Source of the DNA: Pseudaminobacter salicylatoxidans
GTDB lineage: Bacteria; Pseudomonadota; Alphaproteobacteria; Rhizobiales; Rhizobiaceae
Assembly: GCF_003148475.1 (NCBI RefSeq)
Contig: NZ_QGGG01000002.1
Location: 388,171 to 452,170, forward strand
Length of the DNA stretch: 64,000 bases
Direction of reading: 5' to 3'
Both the position numbers and the translations under genes were made by a program. Numbering within the stretch: the stretch's first letter is position 1; each line of letters starts with the position of its first letter. Below, piece after piece: positions 1 through 64,000 of this stretch. The notes below the pieces were generated by a model. It saw only the letters and a program-made list of their open reading frames with translations, was not told the origin of the DNA and did no database searches.

Positions 1-437
1 GTGGCGTCCGCCATCGTGAACGGCACGTCGATGATGCGCGCCAGCGTTTGCGCCAGCAGCGTCTTGCCGCAGCCGGTGGGGCCGATCAGCAGGATGTTCG
101 ACTTCGCCAGTTCGACATCGTTGTTCTTCGAAGCGTGCGCGAGCCGCTTGTAGTGGTTGTGGACCGCCACCGACAGAACGCGCTTCGCATAGGGCTGGCC
201 GATCACATAATCGTCCAGAACCTGGAGGATTTCCTGCGGCGTGGGCACGCCCTCGCGCGACTTCACCATCGAGGTCTTGTTCTCCTCGCGGATGATGTCC
301 ATGCACAGTTCGACGCACTCGTCGCAGATGAAAACGGTAGGACCGGCGATCAGCTTGCGCACTTCGTGCTGGCTCTTGCCGCAGAACGAGCAATAGAGCG
401 TATTCTTGGAGTCGCCGCCGTTGCTGACCTTGCTCAT
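1..437 (-). CDS. clpX: ATP-dependent Clp protease ATP-binding subunit ClpX (N-terminal part, runs off left edge)
   Basis: Only the first 145 codons are in the window, starting at ATG 437 and reading leftward off the edge. ClpX is the AAA+ unfoldase that recognises substrates and feeds them to ClpP in the cytoplasm. Visible parts: the N-terminal zinc-binding domain with Cys16, Cys19, Cys38 and Cys41 (CSFC and CDEC pairs), then the start of the AAA+ module with Walker A GPTGCGKT at about residues 118-125. It lies about 290 bases downstream of clpP on the same strand, the usual clpP-clpX order, with a gap large enough for its own promoter. Identification is secure; the truncation is only the window boundary. 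Confidence 0.97.
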
Positions 438-729
438 GTTATCCAAGTCCTTTCAGTGCTGCCCGGCCGGTATTCTGGCTGAACCCAAACTTATTGTTGG
501 CGGCAAGCGCCGCCGTGCCAACGCCCTGCATCCGAACCGTTCTCCGTCGTTCAACGGCTGGAGGAACGATGCAGCCACCGGCGGTGCCCCTTGTCCGGAA
601 GCTAAGCCGCCGAAGCTCAACATAGATTTAACGTAGGCCGCTGCCCCCGTCGAGGAAACAGTTAATTGTGACAGAATTGCCGCAAGCGGTGTCAAAACTG
701 CGTCAATCTCTCGCCGGGGGATCGAATCA
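438..729. other. clpP-clpX intergenic region, 292 bases
   Basis: No convincing gene. Reading frames on both strands here lack family resemblance. The region holds a GC-rich hairpin (GGCGGC, loop AAGC, GCCGCC at 499-514) about 60 bases before the clpX start. I see TTGAC-like hexamers on the minus strand near 690-705 but no clear -10 partner, so a clpX promoter is likely but not located. Confidence 0.4.
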
Positions 730-1371
730 TTACTTCGACGGTGCGGGCTCTGGCGCTTCCACCGCTTCGCGGGAGCTGATCACCTTGTCGATCAGGCCGA
801 AAGCCTGTGCCTCGTCGGCCGTCATGAAGTGGTCGCGATCAAGCGTGCGCTCGATCGTGTCATAGTCCTTGCCGGTGTGCTTGACATACACTTCATTGAG
901 GCGGCGCTTCAGCTTGATGATGTCCTGGGCGTGGCGCTCGATGTCGGAGGCCTGGCCCTGGAAACCGCCCGAAGGCTGATGCACCATGATGCGCGCGTTG
1001 GGCGTCGCAAAGCGCATGTCCTTGTGGCCGGCGCACAAAAGCAGTGAGCCCATGGACGCGGCCTGCCCGATGCAGAGCGTCGAAACCGCCGGCTTGATGA
1101 ACTGCATGGTGTCGTAGATCGCCATGCCGCTGGTCACCACGCCGCCCGGCGAGTTGATATAGAGCGAGATTTCCTTCTTCGGGTTCTCCGCTTCAAGGAA
1201 CAGGAGCTGCGCGCAGACCAGCGTCGCCATGCCGTCCTCGACCGGGCCGGTGATGAAGATGATGCGCTCCTTGAGAAGCCGCGAGAAAATGTCGTAGGCG
1301 CGCTCGCCGCGATTGGTCTGTTCCACGACCATCGGCACGAGGTTCATTGCGGTCTCTATGGGGTCTCTCAT
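730..1371 (-). CDS. clpP: ATP-dependent Clp protease proteolytic subunit ClpP
   Basis: Serine peptidase that forms the two-heptamer proteolytic barrel used by ClpX (and ClpA). The ATG at 1371 is preferred to the TTG one codon upstream: AAAGGGA lies about 8 bases before it. That gives 213 residues, normal for the family. The triad is complete in this numbering: Ser106 in GQAASMGS, His131 in MVHQPSGG and Asp180 in RDHF. The conserved INSPGG stretch is near residue 75. It is transcribed leftward toward clpX. In alphaproteobacteria ClpXP degrades cell-cycle regulators such as CtrA, which fits the nearby cckA. Confidence 0.97.
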
Positions 1372-1444
1372 CAAAGCGTCCCTTTGTCAGGATGGGTTCC
1401 GGCGACAAGCCGGGCGGAATCATGGAAAGATAGGTTCTTTCGAT

Positions 1445-1473
1445 AAATAGGATGCCGACTCACCATTGCGCAA
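1445..1473 (-). promoter_or_regulatory. candidate promoter of clpP
   Basis: On the minus strand TTGCGC (1468-1473) and CTATTT (1445-1450) are separated by 17 bases, about 74 bases before the clpP start. It resembles a vegetative -35/-10 pair. A heat-shock promoter is also possible but the elements do not distinguish the two. Confidence 0.3.
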
Positions 1474-1521
1474 GGCCAAGCTCGGCATGCATGGACCTCG
1501 GCAAAGATGGGCTCGGGACCG

Positions 1522-4119
1522 TTATTTCTCCAGCACTTCCTTCACCACCGTCGCAAGCTGTTTCAGCGAAAACGGCTTCGGCAGGAAGCCGAACTGCGCA
1601 TCTGCGGGCAGGTTCTTGGCAAATGCGTCCTCGGCATAGCCGGACACGAAGATGAACTTGATGTCGGGCTGGCGCTTGCGCAATTCGCCCAGCAGCGTCG
1701 GCCCGTCCATTTCCGGCATCACCACGTCGGACACCACAATGTCGATCTTGCCTTCGAGCTCGTCGAAGACCTCCAGCGCCTCAACGCCGGACGAAGCCTC
1801 ATGCACGGTGTAGCCGCGTGAGGTGAGCGCGCGCATGCCGCCCATGCGCACGGCGTCCTCGTCCTCGACCAGCAGCACGGTGGCCGAGCCGGAAAGATCG
1901 CGCGAGGCTTCCGCGACCTTGATCGGCTGAGCGCCGTTGGCCTCGGCCGTCGCGGGCTGCATCGCCCCGGCTTCGGCCAGGACGCGAACTTCCGCGGCAT
2001 GGCGCGGCAGGAAAATGCGGAATACGGTGCCTTTGCCGACCTCGGAATCGCAGAAGATGAAGCCGCCCGTCTGCTTGACGATGCCGTAGACCATGGACAG
2101 GCCGAGCCCGGTGCCCTTGCCCACTTCCTTGGTGGTGAAGAACGGCTCAAACACCTTCTTCAGCACGTCTGGCGGAATGCCCGTGCCGCTGTCCTGCACC
2201 TCGACCACCACATAGTCGCCGGCCACGAGTTCGCGATAGGCATAGGCCGCGCATTCCTCGGTGGAGACGTTCTTGGTGCGGATGGTCAGCTCGCCGCCCT
2301 CGGGCATGGCGTCGCGGGCATTGACCGTCAGGTTCACGATCACCTGCTCGAACTGGCCGACATCGGCCTTCACCGGCCACAGGTCGCGGCCGTGATCCAC
2401 CTTCAGCTTGACGGGATTGCCGACGAGACGCTGCAGCAGCATGCGCAGGTCGGCCAGCACATCCGTCAGGTTCAGGACCTCCGGGCGCATCGTCTGCTTG
2501 CGCGAGAAGGCCAGCAGCTGCCGCACCAGCGAGGCGGCGCGGTTGGCGTTCTGCTTGATGTTCATGATGTCCGGGAAGGACGGGTCGGACGGCCGGTGAT
2601 TGGTCAGGAGCAGATCCGACGACATGATGATGGCGGTAAGCACATTGTTGAAGTCATGCGCGATGCCGCCCGCCAACTGGCCGACAGCCTGCATCTTCTG
2701 GCTCTGGGCCATCTGGCCTTCCAGCGCCTTCTGCTCGGTCGTTTCGACGGCATAGACGATGGCCGCCTCCTCCGCGCCCTCGCCGGCGGCGCCATCCGCC
2801 ACGGCATTGACGTAAACGCGCAGGTGCCGCTCTTCATTGTCAGGCAGCACCGTCTCGATCGGCGCGATGTCGGCCTGCCGTTGCCGCGCCCTCTCCAGAG
2901 CGGTCGCCAGCGCCGGGCGGTCGCGTTCATGGATGACGGTTTCGAGCCGCACCCGCCGATCCACCGCATCGCGGTCTACCACCGAAGAAAACAGCGACAG
3001 GAACGGCGCATTGGTGCGCAGCAGCCGTCCCTCCTGATCGACGCCTGCGATGGCCATCGGCGTGGAATTGAAGAAGCGCGTGAAGCGAACCTCGGAAGCC
3101 CGCAATTCCGCAGACGCATCCTCGCCCTGCGTCCGGTTGAGAACGATGGTGCGGCTCGGCCCGCTCGCACCTTCCCGGCTTGCCGATACGCGATGCATGA
3201 AACGAACCGGCAGCGCCTCGCCCGTCACTGTCGCAAGGTCCAGATCGATGATGGCGTTGCGGGTCGTGCCCGGATCGGCCCGCACCGATTGCACCAGCGC
3301 CATGCCATCCCCGGCGATGATCTCGCGCAGGGTGGTGGCGCCGGGCGTGAAGCTGGCAAGATCGATGCCCAGCCACTCCGCCAGCGTGGCGTTGAGATAG
3401 GTGATGCGGCCTTCCTGGTCGGCCGAGAAGAAGCCGGCCGGGGCGTGATCCAGATGGTCGATCGCCTTTTGCAGATCGAGGAAGAAGCGCTCCTGCTCCG
3501 CCCGTTCGGCGGAAATATCGGCCAATTGCCAGGCCATCAGCGGCTGGCGCTGACCCGGCGCGTTGAAAGCGCGGCCGCGCACCCGGTACCAGCGGGCACC
3601 GGGCTCGGCGCCGGGCCGGATGGCCTGGGAAAGACGAAACTCGCCGTCACCCGCCTGCCCGTCGCGCAGGCCCGAGGCGATGCGGTAGATGGTGGGGGCG
3701 GCCTCCGGAATGTCGGACAGAAGCCCTTCCACGGTCTTGACGTCGGTCGCGGTGGTAGCGCCCGTCATGTCGGCATAGGCGCGGTTGGCGTAGATGACCC
3801 TGCCCTTGGTGTCGGTGACGATAAGGCCCTGCGCCATGGAATCGACAAAGGCCTTGGACAGTTCGTCGGTGGTCGAGCGCGGCGCGATCTGGACGAAGCC
3901 GATTGCCGTGGCAAAGAGGTAGCCCACGCCGATCATGGCGAGCACACCCAGCAGACCGAGCAGGAACGGATCGCCCAGCCTTTCGCGGAACAGGCCGAAG
4001 ACGATTGCCGCCACCGTCAGCACCAGGATGAAGATGACAAGCCGCGTTATCGCACCGGGGCGGGTGCTCTGGTCGACGATCGGTACGGGATAAAAATCGC
4101 CGCGCGTTTCCTTGGCCAT
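1522..4119 (-). CDS. cckA: hybrid sensor histidine kinase CckA (cell-cycle phosphorelay)
   Basis: Membrane hybrid kinase/phosphatase at the top of the CckA-ChpT-CtrA/CpdR phosphorelay controlling the alphaproteobacterial cell cycle. ATG 4119 gives 865 residues; an in-frame GTG at 4179 would add 20 residues of poor quality. Order: two membrane segments (about residues 27-45 and 53-76), PAS modules (about 85-200, 215-330, 345-460), HisKA with phospho-acceptor His488 in GGIAHDFNN, HATPase with N box [11 protein letters not shown]1 box DSGTGIP and F/G2 box ending GKGTGLGLS, and a C-terminal receiver with acidic pair VEDED and phospho-acceptor Asp about 798 in [12 protein letters not shown]. All catalytic boxes look intact. 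It stands alone between clpP and the divergent fliO-like gene. Confidence 0.93.
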
Positions 4120-4348
4120 AGGTTTCTGCCCAATTTCCCCGGTTCTGCGGTATTCTCGCAAGCGGAACGGTTGAATCACATTCTGTCAGACCCGGATAGG
4201 CTTAGCTTGAAAAAGCGCCGGGAAAAACCGGGCGCGGCAAGGCATTGCAAATTCCGCGGTTCATTGACGCGTGAGTGCAACTTGCAGACAGATCGGTCAA
4301 CGGTTTAGTGTCGCGCGCGAAAACAAAACGAGCCGGGGGAAGCGGACG

Positions 4349-5191
4349 ATGGAATGGTTGGATAACGTTGCAGGTCCGGGATACACGTCGGCGCTCTTGT
4401 GGACGTTCGCCGCGCTCATACTGCTTGTCATCGTCCTGATCATCATCAAGCTTTTCCGCAGCCTCACCTTCGGCACCTTCGTTGCCGGCGGACGCAACCG
4501 CAAGACGCGGCTGGCCGTGATGGATGCAACCGCCGTGGACAGCCAAAGGCGGCTGGTTCTGGTGCGCCGCGACGACGTCGAGCACCTGTTGCTGATCGGC
4601 GGCTCGGCCGACATCGTGGTCGAGCGCGACATCCGCATGGTGCAGCGCCGCCCGGCCCTGACCGGCGACGCCAACAATCATGAACAGGCGCCACGTCCGC
4701 GCGCCCTGGAACCCCAGCCGGCACCCCGTCCCGCGCCGCAGCCGCGCGCGCCGGAACAGCCGGCACCCGCACCAAGATCCGCGCCTGTCGCAACGCCTCA
4801 GCCTGCTTATCCGGTTCAGCCGACCCAACCGGTCCCGGCCCCGCTACCGCCGGTGGCCTCTCCGCAGCCGGCGCCCGTTGCGCAACGTCCTGCCCCGGCA
4901 CCCGCGCCACGGCCGGAACCGGCACTGCCACTGGCCGCCGCAGCGCCGGCCGTGGCCCCGGCACGTCAGGAACCGGCATACCAGGAGCCGACGATTTCCG
5001 AGCCGCAGCCCGCAGCCGCGCCGATCCCTTCCGTCCAGACGCCTTCGCGTGACGATTTCGACGAATCCCTCATCAAGGAACTCGAGAGCACCTTCGAGGA
5101 AACCGTAAAGCAGGCCGAGGCTGCACCCGAAGTTTCGCTTGACGACGAAATGGCCAAGCTGCTGGGCGAACTTTCCAACCAGAAACGGTGA
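4349..5191 (+). CDS. FliO-like membrane protein with long Pro/Ala-rich tail
   Basis: 280 residues from ATG 4349, with GGGGGAAG about 8 bases upstream. One membrane helix (about residues 16-38, rich in Leu/Ile/Val) is followed by a basic stretch and a small beta-rich module (about 45-100, with DATAVDSQRRLVLVRRD and LLLIGG) that matches the pattern of FliO/MopB, the flagellar export-gate assembly factor. Then comes a region of about 110 residues dominated by Pro, Ala and Gln, and a charged C-terminus predicted helical (DDFDESLIKELE...). FliO is usually 100-150 residues, so this is a long form. It lies outside any flagellar cluster, between cckA and dksA. The FliO assignment rests on the N-terminal third only; a general envelope protein is possible. 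Confidence 0.6.
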   Translation: MEWLDNVAGPGYTSALLWTFAALILLVIVLIIIKLFRSLTFGTFVAGGRNRKTRLAVMDATAVDSQRRLVLVRRDDVEHLLLIGGSADIVVERDIRMVQRRPALTGDANNHEQAPRPRALEPQPAPRPAPQPRAPEQPAPAPRSAPVATPQPAYPVQPTQPVPAPLPPVASPQPAPVAQRPAPAPAPRPEPALPLAAAAPAVAPARQEPAYQEPTISEPQPAAAPIPSVQTPSRDDFDESLIKELESTFEETVKQAEAAPEVSLDDEMAKLLGELSNQKR

Positions 5192-5286
5192 GAACGCAAA
5201 TCGGTCGCGCCTACTTTCCCTGAATCTTGCGGCCATGCGGAACGCATGCCACGGTCAGTTGTCGCCGCGAGTTGTCGGAGAACATG

Positions 5287-5311
5287 AAAAAGGCGGCCGA
5301 AGCCGCCTTTT
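5287..5311. terminator. bidirectional terminator between fliO-like gene and dksA
   Basis: A perfect stem AAAAGGCGGC / GCCGCCTTTT with loop CGAA (5288-5311). The A tract on the left and T tract on the right let it serve both converging genes. Confidence 0.85.
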
Positions 5312-5341
5312 ATCTATTTATGATCATCAAACCGACAGTTC

Positions 5342-5767
5342 TCAGTCGTCCCGATAGACCTTTTCACGTCGTTCGTGGCGCTCCTGCGCCTCGATCGACA
5401 AGGTAGCAATCGGCCTGGCGTCCAGACGTTTCAGCGAAATCGGCTCGCCCGTTTCCTCGCAGAAGCCGTAGGTGCCTTCATCCAGGCGCTGCAGTGCGGC
5501 ATCGATCTTGGAAATCAGCTTGCGCTGCCTGTCGCGCGCCCTCAATTCGATGGCACGGTCGGTTTCCGATGATGCCCGATCCGCAAGGTCGGGATGATTG
5601 GCATTTTCCTGCTGAAGAATTTCGAGCGTCTCGCGCGCTTCGCGTAAAATGTCGCTCTTCCAGGTGATGAGCTTCTGACGGAAGTAGGCTCTCTGCCGCT
5701 CGTTCATGAACGGTTCGTCTTCCGTGGGAACGTAAGCGGCATCAACGAGTTCGTTCATTCGACTCAC
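5342..5767 (-). CDS. dksA: RNA polymerase-binding transcription factor DksA, zinc-ligand-poor form
   Basis: 141 residues. DksA enters the RNA polymerase secondary channel and works with ppGpp to reset rRNA and amino-acid promoter activity. The coiled coil (about residues 20-95) has the tip motif D60-L-A-D63-R-A65, matching the functional DxxDxA. The C-terminal globular domain follows the family (YGFCEETGEPI, KRLDARPIA). Of the four zinc-binding Cys of the E. coli protein only Cys103 remains; the other positions are Thr106, Ser124 and Ala127, so a classical C4 zinc finger cannot form. Such low-Cys DksA proteins are known from alphaproteobacteria. It is transcribed leftward toward the shared terminator. 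Confidence 0.95.
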   Translation of the reverse strand: MSRMNELVDAAYVPTEDEPFMNERQRAYFRQKLITWKSDILREARETLEILQQENANHPDLADRASSETDRAIELRARDRQRKLISKIDAALQRLDEGTYGFCEETGEPISLKRLDARPIATLSIEAQERHERREKVYRDD

Positions 5768-5789
5768 CCCATTACCCGTTTTTGGCGCC

Positions 5790-5818
5790 TATATATTCAT
5801 TGCCCCATGGGTACACAA
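5790..5818 (-). promoter_or_regulatory. candidate sigma-70 promoter of dksA
   Basis: On the minus strand TTGTGT (5813-5818) and TATATA (5790-5795) are 17 bases apart, about 25 bases before the dksA start codon. Spacing and hexamers fit a housekeeping promoter and imply a short leader. Confidence 0.5.
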
Positions 5819-6020
5819 GCGCAATCAGCAGAGTGCTCACACAAATGTCAGCACACGTTCTGGATGATACCTGCAGCGCTGCTTCCGAAACCTTGCGCCG
5901 ATGCTGCAAAGGCCAGCGGTATTAAGGAAAAAAGACAGCGATCGCCTTGTTGCGCTGTCAACGGCCACCCGCTAGACCCATGGGGACCAATCGACAAAAT
6001 GAAATCAATCGAGGGGCGTC

Positions 6021-6527
6021 ATGGTCAGCCGGCTTTTCCTTCTTCGGCACGCCAAAGCCGCATGGGCGTCGCCCGGCATGCGCGATTTCGACCGCCCGCT
6101 CGACGCATCGGGGTTAGTCGATGCGGAGGCGACGGGCATAGCCATGCGCGCGCAGGGCTATGTGCCCGAACTTACCCTCTGCTCGAATGCCGTGCGCGCC
6201 CGCCAGACATTGGAAGGCATAGCCAGCAATGCCGACACCGGCCGCGTTCTCTTTTTCGATGACCTCTATCGCGAGGACGCCACCGGCTATCTTTCGATCA
6301 TCCGCAAATCTGGCAATGTCGGCAGCCTGCTCGTCATCGGGCACAATCCGATGCTGGAGGACCTCGCCATGGCGCTCGCGCCATCGGGCGAACACTGCGC
6401 ACAAACCGCCCTCCATGCGGGCTTCCCGACCTCCGGCCTTGCCGTCCTGCGCTTCGAAGGCAGGCTTTCGGACGCAACACCCGGAACCGGCTATCTGGAA
6501 GCCGTGCTGACGCCCCCTTCCCTCTGA
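6021..6527 (+). CDS. SixA-like histidine phosphatase
   Basis: 168 residues from ATG 6021, with GAGGGG 5-6 bases upstream. A small histidine-phosphatase (phosphoglycerate-mutase fold) protein: the N-terminal RHAK motif at residues 9-12 carries the nucleophilic His10, and His108 in VIGHNP is the second catalytic His. SixA in E. coli dephosphorylates phosphohistidine (first described on the ArcB Hpt domain, later linked to the nitrogen PTS). The substrate here is unknown. It precedes ycjX by about 85 bases on the same strand and may be cotranscribed with it. Confidence 0.85.
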   Translation: MVSRLFLLRHAKAAWASPGMRDFDRPLDASGLVDAEATGIAMRAQGYVPELTLCSNAVRARQTLEGIASNADTGRVLFFDDLYREDATGYLSIIRKSGNVGSLLVIGHNPMLEDLAMALAPSGEHCAQTALHAGFPTSGLAVLRFEGRLSDATPGTGYLEAVLTPPSL

Positions 6528-6611
6528 CGCCGGCTTGCACGCGGCCAAGCCATTTCAAAACCCGGACGCATAGCCTATATGCGGCAATATTGCCGGAGCG
6601 GGGAGCAGCGT

Positions 6612-8090
6612 TTGGCGTCTCTGACCACCTTCACCGACGAAGCGCGGATCGCGCTGGATACGGTTTCGAGCCGGGCGAGCGATCTTCTCTCGCCATCGCT
6701 GCGGCTGGGCGTGACCGGCCTTTCGCGGGCCGGCAAGACCGTCTTCATCTCCGCCTTCGTACACAATCTGATCCATGGCGGGCGGCTGCCGCTGTTCGAG
6801 GCGCAGAAATCGGGCCGCATCGCCCGCGCCTTCCTCGAAGAACAACCCGACGACGCCGTTCCGCGCTTCCAGTACGAGGATCACATCCACGCGCTGGTCG
6901 ATGAGCGCATCTGGCCCGACTCCACCCGCGCGATTTCCGAGCTACGGCTCACCATCGAATATGAATCCGCATCCGGCTGGAACCGCATGTTCTCACGCGG
7001 CCGCCTTTCGGTGGATATTGTCGATTATCCCGGCGAATGGCTGCTCGACCTGCCGCTTCTGGGCAAGTCCTATCGCGAATTCTCGCACGACGCCTTCGAG
7101 CTGGCCGAACTGCCTGTGCGCGCCGATCTTTCGGAAGCATGGCGCAAGCTGTCGGGCGAAATCGCCGCGGATGCCGACGCCGACGAAATGGTGGCGCGCA
7201 AGTTGTTCGAGGGCTTCGCCGCCTATCTGAAGGCTGCCAAGCTGGACGAGCGCGCGCTGTCCACCCTGCCGCCGGGGCGCTTTCTGATGCCGGGCGATCT
7301 TGACGGATCGCCGGCGCTGACCTTCGCCCCGCTGCCGAACCTCGGCGACGGCAAGGCCCGCCCCGGTTCGCTGCACGCGATGATGGAGCGGCGTTACGAG
7401 GCCTACAAAACCCATGTGATCAAGCCCTTCTTTCGCGAGCACATCGCCAGGCTGGATCGCCAGATCGTGCTGATCGACGCCATGCAGGCGCTGAATTCGG
7501 GCGCAGCCGCAATGCTCGATCTGGAACGTGCGCTCACCGAAATCCTCGCCTGCTTCCGTCCCGGTCGCGGCAGTTTCCTCACCGATCTCTTCACCCGCAG
7601 GATCGACCGCATCCTCGTGGCTGCCACCAAGGCCGATCACCTCCACCACGAAAGCCATGACCGCTTGCAGGCAATCGTGCGCCGGCTGACGCAGCGTGCC
7701 GCCGGGCGCGCCAACCTCACCGGCGCGGATGTCGATGTCGTAGCCATGGCCGCCGTGCGCGCCACCCGCGAGGGCACGGTCAAGCAAGGCCGCGAAACAC
7801 TGCCCGTCATCATCGGCACGCCGCTGAAAGGCGAGACGATCGGCGGCGAGATCTTCGACGGAAAAACGGAAACAGCCATATTTCCCGGTGACTTGCCGGC
7901 AAAAGTGGATTCTGTCTTTGAAGCCGGCGACGCAAAAAACCATCGCCAGGATCAGGACGACCCGGCCATCCGCATCGTGCGGTTCCGTCCGCCCCGGCTG
8001 GAACGGACGGCCGAAGGCGTCACCCTTTCCCTGCCGCATATCCGGCTCGACCGCGCATTGCAGTTCCTGATCGGAGATCGCCTGGCATGA
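6612..8090 (+). CDS. ycjX: YcjX-family P-loop GTPase-like protein (DUF463)
   Basis: 492 residues if translation starts at TTG 6612, which has GGGGAG six bases upstream; an ATG at 6579 would add 11 residues without family similarity. YcjX proteins are P-loop NTPases with a Walker A here at residues 36-43 (GLSRAGKT) and are induced by heat and envelope stress in enterobacteria; their target is unknown. The conserved switch-like VDIVDYPGEW (about residue 138) and VAATKADHL (about 345) are seen. The stop overlaps the start of the next gene by four bases (ATGA), so the two are translationally coupled, as in E. coli ycjX-ycjF. Confidence 0.88.
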   Translation: MASLTTFTDEARIALDTVSSRASDLLSPSLRLGVTGLSRAGKTVFISAFVHNLIHGGRLPLFEAQKSGRIARAFLEEQPDDAVPRFQYEDHIHALVDERIWPDSTRAISELRLTIEYESASGWNRMFSRGRLSVDIVDYPGEWLLDLPLLGKSYREFSHDAFELAELPVRADLSEAWRKLSGEIAADADADEMVARKLFEGFAAYLKAAKLDERALSTLPPGRFLMPGDLDGSPALTFAPLPNLGDGKARPGSLHAMMERRYEAYKTHVIKPFFREHIARLDRQIVLIDAMQALNSGAAAMLDLERALTEILACFRPGRGSFLTDLFTRRIDRILVAATKADHLHHESHDRLQAIVRRLTQRAAGRANLTGADVDVVAMAAVRATREGTVKQGRETLPVIIGTPLKGETIGGEIFDGKTETAIFPGDLPAKVDSVFEAGDAKNHRQDQDDPAIRIVRFRPPRLERTAEGVTLSLPHIRLDRALQFLIGDRLA

Positions 8091-9169
8091 CCCGCAAGCC
8101 CGCCGCGTTCCGCCTGGATCCAGAGGCGCCTCAGGAACCGGACAAGCAGCCCACCGAACAGCGCGACGCCGTGAAGGCAGCACGCAAGCCACGCGCCATC
8201 AAGACAGATGTCGCAATCGTCACTCCGGCCGAAATCGACGTGTTCGACGAGCCAGACATCGTCGCCAGCGAACCGCCACCGGCGACGGCCCCGCGTAAGC
8301 GATCAAGGCTCGGCGCGATCTTCCTCGGAGCGCTCGGCATACTGGTTTCGCTCACCCTCTGCCTGTGGACCGACCGGCTGATCCGCGATCTTTTCGAGCG
8401 GGCCGAATGGCTGGGCTGGTTCGCCGCCAGCGTGGCGGTGATCGCGGCGGTCGCGCTGGTGCTGATCGTGATGCGCGAGATGCTGGCGCTGATGCGCCTC
8501 GCCTCCGTCGAAAAGCTGCGGAACCGCGCGCTCGACGCAATCGCCCGCAACGACCCGAATACCGCCCGCGCCGTCGCCAATGAGCTTGCCGCGCTCGTCG
8601 CGGACAAAGCCGACACCGCGGCCGGGCGCCGGATGCTCGCCGATCTGCGTGACGATGTCATCGACGGCGCCGACCTGGTCAAACTCGCCGAAACCGAGGT
8701 ACTGGCGCCGCTGGATGCGCGCGCCAAGGTGCTTATCCTCGACGCGGCCAAGCGCGTGTCACTCGCCACCGCCGTCAGCCCGCGCGCGCTGGTCGACATT
8801 GCCTATGTGGTCTTCGAGGCCGGACGCCTGATCCGCCGGCTTTCTGAGCTTTATGGCGGCAGGCCGGGCACACTCGGTTTCTTCCGCCTCGCGCGCAGCG
8901 TGCTGGCGCATCTGGCAGTGACGGGTTCGATCGCGGCGGGTGACAGTTTCGTCCAGCAGATCGTCGGCCACGGGCTGGCGGCACGGCTTTCCGCCAAGCT
9001 TGGCGAGGGCGTGGTCAACGGCATGATGACCGCCAGAATCGGCATCGCCGCGATGGACACCGTTCGCCCCCTGCCCTTTACCGCGCTGAAACGTCCGGGG
9101 ATAGGCGATTTCCTCGCGGCGCTGAGTTCGTTTGCGGCGCGCAGGCAAGCCGAAAAGCCCGAGAATTGA
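8087..9169 (+). CDS. YcjF-like inner membrane protein (TIGR01620/DUF697)
   Basis: 360 residues, coupled to ycjX by an ATGA overlap. The charged N-terminus (about 65 residues) is followed by two membrane helices near residues 73-90 and 104-128, then a long cytoplasmic helical domain that corresponds to DUF697, a domain also found fused to GTPases. YcjF has no established biochemical role; the constant pairing with YcjX suggests a membrane-anchored partner of that P-loop protein. Nothing unusual in length or composition. Confidence 0.85.
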   Translation: MTRKPAAFRLDPEAPQEPDKQPTEQRDAVKAARKPRAIKTDVAIVTPAEIDVFDEPDIVASEPPPATAPRKRSRLGAIFLGALGILVSLTLCLWTDRLIRDLFERAEWLGWFAASVAVIAAVALVLIVMREMLALMRLASVEKLRNRALDAIARNDPNTARAVANELAALVADKADTAAGRRMLADLRDDVIDGADLVKLAETEVLAPLDARAKVLILDAAKRVSLATAVSPRALVDIAYVVFEAGRLIRRLSELYGGRPGTLGFFRLARSVLAHLAVTGSIAAGDSFVQQIVGHGLAARLSAKLGEGVVNGMMTARIGIAAMDTVRPLPFTALKRPGIGDFLAALSSFAARRQAEKPEN

Positions 9170-9274
9170 GATCGCCAGCGGCCAAATTCCGGCCCAGGTG
9201 ACGAAGCATTAACCAATCTTGTTCATGGTTCGAGCATCGTAAACGTGTTCCCAATTTGTGCCGGGTGTTCCCTG

Positions 9275-9829
9275 ATGAAACGCGCATTCCTGCTTACCAT
9301 GCTGCCAGCCATGGCGCTTGCCACCACCGGCGCCAGCATGGCCGACACGGTCCGCGGGTCGGAGCGGGACAAGAAGTTCTTCCAGAGCGTGGAAGGCGAA
9401 TGGGTCGGCCCCGGCGAAATCGTCGCCGGCAAGTACAAGGGCACGAAGTTCAACTGCAATTTCACCGGCACCACGCCGGCGAGCAAGGTCGGCATGACGC
9501 TGGACGGCGGCTGCCGCGTCGGCGTGTTCACGCAGAAGATGTCGGCAACCGTCGAACAGACCAGCGCCAGAACCTACAAGGGCGTGTTCCTGGATGGCGC
9601 GGCCGGAAAAGGCCTCGACATCGTTTCCGGCAATGTGGTGGACGCCCGCAAGGTGGTCTTTACTCTCAACCGCAACCAACTCAAGGGCGTGATGCAGGCC
9701 CGCATGGCGGACGGCAACTCCATGAACGTGACGGTGTCGGTGCGCGTCGACGACCAGCTCGTTCCCGTCATCGGCGTGAGCCTGAAGCGGGTGGACGACA
9801 CCGCGGTAGGTACCATCGCGCGCAAGTAA
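9275..9829 (+). CDS. small secreted protein of unknown function
   Basis: 184 residues from ATG 9275; an in-frame GTG at 9245 would put ten residues in front of the signal peptide and is less likely. The first 23 residues are a typical Sec signal (Lys-Arg, hydrophobic core, Ala-Ser-Met-Ala cleavage site). The mature part is rich in Gly, Val and Thr and alternates polar and hydrophobic residues, suggesting a beta-sandwich or lipocalin-like fold; two Cys (near residues 55 and 75) could form a disulfide. I do not recognise a family. It stands alone about 105 bases after the ycjF-like gene. Confidence 0.7.
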   Translation: MKRAFLLTMLPAMALATTGASMADTVRGSERDKKFFQSVEGEWVGPGEIVAGKYKGTKFNCNFTGTTPASKVGMTLDGGCRVGVFTQKMSATVEQTSARTYKGVFLDGAAGKGLDIVSGNVVDARKVVFTLNRNQLKGVMQARMADGNSMNVTVSVRVDDQLVPVIGVSLKRVDDTAVGTIARK

Positions 9830-9875
9830 CGGCGCGAGCGCCGAAGATCGTGACGGCGGCCATCCGCGATGGCGC

Positions 9876-10142
9876 TCAGTTCCCCATTGACTCGATCAGA
9901 TCGTCATAGGCCTTGCAGGCATCCTGCAAGGTCGTCGCGCGCTGGTAGCGTGTGGTGATGTCTTGCACCTTCCTGGTGAGGTCCGCCGCCCTGGAGGGAT
10001 CTTTTTCCAACGCCTCCCGCAATGCAGTCGTCAATTCCTGCGTCTTTTCGGCTAGCATTTCGCTGGTGCAATCGGGCTCACGCGAACAGGCCGAGACGAC
10101 CACCGCCAACACGCCGGCGGCGATGAAAGAAAATGTCTTCAT
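9876..10142 (-). CDS. small putative lipoprotein
   Basis: 88 residues from ATG 10142, which has AAGGAGAACGG just upstream; the frame stays open further 5' but without a good start. The N-terminus is a lipoprotein signal (MKTFSF, hydrophobic stretch, lipobox V-S-A-C at about residues 16-19). The mature part is helical and charged, with a second and third Cys (Cys25 and one near residue 75), and resembles small rhizobial periplasmic helical lipoproteins. No function can be assigned. It converges on the secreted protein gene ending at 9829. Confidence 0.7.
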   Translation of the reverse strand: MKTFSFIAAGVLAVVVSACSREPDCTSEMLAEKTQELTTALREALEKDPSRAADLTRKVQDITTRYQRATTLQDACKAYDDLIESMGN

Positions 10143-10406
10143 CAATCCGTTCTCCTTGAAAATCGCAGCAATATAGTTCCGCCACTCTTCCCAAGCCCGT
10201 CCCTGCCAGCCTTTCTCCTGATTATCGCCGTTGTGCGACAATTTCCATGACGTTTTGGCCAAACGCATGAAAACAGTTCACTTTCCGTCGTTGATCACCC
10301 GCTGAAGAAAAGGCAGGCGCGGTCTTTTCGTCACGCTTGCGAGCACTTATCCTGCCCTTTCGCGGTGACGTTGGCGCGCCGCTCCATCATGATCAGGACA
10401 GGACGC

Positions 10407-12272
10407 ATGGCCGTAGAGACTTCCGGCAGTGAGCTTCCTCAAGTCGTGGCGCTGCTAGCGGCCGGCGTCATTGCCGTGCCGATCTTCCGGCGGCTCGGCC
10501 TTGGCTCCATCCTCGGCTATCTGGCCGCCGGCCTTGCCATCGGTCCGTTCGGGCTCGGCATTTTCTACGATCCGGGCGCCATTTTGCATGTGGCCGAGCT
10601 CGGTGTGGTGATGTTCCTGTTCATCATCGGCCTCGAAATGCAGCCTTCCCGCCTCTGGGGCATGCGCCGCCAGATTTTCGGCCTCGGCGTGGCGCAGGTC
10701 GGGGTATGCGCCGTTCTGCTCACAGGCGTCGGCTTCCTGACCGGTTTTTCGGCAGCACAATCCTTCGTGGCCGGCGCGGGCTTTGTCCTGACCTCCACGG
10801 CGATCGTCATGCAGATACTGGAGGAACGCGGCGAACTCTCCACGCCCGGCGGCCAGCGCATGGTTTCGATCCTGCTTCTGGAGGACCTGTCCATCGTCCC
10901 GCTGCTGGCGCTGGTGGCATTTCTCGCCCCGGCCGCGCATGAAGACCTGGGCTGGATGCACCGCCTGACATCCATCGGCATCGGCCTTTCGGCAATTGTC
11001 GGCCTCGTCGTGGCCGGACGCTATCTGCTCAACCCCCTCTTTCGCATCCTGGCGGATTCGCATGCACGCGAGGTGATGACTGCCGCCGCCCTGCTGGTGG
11101 TGCTGGGCTCCGCGCTTGCGATGGAGGTGAGCGGCCTTTCGATGGCCATGGGAGCATTTCTGGCCGGCGTGCTGCTGTCGGAATCGACCTTCCGGCACCA
11201 GCTCGAAGCCGACATCGAACCGTTTCGCGGCGTTCTCCTGGGGCTTTTCTTCCTGGCGGTTGGCATGTCGCTGGACTTGCGCATCGTCGCCGCCAACTGG
11301 CAGATGATCGCTTTCTATGTCGTCGCCTACATGCTGGTGAAGGCAATCGGCATCTATCTCGTTGCCCGTGGCCTCGGAAACAGCCACCCGATGGCGCTGG
11401 AGCGTGCGGTGGTGATGGCACAGGGCGGCGAATTCGCTTTCGTCCTCTACTCGTCCGCGATGACGGTCGGCATCATCGACGGCGAAGCCAACGCCATCCT
11501 GACCGCGATCATCATCCTGTCCATGGTGCTGACGCCGCTGGCGATGGCGGCGCTGCGCCTGCTTACCTCAGAGCCGGAACAAAGCCTCGACGGCGTGGAT
11601 GTGGCCGAAGACCTCAGCGGCAGCGTGCTCATCATCGGCTTCGGCCGCTTCGGCCAGATCGCCAGCCAGCCGCTTCTGCTGCGCGGCATCGACGTCACCA
11701 TCATCGACAACGATGTCGAGATGATCCAGGCGGCCGCAAGTTTCGGCTTCAAGGTCTATTACGGCGACGGCACCCGGCTGGATATTTTGCACACCGCAGG
11801 CGCCGGCCGCGCCCGTGCGGTGCTGATCTGCGTCGACAAGGGCGAAACCGCCGTCAGGATCGCGGAGCAGATGCGTGCGGAGTTTGCGCTTATCCCGGTG
11901 CTGGCGCGGGCCTATGACCGCGGCATCGCCATGGACCTGATCCAGAGCGGCGTCGAATACCAGATCCGCGAAACCTTCGAATCGGCGCTGGTGTTCGGTC
12001 AGGCGACCCTGGAACATCTCGGCGTCGATCAGGACGAGGCGGCCGACATCATCGAGGATGTGCGCCAGCGCGATGCCGCCCGCCTCGACGCCCAGCTTGC
12101 CGGTGGGCTGCAGGCCGGGCGTGGCTTCATGAAGGGCAACATGCCGCCCAGGGGCAATGCGCCGGTGCCCGCGCCGCTGACGCCGCCCCGGCGTCCCGGC
12201 CGTGCTATGGACGAGGAAACGGCAAGCGTGCTCGGGCACTCTGCGGAAACTGAAGGAGAACAAGACGGATGA
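10407..12272 (+). CDS. Kef-type monovalent cation:proton antiporter (CPA2 family) with TrkA-N domain
   Basis: 621 residues from ATG 10407, preceded by GGACAGGA; earlier in-frame GTG 10365 and ATG 10389 lack a comparable site. The N-terminal 380 residues are an antiporter domain with about 12 membrane helices (conserved GYLAAGLAIGP, MFLFIIGLE, QGGEFAFV). A cytoplasmic Rossmann domain of the TrkA-N/RCK type follows (about residues 405-530, GFGRFG), which in KefB/KefC binds NAD(H) or glutathione adducts to gate K+ efflux. The C-terminal tail is Pro/Arg-rich. The last codons overlap the next start by four bases (ATGA). Confidence 0.9.
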   Translation: MAVETSGSELPQVVALLAAGVIAVPIFRRLGLGSILGYLAAGLAIGPFGLGIFYDPGAILHVAELGVVMFLFIIGLEMQPSRLWGMRRQIFGLGVAQVGVCAVLLTGVGFLTGFSAAQSFVAGAGFVLTSTAIVMQILEERGELSTPGGQRMVSILLLEDLSIVPLLALVAFLAPAAHEDLGWMHRLTSIGIGLSAIVGLVVAGRYLLNPLFRILADSHAREVMTAAALLVVLGSALAMEVSGLSMAMGAFLAGVLLSESTFRHQLEADIEPFRGVLLGLFFLAVGMSLDLRIVAANWQMIAFYVVAYMLVKAIGIYLVARGLGNSHPMALERAVVMAQGGEFAFVLYSSAMTVGIIDGEANAILTAIIILSMVLTPLAMAALRLLTSEPEQSLDGVDVAEDLSGSVLIIGFGRFGQIASQPLLLRGIDVTIIDNDVEMIQAAASFGFKVYYGDGTRLDILHTAGAGRARAVLICVDKGETAVRIAEQMRAEFALIPVLARAYDRGIAMDLIQSGVEYQIRETFESALVFGQATLEHLGVDQDEAADIIEDVRQRDAARLDAQLAGGLQAGRGFMKGNMPPRGNAPVPAPLTPPRRPGRAMDEETASVLGHSAETEGEQDG

Positions 12273-12817
12273 AGACGACCATGGAAAAACATGCCGATGT
12301 GGTGGAGTTCTGGAGCAATGCCGGACCGGACCGCTGGTTCACCAGGGATGCCGCCTTCGACAGCACCTTCCATGACAGCTTCCGCGACCTTCACTTCGCC
12401 GCCGCGCGGCGCGAACTCGATCATTGGGCCGACCACGCCGACGGCGCGCTGGCGCTGATCATCCTGCTCGACCAGTTTCCGCGAAACTGCTTCCGGGGCA
12501 CCGCCCATATGTTCGCCACCGATCCGCTCGCCCGCTATATCGCGGACAAGGCGATCGAGGCCGGCCATGACGACAGGGTCGATCCCGAATTGCGGGTCTT
12601 CATGTACCTGCCCTTCGAACATTCGGAAAGCATCGCCGACCAGTATCGCTCGGTGGAACTGGCGCAGAAGCTGGACGAATCCTACATGCCATATGCGCTG
12701 GAGCATCGTGACATCATCCAGCGCTTCGGCCGCTTCCCGCATCGCAATCCTGCGCTCGGACGCGAAACCACGCCCGAGGAACAGGCATATCTGGATTCAG
12801 GCGGCTTCGCCGGCTGA
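12269..12817 (+). CDS. DUF924 family protein
   Basis: 182 residues, translationally coupled to the Kef-type antiporter by an ATGA overlap. The family hallmark LLDQFPRNCFRGT is at about residues 68-80, with the usual ATDPLAR and YLPFEHSE segments after it. DUF924 proteins have an all-helical TPR-like fold of unknown role. Coupling to the antiporter suggests the two are made together but does not show a functional link. Length is typical. Confidence 0.85.
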   Translation: MKTTMEKHADVVEFWSNAGPDRWFTRDAAFDSTFHDSFRDLHFAAARRELDHWADHADGALALIILLDQFPRNCFRGTAHMFATDPLARYIADKAIEAGHDDRVDPELRVFMYLPFEHSESIADQYRSVELAQKLDESYMPYALEHRDIIQRFGRFPHRNPALGRETTPEEQAYLDSGGFAG

Positions 12818-12863
12818 TCTGCAATGCCCTGAAACCCGGAGCCCGTTAGCGGATTGGGAAGGC

Positions 12864-12972
12864 CAGAGCATTTTACAGCCAGACGGAATCGCCTGGCGTC
12901 GCACAAATGCTGCTAAGAATACCGGGCTGGGACAACGGAATCGCGTTCGTCAGAACGCCCGCTGTTCTAGCC
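12864..12972 (+). repeat. dispersed intergenic repeat, copy A
   Basis: About 109 bases, starting AGAGCATTTT and ending TTCTAGCC. Hairpin 1 at 12878-12897 (GCCAG ... CTGGC around a GGAAT loop); hairpin 2 at 12943-12958 (GCGTTC, loop GTCA, GAACGC) inside a wider stem GGGCT / AGCCC. It shares layout and most of its bases with copies at 38301-38410 (inverted), 41778-41890 and, for the left half, 47636-47753. The stop codon of folK (TAG, minus strand 12967-12969) lies in its right end. Confidence 0.85.
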
Positions 12973-13482
12973 CTTCCACCAGTCGCGGCCGGACGGCAGG
13001 CGCTCTATTCCGGCCTTGTCGACGTGATCGACACGCTCCGATGCCCGCGTCCCGCCCAGCGAGAAATCAGGTGCGATCTCGAGGAGAGGCACCAGCACGA
13101 ATGCCCGCTCGAACATGCGCGGATGCGGGACTTCGAGCCCATGTTCATGGATTTCATGATCGCCGAAGGCCAGAATGTCGATGTCGATCAGACGCGGTCC
13201 CCAGCGTTCCTGCCGCACGCGCTTGAGACGCTGCTCGACGTCCAGGCACAGATCCAGCAATGCACGCGGCGAATGCGTGGTCTGGATTTCGGCCGCGACA
13301 TTGAGGAAATCGGGCTGGTCCAGCTTGCCCCAGGGCGGCGTGCGATGAAGCGAGGAGACCGCTATGACCTCCGTCCGCAGATCGGCATCGAGCATCCTCA
13401 GCGCCTCGCCCATCGCCTTTGCGGGCTCGCCGAGATTGCCGCCGAGGCTCAGATAAACGCGCTCTTTCTTCGAATTGGACAA
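12967..13482 (-). CDS. folK: 2-amino-4-hydroxy-6-hydroxymethyldihydropteridine diphosphokinase (HPPK)
   Basis: Transfers pyrophosphate from ATP to 6-hydroxymethyl-dihydropterin, the step before dihydropteroate synthase in folate synthesis. The frame is open upstream into folP, but TTG 13482 with GAGGTGG five bases before it gives 171 residues, normal for the family, and starts next to the first conserved strand (VYLSLGGNLG). Other hallmarks: SSLHRTPPWG, QPDFLN, and the metal/ATP motif RWGPRLIDIDIL. It is 37 bases downstream of folP. In many rhizobia folB (dihydroneopterin aldolase) lies between them; here there is no room for it. Its TAG stop is inside repeat copy A. Confidence 0.93.
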   Translation of the reverse strand: MSNSKKERVYLSLGGNLGEPAKAMGEALRMLDADLRTEVIAVSSLHRTPPWGKLDQPDFLNVAAEIQTTHSPRALLDLCLDVEQRLKRVRQERWGPRLIDIDILAFGDHEIHEHGLEVPHPRMFERAFVLVPLLEIAPDFSLGGTRASERVDHVDKAGIERLPSGRDWWKG

Positions 13483-13519
13483 GCGCCACCTCGACTTTCT
13501 GCAGGAATGTTTCCGACGC

Positions 13520-14362
13520 TCAGGCCGGCCGGGCGGGAGTGCGCGCAAGAATAGCATCGGCCATGGCCAGCGCGTCTGCGTTGATTGCGACATTGTGGAC
13601 GCGGAAAATCGCCGCCCCCTTCAGTCGCAGCGCCACGCTGGTGGCGGCGGTCGCCACGTCGCGCTCATCGAAGTCGCGTCCCGAGACATGGCCGATCACG
13701 CGCTTGCGCGAGGTGCCGACGAGCAGCGGGAAGCCCAGAGGGTGCAATTCCTCCAGCCGCGCCATCAGCGTCAGGTCCTCGTCGGCATCCTTGGCGAAAC
13801 CGAAGCCGGGATCGAGCAGGATCTGCTCGTCACGCACGCCGGCTTGCCGCGCTATGCGCAGCGATTCCTGAAGAAATGCGAACTGGTCGGCGATCACGTC
13901 GGGCTTCTTCTCGCGCTCGCGGCCGGTATGCATGATGACGAGCCCCGCCCCGGTATCCACCGCCAGCCGGGCAATTCCCGGTTCGCGCTGCAAACCCCAG
14001 ACATCGTTGACGATATGCGCGCCCGCTTCGACGGCCAGCCGCGCGGTTTCCTCGCGATAGGTATCGACGGAGATGAGAATGTCATCCATCCGCGCCAGCG
14101 CCGTGATGACCGGCAACACCCTGGCCTGTTCTTCCGCCGGCGATACGGGCGTGGCGCCGGGCCGGGTCGATTCGCCACCGACATCGATGATGGCCGCACC
14201 ATCTGCCGCCATGCGTCTCGCCTGCTCTATGGCGCGCTCCGGGTCCACGAACTTGCCGCCATCCGAAAAACTGTCTGGCGTGACGTTCAATATGCCCATG
14301 ATCAGCGCTTTCGCGCCGATATCCAGATGGCGTCCATGCGCCAGTTGCCATCGTGTCGTCAT
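13520..14362 (-). CDS. folP: dihydropteroate synthase
   Basis: Condenses hydroxymethyl-dihydropterin pyrophosphate with p-aminobenzoate; the sulfonamide target. ATG 14362 gives 280 residues; an in-frame GTG at 14395 would add 11. Conserved signatures: GILNVTPDSFSDGG (about residues 23-36), DVGGESTRPGA (about 59-69), a VNDVWG strand and the C-terminal SRK / HVSGRD region. First gene of a two-gene folP-folK unit on the minus strand. Confidence 0.96.
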   Translation of the reverse strand: MTTRWQLAHGRHLDIGAKALIMGILNVTPDSFSDGGKFVDPERAIEQARRMAADGAAIIDVGGESTRPGATPVSPAEEQARVLPVITALARMDDILISVDTYREETARLAVEAGAHIVNDVWGLQREPGIARLAVDTGAGLVIMHTGREREKKPDVIADQFAFLQESLRIARQAGVRDEQILLDPGFGFAKDADEDLTLMARLEELHPLGFPLLVGTSRKRVIGHVSGRDFDERDVATAATSVALRLKGAAIFRVHNVAINADALAMADAILARTPARPA

Positions 14363-14489
14363 CGTCGCCTGCTCTTGGATAGGAAGCGAGGCCACGAAAA
14401 ATCAACGCATTCCCTCAAGAATGCGATGAGCGGCGGCTTCCGTTGCGTACAGAACGGCCGTAAAGCAAGGTATCTCAAGAGGCAATATC

Positions 14490-15104
14490 ATGAAGCGTGC
14501 CGTGCTGACTGCCGCAACCATCGCCTGCATGGCAATGCCGGCCGGAGCCGCAAGCGTTTCGAAGAGCTACAGCTATTTTTCCATCCACGGCAACACGCTC
14601 GACGATATCGAGGAACAGCTCTCGCAGCGCGGCCCGCATGTGAATACGTCGGGCAGCCGTCATCCCGGTGCCACGCGCATGCAGTTCACCACCAAGCTTG
14701 CCTATGCGCAGGGCGAAGGCTTTTGCCGGATCGTCGACGCCAGGACCACGGTGAGCGCCAAGCTGATCCTTCCCAGATGGCGCAAGCCGCGCAAGGCCGA
14801 CCCCGACGTCAAGCTGATCTGGGACACGCTGTCGGCCGACATCAAGCGCCATGAGGAAAGCCACGTGGTCATTGCCAAGAATTACGCGGCCGAACTGGAA
14901 AAATCGCTGAAGGCGATGGGCAAGCAGAAGAACTGCCAGATCGCCGCCACCAAGGCCAAGGAGATCACCGCCAAGGTGCTCGCCCGCCATGACCGGGCAC
15001 AAGCGGATTTCGACCGCGTCGAAGGCAAGAATTTCGAAAGCCGCATCCTGCGCCTGCTGAAGTACCGTCTTGAACAGATGAAGGCCGGGCGCATAAGGGG
15101 CTGA
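14490..15104 (+). CDS. secreted DUF922 protein, putative Zn-dependent protease
   Basis: 204 residues with a Sec signal peptide (about 1-20, ending AGAA). The mature protein matches DUF922, annotated as predicted secreted zinc proteases: it has an HEESH (HExxH) motif near residue 116 preceded by WDTLSADIKR, and the YSYFSIHGNT segment near the N-terminus. Proteolytic activity has not been shown for most members. ATG 14490 has AAGAGGC about 7 bases upstream. It stands alone, divergent from folP and convergent with the ferredoxin reductase gene. Confidence 0.82.
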   Translation: MKRAVLTAATIACMAMPAGAASVSKSYSYFSIHGNTLDDIEEQLSQRGPHVNTSGSRHPGATRMQFTTKLAYAQGEGFCRIVDARTTVSAKLILPRWRKPRKADPDVKLIWDTLSADIKRHEESHVVIAKNYAAELEKSLKAMGKQKNCQIAATKAKEITAKVLARHDRAQADFDRVEGKNFESRILRLLKYRLEQMKAGRIRG

Positions 15105-15117
15105 ACCGGCGCACGTC

Positions 15118-16143
<1,026 letters not shown>

Positions 16144-16221
16144 CTACACGCTCGCGGACGCGTTGATCGGCGTTTCCTTGCACGGGAAATCCGAACGCGC
16201 CCCGCGATGGAAAGCGAACGT

Positions 16222-16542
16222 CTATCCCTGGCGTTCCGGCACCCGCACCACGAGGCCGTTCAGTTCGTCGCGCACCTTGATCTGGCACGACAGGCGCGAA
16301 TTGGGCCTCACTTCGTAGGCGAAGTCCAGCATATCCTCTTCCATCGCCTCCGGTTCACCGACGATATCGGTCCACTCCTCGTCCACATAGACGTGGCAGG
16401 TGGCGCAGGCGCAGGCACCGCCGCATTCCGCCTCGATGCCGGGGACGGCATTGCGGATCGCGTTTTCCATGACGGTGGAGCCGTTCTCGGCTTCCACGTC
16501 GAAACGGGTGCCGTCGAAGGCGATGATAGAAATTTTGGTCAT
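16222..16542 (-). CDS. [2Fe-2S] ferredoxin, adrenodoxin type
   Basis: 106 residues. The cluster ligands are Cys40, Cys46, Cys49 and Cys86 (CX5CX2C ... C), with the typical CGGACACATC and NSRLSCQI contexts. Acidic residues around [11 protein letters not shown] are typical of adrenodoxin-type ferredoxins that serve Fe-S assembly, P450s or heme A synthesis. The gene directly upstream of an FNR gene makes a likely NADPH-FNR-ferredoxin chain; the final acceptor is not evident from neighbours. Confidence 0.93.
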
Positions 16543-16651
16543 TACAGTTCCTGAAACGAGTATGCAGCCGAGATAATCACTCCGGCGAGCAAGTCAACTG
16601 CCGCGCAAATGCGTCCCTCAGTGACGCAAACGCTATTTCAATCCGAAATTT

Positions 16652-17038
16652 TCAACGATTGATCGCCGCGATGAAGTCGCGGGCTTCCTCGATGAGACGG
16701 GCAAGCCGTTGCACGACGCGTGCGTCCTGCGGGCTCTGTTCGATCTCGCCGGCGCAATCGGCTATGGCGAAGGCCCCCACCCCGCGCGCGGAACCCTTCA
16801 GGCCATGCGCCAGACGCAGCCGCTCGTCGTTGCCTGCGTGGGCGATCTGGTCGCGCACCTGAAGCGCATGATGCACGAACAGCGACAGCACTTCCTGCTC
16901 AAGCGCCCGGTCGCCCATCGTCTGCTTGCCCAGATGAATGAGATCGATCGGCCGTGACGTGGCCCGATCGCAGTTTTCGCCCCCCGGCATCGAAAATGCG
17001 ACACCATTGGATTCCTCTGCGCCCATCTTCACCTTCAT
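16652..17038 (-). CDS. histidine phosphotransfer (Hpt) domain protein
   Basis: 128 residues, essentially one Hpt domain. The phospho-acceptor is His78 in RLAHGLKGSARGVGA, the hallmark of these four-helix phosphorelay intermediates. The first 35 residues are a non-conserved, probably flexible extension. No kinase or regulator lies beside it. It is divergently placed from the giant growth-pole gene (266 bases between starts), so the two may share a control region. Partner kinases cannot be told from sequence. Confidence 0.88.
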   Translation of the reverse strand: MKVKMGAEESNGVAFSMPGGENCDRATSRPIDLIHLGKQTMGDRALEQEVLSLFVHHALQVRDQIAHAGNDERLRLAHGLKGSARGVGAFAIADCAGEIEQSPQDARVVQRLARLIEEARDFIAAINR

Positions 17039-17144
17039 CCGTGATTGCCTCTTCCGGCGAGAGACCGTGCCTCAATCATGTGGATAACGGGTTAATCGAA
17101 AAATCCGCCAAACTGCCCGCAAATCCGCCAGAATCACCGGCGCA

Positions 17145-17160
17145 TTAACCACATGTTTAA
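17145..17160. promoter_or_regulatory. CtrA-box-like sequence between hpt and gpr
   Basis: TTAACC at 17145 followed by GTTTAA ending at 17160: two TTAA tetramers 8 bases apart. The CtrA consensus is TTAA-N7-TTAA, so the spacing is one too long (or the second half is TTTA at N7). It lies 145 bases upstream of the gpr start. Weak evidence alone. Confidence 0.25.
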
Positions 17161-17304
17161 ACTTTTACGCATCGTTCGGGATTCAAGTTTCCTTTACCCG
17201 CCTGTGCCAGTACGATACGTAAAGTCCATAATAAGCCTCGCTCGCGAGCATTTTAAGGCCGGGATTTTGTCGGCCTCGCGGCACTAGTACAGGGTAACGG
17301 CGAA

Positions 17305-20300
17305 ATGGCGAAAAAAAGCTCGGTAACGCAGAATCTCGACCTCGATGTTGCGAAGGAGCTTGAGGAAGCACTCGATTTCGACCTCGCGGCAGGCGCCGAC
17401 GAACTCGACATAGCAGCCTCCATGGAAGACCTGGAGGCGCAGATTTCCCAGGCGGCCGACGAGCTTGCCCGCGAGAGCCGGGCCGAGAAGATGGCCCAGA
17501 ATGCGACACCTGCCCCCGCGGCCAGGCCGGCAAGCCAGCCCGCGCCGGCTGCCACCGATCTGCGCCCTGTCGAAACGAGCCCGGCCCGCCCCAACGGCCT
17601 TTCGCCCGCAAACGACGACCAGCAGCGCGACTATCGCACGATGCTGAACGGCATCAACCGCCGCTCGTCCGGCGGCATCTATTGGATGATCGCGGTTCTG
17701 TCCCTCCTTTGGGTCGGCGGCGGCTTTCTTCTGGCCAATGTGCTGTTCACGCCGCCGCTGCTCGAAATCCGTTCCATCCAGCAGGTGCTGGCACAGCCCT
17801 ATCTGATCCTCCTCGGCGTCGCCACGATCGTGCCCATCATCCTGTTCTGGGCCTTTGCGGCGATGATCCGCCGCGCACAGGAGATGCGTCTTGCCGCGCA
17901 GTCGATGACCGAAGTCGCCTTCCGTCTCGCCGAACCTGAAAACCTCGCCCAGGACCGCATCATGACGGTCGGCCAGGCTGTTCGCCGCGAGGTCGCCGCC
18001 ATGGGCGAAGGCATCGAGCGCACGCTTGCCCGCGCCGTCGAACTGGAGACGCTGGTTCACACCGAGGTCAACCAGATCGAACGTTCCTATTCCGAGAACG
18101 AGTCGCGCATCCGCTCACTCGTGGACGGGTTGGGCGTCGAGCGTGAAGCCGTCGTCACCCACGCCGAGCGCGTGCGCGCTTCCATTGCAGGCGCGCATGA
18201 AACGCTGCGCGACGAGCTGGATTCGGCCGGAGACGTCATCCGCCAGAACATCCTCAACGCATCGACCAAGCTGTCGATGACCATCACCGATTCCGGCGAT
18301 TCGCTGATCGACCGCATCAACGAAAGCGGCTCGTCCATCTTCGATTCGATCGACCAGCGCCTCGACGCGATGGGCGACCGTATCACCACGTCGGGCGAGG
18401 CCTTCGCCAGCCTGCTCGACACCCGCATCGCCAAGCTGACCCAGAGCACGGACGACATGACTCGCTCGCTGTCCGAGCTTCTGGACGATCGCACGGCCGG
18501 CATGGTTTCCCTGCTGGGTGGCGCTGCACGCAACCTGAACACGGAATTCGAAACCAATCTCAAGGCCATCGAAAACACGCTTGCGGAGCGTGGCCAGGCT
18601 CTCATCAGCGAGTTCCAGACCCGCGCCGAGGCGCTCGACACCGGCACGCAGAAGCTCAACGCCGCGCTGGAGGCCCGCGCCCGCCAGATCAACGAAACGC
18701 TGGTCGAGCGCGCCCGCGAAATCGCCACCACCTTCACCGACGGCAACCAGAACCTGTCGACCATGATCGAGGAAGGCCGCGCCAGGATCGGCGCGCAGAT
18801 GGCCGACATGGTCATGTCCACCTCCTCCATGCTGGAGGCCCGCGCCAGCGACTTCGCCGGCCGCCTGGAATCGGCACGCAACCTCGTTTCCAATGCCTTC
18901 GACGCCGATCTGCAGAAGCTGGAAGAAGCGCGCCGCGACATCGACGACACCGTGAGCGCCCATGCGAGCAGGTTTGCCGAGACCGGCGAGCGCATCACCT
19001 CGACGCTGCAGGCCGATCTCGCCAGGTTCGAGGAAAGCCGCGCCGGCATCGACGAAGCTGTCAGCCTGCAGGTGCTGAAGCTGGCCGAAGGCCGCACCAT
19101 GATCTCTCAGGCGCTGGACGAGGATCTGCGCAAGATCAACGAGTCGCGCGCCACCATCGACGCTTCGCTCGGCGAACATCTGGAGCGCCTGGCCGAAAGC
19201 CGCGCCGGCCTTGCCCGCGCGCTGACGGAAGACTCGCACAAGCTGACCGAAACTCGCGCAAACATTGACGAAATGGTCACGGGCCATATTGGCAAGCTGA
19301 GCGAAGGCCGCAACATCCTGTCGCGCGCCATGGAATCCGATCTGGGCAAGCTCTCCGAAGCCCGTACGCAGATTGACGAGCTTGTCGCCGGTCAGGTGTC
19401 GAAGCTCGCGGAAGGCCGCGACGTGCTTTCCCGCGCCCTCGAAGCCGACCTTGGAAAGATCGACGAGGGCCGCGCCGGCATCGACCGCCTGATCGACGGG
19501 CAGCTCGAGAAGCTCGACGAAGGCCGCGCGCGCCTGACCCGCGCTCTCGAGGACGATCTGAACAAGCTTGCCGAGAGCCGATCCAGCATCGATGGCCTTG
19601 TGGCCGGGCAAGTCGAGAAGCTGGCCGAAGGCCGCGACATCCTCAAGCGCGCGCTGGAAGCCGACCTCGACAAGCTGGCCGAAAGCCGCTCCAGCATCGA
19701 CGGCCTCGTCGCCGGTCAGGTCGAGAAGCTGGCCGAGGGCCGCGACATCCTGCGCCGCGCGCTGGAAGCCGATCTGAACAAGCTGGCCGAAAGCCGCTCC
19801 AGCATCGACGGTCTCGTGGCCGGCCAGGTCGAGAAGCTGGCCGAAGGTCGCGACATCCTGCGCCGCGCCCTCGAGCAGGATCTCGCCACCATCGACGACA
19901 TGGTCAAGCGCCACGCCGACCAGCTCGACGAAAAGCGTCGTATGCTGACCAGTTCGCTTGAATCCGACCTGGCAAGGCTGGCCGAAAGCCACTCCTCCAT
20001 CGAGGGTGTGGTTTCGACCCAGCTCGAACGCCTCACGCATGGCCGCGACGTGCTCACCCGCGCGCTGGAAGCCGACATTTCCAACATCGAGGGGCTGATC
20101 GCCGCGCAGGCCGACAAGCTGGTCGAAGGCCGCAAGCTGCTGTCGCAGGCGCTGGAAGCCGACGTCGCAAGCCTCGACAATCTCGTCGCCGGTCAGGCCG
20201 AGAAGGTTGGCGAAAGCCGCAATGTGCTGACGCAGGCGCTGGAAGCCGACATCGCCAGCATCGAAGGGCTGATCGCCAGCCAGACGCGCCGCCTGGAGGA

Positions 20301-23300
20301 AGGCCGCGCCATGCTGGCCCGCACGCTTGAGGAAGACCTGCAAAAGCTCTCGGAAAGCCGCTCCGGCATCGACGGGCTGGTGGCCGGTCAGGTCGAGAAG
20401 CTGGCCGAAGGCCGCGACATCCTGCGCCGCGCGCTGGAGTCCGACCTGCACAAGCTCGCCGGCGCGCGCGCCGAAATCGACGGGCTCGTCACCGCGCAGG
20501 TGGAGAAGATCGCCGAAGGCCGCAACGTGCTGTCGCAGGCGCTGGAAGCCGACATGGCCCGGATCGCCGAAGGCCGCTCAGGCGTGGACGAGATCATCGC
20601 AGCCCATATCGGTCGCCTCTCCGACGGCCGCGATATGCTGACCCAGGCGCTGGACAACGATCTCACCCGCCTTGCCGAAACGCGTCGCGAGATCGACGAG
20701 GCCGTCACCACGCATATCCAGCTCATCGCCGACAAGCGCATCGACATTTCCGACGCGCTGGCCTCCGACGTCGAGAAGATCGAGGAAGCTTTCCGTCGCC
20801 AGACCGGCGTCATCGAAGAGCGCACCAGCACGATGGAGCGCGCCCTCACCCTCGGCGTCGACAATGTCCGACAGGTGCTGGAAGGCAGCGCCATTTCGGT
20901 TGCCGGCGCGCTGCGTGAAAAGGTCCTGGAAGTCACCGCCCTCCTCAATGAGGAAGCCGGCAAGTCCTTCACGGACGCCGACCGCCAGATCGCGGCCCGC
21001 GCCGAACAGACCGCCGCCGCCCTGCTCGCCCGCGCCAACGACATCACCCGCGCCTTCGAGGAAGCGGACGGCCGCATGGCTGCGCGCGCGGAGGAAACGT
21101 CCGGCGCATTGCTCGCCCGCGCCGGCGACATCACCCGCGCCTTCGAGGAAGCGGATGGCCGCCTCGCCGCCCGCGCCGAGGAAACGGCGGGTGCGCTGAT
21201 GGCCCGGACCGGCGACATCGCCCGCGCCTTCGAAGAGGCGGACAATCGCCTGGCCGCGCGTACACAGGAAGCCTCGGGCGCGCTCATCCAGCAGGCCGAG
21301 GAAGCGGTTGGAACGATCGCGGCCAAGGCCGGCGACATCGTGCGCACCTTCGACGATGCCGATCAGAAGCTTGTGGCCCGCGCGGTGGAAACCGCCAACT
21401 CGCTGGCCGCCCGCGCCGGCGACATCCTCGCCAATTTCGAGAGCGCCGACCAGAAGCTGAGCCAGCGCATCGGCGAATCCGCCGAGGCCCTGGCCGCCCG
21501 CGCCGCCGAACTCGGCCGCATCTTCGACGCCGCGGACCAGCAGTTCATCTCGCGCATCAACGATGGGGCGACCACGCTCGGTGCCCGCGCCGTCGAGATC
21601 GTCCGCAACTTCGAGGAGGCCGACGAGCGGCTGGCGTCCCGCGTCACCGAGACGGCGGAAGCCCTCACCGTGCGCGCTTCCGAGATCGGCCAGATCTTCG
21701 AAACCGCGGACCAGCGCATCGCTGCTCGCATCAGCGACGGTTCCTCGCTCATCGGCTCGCACATCTCCGGCATCGCCAATGTGCTGTCCGAAACCGAGAG
21801 CCGCGTGGTGGCCCGCGCCCAGCAGACCGCGGAGGAACTGGAAAATCGCACCAAGGCGATCGAGACGACGCTTTCCAACGCCGACCAGCGCTTTGCCTCC
21901 GGCATCGAGGCCGTGGCCGCGCGTGTGGACGAGCATGTTGCGCGCGCCGAAAATCGCCTCGCTTCCAGCGCCGAGACCGTCGGGCAGAAGCTCACCGAGC
22001 AGGTCTCGCAGGCCGAAGCCCAGCTCGTTGCGCGCGCCGACACCATCGCGGAGACCTTCACGGCTGTCGGCCAGCATATCGGCCACAGCACCAACGAAGC
22101 TGCCCGCACCATCGGCGCGAACACGCGCGAGCTGAACCAGATGCTCGCCGAGCGCTCGGCCGAAATCTCGAAGATCCTCGACGAGAACGCGCGGCCGCTG
22201 GTGGATCGTTTCGCCGAGACCGGCGACGACCTGCAACGCGGTCTGGAACAGGCGACCCAGCGCGCCACCGAGCGTCTGCGCACGGAAAATGCCGCACTGG
22301 TCAACGCCCTCGCCAACCGCACGGCCGAAACCCTGTCGGCGGTGGAAGGCGCGCGCACCAACCTCGCCGAGAACGTCAGCGACCTGATCGGCAAGCTCTC
22401 CCTGTCGAGCGCACAGCTCAACGACCTGATCGAGAAGGCCGCCGGCAATCTCGCCAATGTCGATGAGCGCCTTGTCGGCAGCACGCAGGCCTTCGCCGCC
22501 ACGACCGAGAAGGCTGCGCAGACCTTCGCAAGTTCGGCGCGACTGGTGGATTCCAACGCCACCCGCCTTACCGAACTGTCTTCCAACACGCTCAAGGAAG
22601 TGGCATCCATCGCGACCCGCTTCGACGAGCACAGCCGCCTGCTTTCCAGCGCGTCCGAGCTGCTGGGTTCCGCACAGAACAACCTCGAGCACACGCTCGA
22701 GCGCCAGTCCTCGCTGGAGGATCTGGCCGTTGGGCTGGTCAAGAAGTCGGAAGACCTCGAACGCGTCATGAAGTCCTTCGAGAACCTTGTCGGCAAGGCG
22801 CTCGAAAAGGCGGAAGACCGCACGCTCGCCTCTACCGACAAGATCCGCAGCGCGATCTCCGAGGTCGTGGATTCGGCCACCAAGCGTTTCGCCGATGCGA
22901 CCGAGGAGATGCGCCGCACGGCAAGCTCCATCAAGAGCGAACTCGACCAGACGCGCGCTGAGTTGAAGAAGGGCGTGCTCGACATGCCCGAGGAAGCCAA
23001 GCAGTCCACCACGGCCATGCGTCGCGCCGTGACCGAGCAGATCAACGCGCTCAAGGAGCTTTCGGACATCGTCGCGAAGTCCGGCCGCACGGTTGACGTT
23101 TCCACGCGTCAGCCCGAGCCGCGCCGCCCGGCGCCTGCACCGGCTCCCGCAGCGCCGCGCGCGCCGGCTTCCGATGCGCCGCTGCGCGGCACGCTGGAAA
23201 TGGAACGCGCCCCGGCACCGGTTCCCGCACGCCCGCAGCAAGGCAATGCCGCGCCGCGTTCGGGAGGATGGGTGCGCGACCTGCTTACCGGCGCGTCGCG

Positions 23301-23715
23301 TGATGACGCCGCGCGCCCGGCATCCGTCGCGGAAGCCCCTCGCCCCGTGACCAGCCAGCGCTCACCGGCCCATGTGGTGGAATCGCTGAATTCGCTGTCG
23401 GTCGACATCGCCCGCGCGATTGACCACGAGGCGTCGATCGAGCTGTGGAACCGCTATCGCCGCGGCGAGCGCGACGTCTTCACCCGCCGCCTCTACACGC
23501 TCAAGGGCCAGCAGACCTTCGACGAAATCCGCCGCAAATATCAGGCGGATGGCGAGTTCCGTGCCGCCGTCGATCGCTACTGCGAAGACTTCGAAAAACT
23601 GCTCAAGGACGTCTCGCGCAACGATGCCGACAACGTCATGACGCAGACCTATCTCTCGTCCGACACCGGCAAGGTCTACACCATGCTTGCCCACGCAAGC
23701 GGCCGGCTTCGGTAG
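17305..23715 (+). CDS. giant coiled-coil growth-pole ring protein (GPR/RgsE-like)
   Basis: 2136 residues from ATG 17305 (AGGGTAACGG upstream). N-terminal acidic cytoplasmic part with a Pro/Ala stretch (about 65-95), two membrane helices (about 125-147 and 163-187), then roughly 1700 residues of almost unbroken charged amphipathic helix, a Pro/Ala linker (about 1930-2000), and a compact conserved C-terminal domain (about 2015-2136). Within the helix are an array of 36-residue units (about 530-1150), including three near-identical copies at 755-862, and an array of 29-residue units (about 1230-1450). Size, two N-terminal helices and apolipoprotein-like repeats match Agrobacterium GPR and Sinorhizobium RgsE, which form a ring at the growing pole and are needed for polar growth. 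Orthology is inferred from architecture. Confidence 0.85.
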   Translation: MAKKSSVTQNLDLDVAKELEEALDFDLAAGADELDIAASMEDLEAQISQAADELARESRAEKMAQNATPAPAARPASQPAPAATDLRPVETSPARPNGLSPANDDQQRDYRTMLNGINRRSSGGIYWMIAVLSLLWVGGGFLLANVLFTPPLLEIRSIQQVLAQPYLILLGVATIVPIILFWAFAAMIRRAQEMRLAAQSMTEVAFRLAEPENLAQDRIMTVGQAVRREVAAMGEGIERTLARAVELETLVHTEVNQIERSYSENESRIRSLVDGLGVEREAVVTHAERVRASIAGAHETLRDELDSAGDVIRQNILNASTKLSMTITDSGDSLIDRINESGSSIFDSIDQRLDAMGDRITTSGEAFASLLDTRIAKLTQSTDDMTRSLSELLDDRTAGMVSLLGGAARNLNTEFETNLKAIENTLAERGQALISEFQTRAEALDTGTQKLNAALEARARQINETLVERAREIATTFTDGNQNLSTMIEEGRARIGAQMADMVMSTSSMLEARASDFAGRLESARNLVSNAFDADLQKLEEARRDIDDTVSAHASRFAETGERITSTLQADLARFEESRAGIDEAVSLQVLKLAEGRTMISQALDEDLRKINESRATIDASLGEHLERLAESRAGLARALTEDSHKLTETRANIDEMVTGHIGKLSEGRNILSRAMESDLGKLSEARTQIDELVAGQVSKLAEGRDVLSRALEADLGKIDEGRAGIDRLIDGQLEKLDEGRARLTRALEDDLNKLAESRSSIDGLVAGQVEKLAEGRDILKRALEADLDKLAESRSSIDGLVAGQVEKLAEGRDILRRALEADLNKLAESRSSIDGLVAGQVEKLAEGRDILRRALEQDLATIDDMVKRHADQLDEKRRMLTSSLESDLARLAESHSSIEGVVSTQLERLTHGRDVLTRALEADISNIEGLIAAQADKLVEGRKLLSQALEADVASLDNLVAGQAEKVGESRNVLTQALEADIASIEGLIASQTRRLEEGRAMLARTLEEDLQKLSESRSGIDGLVAGQVEKLAEGRDILRRALESDLHKLAGARAEIDGLVTAQVEKIAEGRNVLSQALEADMARIAEGRSGVDEIIAAHIGRLSDGRDMLTQALDNDLTRLAETRREIDEAVTTHIQLIADKRIDISDALASDVEKIEEAFRRQTGVIEERTSTMERALTLGVDNVRQVLEGSAISVAGALREKVLEVTALLNEEAGKSFTDADRQIAARAEQTAAALLARANDITRAFEEADGRMAARAEETSGALLARAGDITRAFEEADGRLAARAEETAGALMARTGDIARAFEEADNRLAARTQEASGALIQQAEEAVGTIAAKAGDIVRTFDDADQKLVARAVETANSLAARAGDILANFESADQKLSQRIGESAEALAARAAELGRIFDAADQQFISRINDGATTLGARAVEIVRNFEEADERLASRVTETAEALTVRASEIGQIFETADQRIAARISDGSSLIGSHISGIANVLSETESRVVARAQQTAEELENRTKAIETTLSNADQRFASGIEAVAARVDEHVARAENRLASSAETVGQKLTEQVSQAEAQLVARADTIAETFTAVGQHIGHSTNEAARTIGANTRELNQMLAERSAEISKILDENARPLVDRFAETGDDLQRGLEQATQRATERLRTENAALVNALANRTAETLSAVEGARTNLAENVSDLIGKLSLSSAQLNDLIEKAAGNLANVDERLVGSTQAFAATTEKAAQTFASSARLVDSNATRLTELSSNTLKEVASIATRFDEHSRLLSSASELLGSAQNNLEHTLERQSSLEDLAVGLVKKSEDLERVMKSFENLVGKALEKAEDRTLASTDKIRSAISEVVDSATKRFADATEEMRRTASSIKSELDQTRAELKKGVLDMPEEAKQSTTAMRRAVTEQINALKELSDIVAKSGRTVDVSTRQPEPRRPAPAPAPAAPRAPASDAPLRGTLEMERAPAPVPARPQQGNAAPRSGGWVRDLLTGASRDDAARPASVAEAPRPVTSQRSPAHVVESLNSLSVDIARAIDHEASIELWNRYRRGERDVFTRRLYTLKGQQTFDEIRRKYQADGEFRAAVDRYCEDFEKLLKDVSRNDADNVMTQTYLSSDTGKVYTMLAHASGRLR
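19567..19890 (+). repeat. three near-identical in-frame 108-bp tandem repeats
   Basis: Units at 19567-19674, 19675-19782 and 19783-19890 each encode 36 residues of the form LAESRSSIDGLVAGQ plus VEKLAEGRDIL plus RRALEADL and a Lys-ending linker. Differences between units are mostly synonymous (for example CTTGCC versus CTGGCC). A related unit recurs at 20347-20454 after more diverged ones. Confidence 0.9.
20990..21660 (+). repeat. array of 29-residue (87-bp) repeats in the growth-pole gene
   Basis: Units of the pattern AARAEETSGALLARAG plus DITRAFEEADGRL recur every 87 bases (for example the GAC/GAT-GGC codons at 21067 and 21154). The array is more diverged downstream (to about residue 1450) than at its start. 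Confidence 0.75.
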
Positions 23716-23736
23716 GAGAGATACAAGAGAGAACTG

Positions 23737-23764
23737 AAAAGGCGGGAAATTTTCCCGCCTTTTT
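23737..23764 (+). terminator. Rho-independent terminator after gpr
   Basis: Stem AAAAGGCGGGA / TTCCCGCCTTTT with a short A/T loop, followed by T5; 22 bases after the gpr stop. Confidence 0.88.
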
Positions 23765-23878
23765 CGTTGGTTGTTCTTGGGCGACCCGGAAGTCCTTCCG
23801 TCTGAAAGAAAGACGCGCGAAACCGCACGCGCGGACCACGCCTGCCGAGCGACGAAATCAACGGCTTTGGGTGAAACT

Positions 23879-24565
23879 TCAGATGCTGGTATCGGTCCAG
23901 GCGACGATCTGCAGCGCCGCATCACCAAATGCACGGTCGAGCGCGCGCATATAGGCATCATTGCCGCTGCCGCTTACCCGTGCGCTGGCGGTGAAGCTGC
24001 GCGAGGCGCGCACTTCGCCGTTGCGGTCGTTCAGCAGCCGCACGAACAGCTCGATCTCGGCATTGCTGGAACCGTCGACATGCACCTGGAAGCTGCGCAG
24101 TTCCACGATGACCTGATAGTCGATCGCCAGCCCCTCGCCCGGCAGGCCGACACCGGCGAAAGCGCCGGAATGCTGGAACGTCTCGGCAAGCCGCGCCTGG
24201 ACGATACGCGGCAGGCGGTCCGCCCACTGCGCGCCCTTCAGATATTCAATCACGCCGGAGGTGCGCTTGATGACGACGTTCTGCCCGTCCAGCGCCTTGA
24301 GCGCCGACGGCTCGGCTATGAGTATCTGCATGCGCTTGCGCGCATGTTTTTCCGGGCTGGAGGGCGCTGTCAGTTCATAGGTGTCGAGCGGAGCCGGGCC
24401 ACCGCCCGGCAGCAACGCGCAGCCCGAAAGCGCCAGCGCAACCGCTCCCCCCGCCATGAATTGCACTGCCTTCACCGCAAGTCCCGTCCCCAAGATGTCC
24501 CTCCGGCTTCTGCCGGTGCCTGTTGTCGGCCTGCCCTTCTTCGAATGGGCGGCCGTCGGTGTCAA
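23879..24565 (-). CDS. ABC-type transport auxiliary lipoprotein (PqiC/DUF330-like) of the Mla-type operon
   Basis: 228 residues from TTG 24565, whose TTGA overlaps the stop of the upstream MCE gene, indicating translational coupling. The N-terminus has Arg-Arg and a hydrophobic stretch ending in lipobox ALSGC (about residue 49), then a mature domain of the ABC_trans_aux family (TYEL, EPSALKAL, WADRLPRIVQARL, and a beta-rich end). These outer-membrane-anchored lipoproteins accompany MCE/ABC lipid transporters (PqiC in E. coli). Last gene of the permease-ATPase-MCE-lipoprotein operon. Confidence 0.85.
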   Translation of the reverse strand: MTPTAAHSKKGRPTTGTGRSRRDILGTGLAVKAVQFMAGGAVALALSGCALLPGGGPAPLDTYELTAPSSPEKHARKRMQILIAEPSALKALDGQNVVIKRTSGVIEYLKGAQWADRLPRIVQARLAETFQHSGAFAGVGLPGEGLAIDYQVIVELRSFQVHVDGSSNAEIELFVRLLNDRNGEVRASRSFTASARVSGSGNDAYMRALDRAFGDAALQIVAWTDTSI

Positions 24566-25935
24566 CGTCGCGCGCGTCCGTCATACTGGCGCACTGTACC
24601 CTCTCCACCGGTAATGATGCGCTGCGGATTCCGCTCCAGATCGGTAATGGCCTGCTCGATGCGATTGATCGAGCGACGACCGTCGCGCACGAACGATTCG
24701 ACGTCACGCAAGCCTGAACCCGAAAACTGCTGCAGTCCACCCAGAATGGCGCTCAGATGCTGGTTCAGCGTATCGGCAACCTGCTTGAAGGATTTCAGCG
24801 TCGATGAAGCTTCGGCCATGACGCCTTCCGTCTGGCCGGAACCGAGCAGCTTGTCGACCTTGAGCAGAATGCCGTCCACCCGCACCGATGCCGCATTCAG
24901 GCGATGAGCCAGCTCGGTCGCGTCGGACACCATCTTGTCGATGTCGTTGGCCCGATCGCCGAACGTCTCTGTGACCTTGGCGATGTCGGCTGCGGCGCGA
25001 TTTGCATTGCGGCTCGCGTTCTCGAAATTGTCGAGCGTCGTGCGCACGGTGTCGGGCTTCACGCTCTCGAGAATGCCGTCAACCTTGGCAAGCGTGTCGG
25101 TGCCCTGCTGCGCGAAGCTGTTGACGGAGCTTACGGTCTTCTCCACCCCGGTGATGATCTCGTCCAGTTGCTTGCTGTTCTCGCTGAGTTCCTGCGTGAA
25201 CTTCTGCACATTGGTGACGATCTGCGCGACCTTTTCCCTGTCCACCGAGCGCAGCAGGTCTTCGGCCGCATTGAGCGTTCCTTCCAGCTTGCCAGAAACG
25301 CCGGCGAGCTCCTGTGACAGCTTGCTGACATTGTCGAGGAAACGATCCACGCCCTCGGCATTGCGTCCGAGCGCTTCGGAAAACTTCTCGACATTGGTCA
25401 CCGTTTGCGTCAGCGGCCCGCGCACGTCGCCGGCGAAACCTTCGACCTGATTGAGGACGTGATCCGCCCTCTTGAAAATGTCCTGCGCGGTTTGCAGCAG
25501 ATTGGTGACGGCGGATGGATTGGCGGTGATCTCCGCAATCTTGCCCTGCGCTTCCGCCTCGTCGAGCAGGTTCGGCTCGCGCGGATCGGCTCCCTTGAGC
25601 TCGATATTGGCCTGGCCCGTCAGGTTCGCCAGCCCGATATCGGCCTGCGTGGATTTGGTGATCGGCGTCAGCCTGTCGATCTCTGTATCGGCGATCGCCA
25701 CGGTCGGGTTTTGGACGTCGATGAAAACCCGACGCACATCGCCCACCTTGACGCCATTGAACATGACGATGCTGCCACGCGTCAGGCCGGAAGCCGAGCC
25801 GGGGATACGCACGCGCAACATGGCCGTCTCGCCCCTCTCCCCGATCGCCGCCGTCCAGTAGACGAAGGCAAAGGCGGCAAGAATTGCAACGACCGTGAAA
25901 ATTCCGACGATGACGTAATTGGCTCTGGTTTCCAT
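24562..25935 (-). CDS. MlaD-like MCE-domain lipid-transport protein
   Basis: 457 residues. Single N-terminal membrane helix (about 8-28), one MCE domain (about 38-118; GSASGLTRGSIVMFNGVKVGDV is the start of the core), then about 300 residues of amphipathic helix with heptad-like periodicity, predicted to cross the periplasm or form a needle. MlaD proteins assemble as hexamers on the permease MlaE and carry phospholipids between inner and outer membranes. The helical tail is much longer than in E. coli MlaD (183 residues) and is the usual alphaproteobacterial form. Gene order with ATPase and permease supports the assignment. Confidence 0.92.
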   Translation of the reverse strand: METRANYVIVGIFTVVAILAAFAFVYWTAAIGERGETAMLRVRIPGSASGLTRGSIVMFNGVKVGDVRRVFIDVQNPTVAIADTEIDRLTPITKSTQADIGLANLTGQANIELKGADPREPNLLDEAEAQGKIAEITANPSAVTNLLQTAQDIFKRADHVLNQVEGFAGDVRGPLTQTVTNVEKFSEALGRNAEGVDRFLDNVSKLSQELAGVSGKLEGTLNAAEDLLRSVDREKVAQIVTNVQKFTQELSENSKQLDEIITGVEKTVSSVNSFAQQGTDTLAKVDGILESVKPDTVRTTLDNFENASRNANRAAADIAKVTETFGDRANDIDKMVSDATELAHRLNAASVRVDGILLKVDKLLGSGQTEGVMAEASSTLKSFKQVADTLNQHLSAILGGLQQFSGSGLRDVESFVRDGRRSINRIEQAITDLERNPQRIITGGEGTVRQYDGRARR

Positions 25936-25949
25936 AAGCGGCTTTGGTT

Positions 25950-26771
25950 CTATCCCCTTGCAGTCAAATCGAGCTGTCGTGCGCGCTTACCACGAAAGTA
26001 AGACTTCACCCACGGTTCCTCGCTGGCAAGCATGTCTTCGATGGTGCCTTCCACCAATACCTTTTTCTTGCCGAGAACGGCAATTCGGTCACACACGGCA
26101 AACAGGCTGTCGAGATCGTGCGTGACCATGTAGACGGTGAGCCCCATCGTATCGCGCAGCTTGGAGACGAGTTCGTCGAACTCGGCAGCGCCGATGGGGT
26201 CGAGGCCCGAAGTGGGTTCGTCGAGGAAGACGATGTCCGGATCGAGCGACAGAGCGCGCGCCAGCGCGGCGCGCTTGATCATGCCGCCCGAAAGCTCCGA
26301 GGGGAATTTCTGGGCGGCGTCGCGCGGCAGGCCGACAAGCTCGATCTTGAGCAGCGCCAGTTCGTCCATCAGCCGCTTGGGCAGATCGAGATATTCGCGC
26401 ATCGGCACCTGGACATTCTCCAGAACCGTCAGGGCCGAAAACAGCGCGCCATGCTGGAACAGCACGCCCAGACGCATGTCCAGCCGCATCCGCTCCAGCT
26501 CGCTGGCCTTGTCCACATCGACACCGAAGATGCGGATCGTGCCGGAGCGCCTCCTGGTCAGGCCGAGAATCGCACGCAACAGGACCGACTTGCCCGCGCC
26601 CGATGCCCCCACGAAACCGAGGATTTCACCGCGCCGGATGTCCAGCGACAGATTGTCGAGCACGACATTGTCGCCGAAGGCGACAGTAACGTTGTGCGCC
26701 GACAGGACAATGTCGTCGTCGCCTCGCTGAACCGCTCCGCTCGTCGCCTGTGTTGCCTGCTGCCCGGTCAT
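25950..26771 (-). CDS. MlaF-like ABC transporter ATP-binding protein
   Basis: 273 residues from ATG 26771, which has GAGGT 5 bases before it and leaves 7 bases after the permease stop; an upstream in-frame ATG (26819) would overlap the permease by 41 bases. Walker A GASGAGKS, signature ELSGGMIKRAALARA and Walker B IVFLDEPTSGLDP are intact. The variant signature with GGMIKR is typical of MlaF-type ATPases. It powers the MlaE-type permease encoded just upstream. Confidence 0.94.
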   Translation of the reverse strand: MTGQQATQATSGAVQRGDDDIVLSAHNVTVAFGDNVVLDNLSLDIRRGEILGFVGASGAGKSVLLRAILGLTRRRSGTIRIFGVDVDKASELERMRLDMRLGVLFQHGALFSALTVLENVQVPMREYLDLPKRLMDELALLKIELVGLPRDAAQKFPSELSGGMIKRAALARALSLDPDIVFLDEPTSGLDPIGAAEFDELVSKLRDTMGLTVYMVTHDLDSLFAVCDRIAVLGKKKVLVEGTIEDMLASEEPWVKSYFRGKRARQLDLTARG

Positions 26772-26778
26772 CCGCACC

Positions 26779-27954
26779 TCAGAAACCGATGGAGGCGAAG
26801 AAGATGGCGAATGCGCCATCCAGCACGATGACGATGAAGATCGACTTCACCACGGACGCGGTGACATGCTCGCCCAGCGATTCGGCGCTGCCGCCGACCT
26901 TCAACCCTTCGACCGAGGCGATGATGCCAATGATCATCGCCATGAACGGCGCCTTGATCAGCCCGGTCAAAACCGTTCCGACATCGATGCCGACCCGCAG
27001 CCGGTCGATGAATGCCGCCGGGGTGATGCCGGAATAAAACCACGAAATGACAATGGCGCCGCCCAACGCCGCGAAATCGGCGATGATGGTAAGGCAGGGC
27101 AAGGCGATCACCAGCGCTACCAGCCGCGGAAACACCAGGACGCCGACCGGATTGAGGCCGATGACCTTCAGCGCATCGACCTCCTCGCGCATGCGCATGG
27201 AGCCGATTTCGGCGGTGATGGCGCTTCCCGAGCGGCCGGCGACCATGATCGCGGTCATCAGCACGCCCAGTTCGCGCAGCACCAGGATGCCGACCAGATC
27301 GACCACGAAAATCTCGGCGCCGAAATAGCGGAGCTGGAATGCGCCCTGCTGCGCCACGATCGCGCCCACGATGGTGGACATCAGCAACACGACCGGCACC
27401 GCGCCGACGCCCATCTTGTCGATCTGATTGAAGATGGCCGCGATGTTGACGGCGTGGCCGCGCCCGAGCTTCATCTGCGCGCCGCGGATGGTGGACCCCA
27501 ATATGTTCATGGCCGCGAGGAAATCGTCGCGCATGGAATAAACCCCGCGCCCGACCGTCTCGAAGAAGGCGATGAGGAAATTCGGCTCCTGCCGCGCGGG
27601 AACGGGCTCGCCGCGCTGCGTCGCCTCGTGCACTGCGTCCAGAAGGATCGCCGCCTCTTGGCTCTGCCCCTCAAGCGTGAGGCCGGAGCCCTGCGCCGCG
27701 CGCGCGGTGACGAGCCTTTCGACCAGCCAGGCGCCGGCCGTGTCGATCTTCTCGACCTGCGACAGGTCGAGGGTCAGGGGAGCCTCACCGTGCTCCGCCT
27801 CCAGCTTGCGCATGTCCGCGTCGACGGAGGCAACGGTCCTTGTCGTCCATTCTCCGGTCAGCGCATAATCGGCCGCGCCGCCCCGCTCCAGCGCAACCAC
27901 GCGCGGCGGGTTCTCTTTGGCGCTGACCGCCTTCGTGTCGGCATTGATCACCAT
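26779..27954 (-). CDS. MlaE-like ABC permease with N-terminal STAS domain
   Basis: 391 residues. Residues about 20-115 form a STAS domain (LDLSQVEKIDTAGAWLVERL), equivalent to the separate E. coli MlaB regulator; residues about 150-391 are the MlaE permease with five to six helices (GALPV-like core, RELGVLMTAIMVAGRSGSA, EEVDALKVIGLNP). The fusion means one gene supplies both MlaB- and MlaE-type functions. First gene of a four-gene leftward operon; the divergent epimerase gene begins 78 bases away. Confidence 0.93.
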   Translation of the reverse strand: MVINADTKAVSAKENPPRVVALERGGAADYALTGEWTTRTVASVDADMRKLEAEHGEAPLTLDLSQVEKIDTAGAWLVERLVTARAAQGSGLTLEGQSQEAAILLDAVHEATQRGEPVPARQEPNFLIAFFETVGRGVYSMRDDFLAAMNILGSTIRGAQMKLGRGHAVNIAAIFNQIDKMGVGAVPVVLLMSTIVGAIVAQQGAFQLRYFGAEIFVVDLVGILVLRELGVLMTAIMVAGRSGSAITAEIGSMRMREEVDALKVIGLNPVGVLVFPRLVALVIALPCLTIIADFAALGGAIVISWFYSGITPAAFIDRLRVGIDVGTVLTGLIKAPFMAMIIGIIASVEGLKVGGSAESLGEHVTASVVKSIFIVIVLDGAFAIFFASIGF

Positions 27955-28032
27955 GGTCGCCTGTCTTATCCCGTCAGGGTGAGTCTGTCACTTTCGTCCG
28001 GCGGATGCTTTGAAACGCAAAGGAAGAAAAAC

Positions 28033-29016
28033 ATGCCGCGTGTCCTTTCGGTCAGTGCAGAACGTTTTCCGATAGCCGGAACCTTTACGATCTCGCGGGG
28101 CTCCAAAACCGAGGCGGAGGTCATCACCTGCACCATCACCGATGGCACCGTCAGCGGTCGCGGCGAATGCGTGCCTTACAAGCGCTACGGCGAAACGATG
28201 GAAGCCGTGCAAGCCGCCATCGAAGCCATCGCCCCCAGAATCGCCTCCGGCATCGACCGCAAATCCCTGCTGCAAGCGATGCCCGCCGGGGCCGCGCGCA
28301 ATGCGGTGGACTGCGCCCTGTGGGACCTGGAAGCCAAAATGTCGGGAACACCGGCATGGCACCATGTTTCCACCATGCCGCCCAGGCCGCTGGAAACGGC
28401 CTATACGCTTTCACTCGGTACGCCAGAAGCCATGGCGGCGCAGGCGCGCGACAATGCCGGCCGCCCGCTGCTCAAGGTCAAGATCGGTGGCGACAACGAC
28501 GTCGCCCGCATTCGCGCCGTGACCGCCGCCGCGCCCGGAAGCCGGTTGATCCTCGATGCCAATGAGGGTTGGACCGAGGACAATGTCGAGGAAAACATGG
28601 CGATCGCCGCCGAACTCGGCGTGGCGCTGATCGAGCAGCCGCTGCCGGCCGGCAAGGACGCGATCCTGGCCAGCATCCGCCATGCGGTGCCGATCTGCGC
28701 GGACGAGAGCGTCCATGTTGCGGATGATCTCGATTCGCTTCTCGGCCTTTACGACGCCGTCAACATCAAGCTGGACAAGAGCGGCGGCCTGACTGCCGCC
28801 CTGCTGCTGCACGACAGGGCGCAGCAACTGGGCTTCTCGATCATGGTCGGCTGCATGGTCGGCACATCGCTGGCGATGGCGCCGGCCGTGCTTCTGGCGC
28901 AGGACGCCGAATTCGTGGACCTTGATGGGCCGCTTCTGCTGGCGCGCGACCGCTCGCCGGGTCTCGTCTACGAAGGCTCGCTCGTGTCACCGCCCCAGCC
29001 GGCGCTTTGGGGCTGA
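28033..29016 (+). CDS. dipeptide epimerase (L-Ala-D/L-Glu epimerase type, enolase superfamily)
   Basis: 327 residues from ATG 28033 (AAAGGAAG upstream); the frame is open far 5' but only as antisense to the permease. Enolase-superfamily residues are all visible: base KVK (about residues 155-157), metal ligands Asp in LILDANEGW, Glu in ALIEQPLP and Asp in ICADESV, and the second Lys in NIKLDKSGG. The MR-MLE subgroup with these spacings racemises the Glu of L-Ala-Glu dipeptides released during murein recycling. Substrate is inferred from the family. Its 3' end overlaps the convergent MFS gene by 30 bases. Confidence 0.87.
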   Translation: MPRVLSVSAERFPIAGTFTISRGSKTEAEVITCTITDGTVSGRGECVPYKRYGETMEAVQAAIEAIAPRIASGIDRKSLLQAMPAGAARNAVDCALWDLEAKMSGTPAWHHVSTMPPRPLETAYTLSLGTPEAMAAQARDNAGRPLLKVKIGGDNDVARIRAVTAAAPGSRLILDANEGWTEDNVEENMAIAAELGVALIEQPLPAGKDAILASIRHAVPICADESVHVADDLDSLLGLYDAVNIKLDKSGGLTAALLLHDRAQQLGFSIMVGCMVGTSLAMAPAVLLAQDAEFVDLDGPLLLARDRSPGLVYEGSLVSPPQPALWG

Positions 29017-30204
29017 TCTCGCCGCAAGCAGTATGAAGCCAAGACCGATGGCTGCCACCCCGGCCATGACGAAGAAGCCGTCAACGCCGAGGCGGTCGTA
29101 GAGCGCGCCGGAAAACAGCGTCACCGCCGCCATCGCAAAGCCGTTCGCAAAATAGGCGATGCCCTGGGCTGCGCCCATGCGTTCCTCCACCACCGTCTCG
29201 CCGATCATCTTCTGCAAGCCGATCAGAATGAGTCCGGTGGAAAAGGCGTGAAGGGTCTGCACCGCAAAGAAGCCGATAACGCCCAGACCGGCCGGCCATA
29301 TCAGCGGATAGAGCAGCCATCGGGCCATTGCCGCCACCCCGGCCATGACCAACAGGGTGGACGTGCGGATATGGCTGAAGACGCGGGTGAAGATCATGAA
29401 CATCCCCACTTCCGCCACCACCGCCCACGCCCACAGAAGACCGACCAGCGTTTCGCTCAGCTCGATGGACTTCCAGTAGATGGAGACGAAGCCGTAAAGA
29501 AAGCCGTGGCTTGCAATGATGATGCCCGCACCGATGACGAAGAACAGGAAATAGGCGTTGAGCAGTTTTGGTGCGGCTTCCTGTATGTCGGTCGCGGAAA
29601 GCGGCGAAGCCTTGCGCGGTTGTCCCAGGCGCGGCGCGAAAAAGGAAAGAACCAGGGCGACCGCCAGCCCCACGGAAATCATCGTCGGCACGGTGGTCGC
29701 GCCATATGCGGCAATGATTGCGCCGCCGATGAAGTTCGCCACCAGAAACGAGATCGACCCCCAGATGCGCATCCTGGCGTAGACCGAGCCGAAGCGGCGT
29801 ACGCCCGACAGCGCCAGCGAATCGGTCAGCGGCGTCTGCGGTGTCCAGAACACGGCCAAAACCAGCGAAACGCCCAGAACCACCGTGTAGGTCGGCTGCA
29901 GGAAATAGCCGAGGGAAAGCAGCAGCGCGGTCGCGATCATCAGCACCAGAATGTTCGACCGGTCCTTCGCGCGGTCGGCCATGGCCGTGATGAAGGGCGT
30001 GGTGACGACGCGCAGGAACATCGGCGCCGAAAGTATGATGGCGATCTCTTCCGCCGCGAACCCCTTCGCTTCCAGCCACAGCGGAAAATACGGCAGATGG
30101 ATACCCAGAGACACGAAGATCGTCAGGAAAATGAGCGAAATGCGCAGTTCGAACTGTCTCGGCTTGACAAGTTGCTCGGGCGAAAGCGTCTGCAAGGGCG
30201 GCAT
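28987..30204 (-). CDS. MFS transporter, phenylpropionate-permease/nucleoside-symporter-like
   Basis: 405 residues from ATG 30204; the frame continues 42 codons further but with implausible sequence. About 12 membrane helices in two halves; the N-terminal FLTIFVSLGIHLPYFPLWLE and the RRFGSVYARMRIWGSISFL loop are features of the MFS_1-like branch that includes E. coli HcaT. Substrate unknown. Its stop lies within the last 10 codons of the convergent epimerase gene. A murein-peptide role is possible by neighbourhood but unproven. Confidence 0.85.
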   Translation of the reverse strand: MPPLQTLSPEQLVKPRQFELRISLIFLTIFVSLGIHLPYFPLWLEAKGFAAEEIAIILSAPMFLRVVTTPFITAMADRAKDRSNILVLMIATALLLSLGYFLQPTYTVVLGVSLVLAVFWTPQTPLTDSLALSGVRRFGSVYARMRIWGSISFLVANFIGGAIIAAYGATTVPTMISVGLAVALVLSFFAPRLGQPRKASPLSATDIQEAAPKLLNAYFLFFVIGAGIIIASHGFLYGFVSIYWKSIELSETLVGLLWAWAVVAEVGMFMIFTRVFSHIRTSTLLVMAGVAAMARWLLYPLIWPAGLGVIGFFAVQTLHAFSTGLILIGLQKMIGETVVEERMGAAQGIAYFANGFAMAAVTLFSGALYDRLGVDGFFVMAGVAAIGLGFILLAARSAPKRRLGR

Positions 30205-30550
30205 GGAAGCATGGGTCCGGCGCACGACTCGATGTGAAGCTCCGGCCGTGACGTCGAACTGCTTAACATGGGCCGCGCATTCGGAGAATGGCGCATGCCA
30301 GGCAGCATCCCCCTCGCCGGCCATTCGCATCGGGCCACAGCCGCGCGGACATCGGGCCAGTTTTCAGCCAGCGCCCTGGAAATCGCGCTCATGGGCTTAT
30401 GAAGGGCAGGATTGGCTCTGAATGCGTCGAAAATGCTCGACATTGCCTTGCACTTTTCTCCCGTTCAGGACCTAAATCCGACTCGGCCACCCAAACCCTG
30501 ATCGTCCACGCGAACCAGGCTGCGGGCTTTCATTTCCGGAGGAACAGACC
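30205..30550. other. 346-base region between the MFS and SDR genes
   Basis: No secure gene. On the minus strand an ATG at 30443 opens a frame whose first 45 or so codons look protein-like (FDAFRANPALHKP, ISRALAENWPDVRAAVARCEW), then runs into the MFS gene in another frame. There is only a weak ribosome site (AAGG) and no recognised family. It may be a relict, a small protein or chance. The region should also hold both divergent promoters; I could not place them. Confidence 0.25.
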
Positions 30551-31330
30551 ATGGATCTCGGCATTCGAGGCAAGACTGCAATTGTGTGCGCATCCAGCCG
30601 CGGGCTGGGCAAGGGCTGCGCGATGGCGCTGGCCGAGGCGGGTTGCGATCTGGTGGTCAACGGCCGCGACGCGCAAAAGCTGGCCGAGACAGCGCGCGAG
30701 CTGCGCGAGCGGTTCGGCGTCAAGGTCATCGAAGTGGTGGGCAATGTGGCCGATCCGGCCGTGCAAAAGGAGTTGCTGGCGGCAGCACCCGCGCCCGACA
30801 TTCTGGTCAACAACAATGGCGGACCGCCGCCGCGCCGCCTTGCCGAACTCGACCGCGAGAAGATTCTCGACGGTGTCACCAACAACATGATCACGCCGAT
30901 CGAACTCGTTCAGGCGGTGATAGGCGGCATGGCCGAGCGCGGCTTCGGCCGCATCGTCAACATCACCTCGCTGTCGGTATATGTCCCCATTCCGGGCCTC
31001 GATGTCTCGTCTGGCGCACGCGCCGGGTTGACGTCCTTCCTGGCCGGCGTGGCGCGCACGGTGGCCGACCGCAACGTCACCATCAACAACCTGCTGCCGG
31101 GCAAGCTGGATACGGACCGCCTGCGCACCACGCAGGGCGTGAGGGGCAAGGAGACGCCGGAAGAAGAAGCCGCGCGCAAGGCCAAGCTGTCGGTGGACAT
31201 CCCGGCCAGGCGGCTCGGAACACCGGAGGAATTCGGTCAGATCTGTGCCTTCCTGTGCTCGGTTCACGCCGGCTATCTGACGGGCCAGAACATCCCGGTC
31301 GACGGCGGACTTTATGTGAGCGCCTTCTGA
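30551..31330 (+). CDS. SDR-family oxidoreductase-like protein lacking the YxxxK pair
   Basis: 259 residues from ATG 30551 with GGAGGAA upstream. A classical short-chain dehydrogenase Rossmann fold: cofactor loop ASSRGLGKG (TGxxxGxG variant, about residues 14-22), NNNGG after strand 4, Ser in NITSLSV. Where the active-site Tyr-xxx-Lys should be, the sequence is SSGAR, so both Tyr and Lys are replaced. The C-terminal GYLTGQNIPVDGG is normal. Related SDRs with SxxxR in this place exist, and their chemistry is unclear. Annotating it simply as a FabG-type reductase would be unsafe. Confidence 0.85.
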   Translation: MDLGIRGKTAIVCASSRGLGKGCAMALAEAGCDLVVNGRDAQKLAETARELRERFGVKVIEVVGNVADPAVQKELLAAAPAPDILVNNNGGPPPRRLAELDREKILDGVTNNMITPIELVQAVIGGMAERGFGRIVNITSLSVYVPIPGLDVSSGARAGLTSFLAGVARTVADRNVTINNLLPGKLDTDRLRTTQGVRGKETPEEEAARKAKLSVDIPARRLGTPEEFGQICAFLCSVHAGYLTGQNIPVDGGLYVSAF

Positions 31331-31403
31331 GGCGATCACACATCTGACTCAATTGAAGAGATAGTGAGGCCAAGCAATTGGAATCACGATTCTTTATCGC
31401 TCA

Positions 31404-31459
31404 CCCGCCTTTCGATCGCATAACGATCTCGAAATGGCGGGATCGCGTGTTAAAACACG
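31404..31459 (+). promoter_or_regulatory. hairpin and palindrome upstream of the malic enzyme gene
   Basis: An imperfect long hairpin (CCCGCC at 31404-31409 pairing GGCGGG at 31436-31441, with inner TTCGA / TCGAA) is followed by CGTGT-TAAA-ACACG (31446-31459). It lies 40-95 bases before the malic enzyme start. It could be the SDR terminator (no T tract) or an operator. Confidence 0.35.
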
Positions 31460-31497
31460 TTTGTGAACGACCAAAAATGGCGGGTTAAGCGGCTGAT

Positions 31498-33825
31498 ATG
31501 GACACCGAAAAAGACAATGCTGCGCGCTCCGATCTCAACGAGGCGGCGCTGTTCTTCCACAAATATCCGGTAGCGGGAAAACTGGAAATCCAGGCGACCA
31601 AGCCGCTGGGCAATCAGCGCGATCTCGCACTGGCCTATTCCCCCGGCGTCGCCGCTCCCTGCCTTGCCATTCAGGAGGAACCGGCGACGGCGGCCGACTA
31701 TACGGCCCGCGCAAATCTGGTGGGCGTGATTTCCAACGGCACGGCGGTTCTGGGCCTGGGCGATATCGGCCCGCTGGCCTCCAAGCCGGTGATGGAAGGC
31801 AAGGCCGTCCTGTTCAAGAAATTTGCTGGCATCGACGTCTTCGACATAGAGATCGACGCGCCCGAAGTCGACCAGATGGTGGAAACCATCTCGGCCCTTG
31901 AGCCCACCTTCGGCGGCATCAACCTTGAAGACATCAAGGCCCCCGAATGTTTCGAGGTGGAAGACCGCCTCAAGCAAAGGATGAACATTCCCGTCTTCCA
32001 TGACGACCAGCACGGCACCGCCATCATCGTTGCCGCGGCGATCCTCAATGGGCTGGCGTTGGCCGACAAGAACATCGAGGAGGTCAAGATCGTCACCTCC
32101 GGCGCGGGCGCGGCAGCCCTTGCCTGCCTCAACCTGCTTGTCTCGCTGGGCGCCAGTGTGGAGAACATCTGGGTCACCGACCGCTACGGCGTCGCCCACA
32201 AGGGCCGCACCGAGGAAATGGACCGCTGGAAGGACCCTTACGTCAAGGACACCAACGCGCGCACGCTGGAGGATGTCATCGAGGGTACCGATGTCTTCCT
32301 CGGCCTGTCGGCGGCAGGGGTGCTGAAGCCGGAACTGCTCAAGCTCATGGCGGAAAAACCTCTGATCCTGGCGCTGGCAAACCCGGTGCCGGAAATCATG
32401 CCGGAGGTGGCGCGCGCAGCCCGCCCCGACGCCATGATCTGCACCGGCCGTTCGGATTTCCCCAACCAGGTCAACAACGTCCTGTGCTTCCCCTACATCT
32501 TCCGTGGCGCGCTGGATTGCGGCGCCAGCGCCATAAATGAGGAAATGAAGCTGGCCGCCGTGCGCGCCATCGCCGCACTTGCGCGCGAGGAGCCCTCGGA
32601 CGTGGCGGCAAAAGCCTATTCGGGCGAGACGCCGACCTTCGGGCCGGACTTCCTGATCCCCTCGCCTTTCGACCCGCGCCTGATCCTGCGAATTGCGCCA
32701 GCGGTGGCCAAGGCCGCATGCGACAGCGGCGTCGCCACGCGGCCGATCGAGGATTTTCCGGCCTATCTGGATCGGCTCAACCGCTTCGTCTTCCGCTCCG
32801 GCCTCGTCATGAAACCGGTCTTCTCCGCGGCCAAGGCATCGGGCGCCAAGCGCGTCATCTATGCCGATGGCGAGGACGAGCGCGTGCTGCGCGCCGCGCA
32901 GGTGGTGCTGGAAGAAGGCATCGCCCAGCCGATCCTGATCGGTCGCCCGAGCGTGGTGGACGTTCGCCTGCGCCGCTACGGCCTGCGCATCCGTCCCGGC
33001 AAGGATTTCGAACTCATCAACCCGGAAGACGACCCGCGCTATCGCGACTATGTCGAACTGCTGATCGAACTTGGCGGCCGGCGCGGCATCACGCAGGAAG
33101 CCGCACGCACCATGGTGCGCACCGACAGCACGGTGATCGCCGGCCTTGCGATGCGCCGCGACGAAGCCGACGCCATGATCTGCGGCCTCGAGGGGCGCTT
33201 TGCCCGCCATTTGCGCAACGTATCGCTCATCATCGGCACGCGCGAGGGGGTACGCGACCGGGATTTCTCCGCACTTTCCATGCTGATTTCCAGCCGTGGC
33301 GTCACCTTCTACACCGACACCTATGTGACGCTCGATCCGAGCGCGGAGGAAATCGCCGAAATGACGATCCTCGCGGCCGAGGAAATCCGCCGGTTCGGCA
33401 TCGAGCCCAAGGCCGCGCTGCTGTCCTATTCCAACTTCGGTTCGCGTGACGCAACGAGCGCCATAAAGATGCGGGAGGCAGCCGACATCCTGAAGAGGAT
33501 CGCGCCCGACCTGCAAAGCGACGGCGAAATGCACGCGGATTCGGCACTGTCGGAACATCTGCGCCAGCGCGTCTATCCGCATTCCACGCTGAAGGGCGAA
33601 GCCAACCTGCTGGTCTTCCCCAATCTCGACGCGGCCAATATCACGCTCAACACGGTCAAGCAGATGACCGATGCGCTGCATGTAGGGCCGATCCTGCTCG
33701 GCACGGCGCAGCCCGCGCATATCCTCACGCCATCCGTCACCTCGCGCGGCGTGGTCAACATGACCGCCCTCGCGGTCGTCGAGGCCGGGCAGAGGGCACA
33801 GGCAACCCTTACCAAGCCGGCCTGA
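31498..33825 (+). CDS. maeB: NADP-dependent malic enzyme with C-terminal phosphotransacetylase-like domain
   Basis: 775 residues. Oxidatively decarboxylates malate to pyruvate. N-terminal malic-enzyme domain (about 15-150) with YSPGVAAPC and the malate/metal region [12 protein letters not shown](P)-binding domain (about 165-400) with [10 protein letters not shown]-terminal 320 residues resemble phosphate acetyl/butyryltransferase, which in these multimodular enzymes binds acetyl-CoA and regulates activity rather than making acetyl phosphate. Rhizobial Dme and Tme both have this architecture; which cofactor is preferred cannot be read securely from the sequence. Confidence 0.93.
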
Positions 33826-33856
33826 CCGGCTTCCACAGGCTGTTGCGAAGTGTAAA

Positions 33857-33875
33857 GCGGCGGTTAACCCGCCGC
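33857..33875 (+). terminator. GC-rich hairpin after maeB
   Basis: Stem GCGGCGG / CCGCCGC with loop TTAAC, 31 bases after the maeB stop. No T tract follows, so it may be only a 3' stabilising stem. Confidence 0.4.
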
Positions 33876-33944
33876 TGCTAGATCGAGGGTAAGGCTGGAC
33901 GACACCGTCCGGCCTGCGAAGGCAACAGAAGCTCGGGGTTATAC

Positions 33945-34757
33945 ATGACGGCCGAATCGGGCGGGTTCGTGCGCGCAATTGCAATTTTCGCGCTGGCATC
34001 GGCGGCAGGCGTGGCTGCGCCATCCGCCTTCGCGGGCACGCAGCTTTGCAACCAGCTTGAAGCGCGTCTGGCATCCGCCAGCAAACCCTTGCCTCGCAAT
34101 ACCGCGAAATACGACGCCGCCATTGCAAAGCAGCGCGAGCAGATCGTGCGTGTGCGCAATCGCTCCCAGATTGCGGGTTGCGGTCTGGCCGATGTCAATC
34201 GCGGCATCGAGGATTGCGGGCGGCTCAATGCCAATCTTGCCAATATGGAGCGCAATCTCGGCGTGCTGCAACGCAAGCGCGACGGGCTTGTTACCGCGCG
34301 GCGTGCCGCCTCGCCCGATCAGATTCTTGCGGAACTCGCTGCCAATGGCTGCCGTGAACCAGCACAGCAGCAGTTGAATGCGGCCGATGACAGCATCCCC
34401 GCCGTCCAATCGACCGAAGACATCACGACCGCCGACGTCGAGCAGGACACCGCAGCGGTTTCGAAAACGATGGCGGACACGCCAGCGCAGAGCCTGGAGA
34501 CGATCGCCGGCAATCCGCCCGCGCCGGAAGCGCCGCTCATGGAAGCGGACCCTACCAAATCCTCATCCATTGTCCGGCCGGAAACCGTCGCGGCGCCTGT
34601 CAAATCGGAAAGCGCCACGCAAGCCAATGCTTCCGAGCAGTTGCCCGAACATGATCTGGACCCGAACCGCCGCGTCAGGGTCGTCGGGCCAACGTTCCTT
34701 CCCGACCCAGAAGAGGCAATAGATCTGCGAGCTCCGGGCCGGAAGAGAGCCCAGTAA
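33945..34757 (+). CDS. secreted Cys-containing protein resembling the N-terminal part of DUF2865
   Basis: 270 residues with a Sec signal (about 1-30, ending AFA). The next 115 residues ([54 protein letters not shown]) follow the helical pattern of rhizobial DUF2865 proteins. The Cys-Asp-Gly-Tyr-Tyr-Phe-Pro motif that defines the rest of that family is missing; instead there is a disordered Ala/Pro/Glu-rich tail. Function unknown; probably periplasmic. The last 83 bases overlap the convergent gltX. Confidence 0.65.
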
Positions 34758-36048
34758 GCGCCAGGCGCAGCGGCATGAACAGCGGCTTGCCCTTGCGGCC
34801 GGTCGCTTCCTTCACGGCTTGCGTCCAGGATTTCCAGGTCGTCCCGTCCCACGGCTCCTCAGGCAGCAGGTCAAGAGCCTGACCCACGAAGTCGGCATCC
34901 TCGCCTGAAAGCTCGGCCGGCTGCTCCGGCCCCTGCCGCACGACCCGCCACCAGCCTGCCGCATCCGACAGCCGATCGAGATTGCCCCGCACCGCCAGCC
35001 AGAACGGCTCGGCTTTTTCGCCTGAAATGCCGAGCGCGGACAAGCGGTCCTGCGCCTCGCTGAACGGCATGTTGTGCAGCAGCGTGCGGTTCAGCACCAG
35101 CAATTCGTCGGGGTCGAACTTGGACGCTGATTTCGACGTCGTCGTGGGATCGAAGCGGGCTGCGAGTTCCGACATGGCCGGCACGGCGGCAACGCTTTCA
35201 GAGGTGCCGATCAGCACCGCCAATGACGCGACCGACATCGGCTCGATGCCGGATTCGCGCAGGCCCGAGATCGAAAGCGCGCCGGTGCGCTTGGAAAGCC
35301 CCTCGCCGTCGCCGGTCGTCAGCATGTTGTGATGACCGAATGCCGGCGGCTCGGCGCCCAGAGCCTTGAACAGCGCAATCTGCACGCCGGTATTCGTAAC
35401 GTGATCGTCGCCGCGGATGATATGGGTGATCCCCATCTCGATGTCGTCCACCACCGAAGGCAGCGTGTAGAGATAGGTGCCGTCCTCGCGCACCAGAACC
35501 GGATCGGACAGCGAAGCAAGGTCTACGGTCTCGTTGCCGCGCACGATGTCATTCCAATGAACTTCCGTGCGCTCCGTTTCGAACGGGTCGTCCTTGAAAT
35601 TGGGCAGCAGGAAACGCCAATGCGGCCGGCGGCCCTCCGCTTCGAATGCCGCCTTCTCTTCGTCCGTCAGCTTCAGCGCCTCGCGGCCATAGACCGGCGG
35701 CAGCTTTCGCGACAAGCGGATCTTGCGGCGCAATTCCAGCTCTTCGGCCGTCTCGTAGCAGGCATAGAGCAGGCCCGCGGCCTTCAGCTTCTCCACCGCT
35801 GCATCATAGACCTCAAAGCGGCGCGATTGATATTCGGTCGCGTCCGGGAAGATGCCCAGCCAGTGCAGGTCATAGAGGATCGCATCGGCATATTCCTGCT
35901 TCGAGCGCGCCAGATCGGTGTCGTCGAAGCGTTGCACGAAGCGGCCGCCATTCTTCATGGCAAACAGCCAGTTGAACAGCGCGGTGCGCGCATTGCCGAT
36001 ATGGATGCGGCCGGTGGGCGAAGGGGCGAAGCGAACGGTAACGGTCAT
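34675..36048 (-). CDS. gltX: glutamate--tRNA ligase
   Basis: 457 residues from ATG 36048 (an in-frame GTG at 36054 adds two). Class I synthetase: HIGH motif HIGN in [16 protein letters not shown] (about residues 7-21), IIRGDDH, and a KMSKS equivalent GLSKR. Many alphaproteobacteria carry two GluRS; one of them often charges tRNA-Gln with Glu for the amidotransferase route. The GLSKR form and length suggest the GltX1-type paralogue, but the specificity cannot be decided here. Its 3' end overlaps the convergent secreted-protein gene by 83 bases. Confidence 0.93.
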
Positions 36049-36128
36049 GCGCACGGGTTAATGGATGCATATGGCCTTGGCAAGGCAAGCAAGGCGTGCG
36101 GGCCGCGCAAAGGCACGGCCCGCACAGA

Positions 36129-37931
36129 TCATACGAGGCCCTTGGTCAGTTCCAGAGCCTGCCGCTCGAAAAGACGGCGGTAGATGCCGTCCGTCAGGCG
36201 GATCAGCGCGGCGTGGTCGCCCTCCTCCACGATGCGGCCCCGGTCGAACACGAGCAACCGGTCCAGCGCCCGCACCGTCGAAAGCCGGTGCGCGATGACC
36301 AGCGTGGTGCGACCCACCATCAACCTCTCCATCGCCTGCTGAATCAGCACTTCCGATTCCGAATCGAGGCTCGAGGTCGCCTCATCGAGGATCAGGATCG
36401 GCGCATCGGCCAGGAAGGCGCGCGCGATCGCCACGCGCTGGCGCTCGCCGCCCGACAGTTTCACGCCGCGCTCGCCCACCAGCGTGCCGTAGCCCTTGGG
36501 CAAACGGGTGATGAAATCGTGCGCGCTGGCAAGCTGCGCCGCCCGCTCGATTTCCGCCTGCGTGGCGCCCGGCCGGGCATAGGCGATGTTCTCGGCCAGC
36601 GAGCGATGGAACAGGATCGGCTCCTGCTGCACGATGGCGATCTGCGCGCGCAGCGAGGCCTGCTCCATCTGGGCGATGTCCTGCCCGTCGATGAGGATGC
36701 GCCCGCCGCTGACATCGTAAAGCCGCTGGATGAGCTTGACGAAAGTCGTCTTGCCCGAACCCGAATGGCCGACCAGTCCCACCCGCTCACCGGCTTTGAT
36801 CGTGACCGAGAAGTCGCGATAGAGCGGCGAATGGTGGTTACCATAGTGGAACGTCACCTTGTCGAACTCGATCCTGCCGTCGGTGATCAGGATCGGCTCA
36901 GCATAGGGCTTGTCCTCGATGCCGAGCGGCTGGCCATGAATATCGACCAGTTCCTCCATATCGTTGACCGAGCGTTGCAGGTTGCGCACATGCATGCCCA
37001 CGTCACGCAGATAACCCTGCAGGACGAAGAACGAGGTCAGTACGAAGGCGATGTCACCCGCACTCGCCTGCCCGCGCGCCCACAAAAGCAGCGCAAAGCC
37101 GATCACCGCTGCGCGCAGCACGAGCAATGTCGCTCCCTGCACCGTGCCGTTGATCGTCCCGCGTGACCAGGTGCGGTCGGTGCGGTGCTGCCACTTGCCC
37201 AGCACCCTGGCCAGGCGGCCATCTTCGCGATGCTCGGCGCCGAACGCCTTGACCACGGAGTTGCAACTCACCGCATCCGCCAACGCGCCGCCAAGCTTCG
37301 TGTCCCACCGGTTCGCAAGGCTGGCCGCCGGCGCGACATAGCCTAGCGACAGCGCGACCGTGACCGCAATGTAGACGAGCGAGCCGATCGCGATGATCAG
37401 CCCCATCATCGGCCAGTACCAGCCCAGAAGCAGCGTCGAGCCCACCAGCATGACCAGCGACGGCAGAAGCGCGATCAGGATCGTGTCGTTCAGGAGGTCA
37501 AGCGCCCACATACCGCGCGTCACCTTGCGCACGGTTGAGCCGGCGAAGGAGTTGGCGTGCCAGTCCGTCGAGAAACGCTGGATGCGGAAGAACGCATCCC
37601 CCGCAATGTCCGACATCATCCTGAGCGTGAGCTTCACCACTCCCATGAAGGTGAAATAGCGCATCACGATTGCGCCCAGTGCCAGCGCCAGCAGCATGAA
37701 GAACGCCGACAAGGCGGCATTCCACGCCACGGCATCGCTGGCAGCGCCGCTTGCCACGGCATCCACCAGCCGGCCCGAATAGAGCGGCGTCAGAACATCC
37801 GCCAGCGTCGAAAGCAACACCGCCACCATGATGACGGTGATGCGGACGGGCTGGAGCCGCCAGTGGTGGGCCGTGAAGCCCAGCACGCTGCGGAAGGCGT
37901 TGCCACGCCAATCAATACGAAAACGAGCCAT
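36129..37931 (-). CDS. ABC exporter, fused membrane and ATP-binding domains
   Basis: 600 residues from ATG 37931. N-terminal six-helix type I exporter domain (about 30-330), then an ATPase domain with Walker A GHSGSGKT, signature LSGGERQRVAIARAF and Walker B ILILDEATSSLDSES. It works as a half-transporter dimer. The substrate (lipid, peptide or drug) cannot be read from sequence; it is clearly different from the NdvA exporter at 56467. Single gene with about 80 bases to gltX upstream on the same strand order. Confidence 0.88.
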   Translation of the reverse strand: MARFRIDWRGNAFRSVLGFTAHHWRLQPVRITVIMVAVLLSTLADVLTPLYSGRLVDAVASGAASDAVAWNAALSAFFMLLALALGAIVMRYFTFMGVVKLTLRMMSDIAGDAFFRIQRFSTDWHANSFAGSTVRKVTRGMWALDLLNDTILIALLPSLVMLVGSTLLLGWYWPMMGLIIAIGSLVYIAVTVALSLGYVAPAASLANRWDTKLGGALADAVSCNSVVKAFGAEHREDGRLARVLGKWQHRTDRTWSRGTINGTVQGATLLVLRAAVIGFALLLWARGQASAGDIAFVLTSFFVLQGYLRDVGMHVRNLQRSVNDMEELVDIHGQPLGIEDKPYAEPILITDGRIEFDKVTFHYGNHHSPLYRDFSVTIKAGERVGLVGHSGSGKTTFVKLIQRLYDVSGGRILIDGQDIAQMEQASLRAQIAIVQQEPILFHRSLAENIAYARPGATQAEIERAAQLASAHDFITRLPKGYGTLVGERGVKLSGGERQRVAIARAFLADAPILILDEATSSLDSESEVLIQQAMERLMVGRTTLVIAHRLSTVRALDRLLVFDRGRIVEEGDHAALIRLTDGIYRRLFERQALELTKGLV

Positions 37932-38300
37932 GATATTATTCGGGCGCAACAAACCGCCCGACCTCGAAAAAATCAGCTATTGGAAACACCGCGAAGGGCG
38001 ATATTCGCCCGAATTCGATGTTGGTGCGAATGAAATGACCACCGGCCGGAACGCATCCGGGCGGAGACCGAGGTTGAAGGAAGCCTGAACCGAAACGCGC
38101 GCCACCGACATCTGTGTCGATTGGCTGAACGCCCGGAAGCTAGGCTTCGGAACCTCGCATAACGATGTCAAATCCTGTCATTCGGACCTCCCAAAAGGGA
38201 AACGCGGGAAAGTGCTTATAGGCGAATCGAATTTGTTCGCCAAGCGTACAACCAGGAAAAACCGCACTGGCTCAAGCAGTGCAGCATATCTGCAACAAAC
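37932..38300. other. 370-base region between the ABC exporter and repeat copy B
   Basis: No supported gene. A 52-codon frame on the plus strand from ATG 37930 overlaps the exporter start and has no ribosome site. The stretch is AT-richer than its surroundings. Beyond the promoter expected for the exporter I see no RNA gene or repeat until 38301. Confidence 0.35.
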
Positions 38301-38410
38301 CGGCTAGAGCAGAGGGCGTTCTGACGAACGCGCCTCCGCTGCTCCCGCTTTGTTTCCCTGGCCGCATTCGTGCAACGTCGGACGTTTCCGTCCGACCGCA
38401 AAATGCTCTA
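38301..38410 (-). repeat. dispersed intergenic repeat, copy B (inverted)
   Basis: The reverse complement begins TAGAGCATTTTGC and ends CTCTAGCCG, as in copies A and C. Hairpin 1 at 38377-38396 (GTCGGACG / CGTCCGAC, eight pairs); hairpin 2 at 38316-38331 (GCGTTC / GAACGC) within GAGCA / TGCTC. The TAG at 38408-38410 is also the stop codon of the GNAT gene. Confidence 0.87.
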
Positions 38411-38821
38411 TGCCGCCGGCGTGCGCGACAGGCGCATATACTGCCCGTCCATGCCGCGGACGAAGCCGAGCTTCTCATAGACGCCGTGCGCATCCGACGT
38501 GGAAAGACCCCAGTGCAGGATGCCGCCAAGCTCGGGATGCTCAATGAAGGCCTTGACCAGCCTACGCCCCAGCCCTTGCCCGCGATGCTCCGGCCAGACG
38601 ATGATGTCGCACAGATAGCCGAAATAGGTCCGGTCGGTAACGGCGCGCGCGAAGGCGACCTGTCGTCCGTCCAGATAGGCGGCGGCGCACAGCGAATTGT
38701 CGAAGGCCTGCTCGTGGCCCGCATCGGTGCGGTGCCTGCCCCAATAGGCCGCCTTCAGAATATCGGAAGTGGCGCGGAAATCGATCCGCGCGCGATCGAA
38801 GCTGATTTCATAATCCGCCAT
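38408..38821 (-). CDS. GNAT-family N-acetyltransferase
   Basis: 137 residues. The GCN5-related fold is recognised by the CoA pyrophosphate-binding loop GQGLGRRLV (about residues 82-90), preceded by the strand YLCDIIVWPEHR, and the C-terminal YEKLGFV. The length is that of a minimal single-domain GNAT. Substrate unknown. Its stop codon is the first triplet of repeat copy B, so the natural 3' end may have been altered by the repeat. The nadE gene lies 27 bases upstream on the same strand, so cotranscription is likely. Confidence 0.88.
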   Translation of the reverse strand: MADYEISFDRARIDFRATSDILKAAYWGRHRTDAGHEQAFDNSLCAAAYLDGRQVAFARAVTDRTYFGYLCDIIVWPEHRGQGLGRRLVKAFIEHPELGGILHWGLSTSDAHGVYEKLGFVRGMDGQYMRLSRTPAA

Positions 38822-38848
38822 GGCAGCCTCCCGGCGACCTTTGGAAAA

Positions 38849-40534
38849 CTAGTTGCGATCCCTGAATCTGTTCGTGATCGGATAGCGACGATCGCGTCCA
38901 AAGTTCTTTTTGGTGATCTTCACGCCCGGCGCGGCCTGCCGGCGCTTGTATTCGGCAATGTAGAGCAGATGCTCGACCCGGTGCACCAGATCGCGGTCAT
39001 GGCCGCGCTTGACGATATCGTCCACGCCCATCTCGTTCTCGACCAGACATTCCAGAATGTCGTCCAGCGCCGGATAGGGCGGCAGTGAATCCTGGTCGGT
39101 CTGGTTCTCGCGCAGTTCCGCCGAGGGCGCCTTGTCGATGATGTTTTGCGCGATCACCTCACCGGAAGGCCCCAACGCGCCCGGCGGCACCGTGCCATTG
39201 CGCCAGCGGGCCAGCGCATAGACCTGCATCTTGTAGAGGTCCTTGATCGGATTGAAGCCGCCATTCATGTCGCCATAAAGCGTGGCGTAGCCCACCGACA
39301 TTTCCGACTTGTTGCCGGTGGTGACGACCATCGAGCCGAATTTGTTGGAGATCGCCATAAGGATCGTGCCGCGCGCACGGCTTTGAAGGTTCTCTTCGGT
39401 GATGCCTTCCTGCGTGCCCTCGAAAATCTGCGTCAGCGCGTGCATGAATCCTTCGACGGGTTCATGGATCGGCACGATGTCATAGCGGCACCCCAGCGCG
39501 CGGGCGCAATCCTCGGCGTCCTTCAGCGATTCACCGGACGTGTAGCGGTAAGGCATCATCACCGCATGCACCCGCTCCTCGCCGAGCGCATCGACGGCCA
39601 GCGCCGCGCAAATGGCCGAATCGACCCCCCCCGACATGCCGAGCACGACATTCCTGAAGCCGTTCTTGTTCACGTAGTCACGTAGCCCCAGCATGCAGGC
39701 GCGATAGTCGGCCTCTTCCCGCTCGGGAATTTTCGACATCGGGCCGTCGACGCACTCCCAGCCATCGTCGCCCCGTCTCCATGTGGTGACGGCGACGGCT
39801 TCCTCGAACTGGCTCATCTGGAAAGCCAGCGTCTTTTCGGCCGAAATGGCGAAGGAAGCGCCGTCAAACACAAGCTCGTCCTGCCCACCGAGCTGGTTGG
39901 CATAGATCAGCGGCAGGCCGGTCTCGATGACCTGCTTGATGACCACCTGATGCCGCACATCGACCTTGCCGCGATAATAGGGCGAGCCGTTCGGCACCAG
40001 CAGAATTTCCGCACCCGATTCGGCCAGCGTCTCGCAGACGCCGAGATCACCCCAGATGTCCTCGCAGATCGGAACGCCCAGCCTGACGCCACGATAATTG
40101 ATCGGTCCCGGCATGTCGGGGCCGGACTGGAACACGCGCTTTTCATCGAACTCGCCATAGTTCGGCAGGTCGAGCTTGTAGCGCTCGGCGATGATATTGC
40201 CCCCATCGGCGATGATGACCGAATTGTGCGTGCCGCTGTTGCGCGTGAGCGGCGTGCCAATGATGACGCCCGGTCCGCCGTCAGCCGTTTCGGCCGCGAA
40301 TTCCTGCACCGCGCGCTCGCAGGCGGCCACGAATGCCGGCTTCAGCACCAGGTCCTCCGGCGGATAGCCGGCGATGAAAAGCTCGGTGAAAAGGACGATG
40401 TCCGCCCCCTGCCGGGCCGCATCCGCCCTCGCCTCCCGCGCCTTGGCGAGATTGCCGGCTATGTCGCCGACAGTCGGGTTAAGCTGGGCTACGGCAATGC
40501 GCAGAGTATCGCGGGCAACAGGCTTCGTGATCAT
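38849..40534 (-). CDS. nadE: glutamine-dependent NAD+ synthetase
   Basis: 561 residues from ATG 40534. Converts nicotinate adenine dinucleotide to NAD+ using ammonia from glutamine. N-terminal nitrilase-type glutaminase with catalytic Glu51 (LFTELF), Lys120 (ERYKLDLPNYG) and Cys157 (VPICEDIW); C-terminal synthetase with the ATP PP-loop SGGVDSA near residue 300. Both domains are complete, so no separate amidotransferase is needed. It is upstream of the GNAT gene and 54 bases downstream of tag. Confidence 0.96.
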   Translation of the reverse strand: MITKPVARDTLRIAVAQLNPTVGDIAGNLAKAREARADAARQGADIVLFTELFIAGYPPEDLVLKPAFVAACERAVQEFAAETADGGPGVIIGTPLTRNSGTHNSVIIADGGNIIAERYKLDLPNYGEFDEKRVFQSGPDMPGPINYRGVRLGVPICEDIWGDLGVCETLAESGAEILLVPNGSPYYRGKVDVRHQVVIKQVIETGLPLIYANQLGGQDELVFDGASFAISAEKTLAFQMSQFEEAVAVTTWRRGDDGWECVDGPMSKIPEREEADYRACMLGLRDYVNKNGFRNVVLGMSGGVDSAICAALAVDALGEERVHAVMMPYRYTSGESLKDAEDCARALGCRYDIVPIHEPVEGFMHALTQIFEGTQEGITEENLQSRARGTILMAISNKFGSMVVTTGNKSEMSVGYATLYGDMNGGFNPIKDLYKMQVYALARWRNGTVPPGALGPSGEVIAQNIIDKAPSAELRENQTDQDSLPPYPALDDILECLVENEMGVDDIVKRGHDRDLVHRVEHLLYIAEYKRRQAAPGVKITKKNFGRDRRYPITNRFRDRN

Positions 40535-40588
40535 GGCAAGCGGTGTAGCGCGGCAGCACGCAACCGGCAATGCCGTTCGATTGCGCCA

Positions 40589-41302
40589 CTACTCGCCCAT
40601 ATATTCGCGGATCGCCTCCGGCGCATGGTTCTCGCCGATCGACATCGCCAGAATGCGCGAAATGTGCTTGCGCGGCAGGCCGGTCTGCGCGGCCCAGGCA
40701 TTCACCTGATCCTGGATACGCTGCAGGTCGCGCTTCGAGGTCGGGTTCTCGGAAATCTCCAGCCCCGCGTCGCGCAGCGCCGCGCCCATGTCCTGCGAGA
40801 CGATGAACGTGTCCCACTCCAGCCAGCGCAGGAAATACTGCCCGGTATTGCCGCCCAGCCGGCTGCCGTGCCTGGCAAGATAAGCCATCAAACCGACCTG
40901 GTCGTCGGCCGGCCATTCGGCCAAAAACCTGCCGAAACCGCCATGCTCCTTCGACAGGCGCTCGACGAAGGCCGCGTTGTCCCGCACCGAACGGATTTTC
41001 TGCGGATTGCGCACGATGCGCTTGTCGGAAGCCAGTTCGTGCCAGAAGTCGTCTGGCTGGAAGAGAAGCCGCTTGGGCTCGAAGTTGAGAAAAGCCTCCT
41101 CGAAACCCGGCCACTTCTGCTCGATCACCCGCCATACGAAGCCCGCGGCGAAGACGCGCTCGGCCATGGTGGACAGAATGCGGTCATCGGAGATCTTTGC
41201 CACCGCGGCATTGTCGGGAGCCGGCCCCAGCAGGCTGGCGAGCACGTCCGTGCCGCCCTTGCGCGTGGCGGCCCTGGCACGGATTTTCTCGAAATCGAGC
41301 AT
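40589..41302 (-). CDS. DNA-3-methyladenine glycosylase I family protein
   Basis: 237 residues from ATG 41302, with GGAGG four bases upstream (ATG 41329 is an alternative). It matches the adenine-glycosylase (Tag) family by the segment ERVFAAGFVWRVIEQKWPGFEEAFLNF and the later KIRSVRDNA and LARHG regions. Tag removes 3-methyladenine from alkylated DNA by helix-hairpin-helix base excision. It is longer than E. coli Tag (187 residues) and I do not see the Cys/His zinc snap, as in many alphaproteobacterial members, so the exact substrate is inferred. Confidence 0.75.
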   Translation of the reverse strand: MLDFEKIRARAATRKGGTDVLASLLGPAPDNAAVAKISDDRILSTMAERVFAAGFVWRVIEQKWPGFEEAFLNFEPKRLLFQPDDFWHELASDKRIVRNPQKIRSVRDNAAFVERLSKEHGGFGRFLAEWPADDQVGLMAYLARHGSRLGGNTGQYFLRWLEWDTFIVSQDMGAALRDAGLEISENPTSKRDLQRIQDQVNAWAAQTGLPRKHISRILAMSIGENHAPEAIREYMGE

Positions 41303-41380
41303 TGCCTCCTCCGTCGAAACGACGCGCATCCTAGCAGTTTCAGACTGGACGGAAATATGTCTGGGCAGTCGGAGCGCCGG

Positions 41381-41740
41381 TCAGGCGGATGCTCCTGCCA
41401 GCCGCTCGAACAGGGCAAATCCCCAAATGCCGAGGGTAATGATGATCGCAATCAGCACCGCGAGCGACCCGCAATCCTTGGCAAGCTGGATGTCGATGTG
41501 GAACTCGCGCGAGATCGCGTTGCAAGTGGCCTCGATGCCGGTGTTCAGCACTTCGACCATGATCAGCATGAGAATCGCGCCGATCAGCAGCGCATAGACG
41601 GCCCAGTTCGTGGCAATGAACCAGCCCACGGGAATGGCGACCAGCAACAGGATCACCTCCTGCTGGAACGCGGTTTCGCTGCGGATCAGCCGACCGAACG
41701 CCCTGACCGAGTTGAGGAAGGCATTGATCAGTCTTTCCAT
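41381..41740 (-). CDS. dgkA: diacylglycerol kinase DgkA
   Basis: 119 residues from ATG 41740 (AAGGAT upstream; GTG 41764 is possible). A three-helix inner membrane kinase, close to the 122 residues of E. coli DgkA. Signatures: RSETAFQQE near residue 22, and the catalytic region VEVLNTGIEA ... AKDCGSLAV. It phosphorylates diacylglycerol left over from osmoregulated glucan modification in enterobacteria, which is interesting beside the glucan genes at the window end; undecaprenol kinase activity is less likely. Confidence 0.92.
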   Translation of the reverse strand: MERLINAFLNSVRAFGRLIRSETAFQQEVILLLVAIPVGWFIATNWAVYALLIGAILMLIMVEVLNTGIEATCNAISREFHIDIQLAKDCGSLAVLIAIIITLGIWGFALFERLAGASA

Positions 41741-41777
41741 GCCGAAATATCCTTGCCGAATCACCGCAAGGTTTATC

Positions 41778-41890
41778 TAGAGCATTTTGCAGCCGGACGG
41801 AATCGTCCGGCGTCGTACAAATGCGGCTAAGAAACCCTGCGGCTGGAGCAGCGGAAACGCGTTCGTCAGAACGCCTGCAGCCCCAGCCAG
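41778..41890 (+). repeat. dispersed intergenic repeat, copy C
   Basis: Begins TAGAGCATTTTGC; hairpin 1 at 41792-41811 (GCCGGACG / CGTCCGGC, loop GAAT), hairpin 2 at 41859-41874 (GCGTTC / GAACGC, loop GTCA) inside GGCTGG / CCAGCC. It fills almost the whole gap between dgkA and the DODA-type dioxygenase gene. Confidence 0.88.
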
Positions 41891-41896
41891 CTTCCA

Positions 41897-42694
41897 TCAG
41901 CGGAACAGGTAGGAATCGTTGGCGAAGAAGCCGTTATCGACAGAATTATGCACCCGTTCCGCCTTAGGCTGTTCGCCGGCGGCACCATAGGCGAAGAAGA
42001 TCGGCATCAGGTGCTCGTCCGTCGGATGGTTATCCGCCGGGAACGGCGCACTGTTCTTCCAGTCGAGCAAGGCCCGCAGATCGCTGGCGGCGAACCTCTC
42101 GGCAAACCAGTCCGTAAACGCCGTCACCTTTCCCGCAAGCGCCGGATCGACTTCGGCGCCCTGCCGCAGGACGGAAAAATAGGCCCTGAGATTGTGCGTG
42201 ACATGGCCCGAACCGACCAGCAGGACGCCCTCCTCGCGCAACGGCGCAAGCGCACGGCCAAGCGCATAGTGCCAGCACGCGTCGCGCGCCGGGTCGATCG
42301 AAACCTGCACTATGGGAATATCCGCTTCCGGGAAGGCCAGCTTCATCGGCGTCCAGGTGCCATGGTCATATCCGCGCTTGCCCAGACGCGAAGGCGACAG
42401 CCCTGCTTTCTCAAGCAGTTCCAGCACCCTTTCGGCCAGTGCGGGCTCACCCGGCGCGGAATAGACCATTTCATAGAGTTCCGGCGCAAAACCACGGAAA
42501 TCATAGATCATTTCCGGCTTCGGGTCGGTCACCACGGTCACACCATGGGTCTCGAAATGGGCAGACACGATAACGATGGCCTTCGGCCGGGGCACAAGGC
42601 TCGAAACCGTTTCGAGATAGTGGCGCGCAGGGGTGTCGCTGATGACGATGCTGGGTCCGCCGTGGGAAATGAACAAAGTCGGCATAGTGGCCAT
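41897..42694 (-). CDS. DODA/LigB-family extradiol dioxygenase (YgiD-like)
   Basis: 265 residues from ATG 42694, with AAGGAG 8 bases upstream. The fold is that of class III extradiol dioxygenases of the 4,5-DOPA dioxygenase type: FISHGGPS at the N-terminus supplies a metal-binding His, with further conserved His in SAHFETHG, YDHGTWTP and GSGHVTHN, and a His near the C-terminus (PTDEHLMP). E. coli YgiD opens the DOPA ring; the natural substrate in rhizobia is not known. The stop is 7 bases from repeat copy C. Confidence 0.87.
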   Translation of the reverse strand: MATMPTLFISHGGPSIVISDTPARHYLETVSSLVPRPKAIVIVSAHFETHGVTVVTDPKPEMIYDFRGFAPELYEMVYSAPGEPALAERVLELLEKAGLSPSRLGKRGYDHGTWTPMKLAFPEADIPIVQVSIDPARDACWHYALGRALAPLREEGVLLVGSGHVTHNLRAYFSVLRQGAEVDPALAGKVTAFTDWFAERFAASDLRALLDWKNSAPFPADNHPTDEHLMPIFFAYGAAGEQPKAERVHNSVDNGFFANDSYLFR

Positions 42695-42798
42695 GGCTAT
42701 TCTCCTTGACCACAATATATGACGCGTCGCCCCGCTCAGGCAGTCCGCGACCGTGCGACGAACCGTTCAACAACCGGCGACGCTGCAGGGATCGCCGT

Positions 42799-43218
42799 TC
42801 ACTCGTCCGCAACCTTTATGTCCCGTGTCGAGCGGACGAATTGAGGCAATCCGTCGTCGATCTCGTAATAGTCGCCCTTGTCGGCAACGAAGATGTGGCT
42901 CTGTCCCTGCAATCCAGACGGCGTATCGAAGGCTCCAGCCATGACCGAGATCGTATCCAGATCGTCATGCTTCCAGAAAAGCGCCGATCCGCAAACACGG
43001 CAGAAACCACGCTGCGCGGTTTCGGAACCTCTGTACCAGGTAATGTTTTCCGCGCCCTCGATGCCGATATCGGCTTCCGCCACGTTGGTTGCCGCATAGA
43101 AATGGCCGCTCTGCTTGCGGCATTGCGAACAGTGGCAGTAAACGACGCCGCGCAGTCGCCCCTTCGCTGTAAAGCGCACCGCTCCGCAACCGCAGGAGCC
43201 CGTCCGTGAGTTACCCAT
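42799..43218 (-). CDS. GFA/CENP-V-domain protein (glutathione-dependent formaldehyde-activating family)
   Basis: 139 residues from ATG 43218, with GGGAAGG just upstream. Cys-rich zinc fold: CGCGAVRF at the start, CHCSQCRK (about residues 31-38) and a third cluster FCRVCGSALF (about 85-94) are the family's structural and catalytic zinc sites. Members are called glutathione-dependent formaldehyde-activating enzymes, but most lack proof of that activity. About 80 bases downstream of nothing on its strand; it stands alone. Confidence 0.87.
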   Translation of the reverse strand: MGNSRTGSCGCGAVRFTAKGRLRGVVYCHCSQCRKQSGHFYAATNVAEADIGIEGAENITWYRGSETAQRGFCRVCGSALFWKHDDLDTISVMAGAFDTPSGLQGQSHIFVADKGDYYEIDDGLPQFVRSTRDIKVADE

Positions 43219-43542
43219 CCGTGCCTTCCCGACTTGTAGTGACAATCGATAGCAGATCTTCGTGCAAACATATTCATATAATGTTTTATCGATGTCTTTA
43301 TTGAAAGATATTCACTTAGGAGGCAATGACCTTGCGGAACGCGTAGTCTTTCCGAAAATTTCACTTGCCTCGACATTTAAAGAAAGTTTATCTCGGCACG
43401 CTTAACATAGGCGCGGGAAAGGTCGGGGGGCCATCTCTGTGCCATTGCGGGAAATGCTCCCCGATACACGTCAGGGCCTCACAGGCCGGAATATCGGCAC
43501 AGGAACCCGATTTTCAGGTTCCTGCGGGAAAATGGAGCACGA
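43219..43542. other. 324-base gap upstream of the diguanylate cyclase gene
   Basis: Locally AT-rich (about 43240-43400). A hairpin CAGGAACC / GGTTCCTG (43500-43507 and 43517-43524) sits 18 bases before the cyclase start and ahead of its ribosome site, so it could affect translation or be chance. An AGGAGG followed by a six-codon ATG frame near 43320 has spacing too short to be a good leader peptide. Confidence 0.4.
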
Positions 43543-44613
43543 ATGCAGGCTGCAGTCGCCCCAGGCGAACCCGGCGACGACCTCGCAACCACCGTGGCAA
43601 TGACCATGCGCCAGATGGGCGTGGTGGGTTTGCCGCGCAATTATGAGATATTCTATGAGGCTCTGTCGGGATCGAATCCGAGGCTGAGCCTTGAGGTCAT
43701 CGAACTCGGCAACCGCCCGACACAGGAACAACTCGATCAGCTCGGCCGCAAATATTTCGCTCAGAATCACAATCAGAGCATTGTGGAGCAGGCGCGCAAC
43801 GTTATCGCCCAGGAGCTTGAGGACATAGCGTCCCTGCTGCGCAGCGAGCGCACTCATCTCGAACGCTACGGCCAGATACTTGACCAGACCTCCGGCGGAC
43901 TGAACAGCCGGGAGCAGATCAGCCGGGAGCTTCTGCAAAAAGTGGCCAACGCCATGTCGATGGCCACGCGCTCCACCATCGACCATGGCCAGCAGGTTGC
44001 CGAGACGCTGCACGAGAAGTCGGCGGAGCTCGAAAGCGTCAAGAGCAAGCTTGAGGAATACAAGCGGCTGGCCGACACCGATCCCCTCACCCTCCTGTGG
44101 AACCGGCGCGCCTTCGACAAGGAAATCGCCGGCATCTACAACAGCGAAAAGGGCATTCTGTTCAAGGCGCTGATCCTCGCCGACATCGATCGCTTCAAGG
44201 CGATCAACGACCGCTACGGCCATCCGGTCGGCGACAGGATATTGAAGACGATTGCCGACATCTTCCGCACGAGCGTCAGCGAAAGCATGTTTGTGGCCCG
44301 CACCGGCGGCGAGGAATTCGCGCTGATCGTGGATGGCATCAGCGAGCAATCGACCCACGAGATCGCCAATCACATCCGCCTGCTGATTGAACAGACCCGC
44401 TTCGGAAGCAGTCAGGCCGGCGCGGAGTATGGGCCGGTCACGGTGTCGATGGGGATCTGCATGGCCGCGGAAGGCGAATCCGCCGACGACCTCTACGCCA
44501 AGGCCGACCGCGCGCTTTACCGCTCGAAACTCGATGGCCGCAACCGCGTGACCTGCCACTCGGAACTTACCGCACGCGGCGGAAAGAGCTGGATGCTGTA
44601 CCGCAAGGAGTAA
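43543..44613 (+). CDS. diguanylate cyclase (GGDEF domain)
   Basis: 356 residues. N-terminal 170 residues are helical with no known sensor fold; a coiled coil (about 160-180) leads to a GGDEF domain (about 185-340) with active GGEEF in ARTGGEEFALI and the metal site LADIDRFKAINDRYGH. It should make c-di-GMP. The RxxD inhibitory site five residues before GGEEF is absent (SESM in that position), so allosteric feedback at the I-site is unlikely. No EAL domain. It is followed by a strong bidirectional terminator. Confidence 0.92.
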   Translation: MQAAVAPGEPGDDLATTVAMTMRQMGVVGLPRNYEIFYEALSGSNPRLSLEVIELGNRPTQEQLDQLGRKYFAQNHNQSIVEQARNVIAQELEDIASLLRSERTHLERYGQILDQTSGGLNSREQISRELLQKVANAMSMATRSTIDHGQQVAETLHEKSAELESVKSKLEEYKRLADTDPLTLLWNRRAFDKEIAGIYNSEKGILFKALILADIDRFKAINDRYGHPVGDRILKTIADIFRTSVSESMFVARTGGEEFALIVDGISEQSTHEIANHIRLLIEQTRFGSSQAGAEYGPVTVSMGICMAAEGESADDLYAKADRALYRSKLDGRNRVTCHSELTARGGKSWMLYRKE

Positions 44614-44653
44614 TCCTTTCGGTATCGCTCCCTCAGTTTCCTGAGTTCATACG

Positions 44654-44681
44654 AAAAAGGCGCCGGAACCGGCGCCTTTTT
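44654..44681. terminator. bidirectional terminator between cyclase and DAHP synthase genes
   Basis: Perfect 13-bp stem AAAAAGGCGCCGG / CCGGCGCCTTTTT with an AA loop; A and T tracts serve both converging genes. Confidence 0.92.
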
Positions 44682-44699
44682 GTTGGATTTTCAAGAGCT

Positions 44700-46073
44700 T
44701 CAGGCGCTCACGGCCTGCTTGTCGTTGCGGTTGACGCCCTTCTTGAGCAGTTCCGAAACCAGGAAGGCCAGCTCGATCGCCTGATCGGCGTTGAGACGCG
44801 GGTCGCAATGCGTGTGGTAGCGGTCCTGTAACTCCTCGTCGCGGATGGCGCGTGCGCCGCCCGTGCATTCGGTTACGTTCTTGCCGGTCATCTCGACATG
44901 AATGCCACCGGCATGCGTACCTTCCGCCGCATGGACGTCGAAGAACGCCTGCACTTCGCGCAGGATGCGGTCGAAAGGACGCGTCTTGTAGCCGGCAGCC
45001 GTGATCGTGTTGCCATGCATCGGATCGCACGACCAGACCACATTGCGGCCCTCCTGCTTCACGGCACGCACCAGCCTGGGCAGGTGCTCACCGACCTTGT
45101 CGGCGCCGAAGCGCGCGATCAGGGTTAGCCGGCCCGGCTCGTTTTCCGGGTTCAGCAGGTCGATCAGTTGCAGCAGGCCGTCGGGCGTCAGCGACGGACC
45201 GCACTTAAGCCCAAGCGGGTTCTTGATGCCGCGGCAATACTCGATATGCGCATGATCGGGCTGGCGGGTACGGTCGCCGATCCAGATCATATGGCCGGAG
45301 GTGGCGTACCAGTCGCCCGAGGTAGAATCGACGCGGGTCAGCGCCTCCTCGTAGCCGAGCAGCAGCGCCTCGTGGCTGGTGTAGAAATCGGTCTCGCGCA
45401 GCGCGAAATTGTTTTCCGAGGTAATGCCCACCGCACGCATGAAGTTCATGGTTTCGGTGATCTGGTTGGCAAGCGCCTCGTAGCGTTCGCCTTGCGGGCT
45501 GTCGGAGACGAAACCCAGCATCCAGCGGTGCACGTTTTCCAGGCTGGCATAGCCGCCCTGGGCGAACGCCCGCAGCAGGTTCAGCGTTGCGGCCGACTGG
45601 CGATAGGCCATTTCCTGCCGTGCCGGATCGGGCAGGCGTGATTTCTCGTCGAAATCGATGCCGTTGATGATGTCGCCACGGTAGCTCGGCAGTGTCACGC
45701 CGTCGCGGGTTTCGGTGTCGGCCGAACGCGGCTTGGCGAACTGGCCGGCGATGCGGCCCACCTTCACCACCGGCTGCGCGCCGGCATAGGTCAACACCAC
45801 CGACATCTGCAGGAAGACGCGGAAGAAGTCGCGGATATTGTCTGCGCCGTGCTCGGCGAAGCTTTCCGCACAATCGCCGCCCTGCAGCAGGAAGGCTTCT
45901 CCCGCTGCCACCTGGGCGAGCTGCTTCTTCAGCTTGCGCGCCTCACCTGCAAAAACCAGGGGCGGAAAGGATGCAAGACGGGCCTCGGTTTCAAACAGCG
46001 CGGACTGATCCGGAAAAGCCGGAACCTGCTGAATGGGCATGTTGCGCCAGGACTTCGGAGACCATTTCGTCAT
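44700..46073 (-). CDS. class II 3-deoxy-7-phosphoheptulonate (DAHP) synthase
   Basis: 457 residues from ATG 46073. First enzyme of the shikimate pathway, condensing phosphoenolpyruvate with erythrose 4-phosphate. The class II (plant/Mycobacterium-like) type is recognised by its length and motifs: [22 protein letters not shown], and CDPMHGNT with the metal site. Class II enzymes are the common form in rhizobia, instead of the AroFGH type. It is the only aromatic gene in the window. Confidence 0.94.
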
Positions 46074-46210
46074 TGTTGCACCCAATACTTCCGTAGAAGG
46101 CAGAAAACTGCCCGTTAAATTCCCGCGATTTCGGGATAGGCCCCTATACAGGAAGCCGAATACCTATTCTACCCGGAATTCAGGTCGAAAGCGAACGACT
46201 TCCCATGCGC

Positions 46211-47602
46211 CTATTCGACCCGCCGGCCGTTTTTGACCAGGTAGGTCGGCTTGTACATGGTCACCAGTTCTTCGGCGGCCGTGGGGTGAACCGCCATGGT
46301 GCGGTCGAAATCGTCCTTGGTCAGACCAGCCTTCAGCGGAATGCCGAGAAGCTGCGCCATCTCGCCCGCGTCCGGCCCCAGAATATGCGCGCCGAGGACG
46401 CGGCGCGAATCGCCATCGACCACCAGCTTCATCAGCATTTTCTCTTGCCGCCCCGACAGGGTGTGACGCATCGGACGGAAGGCGGCCCGGTAGATTTCCA
46501 GATTGGCGAAACGCTTGGCCGCATCATCTTCCGACAACCCCACCGTGCCGATCTCGGGCTGCGAGAACACGGCGGTCGCGATGCAATCGTGATCCGGCCT
46601 GGTCGGGTTGTCCTTGAACGCCGTCTCAACGAAGCACATGGCCTCGTGGATCGCCACCGGCGTCAACTGCACGCGGTTGGTCACATCCCCGATTGCCCAG
46701 ATGTTGTCGACATTGGTGCGCGAATAATCGTCGACGATGATCTCGCCGGACTTGCCCATTTCCACCCCGGCATTTTCAAGGCCGAGATTTTCCGTGTTCG
46801 GAATACGTCCGATCGCCAGCATTACCTGATCGACCGTCAACACCTCGCCGCCGGTGACATGCGCATCGAGGCGGCCGTCAGCGCGCTTCTCGACCTTCTC
46901 GAAGACCGAGTGCAGGAGAATGCGGATGCCCTTCTGCTCCATGGTCTCATGCAGCATGCGCCGCAGATCCATGTCGAAACGGCCGAGGATTTCCTTGCCG
47001 CGATAGATCAGCGTCGTCTCGACGCCGAGGCCGTGGAAGATGTTGGCGAACTCCACCGCAATATAGCCGCCGCCGGAAATCACGATGGATTTCGGCAATT
47101 CCGGCAGGTCGAAGGCTTGGTCGGAGAAGATGCAATGCTCATGCCCCGACAGGGCAGCGTGCGGGTTCGGGCGCCCGCCCGTGGCAATCAGTATATGATT
47201 GGCCGTGACGGTGCGGTTTTCCGCCTCGATGCGAACGGTATGCTTGTCCACCAGCGTCGCGCGGGACTGGATGATCTCGCCATTCGCGCCGGCGATACCC
47301 TTCTGATACAGGCCTTCCAGCCGCGTGATTTCCCGTTCCTTGTTCTCCACCAGCTTGCGCCAGTCGAAGCTCGCTTCCGGCACGGTCCAGCCATAGCCGG
47401 CCGCATCCTCGAACTGCTCGGGAAACTGGGATGCATAGACGTAGAGCTTCTTCGGCACGCAACCGCGGATCACACAGGTGCCGCCGAAGCGGAATTCCTC
47501 GGCGACAGCCACGCGCTTGCCCATCGAGGCCGCCACGCGCCCGGCGCGCACACCGCCCGAGCCACCGCCAATGACGAAAAGATCATAGTCGTATGCAGTC
47601 AT
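46211..47602 (-). CDS. gor: glutathione-disulfide reductase
   Basis: 463 residues, FAD-dependent NADPH:GSSG reductase of the cytoplasm. Redox disulfide Cys43-Cys48 in GGTCVIRGCVPKK, FAD-binding GGGSGGVRA near residue 12, NADPH-binding SGGGYIAVEFA near 175 and the C-terminal HPTAAEELVTM with the catalytic His-Glu pair. ATG 47602 has AAGGAAA upstream. It converges with no gene on the left; the DAHP synthase start is 137 bases further. Confidence 0.95.
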   Translation of the reverse strand: MTAYDYDLFVIGGGSGGVRAGRVAASMGKRVAVAEEFRFGGTCVIRGCVPKKLYVYASQFPEQFEDAAGYGWTVPEASFDWRKLVENKEREITRLEGLYQKGIAGANGEIIQSRATLVDKHTVRIEAENRTVTANHILIATGGRPNPHAALSGHEHCIFSDQAFDLPELPKSIVISGGGYIAVEFANIFHGLGVETTLIYRGKEILGRFDMDLRRMLHETMEQKGIRILLHSVFEKVEKRADGRLDAHVTGGEVLTVDQVMLAIGRIPNTENLGLENAGVEMGKSGEIIVDDYSRTNVDNIWAIGDVTNRVQLTPVAIHEAMCFVETAFKDNPTRPDHDCIATAVFSQPEIGTVGLSEDDAAKRFANLEIYRAAFRPMRHTLSGRQEKMLMKLVVDGDSRRVLGAHILGPDAGEMAQLLGIPLKAGLTKDDFDRTMAVHPTAAEELVTMYKPTYLVKNGRRVE

Positions 47603-47635
47603 GTTTCCTTCTCCGTTGGCGTCGACGGCAGGCTG

Positions 47636-47753
47636 TTAGAGCAAGTTGCAGCCAACTGGAATCTCTTGGCGTCGCATACATGCGCAAAACCAGCCAGATA
47701 GACCATGATGCCATCCGGAAGCCGCTTCACGCTTCCCGGCATCATGATCTAGA
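47636..47753 (+). repeat. dispersed intergenic repeat, copy D (diverged) with a distinct right arm
   Basis: The left half keeps TTAGAGCA, hairpin 1 at 47651-47670 (GCCAA ... TTGGC around GGAAT) and GTCGCA. The right half differs from copies A-C: a long stem ATCATG-containing inverted repeat from about 47699 to 47752 (AGACCATGATGCC / GGCATCATGATCT) with an inner GGAAGC / GCTTCC. It may be a subfamily or two adjacent elements. Confidence 0.65.
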
Positions 47754-47808
47754 GGCTTTCGGCCTTACCCGGAAGGGTGAAAGGTGCAAAGCCCGACCTT
47801 CAAAAGAA

Positions 47809-47828
47809 AAGCCCGGCACGCCGGGCTT
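47809..47828 (-). terminator. terminator of the DUF2059 gene
   Basis: Stem AAGCCCGG / CCGGGCTT with loop CACG; on the minus strand it runs into TTTTCTTTTG. It lies 34 bases after the stop at 47862. Confidence 0.82.
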
Positions 47829-47861
47829 CCTGAACTCATATGGTCATTCGCTGGCCGCAGA

Positions 47862-48419
47862 TCAATTGGCCGGCGCGGCCTCCGGCTTGATGGGCTGCTG
47901 CGGGATCAGGCCCTTTTCCTTCAGCACGACTTCCAGCGCGCTTGCAGCCTGCTCGGCCAGATCGCGGGCAATGCCGCGCTGCCAGATGTCGGCGGCCTTG
48001 GCCACTTCGCGCGTCACGATCGGGCCGTCCTGAAGCAGCTTCTTGCCGGTCGCCGAGTTGTAGAAGGTCGCGATTGCGGTGAGGTCTTCGGCCGAGAACA
48101 CCCGCGCATAGGCAAGCGCGGCTTCTTTCTCCAGATCTGCACGGCGGCCTGCGAGCTTCAGCGCGGTGCCATCAACCGTCGACGTGATGATCTCCTGAAG
48201 GTCAGGGTTCTTCTGGATCATCTGTTCCTTCAGGGCTGCAGCCGCCTGCGGCAGGATGCCGTCGTAGAAGTCCGTGGCCTTGATGGCGGCGACAGCCTCG
48301 CGAGCGGCCTTCAGATGCGCATCGGAAATATCCTCGGCAAAGGCCGGAAGGGCAGAGACGAGAACAGCCGAGGCCACCAGAGCGGCGGAGAAGCGACGGA
48401 CGCGGTTGACCAAGATCAT
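47862..48419 (-). CDS. secreted DUF2059 protein
   Basis: 185 residues with a Sec signal (about 1-27, ending AFA). The rest is an all-helical DUF2059 domain (IYDGI-like FYDGILPQ, ATFYNSATGKKLL), an alphaproteobacterial periplasmic family of unknown role. The tail is Pro/Ala-rich. ATG 48419 has CAGGAG upstream and lies 18 bases after the rpiA stop, so the two are probably cotranscribed, an arrangement seen in other rhizobia. Confidence 0.86.
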   Translation of the reverse strand: MILVNRVRRFSAALVASAVLVSALPAFAEDISDAHLKAAREAVAAIKATDFYDGILPQAAAALKEQMIQKNPDLQEIITSTVDGTALKLAGRRADLEKEAALAYARVFSAEDLTAIATFYNSATGKKLLQDGPIVTREVAKAADIWQRGIARDLAEQAASALEVVLKEKGLIPQQPIKPEAAPAN

Positions 48420-48437
48420 AATGGATAGAACTCCTGT

Positions 48438-49136
48438 TTATCGGGCCGCATGGACCGTTCTGACACCGTTGGCGCTGGCTATGATGGCAGCTTGCGCCAA
48501 CCCAAGGAACAGACCGTGCTCGACAACCCCCGGAACGGCGAAAAGACCATTTGATAGCGCTCTTGGATCGGGAATGCGGCCAAAAGATGCATCGAGAATG
48601 AAATGTCCACCGTCTGTAACAAACGGCGTGCCGTTCGTCATCCGCAATGTCAGCGGCCCCGAAAGATTGAGCTCGCGGGCCACCGCCGCAATCGCCAGTT
48701 CGGTCGCCTTGAGGCCGAACCGGTTGACCTCGATGGGCAGCGGAAACTTGCCGAGCGTCTCGACCATCTTCGACTCGTCGGCGATCACGATCATCTGCCG
48801 CGATGCCGCCGCGACGATCTTTTCGCGCAGCAGCGCGCCGCCGCCGCCCTTGATCAGGGAAAGATGCCGGTCGATTTCGTCGGCACCGTCGATGGTGAGG
48901 TCGAGTTCGGGCGTTTCATCGAGCGTTGACAGCGGCACCCCAAGTTCCCGGCACAGCGCTGCCGTGCGCTCGGAGGTCGGCACGCCGATGATTTTCATCC
49001 CGGCCGCCACCTTTTCGGCAAGCAACCGGACGAATTCTTCCGCCGTCGACCCCGTGCCGATCCCCAGGCGCGCGCCGTCCCGCACATGGCCCAGCGCCAC
49101 GCGGGCGGCCTCGATCTTCAAAGCTCGTGCATCCAT
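48438..49136 (-). CDS. rpiA: ribose-5-phosphate isomerase A
   Basis: 232 residues from ATG 49136; an open extension upstream gives 20 more residues without similarity. Interconverts ribose 5-phosphate and ribulose 5-phosphate. Motifs: GTGSTAEEF (phosphate loop, about residues 26-34), DGADEID (about 82-88) and [14 protein letters not shown] with the catalytic Lys/Glu region. First gene of an rpiA-DUF2059 unit; gph is divergent. Confidence 0.95.
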
Positions 49137-49294
49137 GGGATTTACCGTCACCCTCCTGTTCGGTGGCGCTCCTATCATTTTTGCGGCGTCCGGCAAAGGT
49201 TTTCTGCCCGGCTGGCATCATCACCAAAGCTTGCACCGCAAGGGCGCGCGGGCTATTCGCTCGGCGGTTGCTTTGACACGCATGAGGAGACGCC

Positions 49295-49978
49295 ATGAGC
49301 CGCCCGATCATCGTATTCGATCTCGATGGTACTTTGATCGATACCGCTCCCGATCTTCTCGACAGCCTCAACCACAGTCTCGCCGCCGGTGGAGTGCCCC
49401 GCACGGATGCAAGCGGCTTTCGCGGTTTTGTCGGCCATGGCGGCCGCGTGATGATCGAGCGCGCATATGCGGCTCATCAAAAGGCGCTTCCCAGCGATGA
49501 GCATGAGCGGCTCTACGGCTTGTTTCTCGATCATTATGGCGAGAACATTCCCGGCCGCTCCCGCCCCTACCCCGGTGTGCTCGATGCGCTCGACCGCTTC
49601 GCCGATGCCGGCTTCCTGCTGGCGGTCTGCACCAACAAGACCGAAACCTTCTCGCGCAGGCTGCTGGATGCGCTCGATCTCAGCGGGCGCTTTGCCGCGA
49701 TCTGCGGTCAGGACACATTCGCCTTCCGCAAGCCCGACCCGCGCCACCTTCTGGAAACCATCGGCGTTGCCGGCGGCGATCCAGCCAGCGCGGTAATGGT
49801 CGGCGATTCGCAAACCGACATCGACACCGCCAAGGCAGCGGGCATCCCCGTGGTGGCCGTCGATTTCGGCTATACCGACCGGCATGTGCGCGAGTTCGAA
49901 CCGTCGAAAGTCATTTCCCATTATGACGAATTGACCATCGATCTTGCCGAAACGCTCATTATGGCAATCGGAGCGTAA
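49295..49978 (+). CDS. gph: phosphoglycolate phosphatase (HAD family)
   Basis: 227 residues. HAD hydrolase with nucleophile motif FDLDGTLIDT (Asp9/Asp11), motif II Thr in CTNKTETF, motif III Lys in RKPDPRHLL, and motif IV GDSQTDIDTA. The C1 cap of about 65 residues fits Gph. It likely salvages 2-phosphoglycolate from DNA repair. ATG 49295 follows GAGGAGAC. Divergent from rpiA. Confidence 0.87.
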   Translation: MSRPIIVFDLDGTLIDTAPDLLDSLNHSLAAGGVPRTDASGFRGFVGHGGRVMIERAYAAHQKALPSDEHERLYGLFLDHYGENIPGRSRPYPGVLDALDRFADAGFLLAVCTNKTETFSRRLLDALDLSGRFAAICGQDTFAFRKPDPRHLLETIGVAGGDPASAVMVGDSQTDIDTAKAAGIPVVAVDFGYTDRHVREFEPSKVISHYDELTIDLAETLIMAIGA

Positions 49979-49985
49979 TCGGTCC

Positions 49986-50015
49986 CTTGACTTCGACCCC
50001 GGTCGTCTCCTATAT
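49986..50015 (+). promoter_or_regulatory. sigma-70 promoter of tRNA-Val
   Basis: TTGACT (49987-49992) and CTATAT (50010-50015) with a 17-base spacer, 30 bases before the tRNA. This is close to the alphaproteobacterial CTTGAC-N17-CTATAT consensus for stable RNA genes. Confidence 0.75.
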
Positions 50016-50044
50016 CGCCGCACGCTTCGCCTTCGGGCGGCGGC

Positions 50045-50119
50045 GGGCGATTAGCTCAGCGGGAGAGCACACCCTTCACACGGGTGGGGTCACTGGTTCA
50101 ATCCCAGTATCGCCCACCA
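50045..50119 (+). tRNA. tRNA-Val (anticodon CAC)
   Basis: 75 bases including an encoded CCA. Full cloverleaf by eye: acceptor GGGCGAT / ATCGCCC, D stem GCTC / GAGC, anticodon stem CACCC / GGGTG with loop TTCACAC (anticodon CAC at 50077-50079, reading GUG), variable GGGTC, T stem ACTGG / CCAGT with TTCAATC, discriminator A and CCA. Its own promoter lies just upstream. Confidence 0.97.
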
Positions 50120-50259
50120 TCCTCCTTTGCCACGCATGACGAAAACAAGCCTTTTGCTTGGCATATTCGTCACACGCAGCCTTTCCGAAAAATCGAAATC
50201 GGTATCAAGTCGGCTCATGACGAAACCGACCTGTCGGCATCCGCATTCAGGAGAATCAC

Positions 50260-50541
50260 ATGGCAAGAAGCAAGGCCGTCGTCGAAACCAAGAACGCCAG
50301 CCGCTATCTGCAGCAGCTCTGCAAGCATTGGAGTCACAAATTCACCGTCGACTTCACGCCGACGGAAGGCCGTATCGATTTCGGTGACGGCAGGGTGGTG
50401 GAACTGCAGGCGAACGAAGCATCGCTTTCCGTCGAGGTCGATTCTCCCGACCTGCAGCGTCTGGAACAGGTCGTGGCCGACCATATCGTGCGCTTCGCAT
50501 TCCGCGAGGAGCTGACCTTCGTCTGGACGCCCGCCGGGTGA
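50260..50541 (+). CDS. DUF2218 domain protein
   Basis: 93 residues. Matches DUF2218: SRYLQQLCKHWSHKF at the start and a conserved DFGDGRVVEL, ending FREELTFVW. The domain also occurs as a C-terminal part of siderophore-interacting (FAD-binding) proteins and as a free-standing protein near iron-uptake genes, but no iron genes are here. Role unknown. ATG 50260 with AGGAG upstream. Confidence 0.83.
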   Translation: MARSKAVVETKNASRYLQQLCKHWSHKFTVDFTPTEGRIDFGDGRVVELQANEASLSVEVDSPDLQRLEQVVADHIVRFAFREELTFVWTPAG

Positions 50542-50548
50542 GTGGGCC

Positions 50549-50573
50549 GTGCGGGCAAGGGACTTGCCCGCAC
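50549..50573. terminator. hairpin between DUF2218 and ldtP (convergent)
   Basis: Ten-pair stem GTGCGGGCAA / TTGCCCGCAC with loop GGGAC. No T tract on either side, so termination is uncertain. Confidence 0.5.
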
Positions 50574-50584
50574 AACTGTAAGTC

Positions 50585-52507
50585 TTACAGCGCCTGCGCG
50601 GTTTCGGCCGCCTTTGGCGCACGCGCGGCCTCGACCTTGTCGATGGCCAGCTTCAGATGCGTGTCACGGTCATAGACATCGTTGAAATACTCGACCTTGC
50701 CGCTTGCATCGGGCCATGCGGTAAAGTAGGCCACATAGACCGGAATCTTGCGGCTCACCCGCTCCGACGAATGCCCCGCCTTCAGCTTCCTGGCGACATG
50801 GTCGAGATTCGTGTCGAGCACGGCGGCAGCCATGCCGCGCGGATCCTTCAGGCGGACGCAGCCATGGCTGAACGCGCGCGAATCCCGATTGAACAGGCCT
50901 TTCTGCGGTGTGTCGTGCATGTAGATCGCATGCTTGTTGGGGAAGAGGATTTTCAGCTCTCCCAATGCATTCGCTTCGCTCGGGATCTGGCGGATGCTGA
51001 AAGGAACCTTGCCGCCATACTGCCCCCAATTGATCGACGAGGACGGGATGCGCTTGCCCTTCGAATTGATCACCTCATAGCCGGAGCGGTCGAGATAACC
51101 CGGATCGCTGCGCAGGCGCGGCAGCATCTCGTTGACGATGATCGACTGTGGCACGCCCCAATAGGGATTGTAGTCGACCTGCTCGATCTCATCGTAAAAG
51201 AAGCTGGTCTGGTTGGCGGGCCGTCCGATGATGACGCGCATCTTCAGCTTTTCCTGATCGCCGTCGATATAGCTGGCCGTAAAGGCCGGCTGGTTGATGA
51301 ATACGCGCGGACTGCCGAGGTCGGAAGGCAGCCAGCGCATTTCCTCCAGCGCCAGGATTACCTTCTGGATGCGGTCGGCCTTTGACGTCCCGGCAAGCTT
51401 GCTCACCGTATGCGGCCCGACGACGCCATCCGGTTTGAGGCCGAGTTTCTTCTGCACCGCCTCGACAAGCGGCACGAGTTCCTTGTCATAGTCTTCGCTG
51501 TTGTCGAGCCTCGCCAGAACCTCGCTGTATTTGTCGTCGATCAACTCGCTATGGTCGCGCTGGATGAGCTTGAGCAGCTTCGGCAGCTCGGGGCTGGTTC
51601 CGCCCGGCTTCAGCAACAGCTTGGGATCGACGACGATCTCGTTTTCGGCGCTGGCTTCCAGCGATTCCAATTCTGCCCGCAACGCCCGGAACTCGGCGTT
51701 TTGCGGGTGGCGCGATTCCAGATAGGCGCGCGTGTCGCCGCTTTCGGCCAGGGCCTTCAGCGTACCGACGAGATCGAGCGGCTTGGCGGGAAAATCGTGA
51801 TAGCCGGAAATCCGGTTCGGATCGACCCGGCCGTTCTGCGCGTCACGCACATAACGCAACACCCGCGCCGACAGCGTCATCTCGAAGCGGATGAGATCGC
51901 GCTGGCGCGCGGCCATGTCATCCATTGAGAACCCCGCCGACGGTACGTCAACCGTATATTCGGCGGCATCGAGGCCATAGCTCTCCGCCTCCCCCAGCAC
52001 CCGCACGGCATCCTGCGCGCGGCCGTTTGCGGTCGCGCCCGAAACCCAGATGAAATCAGGATTGGCCGAATAGTAGTCGGTCAGGGCCTTGGCGATGTCT
52101 TTCTCGGCAAAGAGGTCGAAATCCTGCAGACCCGAGAGAGCTTCTCGAAATGCGTTGTTTTCCAAAGACGGCTCAAGCGAAACCGTCTTGCCGGCAGATT
52201 CGAGCGCCGTGAAATCGACCTGCGCGAGCGGATCGGCTTTGTAGGTGTAATAGACCGGCCCGGTGATCTTCTCGATCGGCTTTGCCGCTACCGCATTGTT
52301 CCTGTGGCGTGGCGCGGACGAAGCGTTCGGCCGTACCATCCTGTCCGCTCTCGGCGGCGGTGGAAATTCGCCGCGCGACATGCGTTCCACCCGCCCTCCG
52401 CCGAACAGCACATCGAACAGGCTCTGTGCGGATGCCTGCTGTGCCGCCCCTGCCAGGACGAGAGCCAGCGCTGCCGGCGCGATTGCGATGTGCTTTTTGA
52501 AGGTCAT
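50585..52507 (-). CDS. ldtP: murein L,D-transpeptidase (YcbB-like, LdtP homologue)
   Basis: 640 residues with a Sec signal (about 1-27, ending ASA). After a Pro-rich linker come a scaffold domain, a peptidoglycan-binding domain (about 350-380, KLGLKPDGVVGPHTVSKL) and the YkuD catalytic domain (about 415-575) with SHGCVRLKDP, nucleophile Cys about 550 and His two residues before. It makes 3-3 cross-links between murein stems, important in rhizobia that grow from the pole. A MarR-type gene is divergent 341 bases away, the arrangement of ldtP-ldtR in Liberibacter and Sinorhizobium. Confidence 0.9.
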   Translation of the reverse strand: MTFKKHIAIAPAALALVLAGAAQQASAQSLFDVLFGGGRVERMSRGEFPPPPRADRMVRPNASSAPRHRNNAVAAKPIEKITGPVYYTYKADPLAQVDFTALESAGKTVSLEPSLENNAFREALSGLQDFDLFAEKDIAKALTDYYSANPDFIWVSGATANGRAQDAVRVLGEAESYGLDAAEYTVDVPSAGFSMDDMAARQRDLIRFEMTLSARVLRYVRDAQNGRVDPNRISGYHDFPAKPLDLVGTLKALAESGDTRAYLESRHPQNAEFRALRAELESLEASAENEIVVDPKLLLKPGGTSPELPKLLKLIQRDHSELIDDKYSEVLARLDNSEDYDKELVPLVEAVQKKLGLKPDGVVGPHTVSKLAGTSKADRIQKVILALEEMRWLPSDLGSPRVFINQPAFTASYIDGDQEKLKMRVIIGRPANQTSFFYDEIEQVDYNPYWGVPQSIIVNEMLPRLRSDPGYLDRSGYEVINSKGKRIPSSSINWGQYGGKVPFSIRQIPSEANALGELKILFPNKHAIYMHDTPQKGLFNRDSRAFSHGCVRLKDPRGMAAAVLDTNLDHVARKLKAGHSSERVSRKIPVYVAYFTAWPDASGKVEYFNDVYDRDTHLKLAIDKVEAARAPKAAETAQAL

Positions 52508-52623
52508 TGATCACCCGTTCCGGTCGTCAATTCCGGTCAGTTTCCTATGATAACGCCGCGCAAGGAAACTGGTTCGCTCATGGCGGATGTTTGACGCGAC
52601 CCTGTCGATTCACACCGATTTGG

Positions 52624-52639
52624 TTAAGGCTTTGTTTAA
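52624..52639. promoter_or_regulatory. CtrA-box-like sequence in the ldtP-ldtR region
   Basis: TTAA at 52624 and 52636 separated by 8 bases, sharing the GTTTAA right half with the site at 17145-17160. One base longer than the CtrA consensus spacing. Confidence 0.22.
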
Positions 52640-52820
52640 TTTATCGCCTGTGTTGCCCAGCCGCTTCACAACAATGTGAGACGAAGGCGCAAGCCTTGCC
52701 CGACGAAAAGCACCGGGACCTTGTGAACAATCGCACGGCAGGGCCGGATGTCGCGCACTACCGCAGCGTCACCGGATGACCTTCATTCCAATTGATGCCA
52801 TATTGAAGGTACCATTAGCG

Positions 52821-52834
52821 GTTCAACCGTGAAC
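52821..52834. promoter_or_regulatory. candidate MarR/LdtR operator
   Basis: Inverted repeat GTTCA-ACCG-TGAAC, 15 bases before the ldtR start codon; placement fits autorepression. Short, so could be chance. Confidence 0.3.
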
Positions 52835-52848
52835 ATGACATTTCGGGC

Positions 52849-53301
52849 ATGAGCAGCAAGCAAGAGCTACCCTGGGACAACCCGCGCTTTCACAATTGGG
52901 TCGCGGTCGCGCGCGCCTGCCATTCGATGGAACGCGCGCTTGCATCCGCGCTGGCTCCGCTGGAGCTGAAGCCGGCACAGCTCGACGTGCTGATGAACCT
53001 CTACCGGCATCCGGGCATGTCGCAGCACGACCTTGCGCGCAAGCTGCTGGTGGGGCGCTCCAACATCACCATGCTGCTGCCGCAACTGGAAAGCCGCGAT
53101 CTCCTGCGCCGCGAGGGCGACTGCAAGGACAAGCGCATCCTGCGGCTGTCGCTGACAGCGGCAGGTGAAGCACTGCTGATGGAAGCCCTGAAAGTCCATA
53201 TGAGCCTGATCGAGAAGGTGATGGGCCATTCCACCCCAGCCGAATGCAACATGATCGGCGATCACATGCGCCGCGTGACCGACGTGCTCAAGCCGGAATA
53301 G
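52849..53301 (+). CDS. ldtR: MarR-family transcriptional regulator (LdtR-like)
   Basis: 150 residues with the winged-helix core of MarR: helix region MSQHDLARKLLVGRSNITMLLPQLE (about 60-85 read in two pieces), wing LLRREGDCKDKRILRLSLT (about 86-104) with the conserved D-x-R-x-x-x-L pattern. Divergent from the L,D-transpeptidase gene, as in Liberibacter and S. meliloti, where LdtR controls ldtP and responds to small ligands. The symbol rests on synteny plus family; orthology needs a tree. Confidence 0.72.
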   Translation: MSSKQELPWDNPRFHNWVAVARACHSMERALASALAPLELKPAQLDVLMNLYRHPGMSQHDLARKLLVGRSNITMLLPQLESRDLLRREGDCKDKRILRLSLTAAGEALLMEALKVHMSLIEKVMGHSTPAECNMIGDHMRRVTDVLKPE

Positions 53302-53307
53302 CCGGCC

Positions 53308-53919
53308 TCACCACATGCTCGCCCTGGCACGTTGCGGCCATTCGCGATCGTAAGCCTCGCCATCGATCCGCGCCTTGCTCGTCACTGCCAGTATCTGGCC
53401 GGGCGTCGGCAGGGATTTCGGATCCGCATGCTTGTCCGGATTCCACAGATCGGAGCGATGGATCGCGCGTGCGCATTGGAAATAAACGGCATCGACCGCA
53501 ACAACGGTCACTGAGCGGGCCGGTTTGCCTTCAACCGCAAAGGATGCGCACAGGTCGGCATCCGTGGTGATATGGGCGCATCCGTTGACACGCAGCGTCG
53601 TGCCCGAGCCCGGCACGAGGAAAAGAAGCCCTACCCGACCGTCGCGGATGATGTTCTTCAGCGAATCGGCTCGGTTGTTGCCACGCCTGTCCGGCATCAT
53701 CAGCGTCCGCTCGTCATGAATGCGCACGAAGCCGGCAAGGTCGCCGCGTGGCGAGCAGTCCAGCCCCTCCGGTCCGCAGGTGGCCAGCGTCACGAAGGGC
53801 GACGCTTCGATGAAGGCGGCGTACTCGGGAATGAGGTGATCGAGTTCCTTCGCCAGCGAGGTTTCGCCGGGAGTGCCGTACAGGGCTTCAAGTTCCTCGA
53901 CAGTCTTGATGACGGACAT
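53308..53919 (-). CDS. pyridoxamine 5'-phosphate oxidase-fold FMN-binding protein
   Basis: 203 residues from ATG 53919 with GGAGG 8 bases upstream. The split-barrel flavin-binding fold is suggested by FVTLATCGPEGLDCSPRGD, LLFLVPGSGTTLRVNG and the C-terminal YFQCARAIHRSDLW, a pattern of the MSMEG_1061-type PPOX family. Likely binds FMN or F420; substrate unknown and not the true PdxH. It ends 6 bases after the convergent ldtR stop. Confidence 0.8.
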   Translation of the reverse strand: MSVIKTVEELEALYGTPGETSLAKELDHLIPEYAAFIEASPFVTLATCGPEGLDCSPRGDLAGFVRIHDERTLMMPDRRGNNRADSLKNIIRDGRVGLLFLVPGSGTTLRVNGCAHITTDADLCASFAVEGKPARSVTVVAVDAVYFQCARAIHRSDLWNPDKHADPKSLPTPGQILAVTSKARIDGEAYDREWPQRARASMW

Positions 53920-53977
53920 GCTTGCAGCCTCCGGTTTCACCTAGCCTATTTCGTTCCGATGACGGCGCCATGACGGA

Positions 53978-54331
53978 TCAGCCGCGCGACAGTCCCTTTT
54001 GCTCGAGTTCGGCCAGATATGCGCTCCAGCGCGCCCCCTTTTCGTGGCCGAGATCGTGCAGATAATCCCAGGTGAATATGCCGGTATCGTGCAGATCGTC
54101 GAAAGTGATGCGCACGGCATAGTTTCCGATCGGCTCGATCTTGAGAATCGCGACATTGCGCTTGCCCGGCACCGTCACGCGCTGGTCAGGCGAATGCCCC
54201 TGGACCTCAGCCGATGGCGAAAGCACCCGCAGCATCTCGGCCGGCAGTTCGAACGGCGCATGGTCCGGAAAAGTCACCGTGAGCGTCCTGCGATCCTTCG
54301 ATACCCTCAATTCCTTCGGCGCCGTCATCAT
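53978..54331 (-). CDS. DUF971 (GBBH-like N-terminal) protein
   Basis: 117 residues; start ATG 54331 or the adjacent ATG 54328. The domain is recognised by PKELRVSKDRRTLTVTF, ELPAEMLRVLSPSAEV and HDTGIFTWDYLHDLG. DUF971 occurs alone or fused to gamma-butyrobetaine hydroxylase and to Mrp/ApbC Fe-S scaffold proteins. Located divergently next to moaA, itself an Fe-S enzyme, which makes a link to Fe-S or Mo cofactor work possible but unproven. Confidence 0.88.
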   Translation of the reverse strand: MMTAPKELRVSKDRRTLTVTFPDHAPFELPAEMLRVLSPSAEVQGHSPDQRVTVPGKRNVAILKIEPIGNYAVRITFDDLHDTGIFTWDYLHDLGHEKGARWSAYLAELEQKGLSRG

Positions 54332-54535
54332 TCCATCCCCTGAAAAATTCTCGCCATCTTCCTACGCCGGTCAGCCGGCCGGGAAAAGCGCATTTCCTTG
54401 CTGTATCAAAGCCGACATTGCGGCGTCGGCCCCGACAATGCTACCAAGAGCGTTATAGCCTATCTTGAATGACGCTGGCGATCATACGACATTACTCGAT
54501 ATCTGCCGGCAGTAAGTGGGAGGAAGCGCGTCCAC

Positions 54536-55531
54536 ATGAATATGATCGATCCTTTCGGGCGCACGATCACCTATCTGCGCGTGTCGGTCACGGACCGCTG
54601 CGACTTCCGCTGCACCTATTGCATGGCGGAAGACATGACTTTCCTGCCCAAGAAGGACCTTCTCTCCCTGGAGGAACTCGACCGGCTTTGCACCGTCTTC
54701 ATCGAAAAGGGCGTGCGCAAGCTGCGTCTCACCGGCGGCGAACCGCTGGTGCGCAAGAACATCATGCATCTGGTGCGCCAGCTTTCGCGCCACCTCGACA
54801 GCGGCGAACTCGAGGAACTGACGCTGACGACCAATGGCTCCCAGCTTGGCCGCCATGCCCAGGAGCTCGCCGAATGCGGGGTCAAGCGTATCAACGTTTC
54901 GCTCGATACGCTTGATCCGGCGAAGTTTCATGCCGTTACGCGCTGGGGTCACATCGAAAAGGTTCTCGCCGGCATCGACGCCGCGCAGGCCGCCGGGATC
55001 AAGGTCAAGATCAACGCCGTGGCGCTGAAGGGCTTCAACGACATGGAACTGCCCGACATGCTGCGCTGGGCGCATGGCCGCGGCATGGACATGACCGTCA
55101 TCGAAACCATGCCGATGGGCGAGATCGACGAGGACCGGACCGAACAGTATCTGCCGCTGTCGCTGCTGCGGGCCGACCTCGAACGGCAGTTCACCTTCAC
55201 CGACATTCCCTACAAGACCGGCGGACCGGCGCGCTATGTCGAAGTTGCCGAAACCGGCGGCAGGCTTGGCTTCATCACCCCGATGACGCATAATTTCTGC
55301 GAAAGCTGCAACCGCGTGCGCCTCACCTGCACCGGCACGCTTTATATGTGTCTCGGCCAGGAGGACGCCGCCGATCTGCGCGCGCCGTTGCGCGCCTCGG
55401 AAGGCAACGAACTGGTTTCCAATGCGATCGACGAGGCCATCGGCCGCAAGCCCAAGGGGCACGACTTCGTTATCGACCGCCGCACCAATCGCCCGTCCGT
55501 ATCGCGCCACATGAGCGTCACCGGCGGGTGA
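54536..55531 (+). CDS. moaA: GTP 3',8-cyclase MoaA
   Basis: 331 residues. Radical-SAM enzyme for the first step of molybdenum cofactor synthesis. N-terminal cluster Cys22, Cys26, Cys29 (CDFRCTYC); C-terminal [4Fe-4S] Cys255, Cys258, Cys272 (CX2CX13C), and the C-terminal Gly-Gly end required for activity (VTGG). No other moa gene is nearby. ATG 54536 has GGAGGAAG upstream. Confidence 0.96.
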
Positions 55532-55568
55532 CAGCCGCGCCGTACATCAATCTGAAGAGAGAACGAGG

Positions 55569-55597
55569 AACGCCCGGACAATTTGCCGGGCGTTTTC
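55569..55597 (+). terminator. terminator after moaA
   Basis: Nine-pair stem AACGCCCGG / CCGGGCGTT with an eight-base loop, then TT; 38 bases after the stop. Confidence 0.8.
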
Positions 55598-55629
55598 CAT
55601 TGTCTCGAAGTGTCCGGAATGCCTCCCGG

Positions 55630-56394
55630 TCAATCCGCCTTGCGGTCGGCGCGACGCGCCGCAATGTAGCGCATTGCCGTCACGCGGCGGCGCATGATCT
55701 CGGTGCGCATCGCCATCAGGTGCAGCGTGAAGAAAAGCACGGTGAAGCCCACCGCCATGATCATCAGCGGCCACAGCATGCTGGCGTCGATGGTCGGCCC
55801 GCCCAGCCGGAACACGGAAGCCGGCTGATGCAGCGTGTTCCACCAATCGACCGAGAACTTGATGATCGGGATATTGATGAAGCCGACAAGCGTGATCACC
55901 GCGGCGGCACGTGCCGAGCGCGACGGATCGTCGAGCGCGCGGGTAAGTGCGATAATGCCGAGATACATGAGAAACAGCACGAACACCGAGGTCAGCCGCG
56001 CATCCCACACCCACCAGGTGCCCCACATGGGCTTGCCCCAAATGGAGCCGGTGATCAACGCCAGCACGGTGAACGCCGCACCGATCGGGGCCGCCGCCTT
56101 CAGCGAAACGTCGGCCAGCGGATGGCGCCAGACGAGCGTGCCGAGCGCCGACATCGCCATCACCGAATAGCACATCATCGAAATCCACGCGAAAGGCACG
56201 TGGATATACATGATGCGCACGGTGCTGCCCTGCTGGTAGTCCTCAGGCGCGGCAAAACTCAGATAGAGGCCGGCTGCCAATAGCAGCGCGGCAATGGCGG
56301 CAAGCCATGGCACCAGCCTGTCGGCCAGCGCCATGAACCGTGTCGGATTTGCCAGGTCGATCCAGCGGCCGGGCCGCGCGCTCAATTCACTCAT
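55630..56394 (-). CDS. ccmC: heme exporter/heme ABC permease CcmC
   Basis: 254 residues, six membrane helices. The Trp-rich WGKPMWGTWWVWDARL (about residues 120-135) is the heme-handling motif; conserved His in VHVPFAWI (near 66) and MAMRTEI region flank it. CcmC hands heme to CcmE in c-type cytochrome maturation. Usually ccmA, ccmB and ccmD lie beside it; here the neighbours are moaA and ndvA, and the space after the stop is too short for ccmD. Confidence 0.93.
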   Translation of the reverse strand: MSELSARPGRWIDLANPTRFMALADRLVPWLAAIAALLLAAGLYLSFAAPEDYQQGSTVRIMYIHVPFAWISMMCYSVMAMSALGTLVWRHPLADVSLKAAAPIGAAFTVLALITGSIWGKPMWGTWWVWDARLTSVFVLFLMYLGIIALTRALDDPSRSARAAAVITLVGFINIPIIKFSVDWWNTLHQPASVFRLGGPTIDASMLWPLMIMAVGFTVLFFTLHLMAMRTEIMRRRVTAMRYIAARRADRKAD

Positions 56395-56466
56395 GAGGGC
56401 TATCTAACGCGATCGACACGCCCCTGCAATGAGGGAGGTCGCCGCAGACGCCCTCCCCGGATGTTT

Positions 56467-58242
56467 TCAGGCAGCTTCAGGCTGCGCGGAAACATGCGCG
56501 AGCGCGCGCACATCCTCGTCGGTCAGCAGACCGCCGGCACGCAGCAGGGCCGCGAAGCGGCCATTGGTGGCCGAGAGTTCGGCGAAACCGCCCATTTCGA
56601 CGATGCGGCCGCTATCCATGAAGATAACCAGGTCGGCATCGCGCACCGTTGTGAGGCGATGGGCGATGATGAAGGTCGTCCTGCCCTGCCGCACGCGGTC
56701 GATGGCTTCCTTGACGCGCGTTTCGGTCTCGACGTCCAGCGCGCTGGTCGCCTCGTCGAGCACGAGAATCGGTGCATCCTTGAGAATGGCGCGGGCAATC
56801 GCGATGCGCTGGCGCTCGCCGCCGGAAAGCTGGCCGCCGCGCTCGCCGACGCTGGTGTCGTAGCCTTCGCTCTTGGCCAGGATGAAATCCTGTGCCGCCG
56901 CGGCTTCGGCCGCCGCATGAACATCGGCGTAGCTGGCGGTTTCACGGCCGATGCGGATGTTCTCCTCGATCGAGCGGTTGAACAGCCCGGCATCCTGGAA
57001 GACGGTGGCGATAGCCTGGCGCAGCGAACGCTTCGTGACGGTGGCCGTGTCGATGCCGTCGATGAGGATACGGCCCTGCTGCGGTGAATGGACACGCTGC
57101 AGAAGATTGATCAGCGTAGTCTTGCCCGCGCCGGTCGGGCCGACGATGGCCACCGTCTGGCCGGTGCGGATTTCGAAGGAGATGTCGCGCACGCCCTGAC
57201 CTGAATTGGGGAACTCGAAGCCGACATTATCGAAGCGGATGTGGCCGGTGACGTTCTCCAGTTCGCGCAGGCCTGCAGGCTCCTTGCGATCGGCCACCGA
57301 ATCCTCAAGCTGGTAGAAGGCTTCGAGCTTGGCGCGCGACTCGAATATCTGGTTCACGAAGTTGGAAATCTGGTCGAGGCGGCTGATCATCAGCGAAGCG
57401 AAGCCGGTAAAGGCAACTATGTCGCCGATGCGCAGTTCGCCGCGTGACACCAGCAATGCACCTACCATCAGCACGATCATCATCGAGATGGTGGAGGACA
57501 GGCGCTGTAGCGCGCTGGCCAGCGCCCACCAGTCCAGAACCGGATACTGGGCCTGCAGCAGTTCGCGCACATGGTTGCGCAGGCGCTGCGTCTCCAGCCC
57601 GATGCGGTTATAGCTCTGCAGCACTGAAACGTTGTTCACCGTATCGGTGACGTGGGAGAATACCTCCTGATAGTGCTTCTCCACGTTGGACTGGCCGTCC
57701 TTGGTCTTGTGCATGACGATGCGGCTGATGATGAGATAGGAAACGCCCAGCCCCGCCAGCACGAGCGACATGCGCAGATCCAGCGAGATTGCGGTGGGCA
57801 CCAGCAGCGCCAGCGCCACGAGCGTGGTCAGGTGCTGGCGCATGAATTCCAGCCACAGGGTGAACAGCGCCTCGACCGCGCGCAGCATGGTGTGCAGCGC
57901 GCTGGAGGTGCCGCGTTCCTGATGCCAGGACAGCGGCATGGTGATGACCTGCTCGAAGGTTTCGCACAGCACCGTCGCGCGGCGTGCATGCGCCAGGCGG
58001 TCGGCGCCGCGAGCGACCAGCACGAAAGCAACGATGTTGAAGGCACCAAGCGCCGCCCAAAGTACCAGCGTCTGGAACACGTCCTGCTTTTCCGAAATGG
58101 CGTCGATCACGCGCCCGAACAGGATGGGCTCGACGATGGTCACCATCGCCAGCACGATGTTCGCGGTGCAGATGAAAAATACGCGCTTCTTCTCGGTAGC
58201 CAGATACCGAAGCGCCCGAAAATAGACTTCCAGCAAAGACAC
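56467..58242 (-). CDS. ndvA: cyclic beta-1,2-glucan ABC exporter
   Basis: 591 residues from GTG 58242 (GAGGTGA six bases upstream), so the protein begins (V)SLLEVYFRALRYL, as known NdvA/ChvA do; a TTG at 58278 would add 12. N-terminal exporter helices (about 20-300), then the ATPase domain: Walker A GPTGAGKT, signature LSGGERQRIAIARA, Walker B ILVLDEATSALD. It exports cyclic beta-1,2-glucan to the periplasm. The glucan synthase gene ndvB lies 245 bases upstream on the same strand. Confidence 0.94.
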   Translation of the reverse strand: MSLLEVYFRALRYLATEKKRVFFICTANIVLAMVTIVEPILFGRVIDAISEKQDVFQTLVLWAALGAFNIVAFVLVARGADRLAHARRATVLCETFEQVITMPLSWHQERGTSSALHTMLRAVEALFTLWLEFMRQHLTTLVALALLVPTAISLDLRMSLVLAGLGVSYLIISRIVMHKTKDGQSNVEKHYQEVFSHVTDTVNNVSVLQSYNRIGLETQRLRNHVRELLQAQYPVLDWWALASALQRLSSTISMMIVLMVGALLVSRGELRIGDIVAFTGFASLMISRLDQISNFVNQIFESRAKLEAFYQLEDSVADRKEPAGLRELENVTGHIRFDNVGFEFPNSGQGVRDISFEIRTGQTVAIVGPTGAGKTTLINLLQRVHSPQQGRILIDGIDTATVTKRSLRQAIATVFQDAGLFNRSIEENIRIGRETASYADVHAAAEAAAAQDFILAKSEGYDTSVGERGGQLSGGERQRIAIARAILKDAPILVLDEATSALDVETETRVKEAIDRVRQGRTTFIIAHRLTTVRDADLVIFMDSGRIVEMGGFAELSATNGRFAALLRAGGLLTDEDVRALAHVSAQPEAA

Positions 58243-58442
58243 GAAACTCACCTCGTGAGAACTAAAGCCGTGCAGCAAGCCTCATCGAACCCGACGCTGC
58301 CCGCGACATCGCAAGACAATGCCCACATACAGTCTTGGTTCCGCTTTTTCGAAACAACATCGAGAAACGCCCCGTAATCTCACGTGATCACGTAACGGAT
58401 TGAGATTTAAAGAAAAATGTCAGCCATACGGCAAAATAATGG

Positions 58443-58468
58443 CGCCCCGATCCGGATTGATCGGGGCG
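58443..58468 (-). terminator. terminator after ndvB
   Basis: Ten-pair stem CGCCCCGATC / GATCGGGGCG, loop CGGATT; the minus strand continues CCATTATTTTG. It separates ndvB from ndvA, which suggests ndvA has its own promoter. Confidence 0.75.
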
Positions 58469-58487
58469 TGCAAAAATAGCTTCCCGG

Positions 58488-61400
58488 CTAAGCCGGAACA
58501 TGGACCACGACGTCGTGTTCGCCCTTCGGCCCGAGCTCGAAAAAGCCACCCGAAGCGCGTTTGCCGTCGACCTCGATGGTGAGCTTCTTCACGGCCTCCC
58601 CGCGCACGACCCGGATGCGGTAAACGGCACCCTCCAGTCTGAGCGTTGCGCCGTAGCCCCGCCAGGCGGTGGGCAGGACGGGATTGACGACGATGCGGGT
58701 ATCTTCCCGCCTGATTCCCAAAATCCCCTCCACGGCAGCTCTATGGAGCCATCCGGCCGACCCGGTGTACCAGGTCCAGCCGCCGCGGCCGCCCTTGTCG
58801 CCCTGCGAATAGATGTCCGCGGCGACGACATAAGGCTCGACGCGATAATGCTCCGCTGCCTGCTCATCCAGCGCGTGATTGACCGGATTGAGCATGTTGA
58901 AGCAACGGTAGGCGTCATCGGCTCGCCCCATTTCAGCCAAGGCAATGACAAACCAGGTGGCCGCATGGGTGTACTGGCCGCCATTTTCGCGCACCCCCGG
59001 CGGATAACTTTTTATGTAGCCGGGGTCCTTGTTTGTGTTCGAAAAGGGCGGCGTGAACAGCCTGATGATGTGTAGATCCTCATCGACCAGGAACTTCATG
59101 GCTGAATCCATTGCGGTCCTGGAACGTGCCGGATCGGCATCGCCCGAAAGCACGCTCCACGACTGGGCAATGGAGTCGATCTTGCACTCCTCCGATTCCT
59201 GCGAGCCGAGCGGCGTGCCGTCATCATAGCTGCCGCGCCGATACCAGGCACCGTCCCACGCAGCGTTTTCCAGGGCACGCTTGAGCTTGCGGGCATGCTT
59301 CTCCCATTTGTCGGCACGTTTGTCGTCGCCTTGCGCGCGTGCGACCGCGCCGAACTCGCCAAGCGTCTTCAGCAGGAACCAGCCGAGCCAGACGCTCTCG
59401 CCCTTGCCGCCCTCGCCCACACGGTTCATGCCGTCGTTCCAGTCGCCGCCGAGAATAAGCGGCAAGCCGCTCGCGCCGGTACGCGCAATGGCAAGGTCGA
59501 GCGCGCGCGCGCAGTGTTCGTAAAGCGTCGCCGTTTTCTTCGATATTTCAGGCGTATAGAAAGCGTCGTGCTCACCTTCCTTGAGGGCTTCGCCTTCGAT
59601 GAAAGGTATCTTTTCCTCAAGGATGGATGTGTCTCCGGTCACCTTCACATAGGAAGCGGTGCCGAACGCAAGCCACACGACATCGTCGGAGATGATCGTG
59701 CGCACGCCCGCGCCGGTGCGCGGCAGCCACCAGTGCTGCACGTCGCCTTCGGGGAATTGCCGATGTCCGGCATTGACGATCTGGTCCCTTGCAAGCTGCG
59801 GATCGTGCAGCATCAGCGACAGCGTGTCCTGCAGCTGATCACGGAAGCCGAACGCGCCGCTGGCCTGATAGAAGGCCGAGCGTGCACGCAGGCGGCAGGC
59901 AAGGCTCTGATAGGGCAGCCAGTAATTGACCAGCGCATCGAATGCCTTGTCCGGCGTTTCCACCAGCATCGTGCCGAGGAAATCCGTCCAGTAGCGTTCG
60001 TTCTCGGTCAGCCTCTCATCAAAGTCGCGTGCGCGATGGCGTACCACGAGATCTTTCACTTCTTCGTCGGAGTCGACATCGCCAAGCAGGAAGAGCATGG
60101 AAGCTTCTTCGCCCGGCGCCACCTCGATGTCCCGTGCGATTGCGGCGCATGGGTCCAGTCCCGCCTCGATCCGACCCGACAGGTCGAGCCCGCGCATCAC
60201 CACATGCGGGGCCTCGATCGTCCCGCCCCTGCCAATGAATTCGCCGCGATCGGCGGTCACGGACTGGGCCTGCCCATCGCTCGCCAGGAAGGCGATGCGA
60301 TCGCCGAAGTCCAGGCTGTAGCTGTTGGTGGCCAACAGCGCGCCCGTCTGCGCATCCTGCGAGGAAACGACATTGGAAGCTGATCTGGACCTGTTGTTGC
60401 CCAACACCCATTCGGCATAGGCATAGACCCGCAGCCGCGCCGGCACGGTGCCGGCATTGCGGATGCGTAGCCGGGAAATCTTCACCGAATCAACCGGATC
60501 AACCAGTTGCGTGACCTCGGCCGTCAATTGTCCACGATCTACCGTGAAGGTGCTGACGCCCTGGCTGTGCCGGGCCTCGTAGCTGATCGAAGGATCGCGG
60601 GCGACGGCGGCGAACGGCGAAAACGCCTTTCCGTCGGTATGGTCGTAGATATAGATCGCCTCGCCCGGCCGGTTGCTCACCGGATCGTTCGTCCACGGCG
60701 TCAACTGGAAGTCGCGGCTGTTGCGGCTCCAGGTGAAGGATGCGCCTTCCGCCGAGGTGTGGAAGCCGAAATTCGCGTTGGCGATCACGTTGATCCACGG
60801 ATGCGGCGTGACGCGGTCGCCCGTCAGGCGCACGACATAGTCGCGTCCGCCCCGGTCGAAGCCGCCAAAACCGTTCCACGAGGCCAACCCCTTTCCGCTC
60901 GGCGCTGAAACCGTCACCGCGCGCGCGGACGGCAGCGGCGTATGATGCATTTCGGCGGTCAGCTCGCTGAGCATCAGCGATTCGGCCGCAAATGCCGCGT
61001 CGCGTGCCTGAAGCGCGGCGATCTCGGCACGTTCGATCTGGTCGAAGATGGTGCCGTTGCGGGTGTGCAGGGCGATCCGCGCCGCCGAAAGCAGCGTCCT
61101 GTAGGACATCTCGTCCATCAGATCGCGGCGCACGGCAAAGATATGCTGGCGGGGCCCGAGTTCCTTGCCGCGCAGGCGGCTGTTCTCGGCCAGCGACTCG
61201 ATCGCCTGCTGCAGGTCCTGCACATAGGAGGCGGCCTGCTCGTTGATCACGACAAGATCGGCCAGAAGCCCTCTCGAGCGCATATATTCCTGGAAGCGCA
61301 GCGCTTGTGCGACGATTTCCAGATCAGCCACGTCGCTGATGCGGATCGCAAAGATCGGATAATCGCCGGAGATCGCCATGGGCCACAGCGCCGACTGCCG

Positions 61401-64000
61401 GCCAAGCCCTGCCGCCACCGTCTCGGCCGGCACGCGCAGCGCCGGATCCGGATAGAGCAGATAGCGCGCCAGCTTCTGCACATTGGCGGCGTCCGAAAGG
61501 CTCAGGCCCAGATGGCGCGTCTGTACCTGCGAGCGCGTCCAGGCCAGCATGGCCTGGCGCTGGTAGCTCTCGGGGTGGTCGAGCCGCCCGCGCACTTCGT
61601 CGATTTCGTCGCGATTGGCGCCCACGACCGTCCAGAAAGTCAGCGAAACCTTCTTGTTGGCCGGCACGCGCACGCGGCAGCGCAGCGCCATGATCGGGTC
61701 GAGCACGAAGCCCGAATTGCCGCCGAGCTGAGCGCCCGGATCGAAGGCCGCGGCATGGGTGATGTTGCGCCCGCGTCCGATGAAGGCGCGGCGGTCGGTT
61801 TCTGCCTCCGTGTCGCGTGTCTGCCCGCTGGCATCACTGACGAAATGCACTACCGCGATGTCGGGTTCGTTGGCCGCACGCTTGCGCCGGCTGGCAAAGA
61901 TCGCCCGATTGCCGGCCGCGATTTCCGTCTCGACGAACATCTTGGAGAAGGCTGGATGCGCGGCATCGGCCAGTTCCGGCGCAAGCACCAGTTCGGCATA
62001 GGAGGTGATCTCGATATGCCGGTCCATGGCCCCGTCATTGGCGATGGTTATGCGACGGCCTTCGCCATTGCCTTCCGACACCACGATGCACTCCACCTCC
62101 GAGCGCAACGTGCCGACGGTTTTCACGAAGCTCGCCTTGTCGTCGCAGAACAGCGTCTGGGCGTGCTCGTTGGAAGCACGCTTCGGCTCGGTGGTGGCGG
62201 ACCACCATTCGCCCGTATCGGTATCGCGCAGGAAGAGATAGGTGCCGTAGCGGTCTTCCGTCGGGTCGGCCTCCCATCGGGTGACGGCAAGATCGTTCCA
62301 GCGGCTGTAGCCGGAGCCTGTCGCCGTGACCATCACCGAATAGCGGCCGTTGGACAAGAGGTTGGTGGCGCGCAGCGCCCGTGCCGGCTCCACCACCGAG
62401 CGCGTCTCGGGATTGTCGTCCACGACCTCCACCTTTGGCCGCTCGTCCGCCTCGGTGCGGACGGTGGCGATCGGAATGTCGCGCGGCGCCTTTTCCTGCA
62501 GCAGCAGTTCGGCCGCCTCGATGACTGGATCGCTGTGGAAGCGATCGCGCATGCGGCCCTCGAAGATCGCATTGGCCACGGCCGCGATCGACATTCCCTG
62601 ATGGTGGGCCATGTAGTTGTAGACGACAGCATGATTGGTGCCCTCGGGAACACGTTGCGGCGTGAAGTCCACCGCGTCGTGATAGCCGTAGCGGCCAAGC
62701 CCGCCGATCCGGCGCAGCCTCATCAGGTTCTGCACCGCCTCATGCGGCATGAATTGCGCGGCAAGCGCCGTCGCATAGGGTGCGATCACGGTGTTCTGCG
62801 CCAGACCGCGCTTCAGGCCCAACCCCGGTACGCCGAAATTGGTGTACTGATAGGTCATTTCGCGGTCGCGCGCGTTGAAGGCGGCTTCGGAGATGCCCCA
62901 GGGAATGCGCTTCGAGCGGCCATACTGGATCTGACGCCGGATGATCAGCTTGTTCGTCTGGTTGAGCAGGCCGCCCTGCGGCTCCTTCATCACCAGCGGC
63001 GGCATCAGATACTCGAACATCGAGCCCGACCAGGACAACAGCGCGCCCTTGAAGCCGATCTCGACGATTGGCCGGCCCAGCCGGAACCAATGGTCGGTCG
63101 GAATATCGCCCTTGGCGATGGCGAACAGGCTGGTCAGCCGCGCTTCCGAGGCCAAAAGGTCGTAGCAGCTTTCATCCAGCTGATGTTCTTCCACGCGGTA
63201 ACCGATGGAGAGCAGCTTGCGCTCTCGCCGCAGCAGGAAGGAAAAGTCCATCTCGAAGGCGAAGCGGCGCGTTCGTTCCTGAAGGTTCTTCAGCTTTGCC
63301 CGCAGCACCTCGATCGACTTCTCGTCGCTGTGCGCGTCATGGACATGCGCCTCGCACACCGCTTCCAGCTTGGCGGCCCATTCGGTCAGCACCTCGCTGC
63401 GATGCGACCGCACCTCGGTGTTGATCGCGCTGGCGAGCTTGCGGATTTCGCCCGACAGCACCGCCAGATTGATGGTGCGGATCGACGCCATCTCCGGCTG
63501 TTCCTTGATCGCGGCCACCGCCCGGCTCATGCCGTCGATGCGGTCGCGCAGGCGCTGGCGCAGCGGTCGAAGCTGGCGGCGATCGTCGGGCAAATCGTCG
63601 AGATTTTCATCGAGGACGGCGACCGCATCCAGAAGACCGTCGAAATCGCCCTGCAGGTGCACCGATGGCGCTTCCGCCCATTCGGCGCAGGCCGCCGCGA
63701 CCGCGATGAGATGGCCGGCAAGATTGCCGCTATCGACCGCCGAAACGTAGAGCGGCGAAAGTGGCCGCAGCGTATTGGTCTCGTACCAGTTGTAGAGATG
63801 ACCGCGATAGCGCCCCATCTTCTCGATGGTCGTCATCGTCTGGTCTATGCGCTCGGCAGCTTCGGCAAGGCTGATCCAGCCGAAGTCACGCGCCGACACC
63901 ACCGACAGCAGATAGACGCCGATATTGGTGGGCGACGTGCGGTGGGCCACCACCGGGCGCGGCGTTTCCTGGAAATTGTCCGGCGGCAGCCAGTTGTCTT
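58488..64000 (-). CDS. ndvB: cyclic beta-1,2-glucan synthase NdvB (C-terminal part, runs off right edge)
   Basis: 1837 codons of the gene are inside; the frame is open through the right edge (DNWLPPDNFQETPRP precedes the VVAHRTSPTNIG segment), so the start and the GT84 glucosyltransferase part lie outside. The visible protein has a linker with membrane-proximal helices, repeated carbohydrate-binding-like beta domains (about window residues 480-800 and 1000-1250), and a C-terminal GH94-type phosphorylase domain with GGDWNDGMNRVG, which fixes the ring size of the glucan. Rhizobial NdvB/ChvB/Cgs is about 2830 residues. With NdvA it makes and exports the osmoregulatory periplasmic glucan needed for host infection. 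Confidence 0.96.
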   Translation of the reverse strand, partial: DNWLPPDNFQETPRPVVAHRTSPTNIGVYLLSVVSARDFGWISLAEAAERIDQTMTTIEKMGRYRGHLYNWYETNTLRPLSPLYVSAVDSGNLAGHLIAVAAACAEWAEAPSVHLQGDFDGLLDAVAVLDENLDDLPDDRRQLRPLRQRLRDRIDGMSRAVAAIKEQPEMASIRTINLAVLSGEIRKLASAINTEVRSHRSEVLTEWAAKLEAVCEAHVHDAHSDEKSIEVLRAKLKNLQERTRRFAFEMDFSFLLRRERKLLSIGYRVEEHQLDESCYDLLASEARLTSLFAIAKGDIPTDHWFRLGRPIVEIGFKGALLSWSGSMFEYLMPPLVMKEPQGGLLNQTNKLIIRRQIQYGRSKRIPWGISEAAFNARDREMTYQYTNFGVPGLGLKRGLAQNTVIAPYATALAAQFMPHEAVQNLMRLRRIGGLGRYGYHDAVDFTPQRVPEGTNHAVVYNYMAHHQGMSIAAVANAIFEGRMRDRFHSDPVIEAAELLLQEKAPRDIPIATVRTEADERPKVEVVDDNPETRSVVEPARALRATNLLSNGRYSVMVTATGSGYSRWNDLAVTRWEADPTEDRYGTYLFLRDTDTGEWWSATTEPKRASNEHAQTLFCDDKASFVKTVGTLRSEVECIVVSEGNGEGRRITIANDGAMDRHIEITSYAELVLAPELADAAHPAFSKMFVETEIAAGNRAIFASRRKRAANEPDIAVVHFVSDASGQTRDTEAETDRRAFIGRGRNITHAAAFDPGAQLGGNSGFVLDPIMALRCRVRVPANKKVSLTFWTVVGANRDEIDEVRGRLDHPESYQRQAMLAWTRSQVQTRHLGLSLSDAANVQKLARYLLYPDPALRVPAETVAAGLGRQSALWPMAISGDYPIFAIRISDVADLEIVAQALRFQEYMRSRGLLADLVVINEQAASYVQDLQQAIESLAENSRLRGKELGPRQHIFAVRRDLMDEMSYRTLLSAARIALHTRNGTIFDQIERAEIAALQARDAAFAAESLMLSELTAEMHHTPLPSARAVTVSAPSGKGLASWNGFGGFDRGGRDYVVRLTGDRVTPHPWINVIANANFGFHTSAEGASFTWSRNSRDFQLTPWTNDPVSNRPGEAIYIYDHTDGKAFSPFAAVARDPSISYEARHSQGVSTFTVDRGQLTAEVTQLVDPVDSVKISRLRIRNAGTVPARLRVYAYAEWVLGNNRSRSASNVVSSQDAQTGALLATNSYSLDFGDRIAFLASDGQAQSVTADRGEFIGRGGTIEAPHVVMRGLDLSGRIEAGLDPCAAIARDIEVAPGEEASMLFLLGDVDSDEEVKDLVVRHRARDFDERLTENERYWTDFLGTMLVETPDKAFDALVNYWLPYQSLACRLRARSAFYQASGAFGFRDQLQDTLSLMLHDPQLARDQIVNAGHRQFPEGDVQHWWLPRTGAGVRTIISDDVVWLAFGTASYVKVTGDTSILEEKIPFIEGEALKEGEHDAFYTPEISKKTATLYEHCARALDLAIARTGASGLPLILGGDWNDGMNRVGEGGKGESVWLGWFLLKTLGEFGAVARAQGDDKRADKWEKHARKLKRALENAAWDGAWYRRGSYDDGTPLGSQESEECKIDSIAQSWSVLSGDADPARSRTAMDSAMKFLVDEDLHIIRLFTPPFSNTNKDPGYIKSYPPGVRENGGQYTHAATWFVIALAEMGRADDAYRCFNMLNPVNHALDEQAAEHYRVEPYVVAADIYSQGDKGGRGGWTWYTGSAGWLHRAAVEGILGIRREDTRIVVNPVLPTAWRGYGATLRLEGAVYRIRVVRGEAVKKLTIEVDGKRASGGFFELGPKGEHDVVVHVPA

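Follow-up and report, generated by a model that had tools for sequence, protein, structure and literature searches.

Which kind of element are the repeats of about 110 bp that lie scattered between the genes of Pseudaminobacter salicylatoxidans, how did they come to their present places, and what keeps their hairpins intact? The question is raised by a stretch of 64,000 nucleotides of this genome (the window, meaning the whole stretch of DNA analysed), in which an earlier note had recognized a family of dispersed repeats with covarying hairpins. The note had considered a REP/BIME-like element, a MITE-like element and a structured RNA 3' end.

The four copies and the family to which they belong

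The earlier note had placed four copies between genes of the window, and a check of the window sequence recovers all of them in place (Table 1). The arms of the first stem (GCCAG/CTGGC, GTCGG/CCGAC, GCCGG/CCGGC and GCCAA/TTGGC) had been read correctly, and the second hairpin GCGTTC-GTCA-GAACGC is exact in three copies. The 13-mer TAGAGCATTTTGC, described as common to the four, is exact in two of them (at 38410 and 41778), whereas the other two read CAGAGCATTTTAC and TAGAGCAAGTTGC. The second hairpin of copy 4 differs from module 2a of the other three, and this copy is a member of a second subfamily. The minus-strand gene adjoining copy 1 has a TAG stop codon whose TA is the right terminal TA of the copy (12968-12969), and the left TA of copy 2 likewise belongs to the TAG stop of its neighbour; copy 3 is flanked by two minus-strand genes. 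In an Rfam scan of the window, tRNA alone reaches the gathering cut-off, through a tRNA gene at 50045-50116, and the remark that no described family could be named therefore remains fair.

Table 1 Positions of the repeat copies, their hairpins and the adjoining genes in the window
Feature	Position	Strand	Remark
Copy 1, subfamily I, TA to TA	12864-12969	+	left TA mutated to CA
Copy 1, module 2a inner hairpin GCGTTC-GTCA-GAACGC	12943-12958	+	
Gene, stop codon overlapping right end of copy 1	12967-13482	-	codon-usage gene caller
Copy 2, subfamily I, TA to TA	38305-38410	-	
Copy 2, module 2a inner hairpin	38316-38331	-	
Gene, stop codon overlapping left end of copy 2	38408-38821	-	codon-usage gene caller
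Copy 3, subfamily I	41778-41885	+	right TA mutated to CA
Copy 3, module 1 inner hairpin GCCGGACG-GAAT-CGTCCGGC, the covarying stem	41792-41811	+	
Copy 3, module 2a inner hairpin	41859-41874	+	
Copy 4, subfamily II, module 1 then module 2c, end TCTAG	47637-47751	+	covariance model E 3.1e-14

In the whole genome assembly (4.84 Mb, 43 contigs), of which the window is C2:388171-452170, a blastn search with copy 3 returns 24 copies (E<=0.01). With a covariance model of module 1 the number rises to 56 at E<=0.01 and to 61 at E<=1. Chance does not account for the repeats, which are real, and the collection of genomic copies with a covariance model, as the earlier note had advised, did not end with a few. 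Each copy is a mosaic of two hairpins bounded by TA-GAGCA...TGCTC-TA. Among the aligned copies module 1 is constant, reading roughly TAGAGCATTTTGC-AGCCAGACG-GAAT-CGTCTGGC-GTCGCACAAATGCGGCTAAGAAAACC, and is followed by alternative second modules, such as module 2a (GGCTGGAGCAGCGGAA-C-GCGTTC-GTCA-GAACGC-CCGCTGCTCTAG) and module 2b (GAGATGGAGCGG...CATCCGTCAGGATGACCGCCGCTC). Subfamily II has a stem of its own (GCCAAGTG/CACTTGGC) together with module 2c (GACCATGATGTCGTCCGAAAACCGCTTCACACTTTTCGGCATCATGGTCTAG). The usual copy starts with CTAGAGCA and finishes with TGCTCTAG or GGTCTAG, and the short, non-coding unit thus carries terminal inverted repeats (CTAGAGCA...TGCTCTAG), as MITEs do. Measured from TA to TA, the copies whose right end is clear (37) are 98-144 bp long, the longest possibly having a misplaced right end, with 106 bp (seven copies) and 115-116 bp (10 copies) as the commonest lengths.

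Module 1 is matched at E<=0.01 in 19 of 61 genomes (P. salicylatoxidans and 60 relatives), comprising 4/4 in the genus, 13/33 others in the family and 2/24 elsewhere in the order. By the covariance model, three congeners have 32, 25 and 58 copies. A 32-base pattern gives 52 matches in 51 stretches of named genomes, including Mesorhizobium soli, M. composti, M. albiziae and M. sediminum as well as Pseudaminobacter, Aquamicrobium, Zhengella, Aliihoeflea, Aureimonas, Shinella and Sinorhizobium saheli. Module 1 matches are clustered in Aureimonas fodinaquatilis (L104, 2663-2838) and in Zhengella mangrovi (L063, 3406-3626). A copy from S. sojae matches 27 plasmid records, S. fredii NGR234 being among them at 94%. 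S. saheli holds at least 150 copies, and seven other genomes of its genus hold 0-3 (E<=1e-6). The mean likeness of module 1 is 88% in S. saheli (20 sequences, chiefly the best-scoring copies) and 73% in P. salicylatoxidans (21 better copies; 69% over 48), and the higher likeness in S. saheli suggests a more recent burst there. In S. saheli, a copy lies no more than about 120 bases from the start of several contigs (C42:37, C52:75, C54:37, C74:113, C92:65 and C93:56); assembly of this genome is probably interrupted by the repeats, and the true copy number may exceed 150.

Insertion sites, gene context and stop codons

Copies 2, 3 and 4 of the window were set against sister genomes. At the same place in these genomes, copy 2 is absent from G001 and G002 (G003 gave no alignment) and copy 3 from G001, G002 and G003, while in G001 and G002 the place of copy 4 holds a truncated remnant. 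The intergenic flanks of G001-G003 are too diverged for exact junctions, and sites on Sinorhizobium plasmids were therefore used. The first NGR234 site examined had no usable empty counterpart, and empty counterparts were found for four plasmid sites (A-D). Site A (pNGR234b 635065) reads CCC-TG-GTGCATTTT...CGCTC-TA-AAGG when filled, in NGR234, and CCC-TAGAGG (CCCTAGAGG) when empty, in S. terangae, S. meliloti 1021 pSymA and SM11 pSmeSM11c; on the minus strand, the TAG at this site can be read as a stop codon. In S. sojae pSJ05684b (L204), this place beside the TAG is taken by another sequence of similar size. Site B is filled as TCC-TA-GAGC...GCTC-TA-GAG and empty as TCCAAGG in two S. fredii strains. 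The TA target duplication is clear at sites A and B, whereas sites C and D, with changed junction bases and no clean TA at both junctions, are only compatible with it. In the P. salicylatoxidans genome, the base before an intact left TA is C in 12 cases, T in 10, G in four and A in four, and the base after an intact right TA is G in 11, T in five, A in two and C in one; the preference for CTAG in this genome is weak.

The gene context was determined with a home-made codon-usage caller trained on 28 long reading frames of the window. For 58 of the 61 copies, the three weakest model matches (E 0.065-0.66) being omitted, 27 lie in convergent gaps, 26 in tandem gaps, one in a divergent gap and four at contig edges; with alternative copy ends the respective counts are 26, 26, one and five. 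The window itself has nine convergent, 24 tandem and 10 divergent gaps of together 1,557, 3,865 and 3,193 bp, respectively, divergent gaps making up 37% of the intergenic bases. Relative to this background, divergent gaps are depleted (p = 5e-10) and convergent gaps enriched (p = 1e-7) in copies.

A terminal TA of the repeat coincides with the TA of a neighbouring stop codon in 20 of the 58 copies, a count that leaves out copy 1 of the window, which also sits on a TAG stop. The stops at these 20 copies are TAG in 19 cases and TAA in one; the 46 window genes with a stop use TAG 10 times, TAA seven times and TGA 29 times. The same coincidence is seen in 17 of the 42 usable copies in the named loci, all of which belong to subfamily I by choice of the pattern and many of which come from the same few genomes (10 of the 52 matches were excluded for short flanks). 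Here, 18 sides fall at offset 0 and at most three at any other offset between -30 and +10. In S. saheli, six of 20 copies have a terminal TA within a stop codon, in all cases TAG. The share expected from the intergenic and stop-codon TAs of the window is 17/225 (7.6%), which gives p values of 4e-9 for the 20/58 set and 3e-9 for the 17/42 set.

A stop codon at the edge of a repeat could be the product of a truncated gene or could have been in place before the element arrived, and orthologues discriminate between the two. For twelve of the 20 stop-codon genes, orthologues were sought in G001-G003; 11 of them gave 30 orthologous loci, and for the gene at C5:39829 no orthologue was found in these three genomes. 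Protein length is identical in 24 of the 30 loci and differs by -2, +9, +1, +1, +2 and +2 in the remaining six. The orthologues stop at that place with TAA, TAG or TGA, and by the covariance model module 1 is absent from 29 of the 30 loci and present in one (L228, G001). For the protein beside copy 2, both G001 and G002 stop at the identical codon, with TGA. The stop codons were entered by the element, not produced by truncation. In two further loci of the 30, L238 (G002) and L237 (G001), the same stop is directly followed by another palindromic element, TAGAGCATGATCCCGAAAAG... in G002 and TAAAGCATGATCCCAAAAAG... in G001. This different palindrome (TAGAGCATGATCCCGAAAAGTTGCAGACTTTTCGG... or TAAAGCATGATCCC...) lies in stop codons orthologous to those of the P. 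salicylatoxidans genes C21:233 and C16:66124. Different palindromes in the same stop codons imply that several element families share such sites.

Shared ends with IS630 elements and covariation of the stem

The earlier note had advised looking for a mobile partner, and insertion sequences of the IS630 family with the same ends as the repeats were found. Transposases of the IS630 type use TA as their target and duplicate it on insertion (PMC2170065), and a title in the reference list of that paper concerns preferential transposition of IS630 to the TA in 5'-CTAG-3' (PMC2170065). The P. salicylatoxidans genome has three matches to Pfam DDE_3 (PF13358) on two contigs. The IS630 on C34, split over several frames at the contig end, has one visible terminus, C-TA-GAGCGCATCCGG (IS end TAGAGCGCATCC), and the locus on C6 is without such an end; the ends common to the repeats and this genome's IS630 are short (TAGAGC). 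G003 carries an IS of 1,047 bp with matching TAGAGC ends (L277), and G001 has one with a single visible end (L275). These ends are lacking in the IS630-type loci L218, L274 and L276, and two genomes with repeats, G002 and G036, give no DDE_3 match.

Among nine related IS loci on plasmids, collected through their mutual similarity, six read TAGAGCACGTCC or TAGAGCA(G/A)ATCC-like at both ends, with C before the left TA in 6/6 and G after the right TA in 5/6. One such end is visible in L252 and none in L251 and L255; in L250 the IS starts within the TAG stop of an annotated PLP-dependent aminotransferase gene. An internally deleted IS of S. saheli (L279, 897 bp) has the ends TAGAGCGGGATG. The right end of the S. 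saheli repeat, TAGAGCGGGATGCGCTC, is identical to that of L279 at 12/12 positions counting TA, and the match of its six bases beyond TAGAGC (6/6) is reached by 6,650 of 200,000 shuffles. The left end has AGGTGGAATC in common with L279 at the same offset, and beyond TAGAGC 14 of 21 bases agree, which 40 of 200,000 shuffles reach (best of four end pairings); genomic TAGAGC sites are no clean control for this left end, with element copies among them. Relatives of L279 covering at least 80% of the IS are present in 113 plasmid records, and of the best 15 of these 113, 13 bear the annotation IS630 family transposase. Three of the ISs with these ends contain Pfam DDE_3 and HTH domains. The ends TAGAGCA or TAGAGCGGGATG are thus common to the repeats and an autonomous type of IS, IS630. 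The IS630 copies examined in P. salicylatoxidans and in S. saheli are broken, and present-day mobility in the former genome is unsupported. The MITE-like option of the earlier note is supported by the short matching ends, the TA duplicated at two sites, the empty counterparts and the IS630 elements whose ends agree with those of the repeats.

The other claim of the note was that paired changes on both arms of the first stem point to a maintained structure. In 24 copies from the P. salicylatoxidans genome, 16 cells of module 1 are changed on both sides, compared to 7.2 in shuffles (0/500 reaching this number), but six pairs are changed in this way, compared to 4.5 in shuffles (reached by 118/500); covariation on these 24 copies is moderate. 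Among 14 full-length copies, no covariation measure is significant. Over 103 distinct sequences, drawn from this genome, the named loci and Sinorhizobium with an input selection of 99 loci, 154 cells are changed on both sides compared to 57.5 +/- 9.8 in shuffles. The alignment was fitted to the covariance model, and since the copies are related, the shuffle number is not to be read as a probability. In the same set, 14 of 20 pairs are changed on both sides (9.4 in shuffles) and the score is 0.253 (0.154 in shuffles), with slid structures scoring 0.03-0.09. Covariation of the module 1 stem over the 103 sequences is strong.

Covariation by itself is no proof of a functional RNA. Over 17 inner pairs, in an alignment that favours G-U, there are 60 G-U cells and 41 A-C cells (p = 0.07); as these numbers are not clearly unequal, the data do not say that the RNA strand is selected, and upkeep of the palindrome in the DNA would account for the covariation just as well. 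Maintenance of the structure stands as an observation, and either account may explain it. A TTTT lies within 12 nt of the right end in 3/37 copies and of the left end in 2/37, and the hairpin followed by a T run that marks an intrinsic terminator is not the pattern among these 37 copies. The palindromes may aid the transposase, may reflect upkeep of DNA symmetry or may have a role in mRNA 3' ends.

Origin of the repeats and related systems

Taken together, the repeats are very likely MITEs of the Rhizobiales, non-autonomous elements moved in trans by transposases of the IS630 family (Tc1/mariner type). We infer this movement, what causes the covariation and any influence on mRNA, and the IS630 transposases described above are the probable movers of these repeats. 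Such a transposase would excise the unit of two palindromes and insert it at a TA, preferably within a CTAG- or YTAR-like context, and the TA would be duplicated on insertion, yielding the ends TA-GAGCA...TGCTC-TA. Because the first element base after TA is G on either strand, an element entering an in-frame TAG or TAA stop at its TA would rebuild TAG and leave the protein unchanged. Selection would purge insertions in genes and promoters, and those in stop codons and 3' intergenic regions would be harmless and hence persist there, leaving divergent (promoter) gaps depleted. As two of the 14 CTAG occurrences in the window are inside genes other than at stops, a transposase preferring CTAG would meet mostly harmless sites. 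The stop-codon bias may stem from targeting or from selection, and either fits. A bolder version, in which rhizobial IS630 elements and their hairpin MITEs are stop-codon specialists with a structure kept for transposition or for host mRNA, is tentative and has somewhat less than an even chance of being right. In this version, a CTAG/YTAR-like target together with a G-first end would let them enter stop codons and rebuild TAG, hairpins would have been carried into 3' UTRs throughout the genome without damage to proteins, and neighbouring stops would have shifted to TAG.

If the MITE reading is true, placement at gene ends would have a simple reason, namely that the element rebuilds the stop codon it enters, and the intergenic palindromes of rhizobia would gain a concrete candidate mover in IS630. 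Predictions of sRNAs and terminators in these genomes can then be transposon debris. Insertion in stop codons and covarying mosaic hairpins are the distinctive traits of the family, and the titles and abstract openings of the literature matches listed name neither this repeat family nor stop-codon targeting by IS630 in Rhizobiales.

Several other explanations share part of this evidence. If the hairpins were kept as structured RNA in mRNA 3' ends, where they would stop transcription or block exonucleases, the strong covariation and the location of copies at gene 3' ends would be expected, and one study has found transcriptional activity in S. meliloti for 26 REP elements as well as for other repeats (PMC2873474). 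However, G-U does not clearly exceed A-C, as would be expected if a single strand were transcribed, T runs near the ends are rare, and different second hairpins and subfamilies replace one another; the structured RNA 3' end proposed in the earlier note is therefore unlikely as an origin, although the inserted hairpins may have acquired a secondary use. REP/BIME elements spread by a RAYT transposase, another option of that note, are likewise extragenic, palindromic, mosaic and found downstream of genes, but REPs are GTAG-tagged units of 20-40 bp (PMC3733652), whereas the repeats described here are units of about 105-115 bp with TAGAGC ends that were inserted whole at TA. The RAYT search proposed in the note gave no match to Pfam Y1_Tnp at E<=0.001 in the P. 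salicylatoxidans genome, with control matches in 5 of 14 genomes, and this origin is scarcely credible. The MITEs could also owe their movement to a transposase of the IS5 family rather than to IS630, with IS711, an IS5-type element, as the model. IS711 also targets YTAR and duplicates TA (PMC2266754), and the flanks in the P. salicylatoxidans genome look YTAR-like. Nevertheless, a survey of ends that covered IS630-type elements led directly to IS630 elements ending like the repeats, and an IS711-like mover is decidedly improbable.

Membership in an already described family, RIME or Bru-RS, would be compatible with the MITE reading, and we regard it as possible but rather doubtful. RIME, reportedly described by Osteras et al. 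in 1995 as Rhizobium-specific intergenic mosaic elements, are said to be about 108 bp long with two palindromes, which would make them alike in size, mosaic build and intergenic location. At least two of 13 genomes in the genus of S. saheli, a minimum since the strongest fold per locus was taken, have a two-palindrome element immediately upstream of a chvG-like gene; it is located near 4241 in L196 and near 4461 in L200, with the chvG-like gene on the plus strand. From its position in the presumed chvI-chvG region, this element is presumably RIME1. Module 1 has no convincing match in the 13 chvG-like loci (best E 0.049), and the element in L196 and L200 differs in sequence, so that RIME1, if that element is RIME1, was rejected as the identity of the repeats. 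Bru-RS1 and Bru-RS2 of Brucella are palindromic repeats of 103-106 bp (PMC10800456), again of similar size, and Bru-RS elements are preferred sites of IS711 (PMC2266754). A type II copy (L040) aligns with the Rfam families RF02600 BASRCI27 (31.3 of 59.8 bits, E 0.0011) and RF02599 BASRCI408 (29.6 of 398 bits, E 1.5e-4), in both cases below the gathering score, and L044 does so more weakly. A review tables BASRCI27 and BASRCI408 as confirmed Brucella sRNAs and gives reporter repression by BASRCI408 (PMC9751625). Comparing by description, we infer a link of Bru-RS to these two sRNAs; related repeats may already be annotated in Brucella under another name, and it is possible that BASRCI27 and BASRCI408 contain a repeat of this superfamily.

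The closest kind of known element are the IS630-linked repeats, such as RUP of the pneumococcus. A precedent for stop codons supplied by a repeat is already in print for BOX of the same organism: 58 annotated genes overlap BOX, and in 36 of the 58 the stop is encoded by BOX at the extreme 3' end, truncation in these overlaps being without strong evidence (PMC3049150). BOX elements are composite repeats as well, but have another sequence, and their ends were compared with those of ISSpn2 (PMC3049150). RUP of Streptococcus pneumoniae is 107 bp long with ends similar to those of IS630-Spn1, and thus resembles the present repeats in size, in carrying no gene and in having ends in common with an IS630-family IS (PMC3049150). 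Unlike RUP, the repeats described here belong to the Rhizobiales and consist of two palindromic modules in mosaic arrangement, the first of which covaries, and their insertion into stop codons is shown against orthologues.
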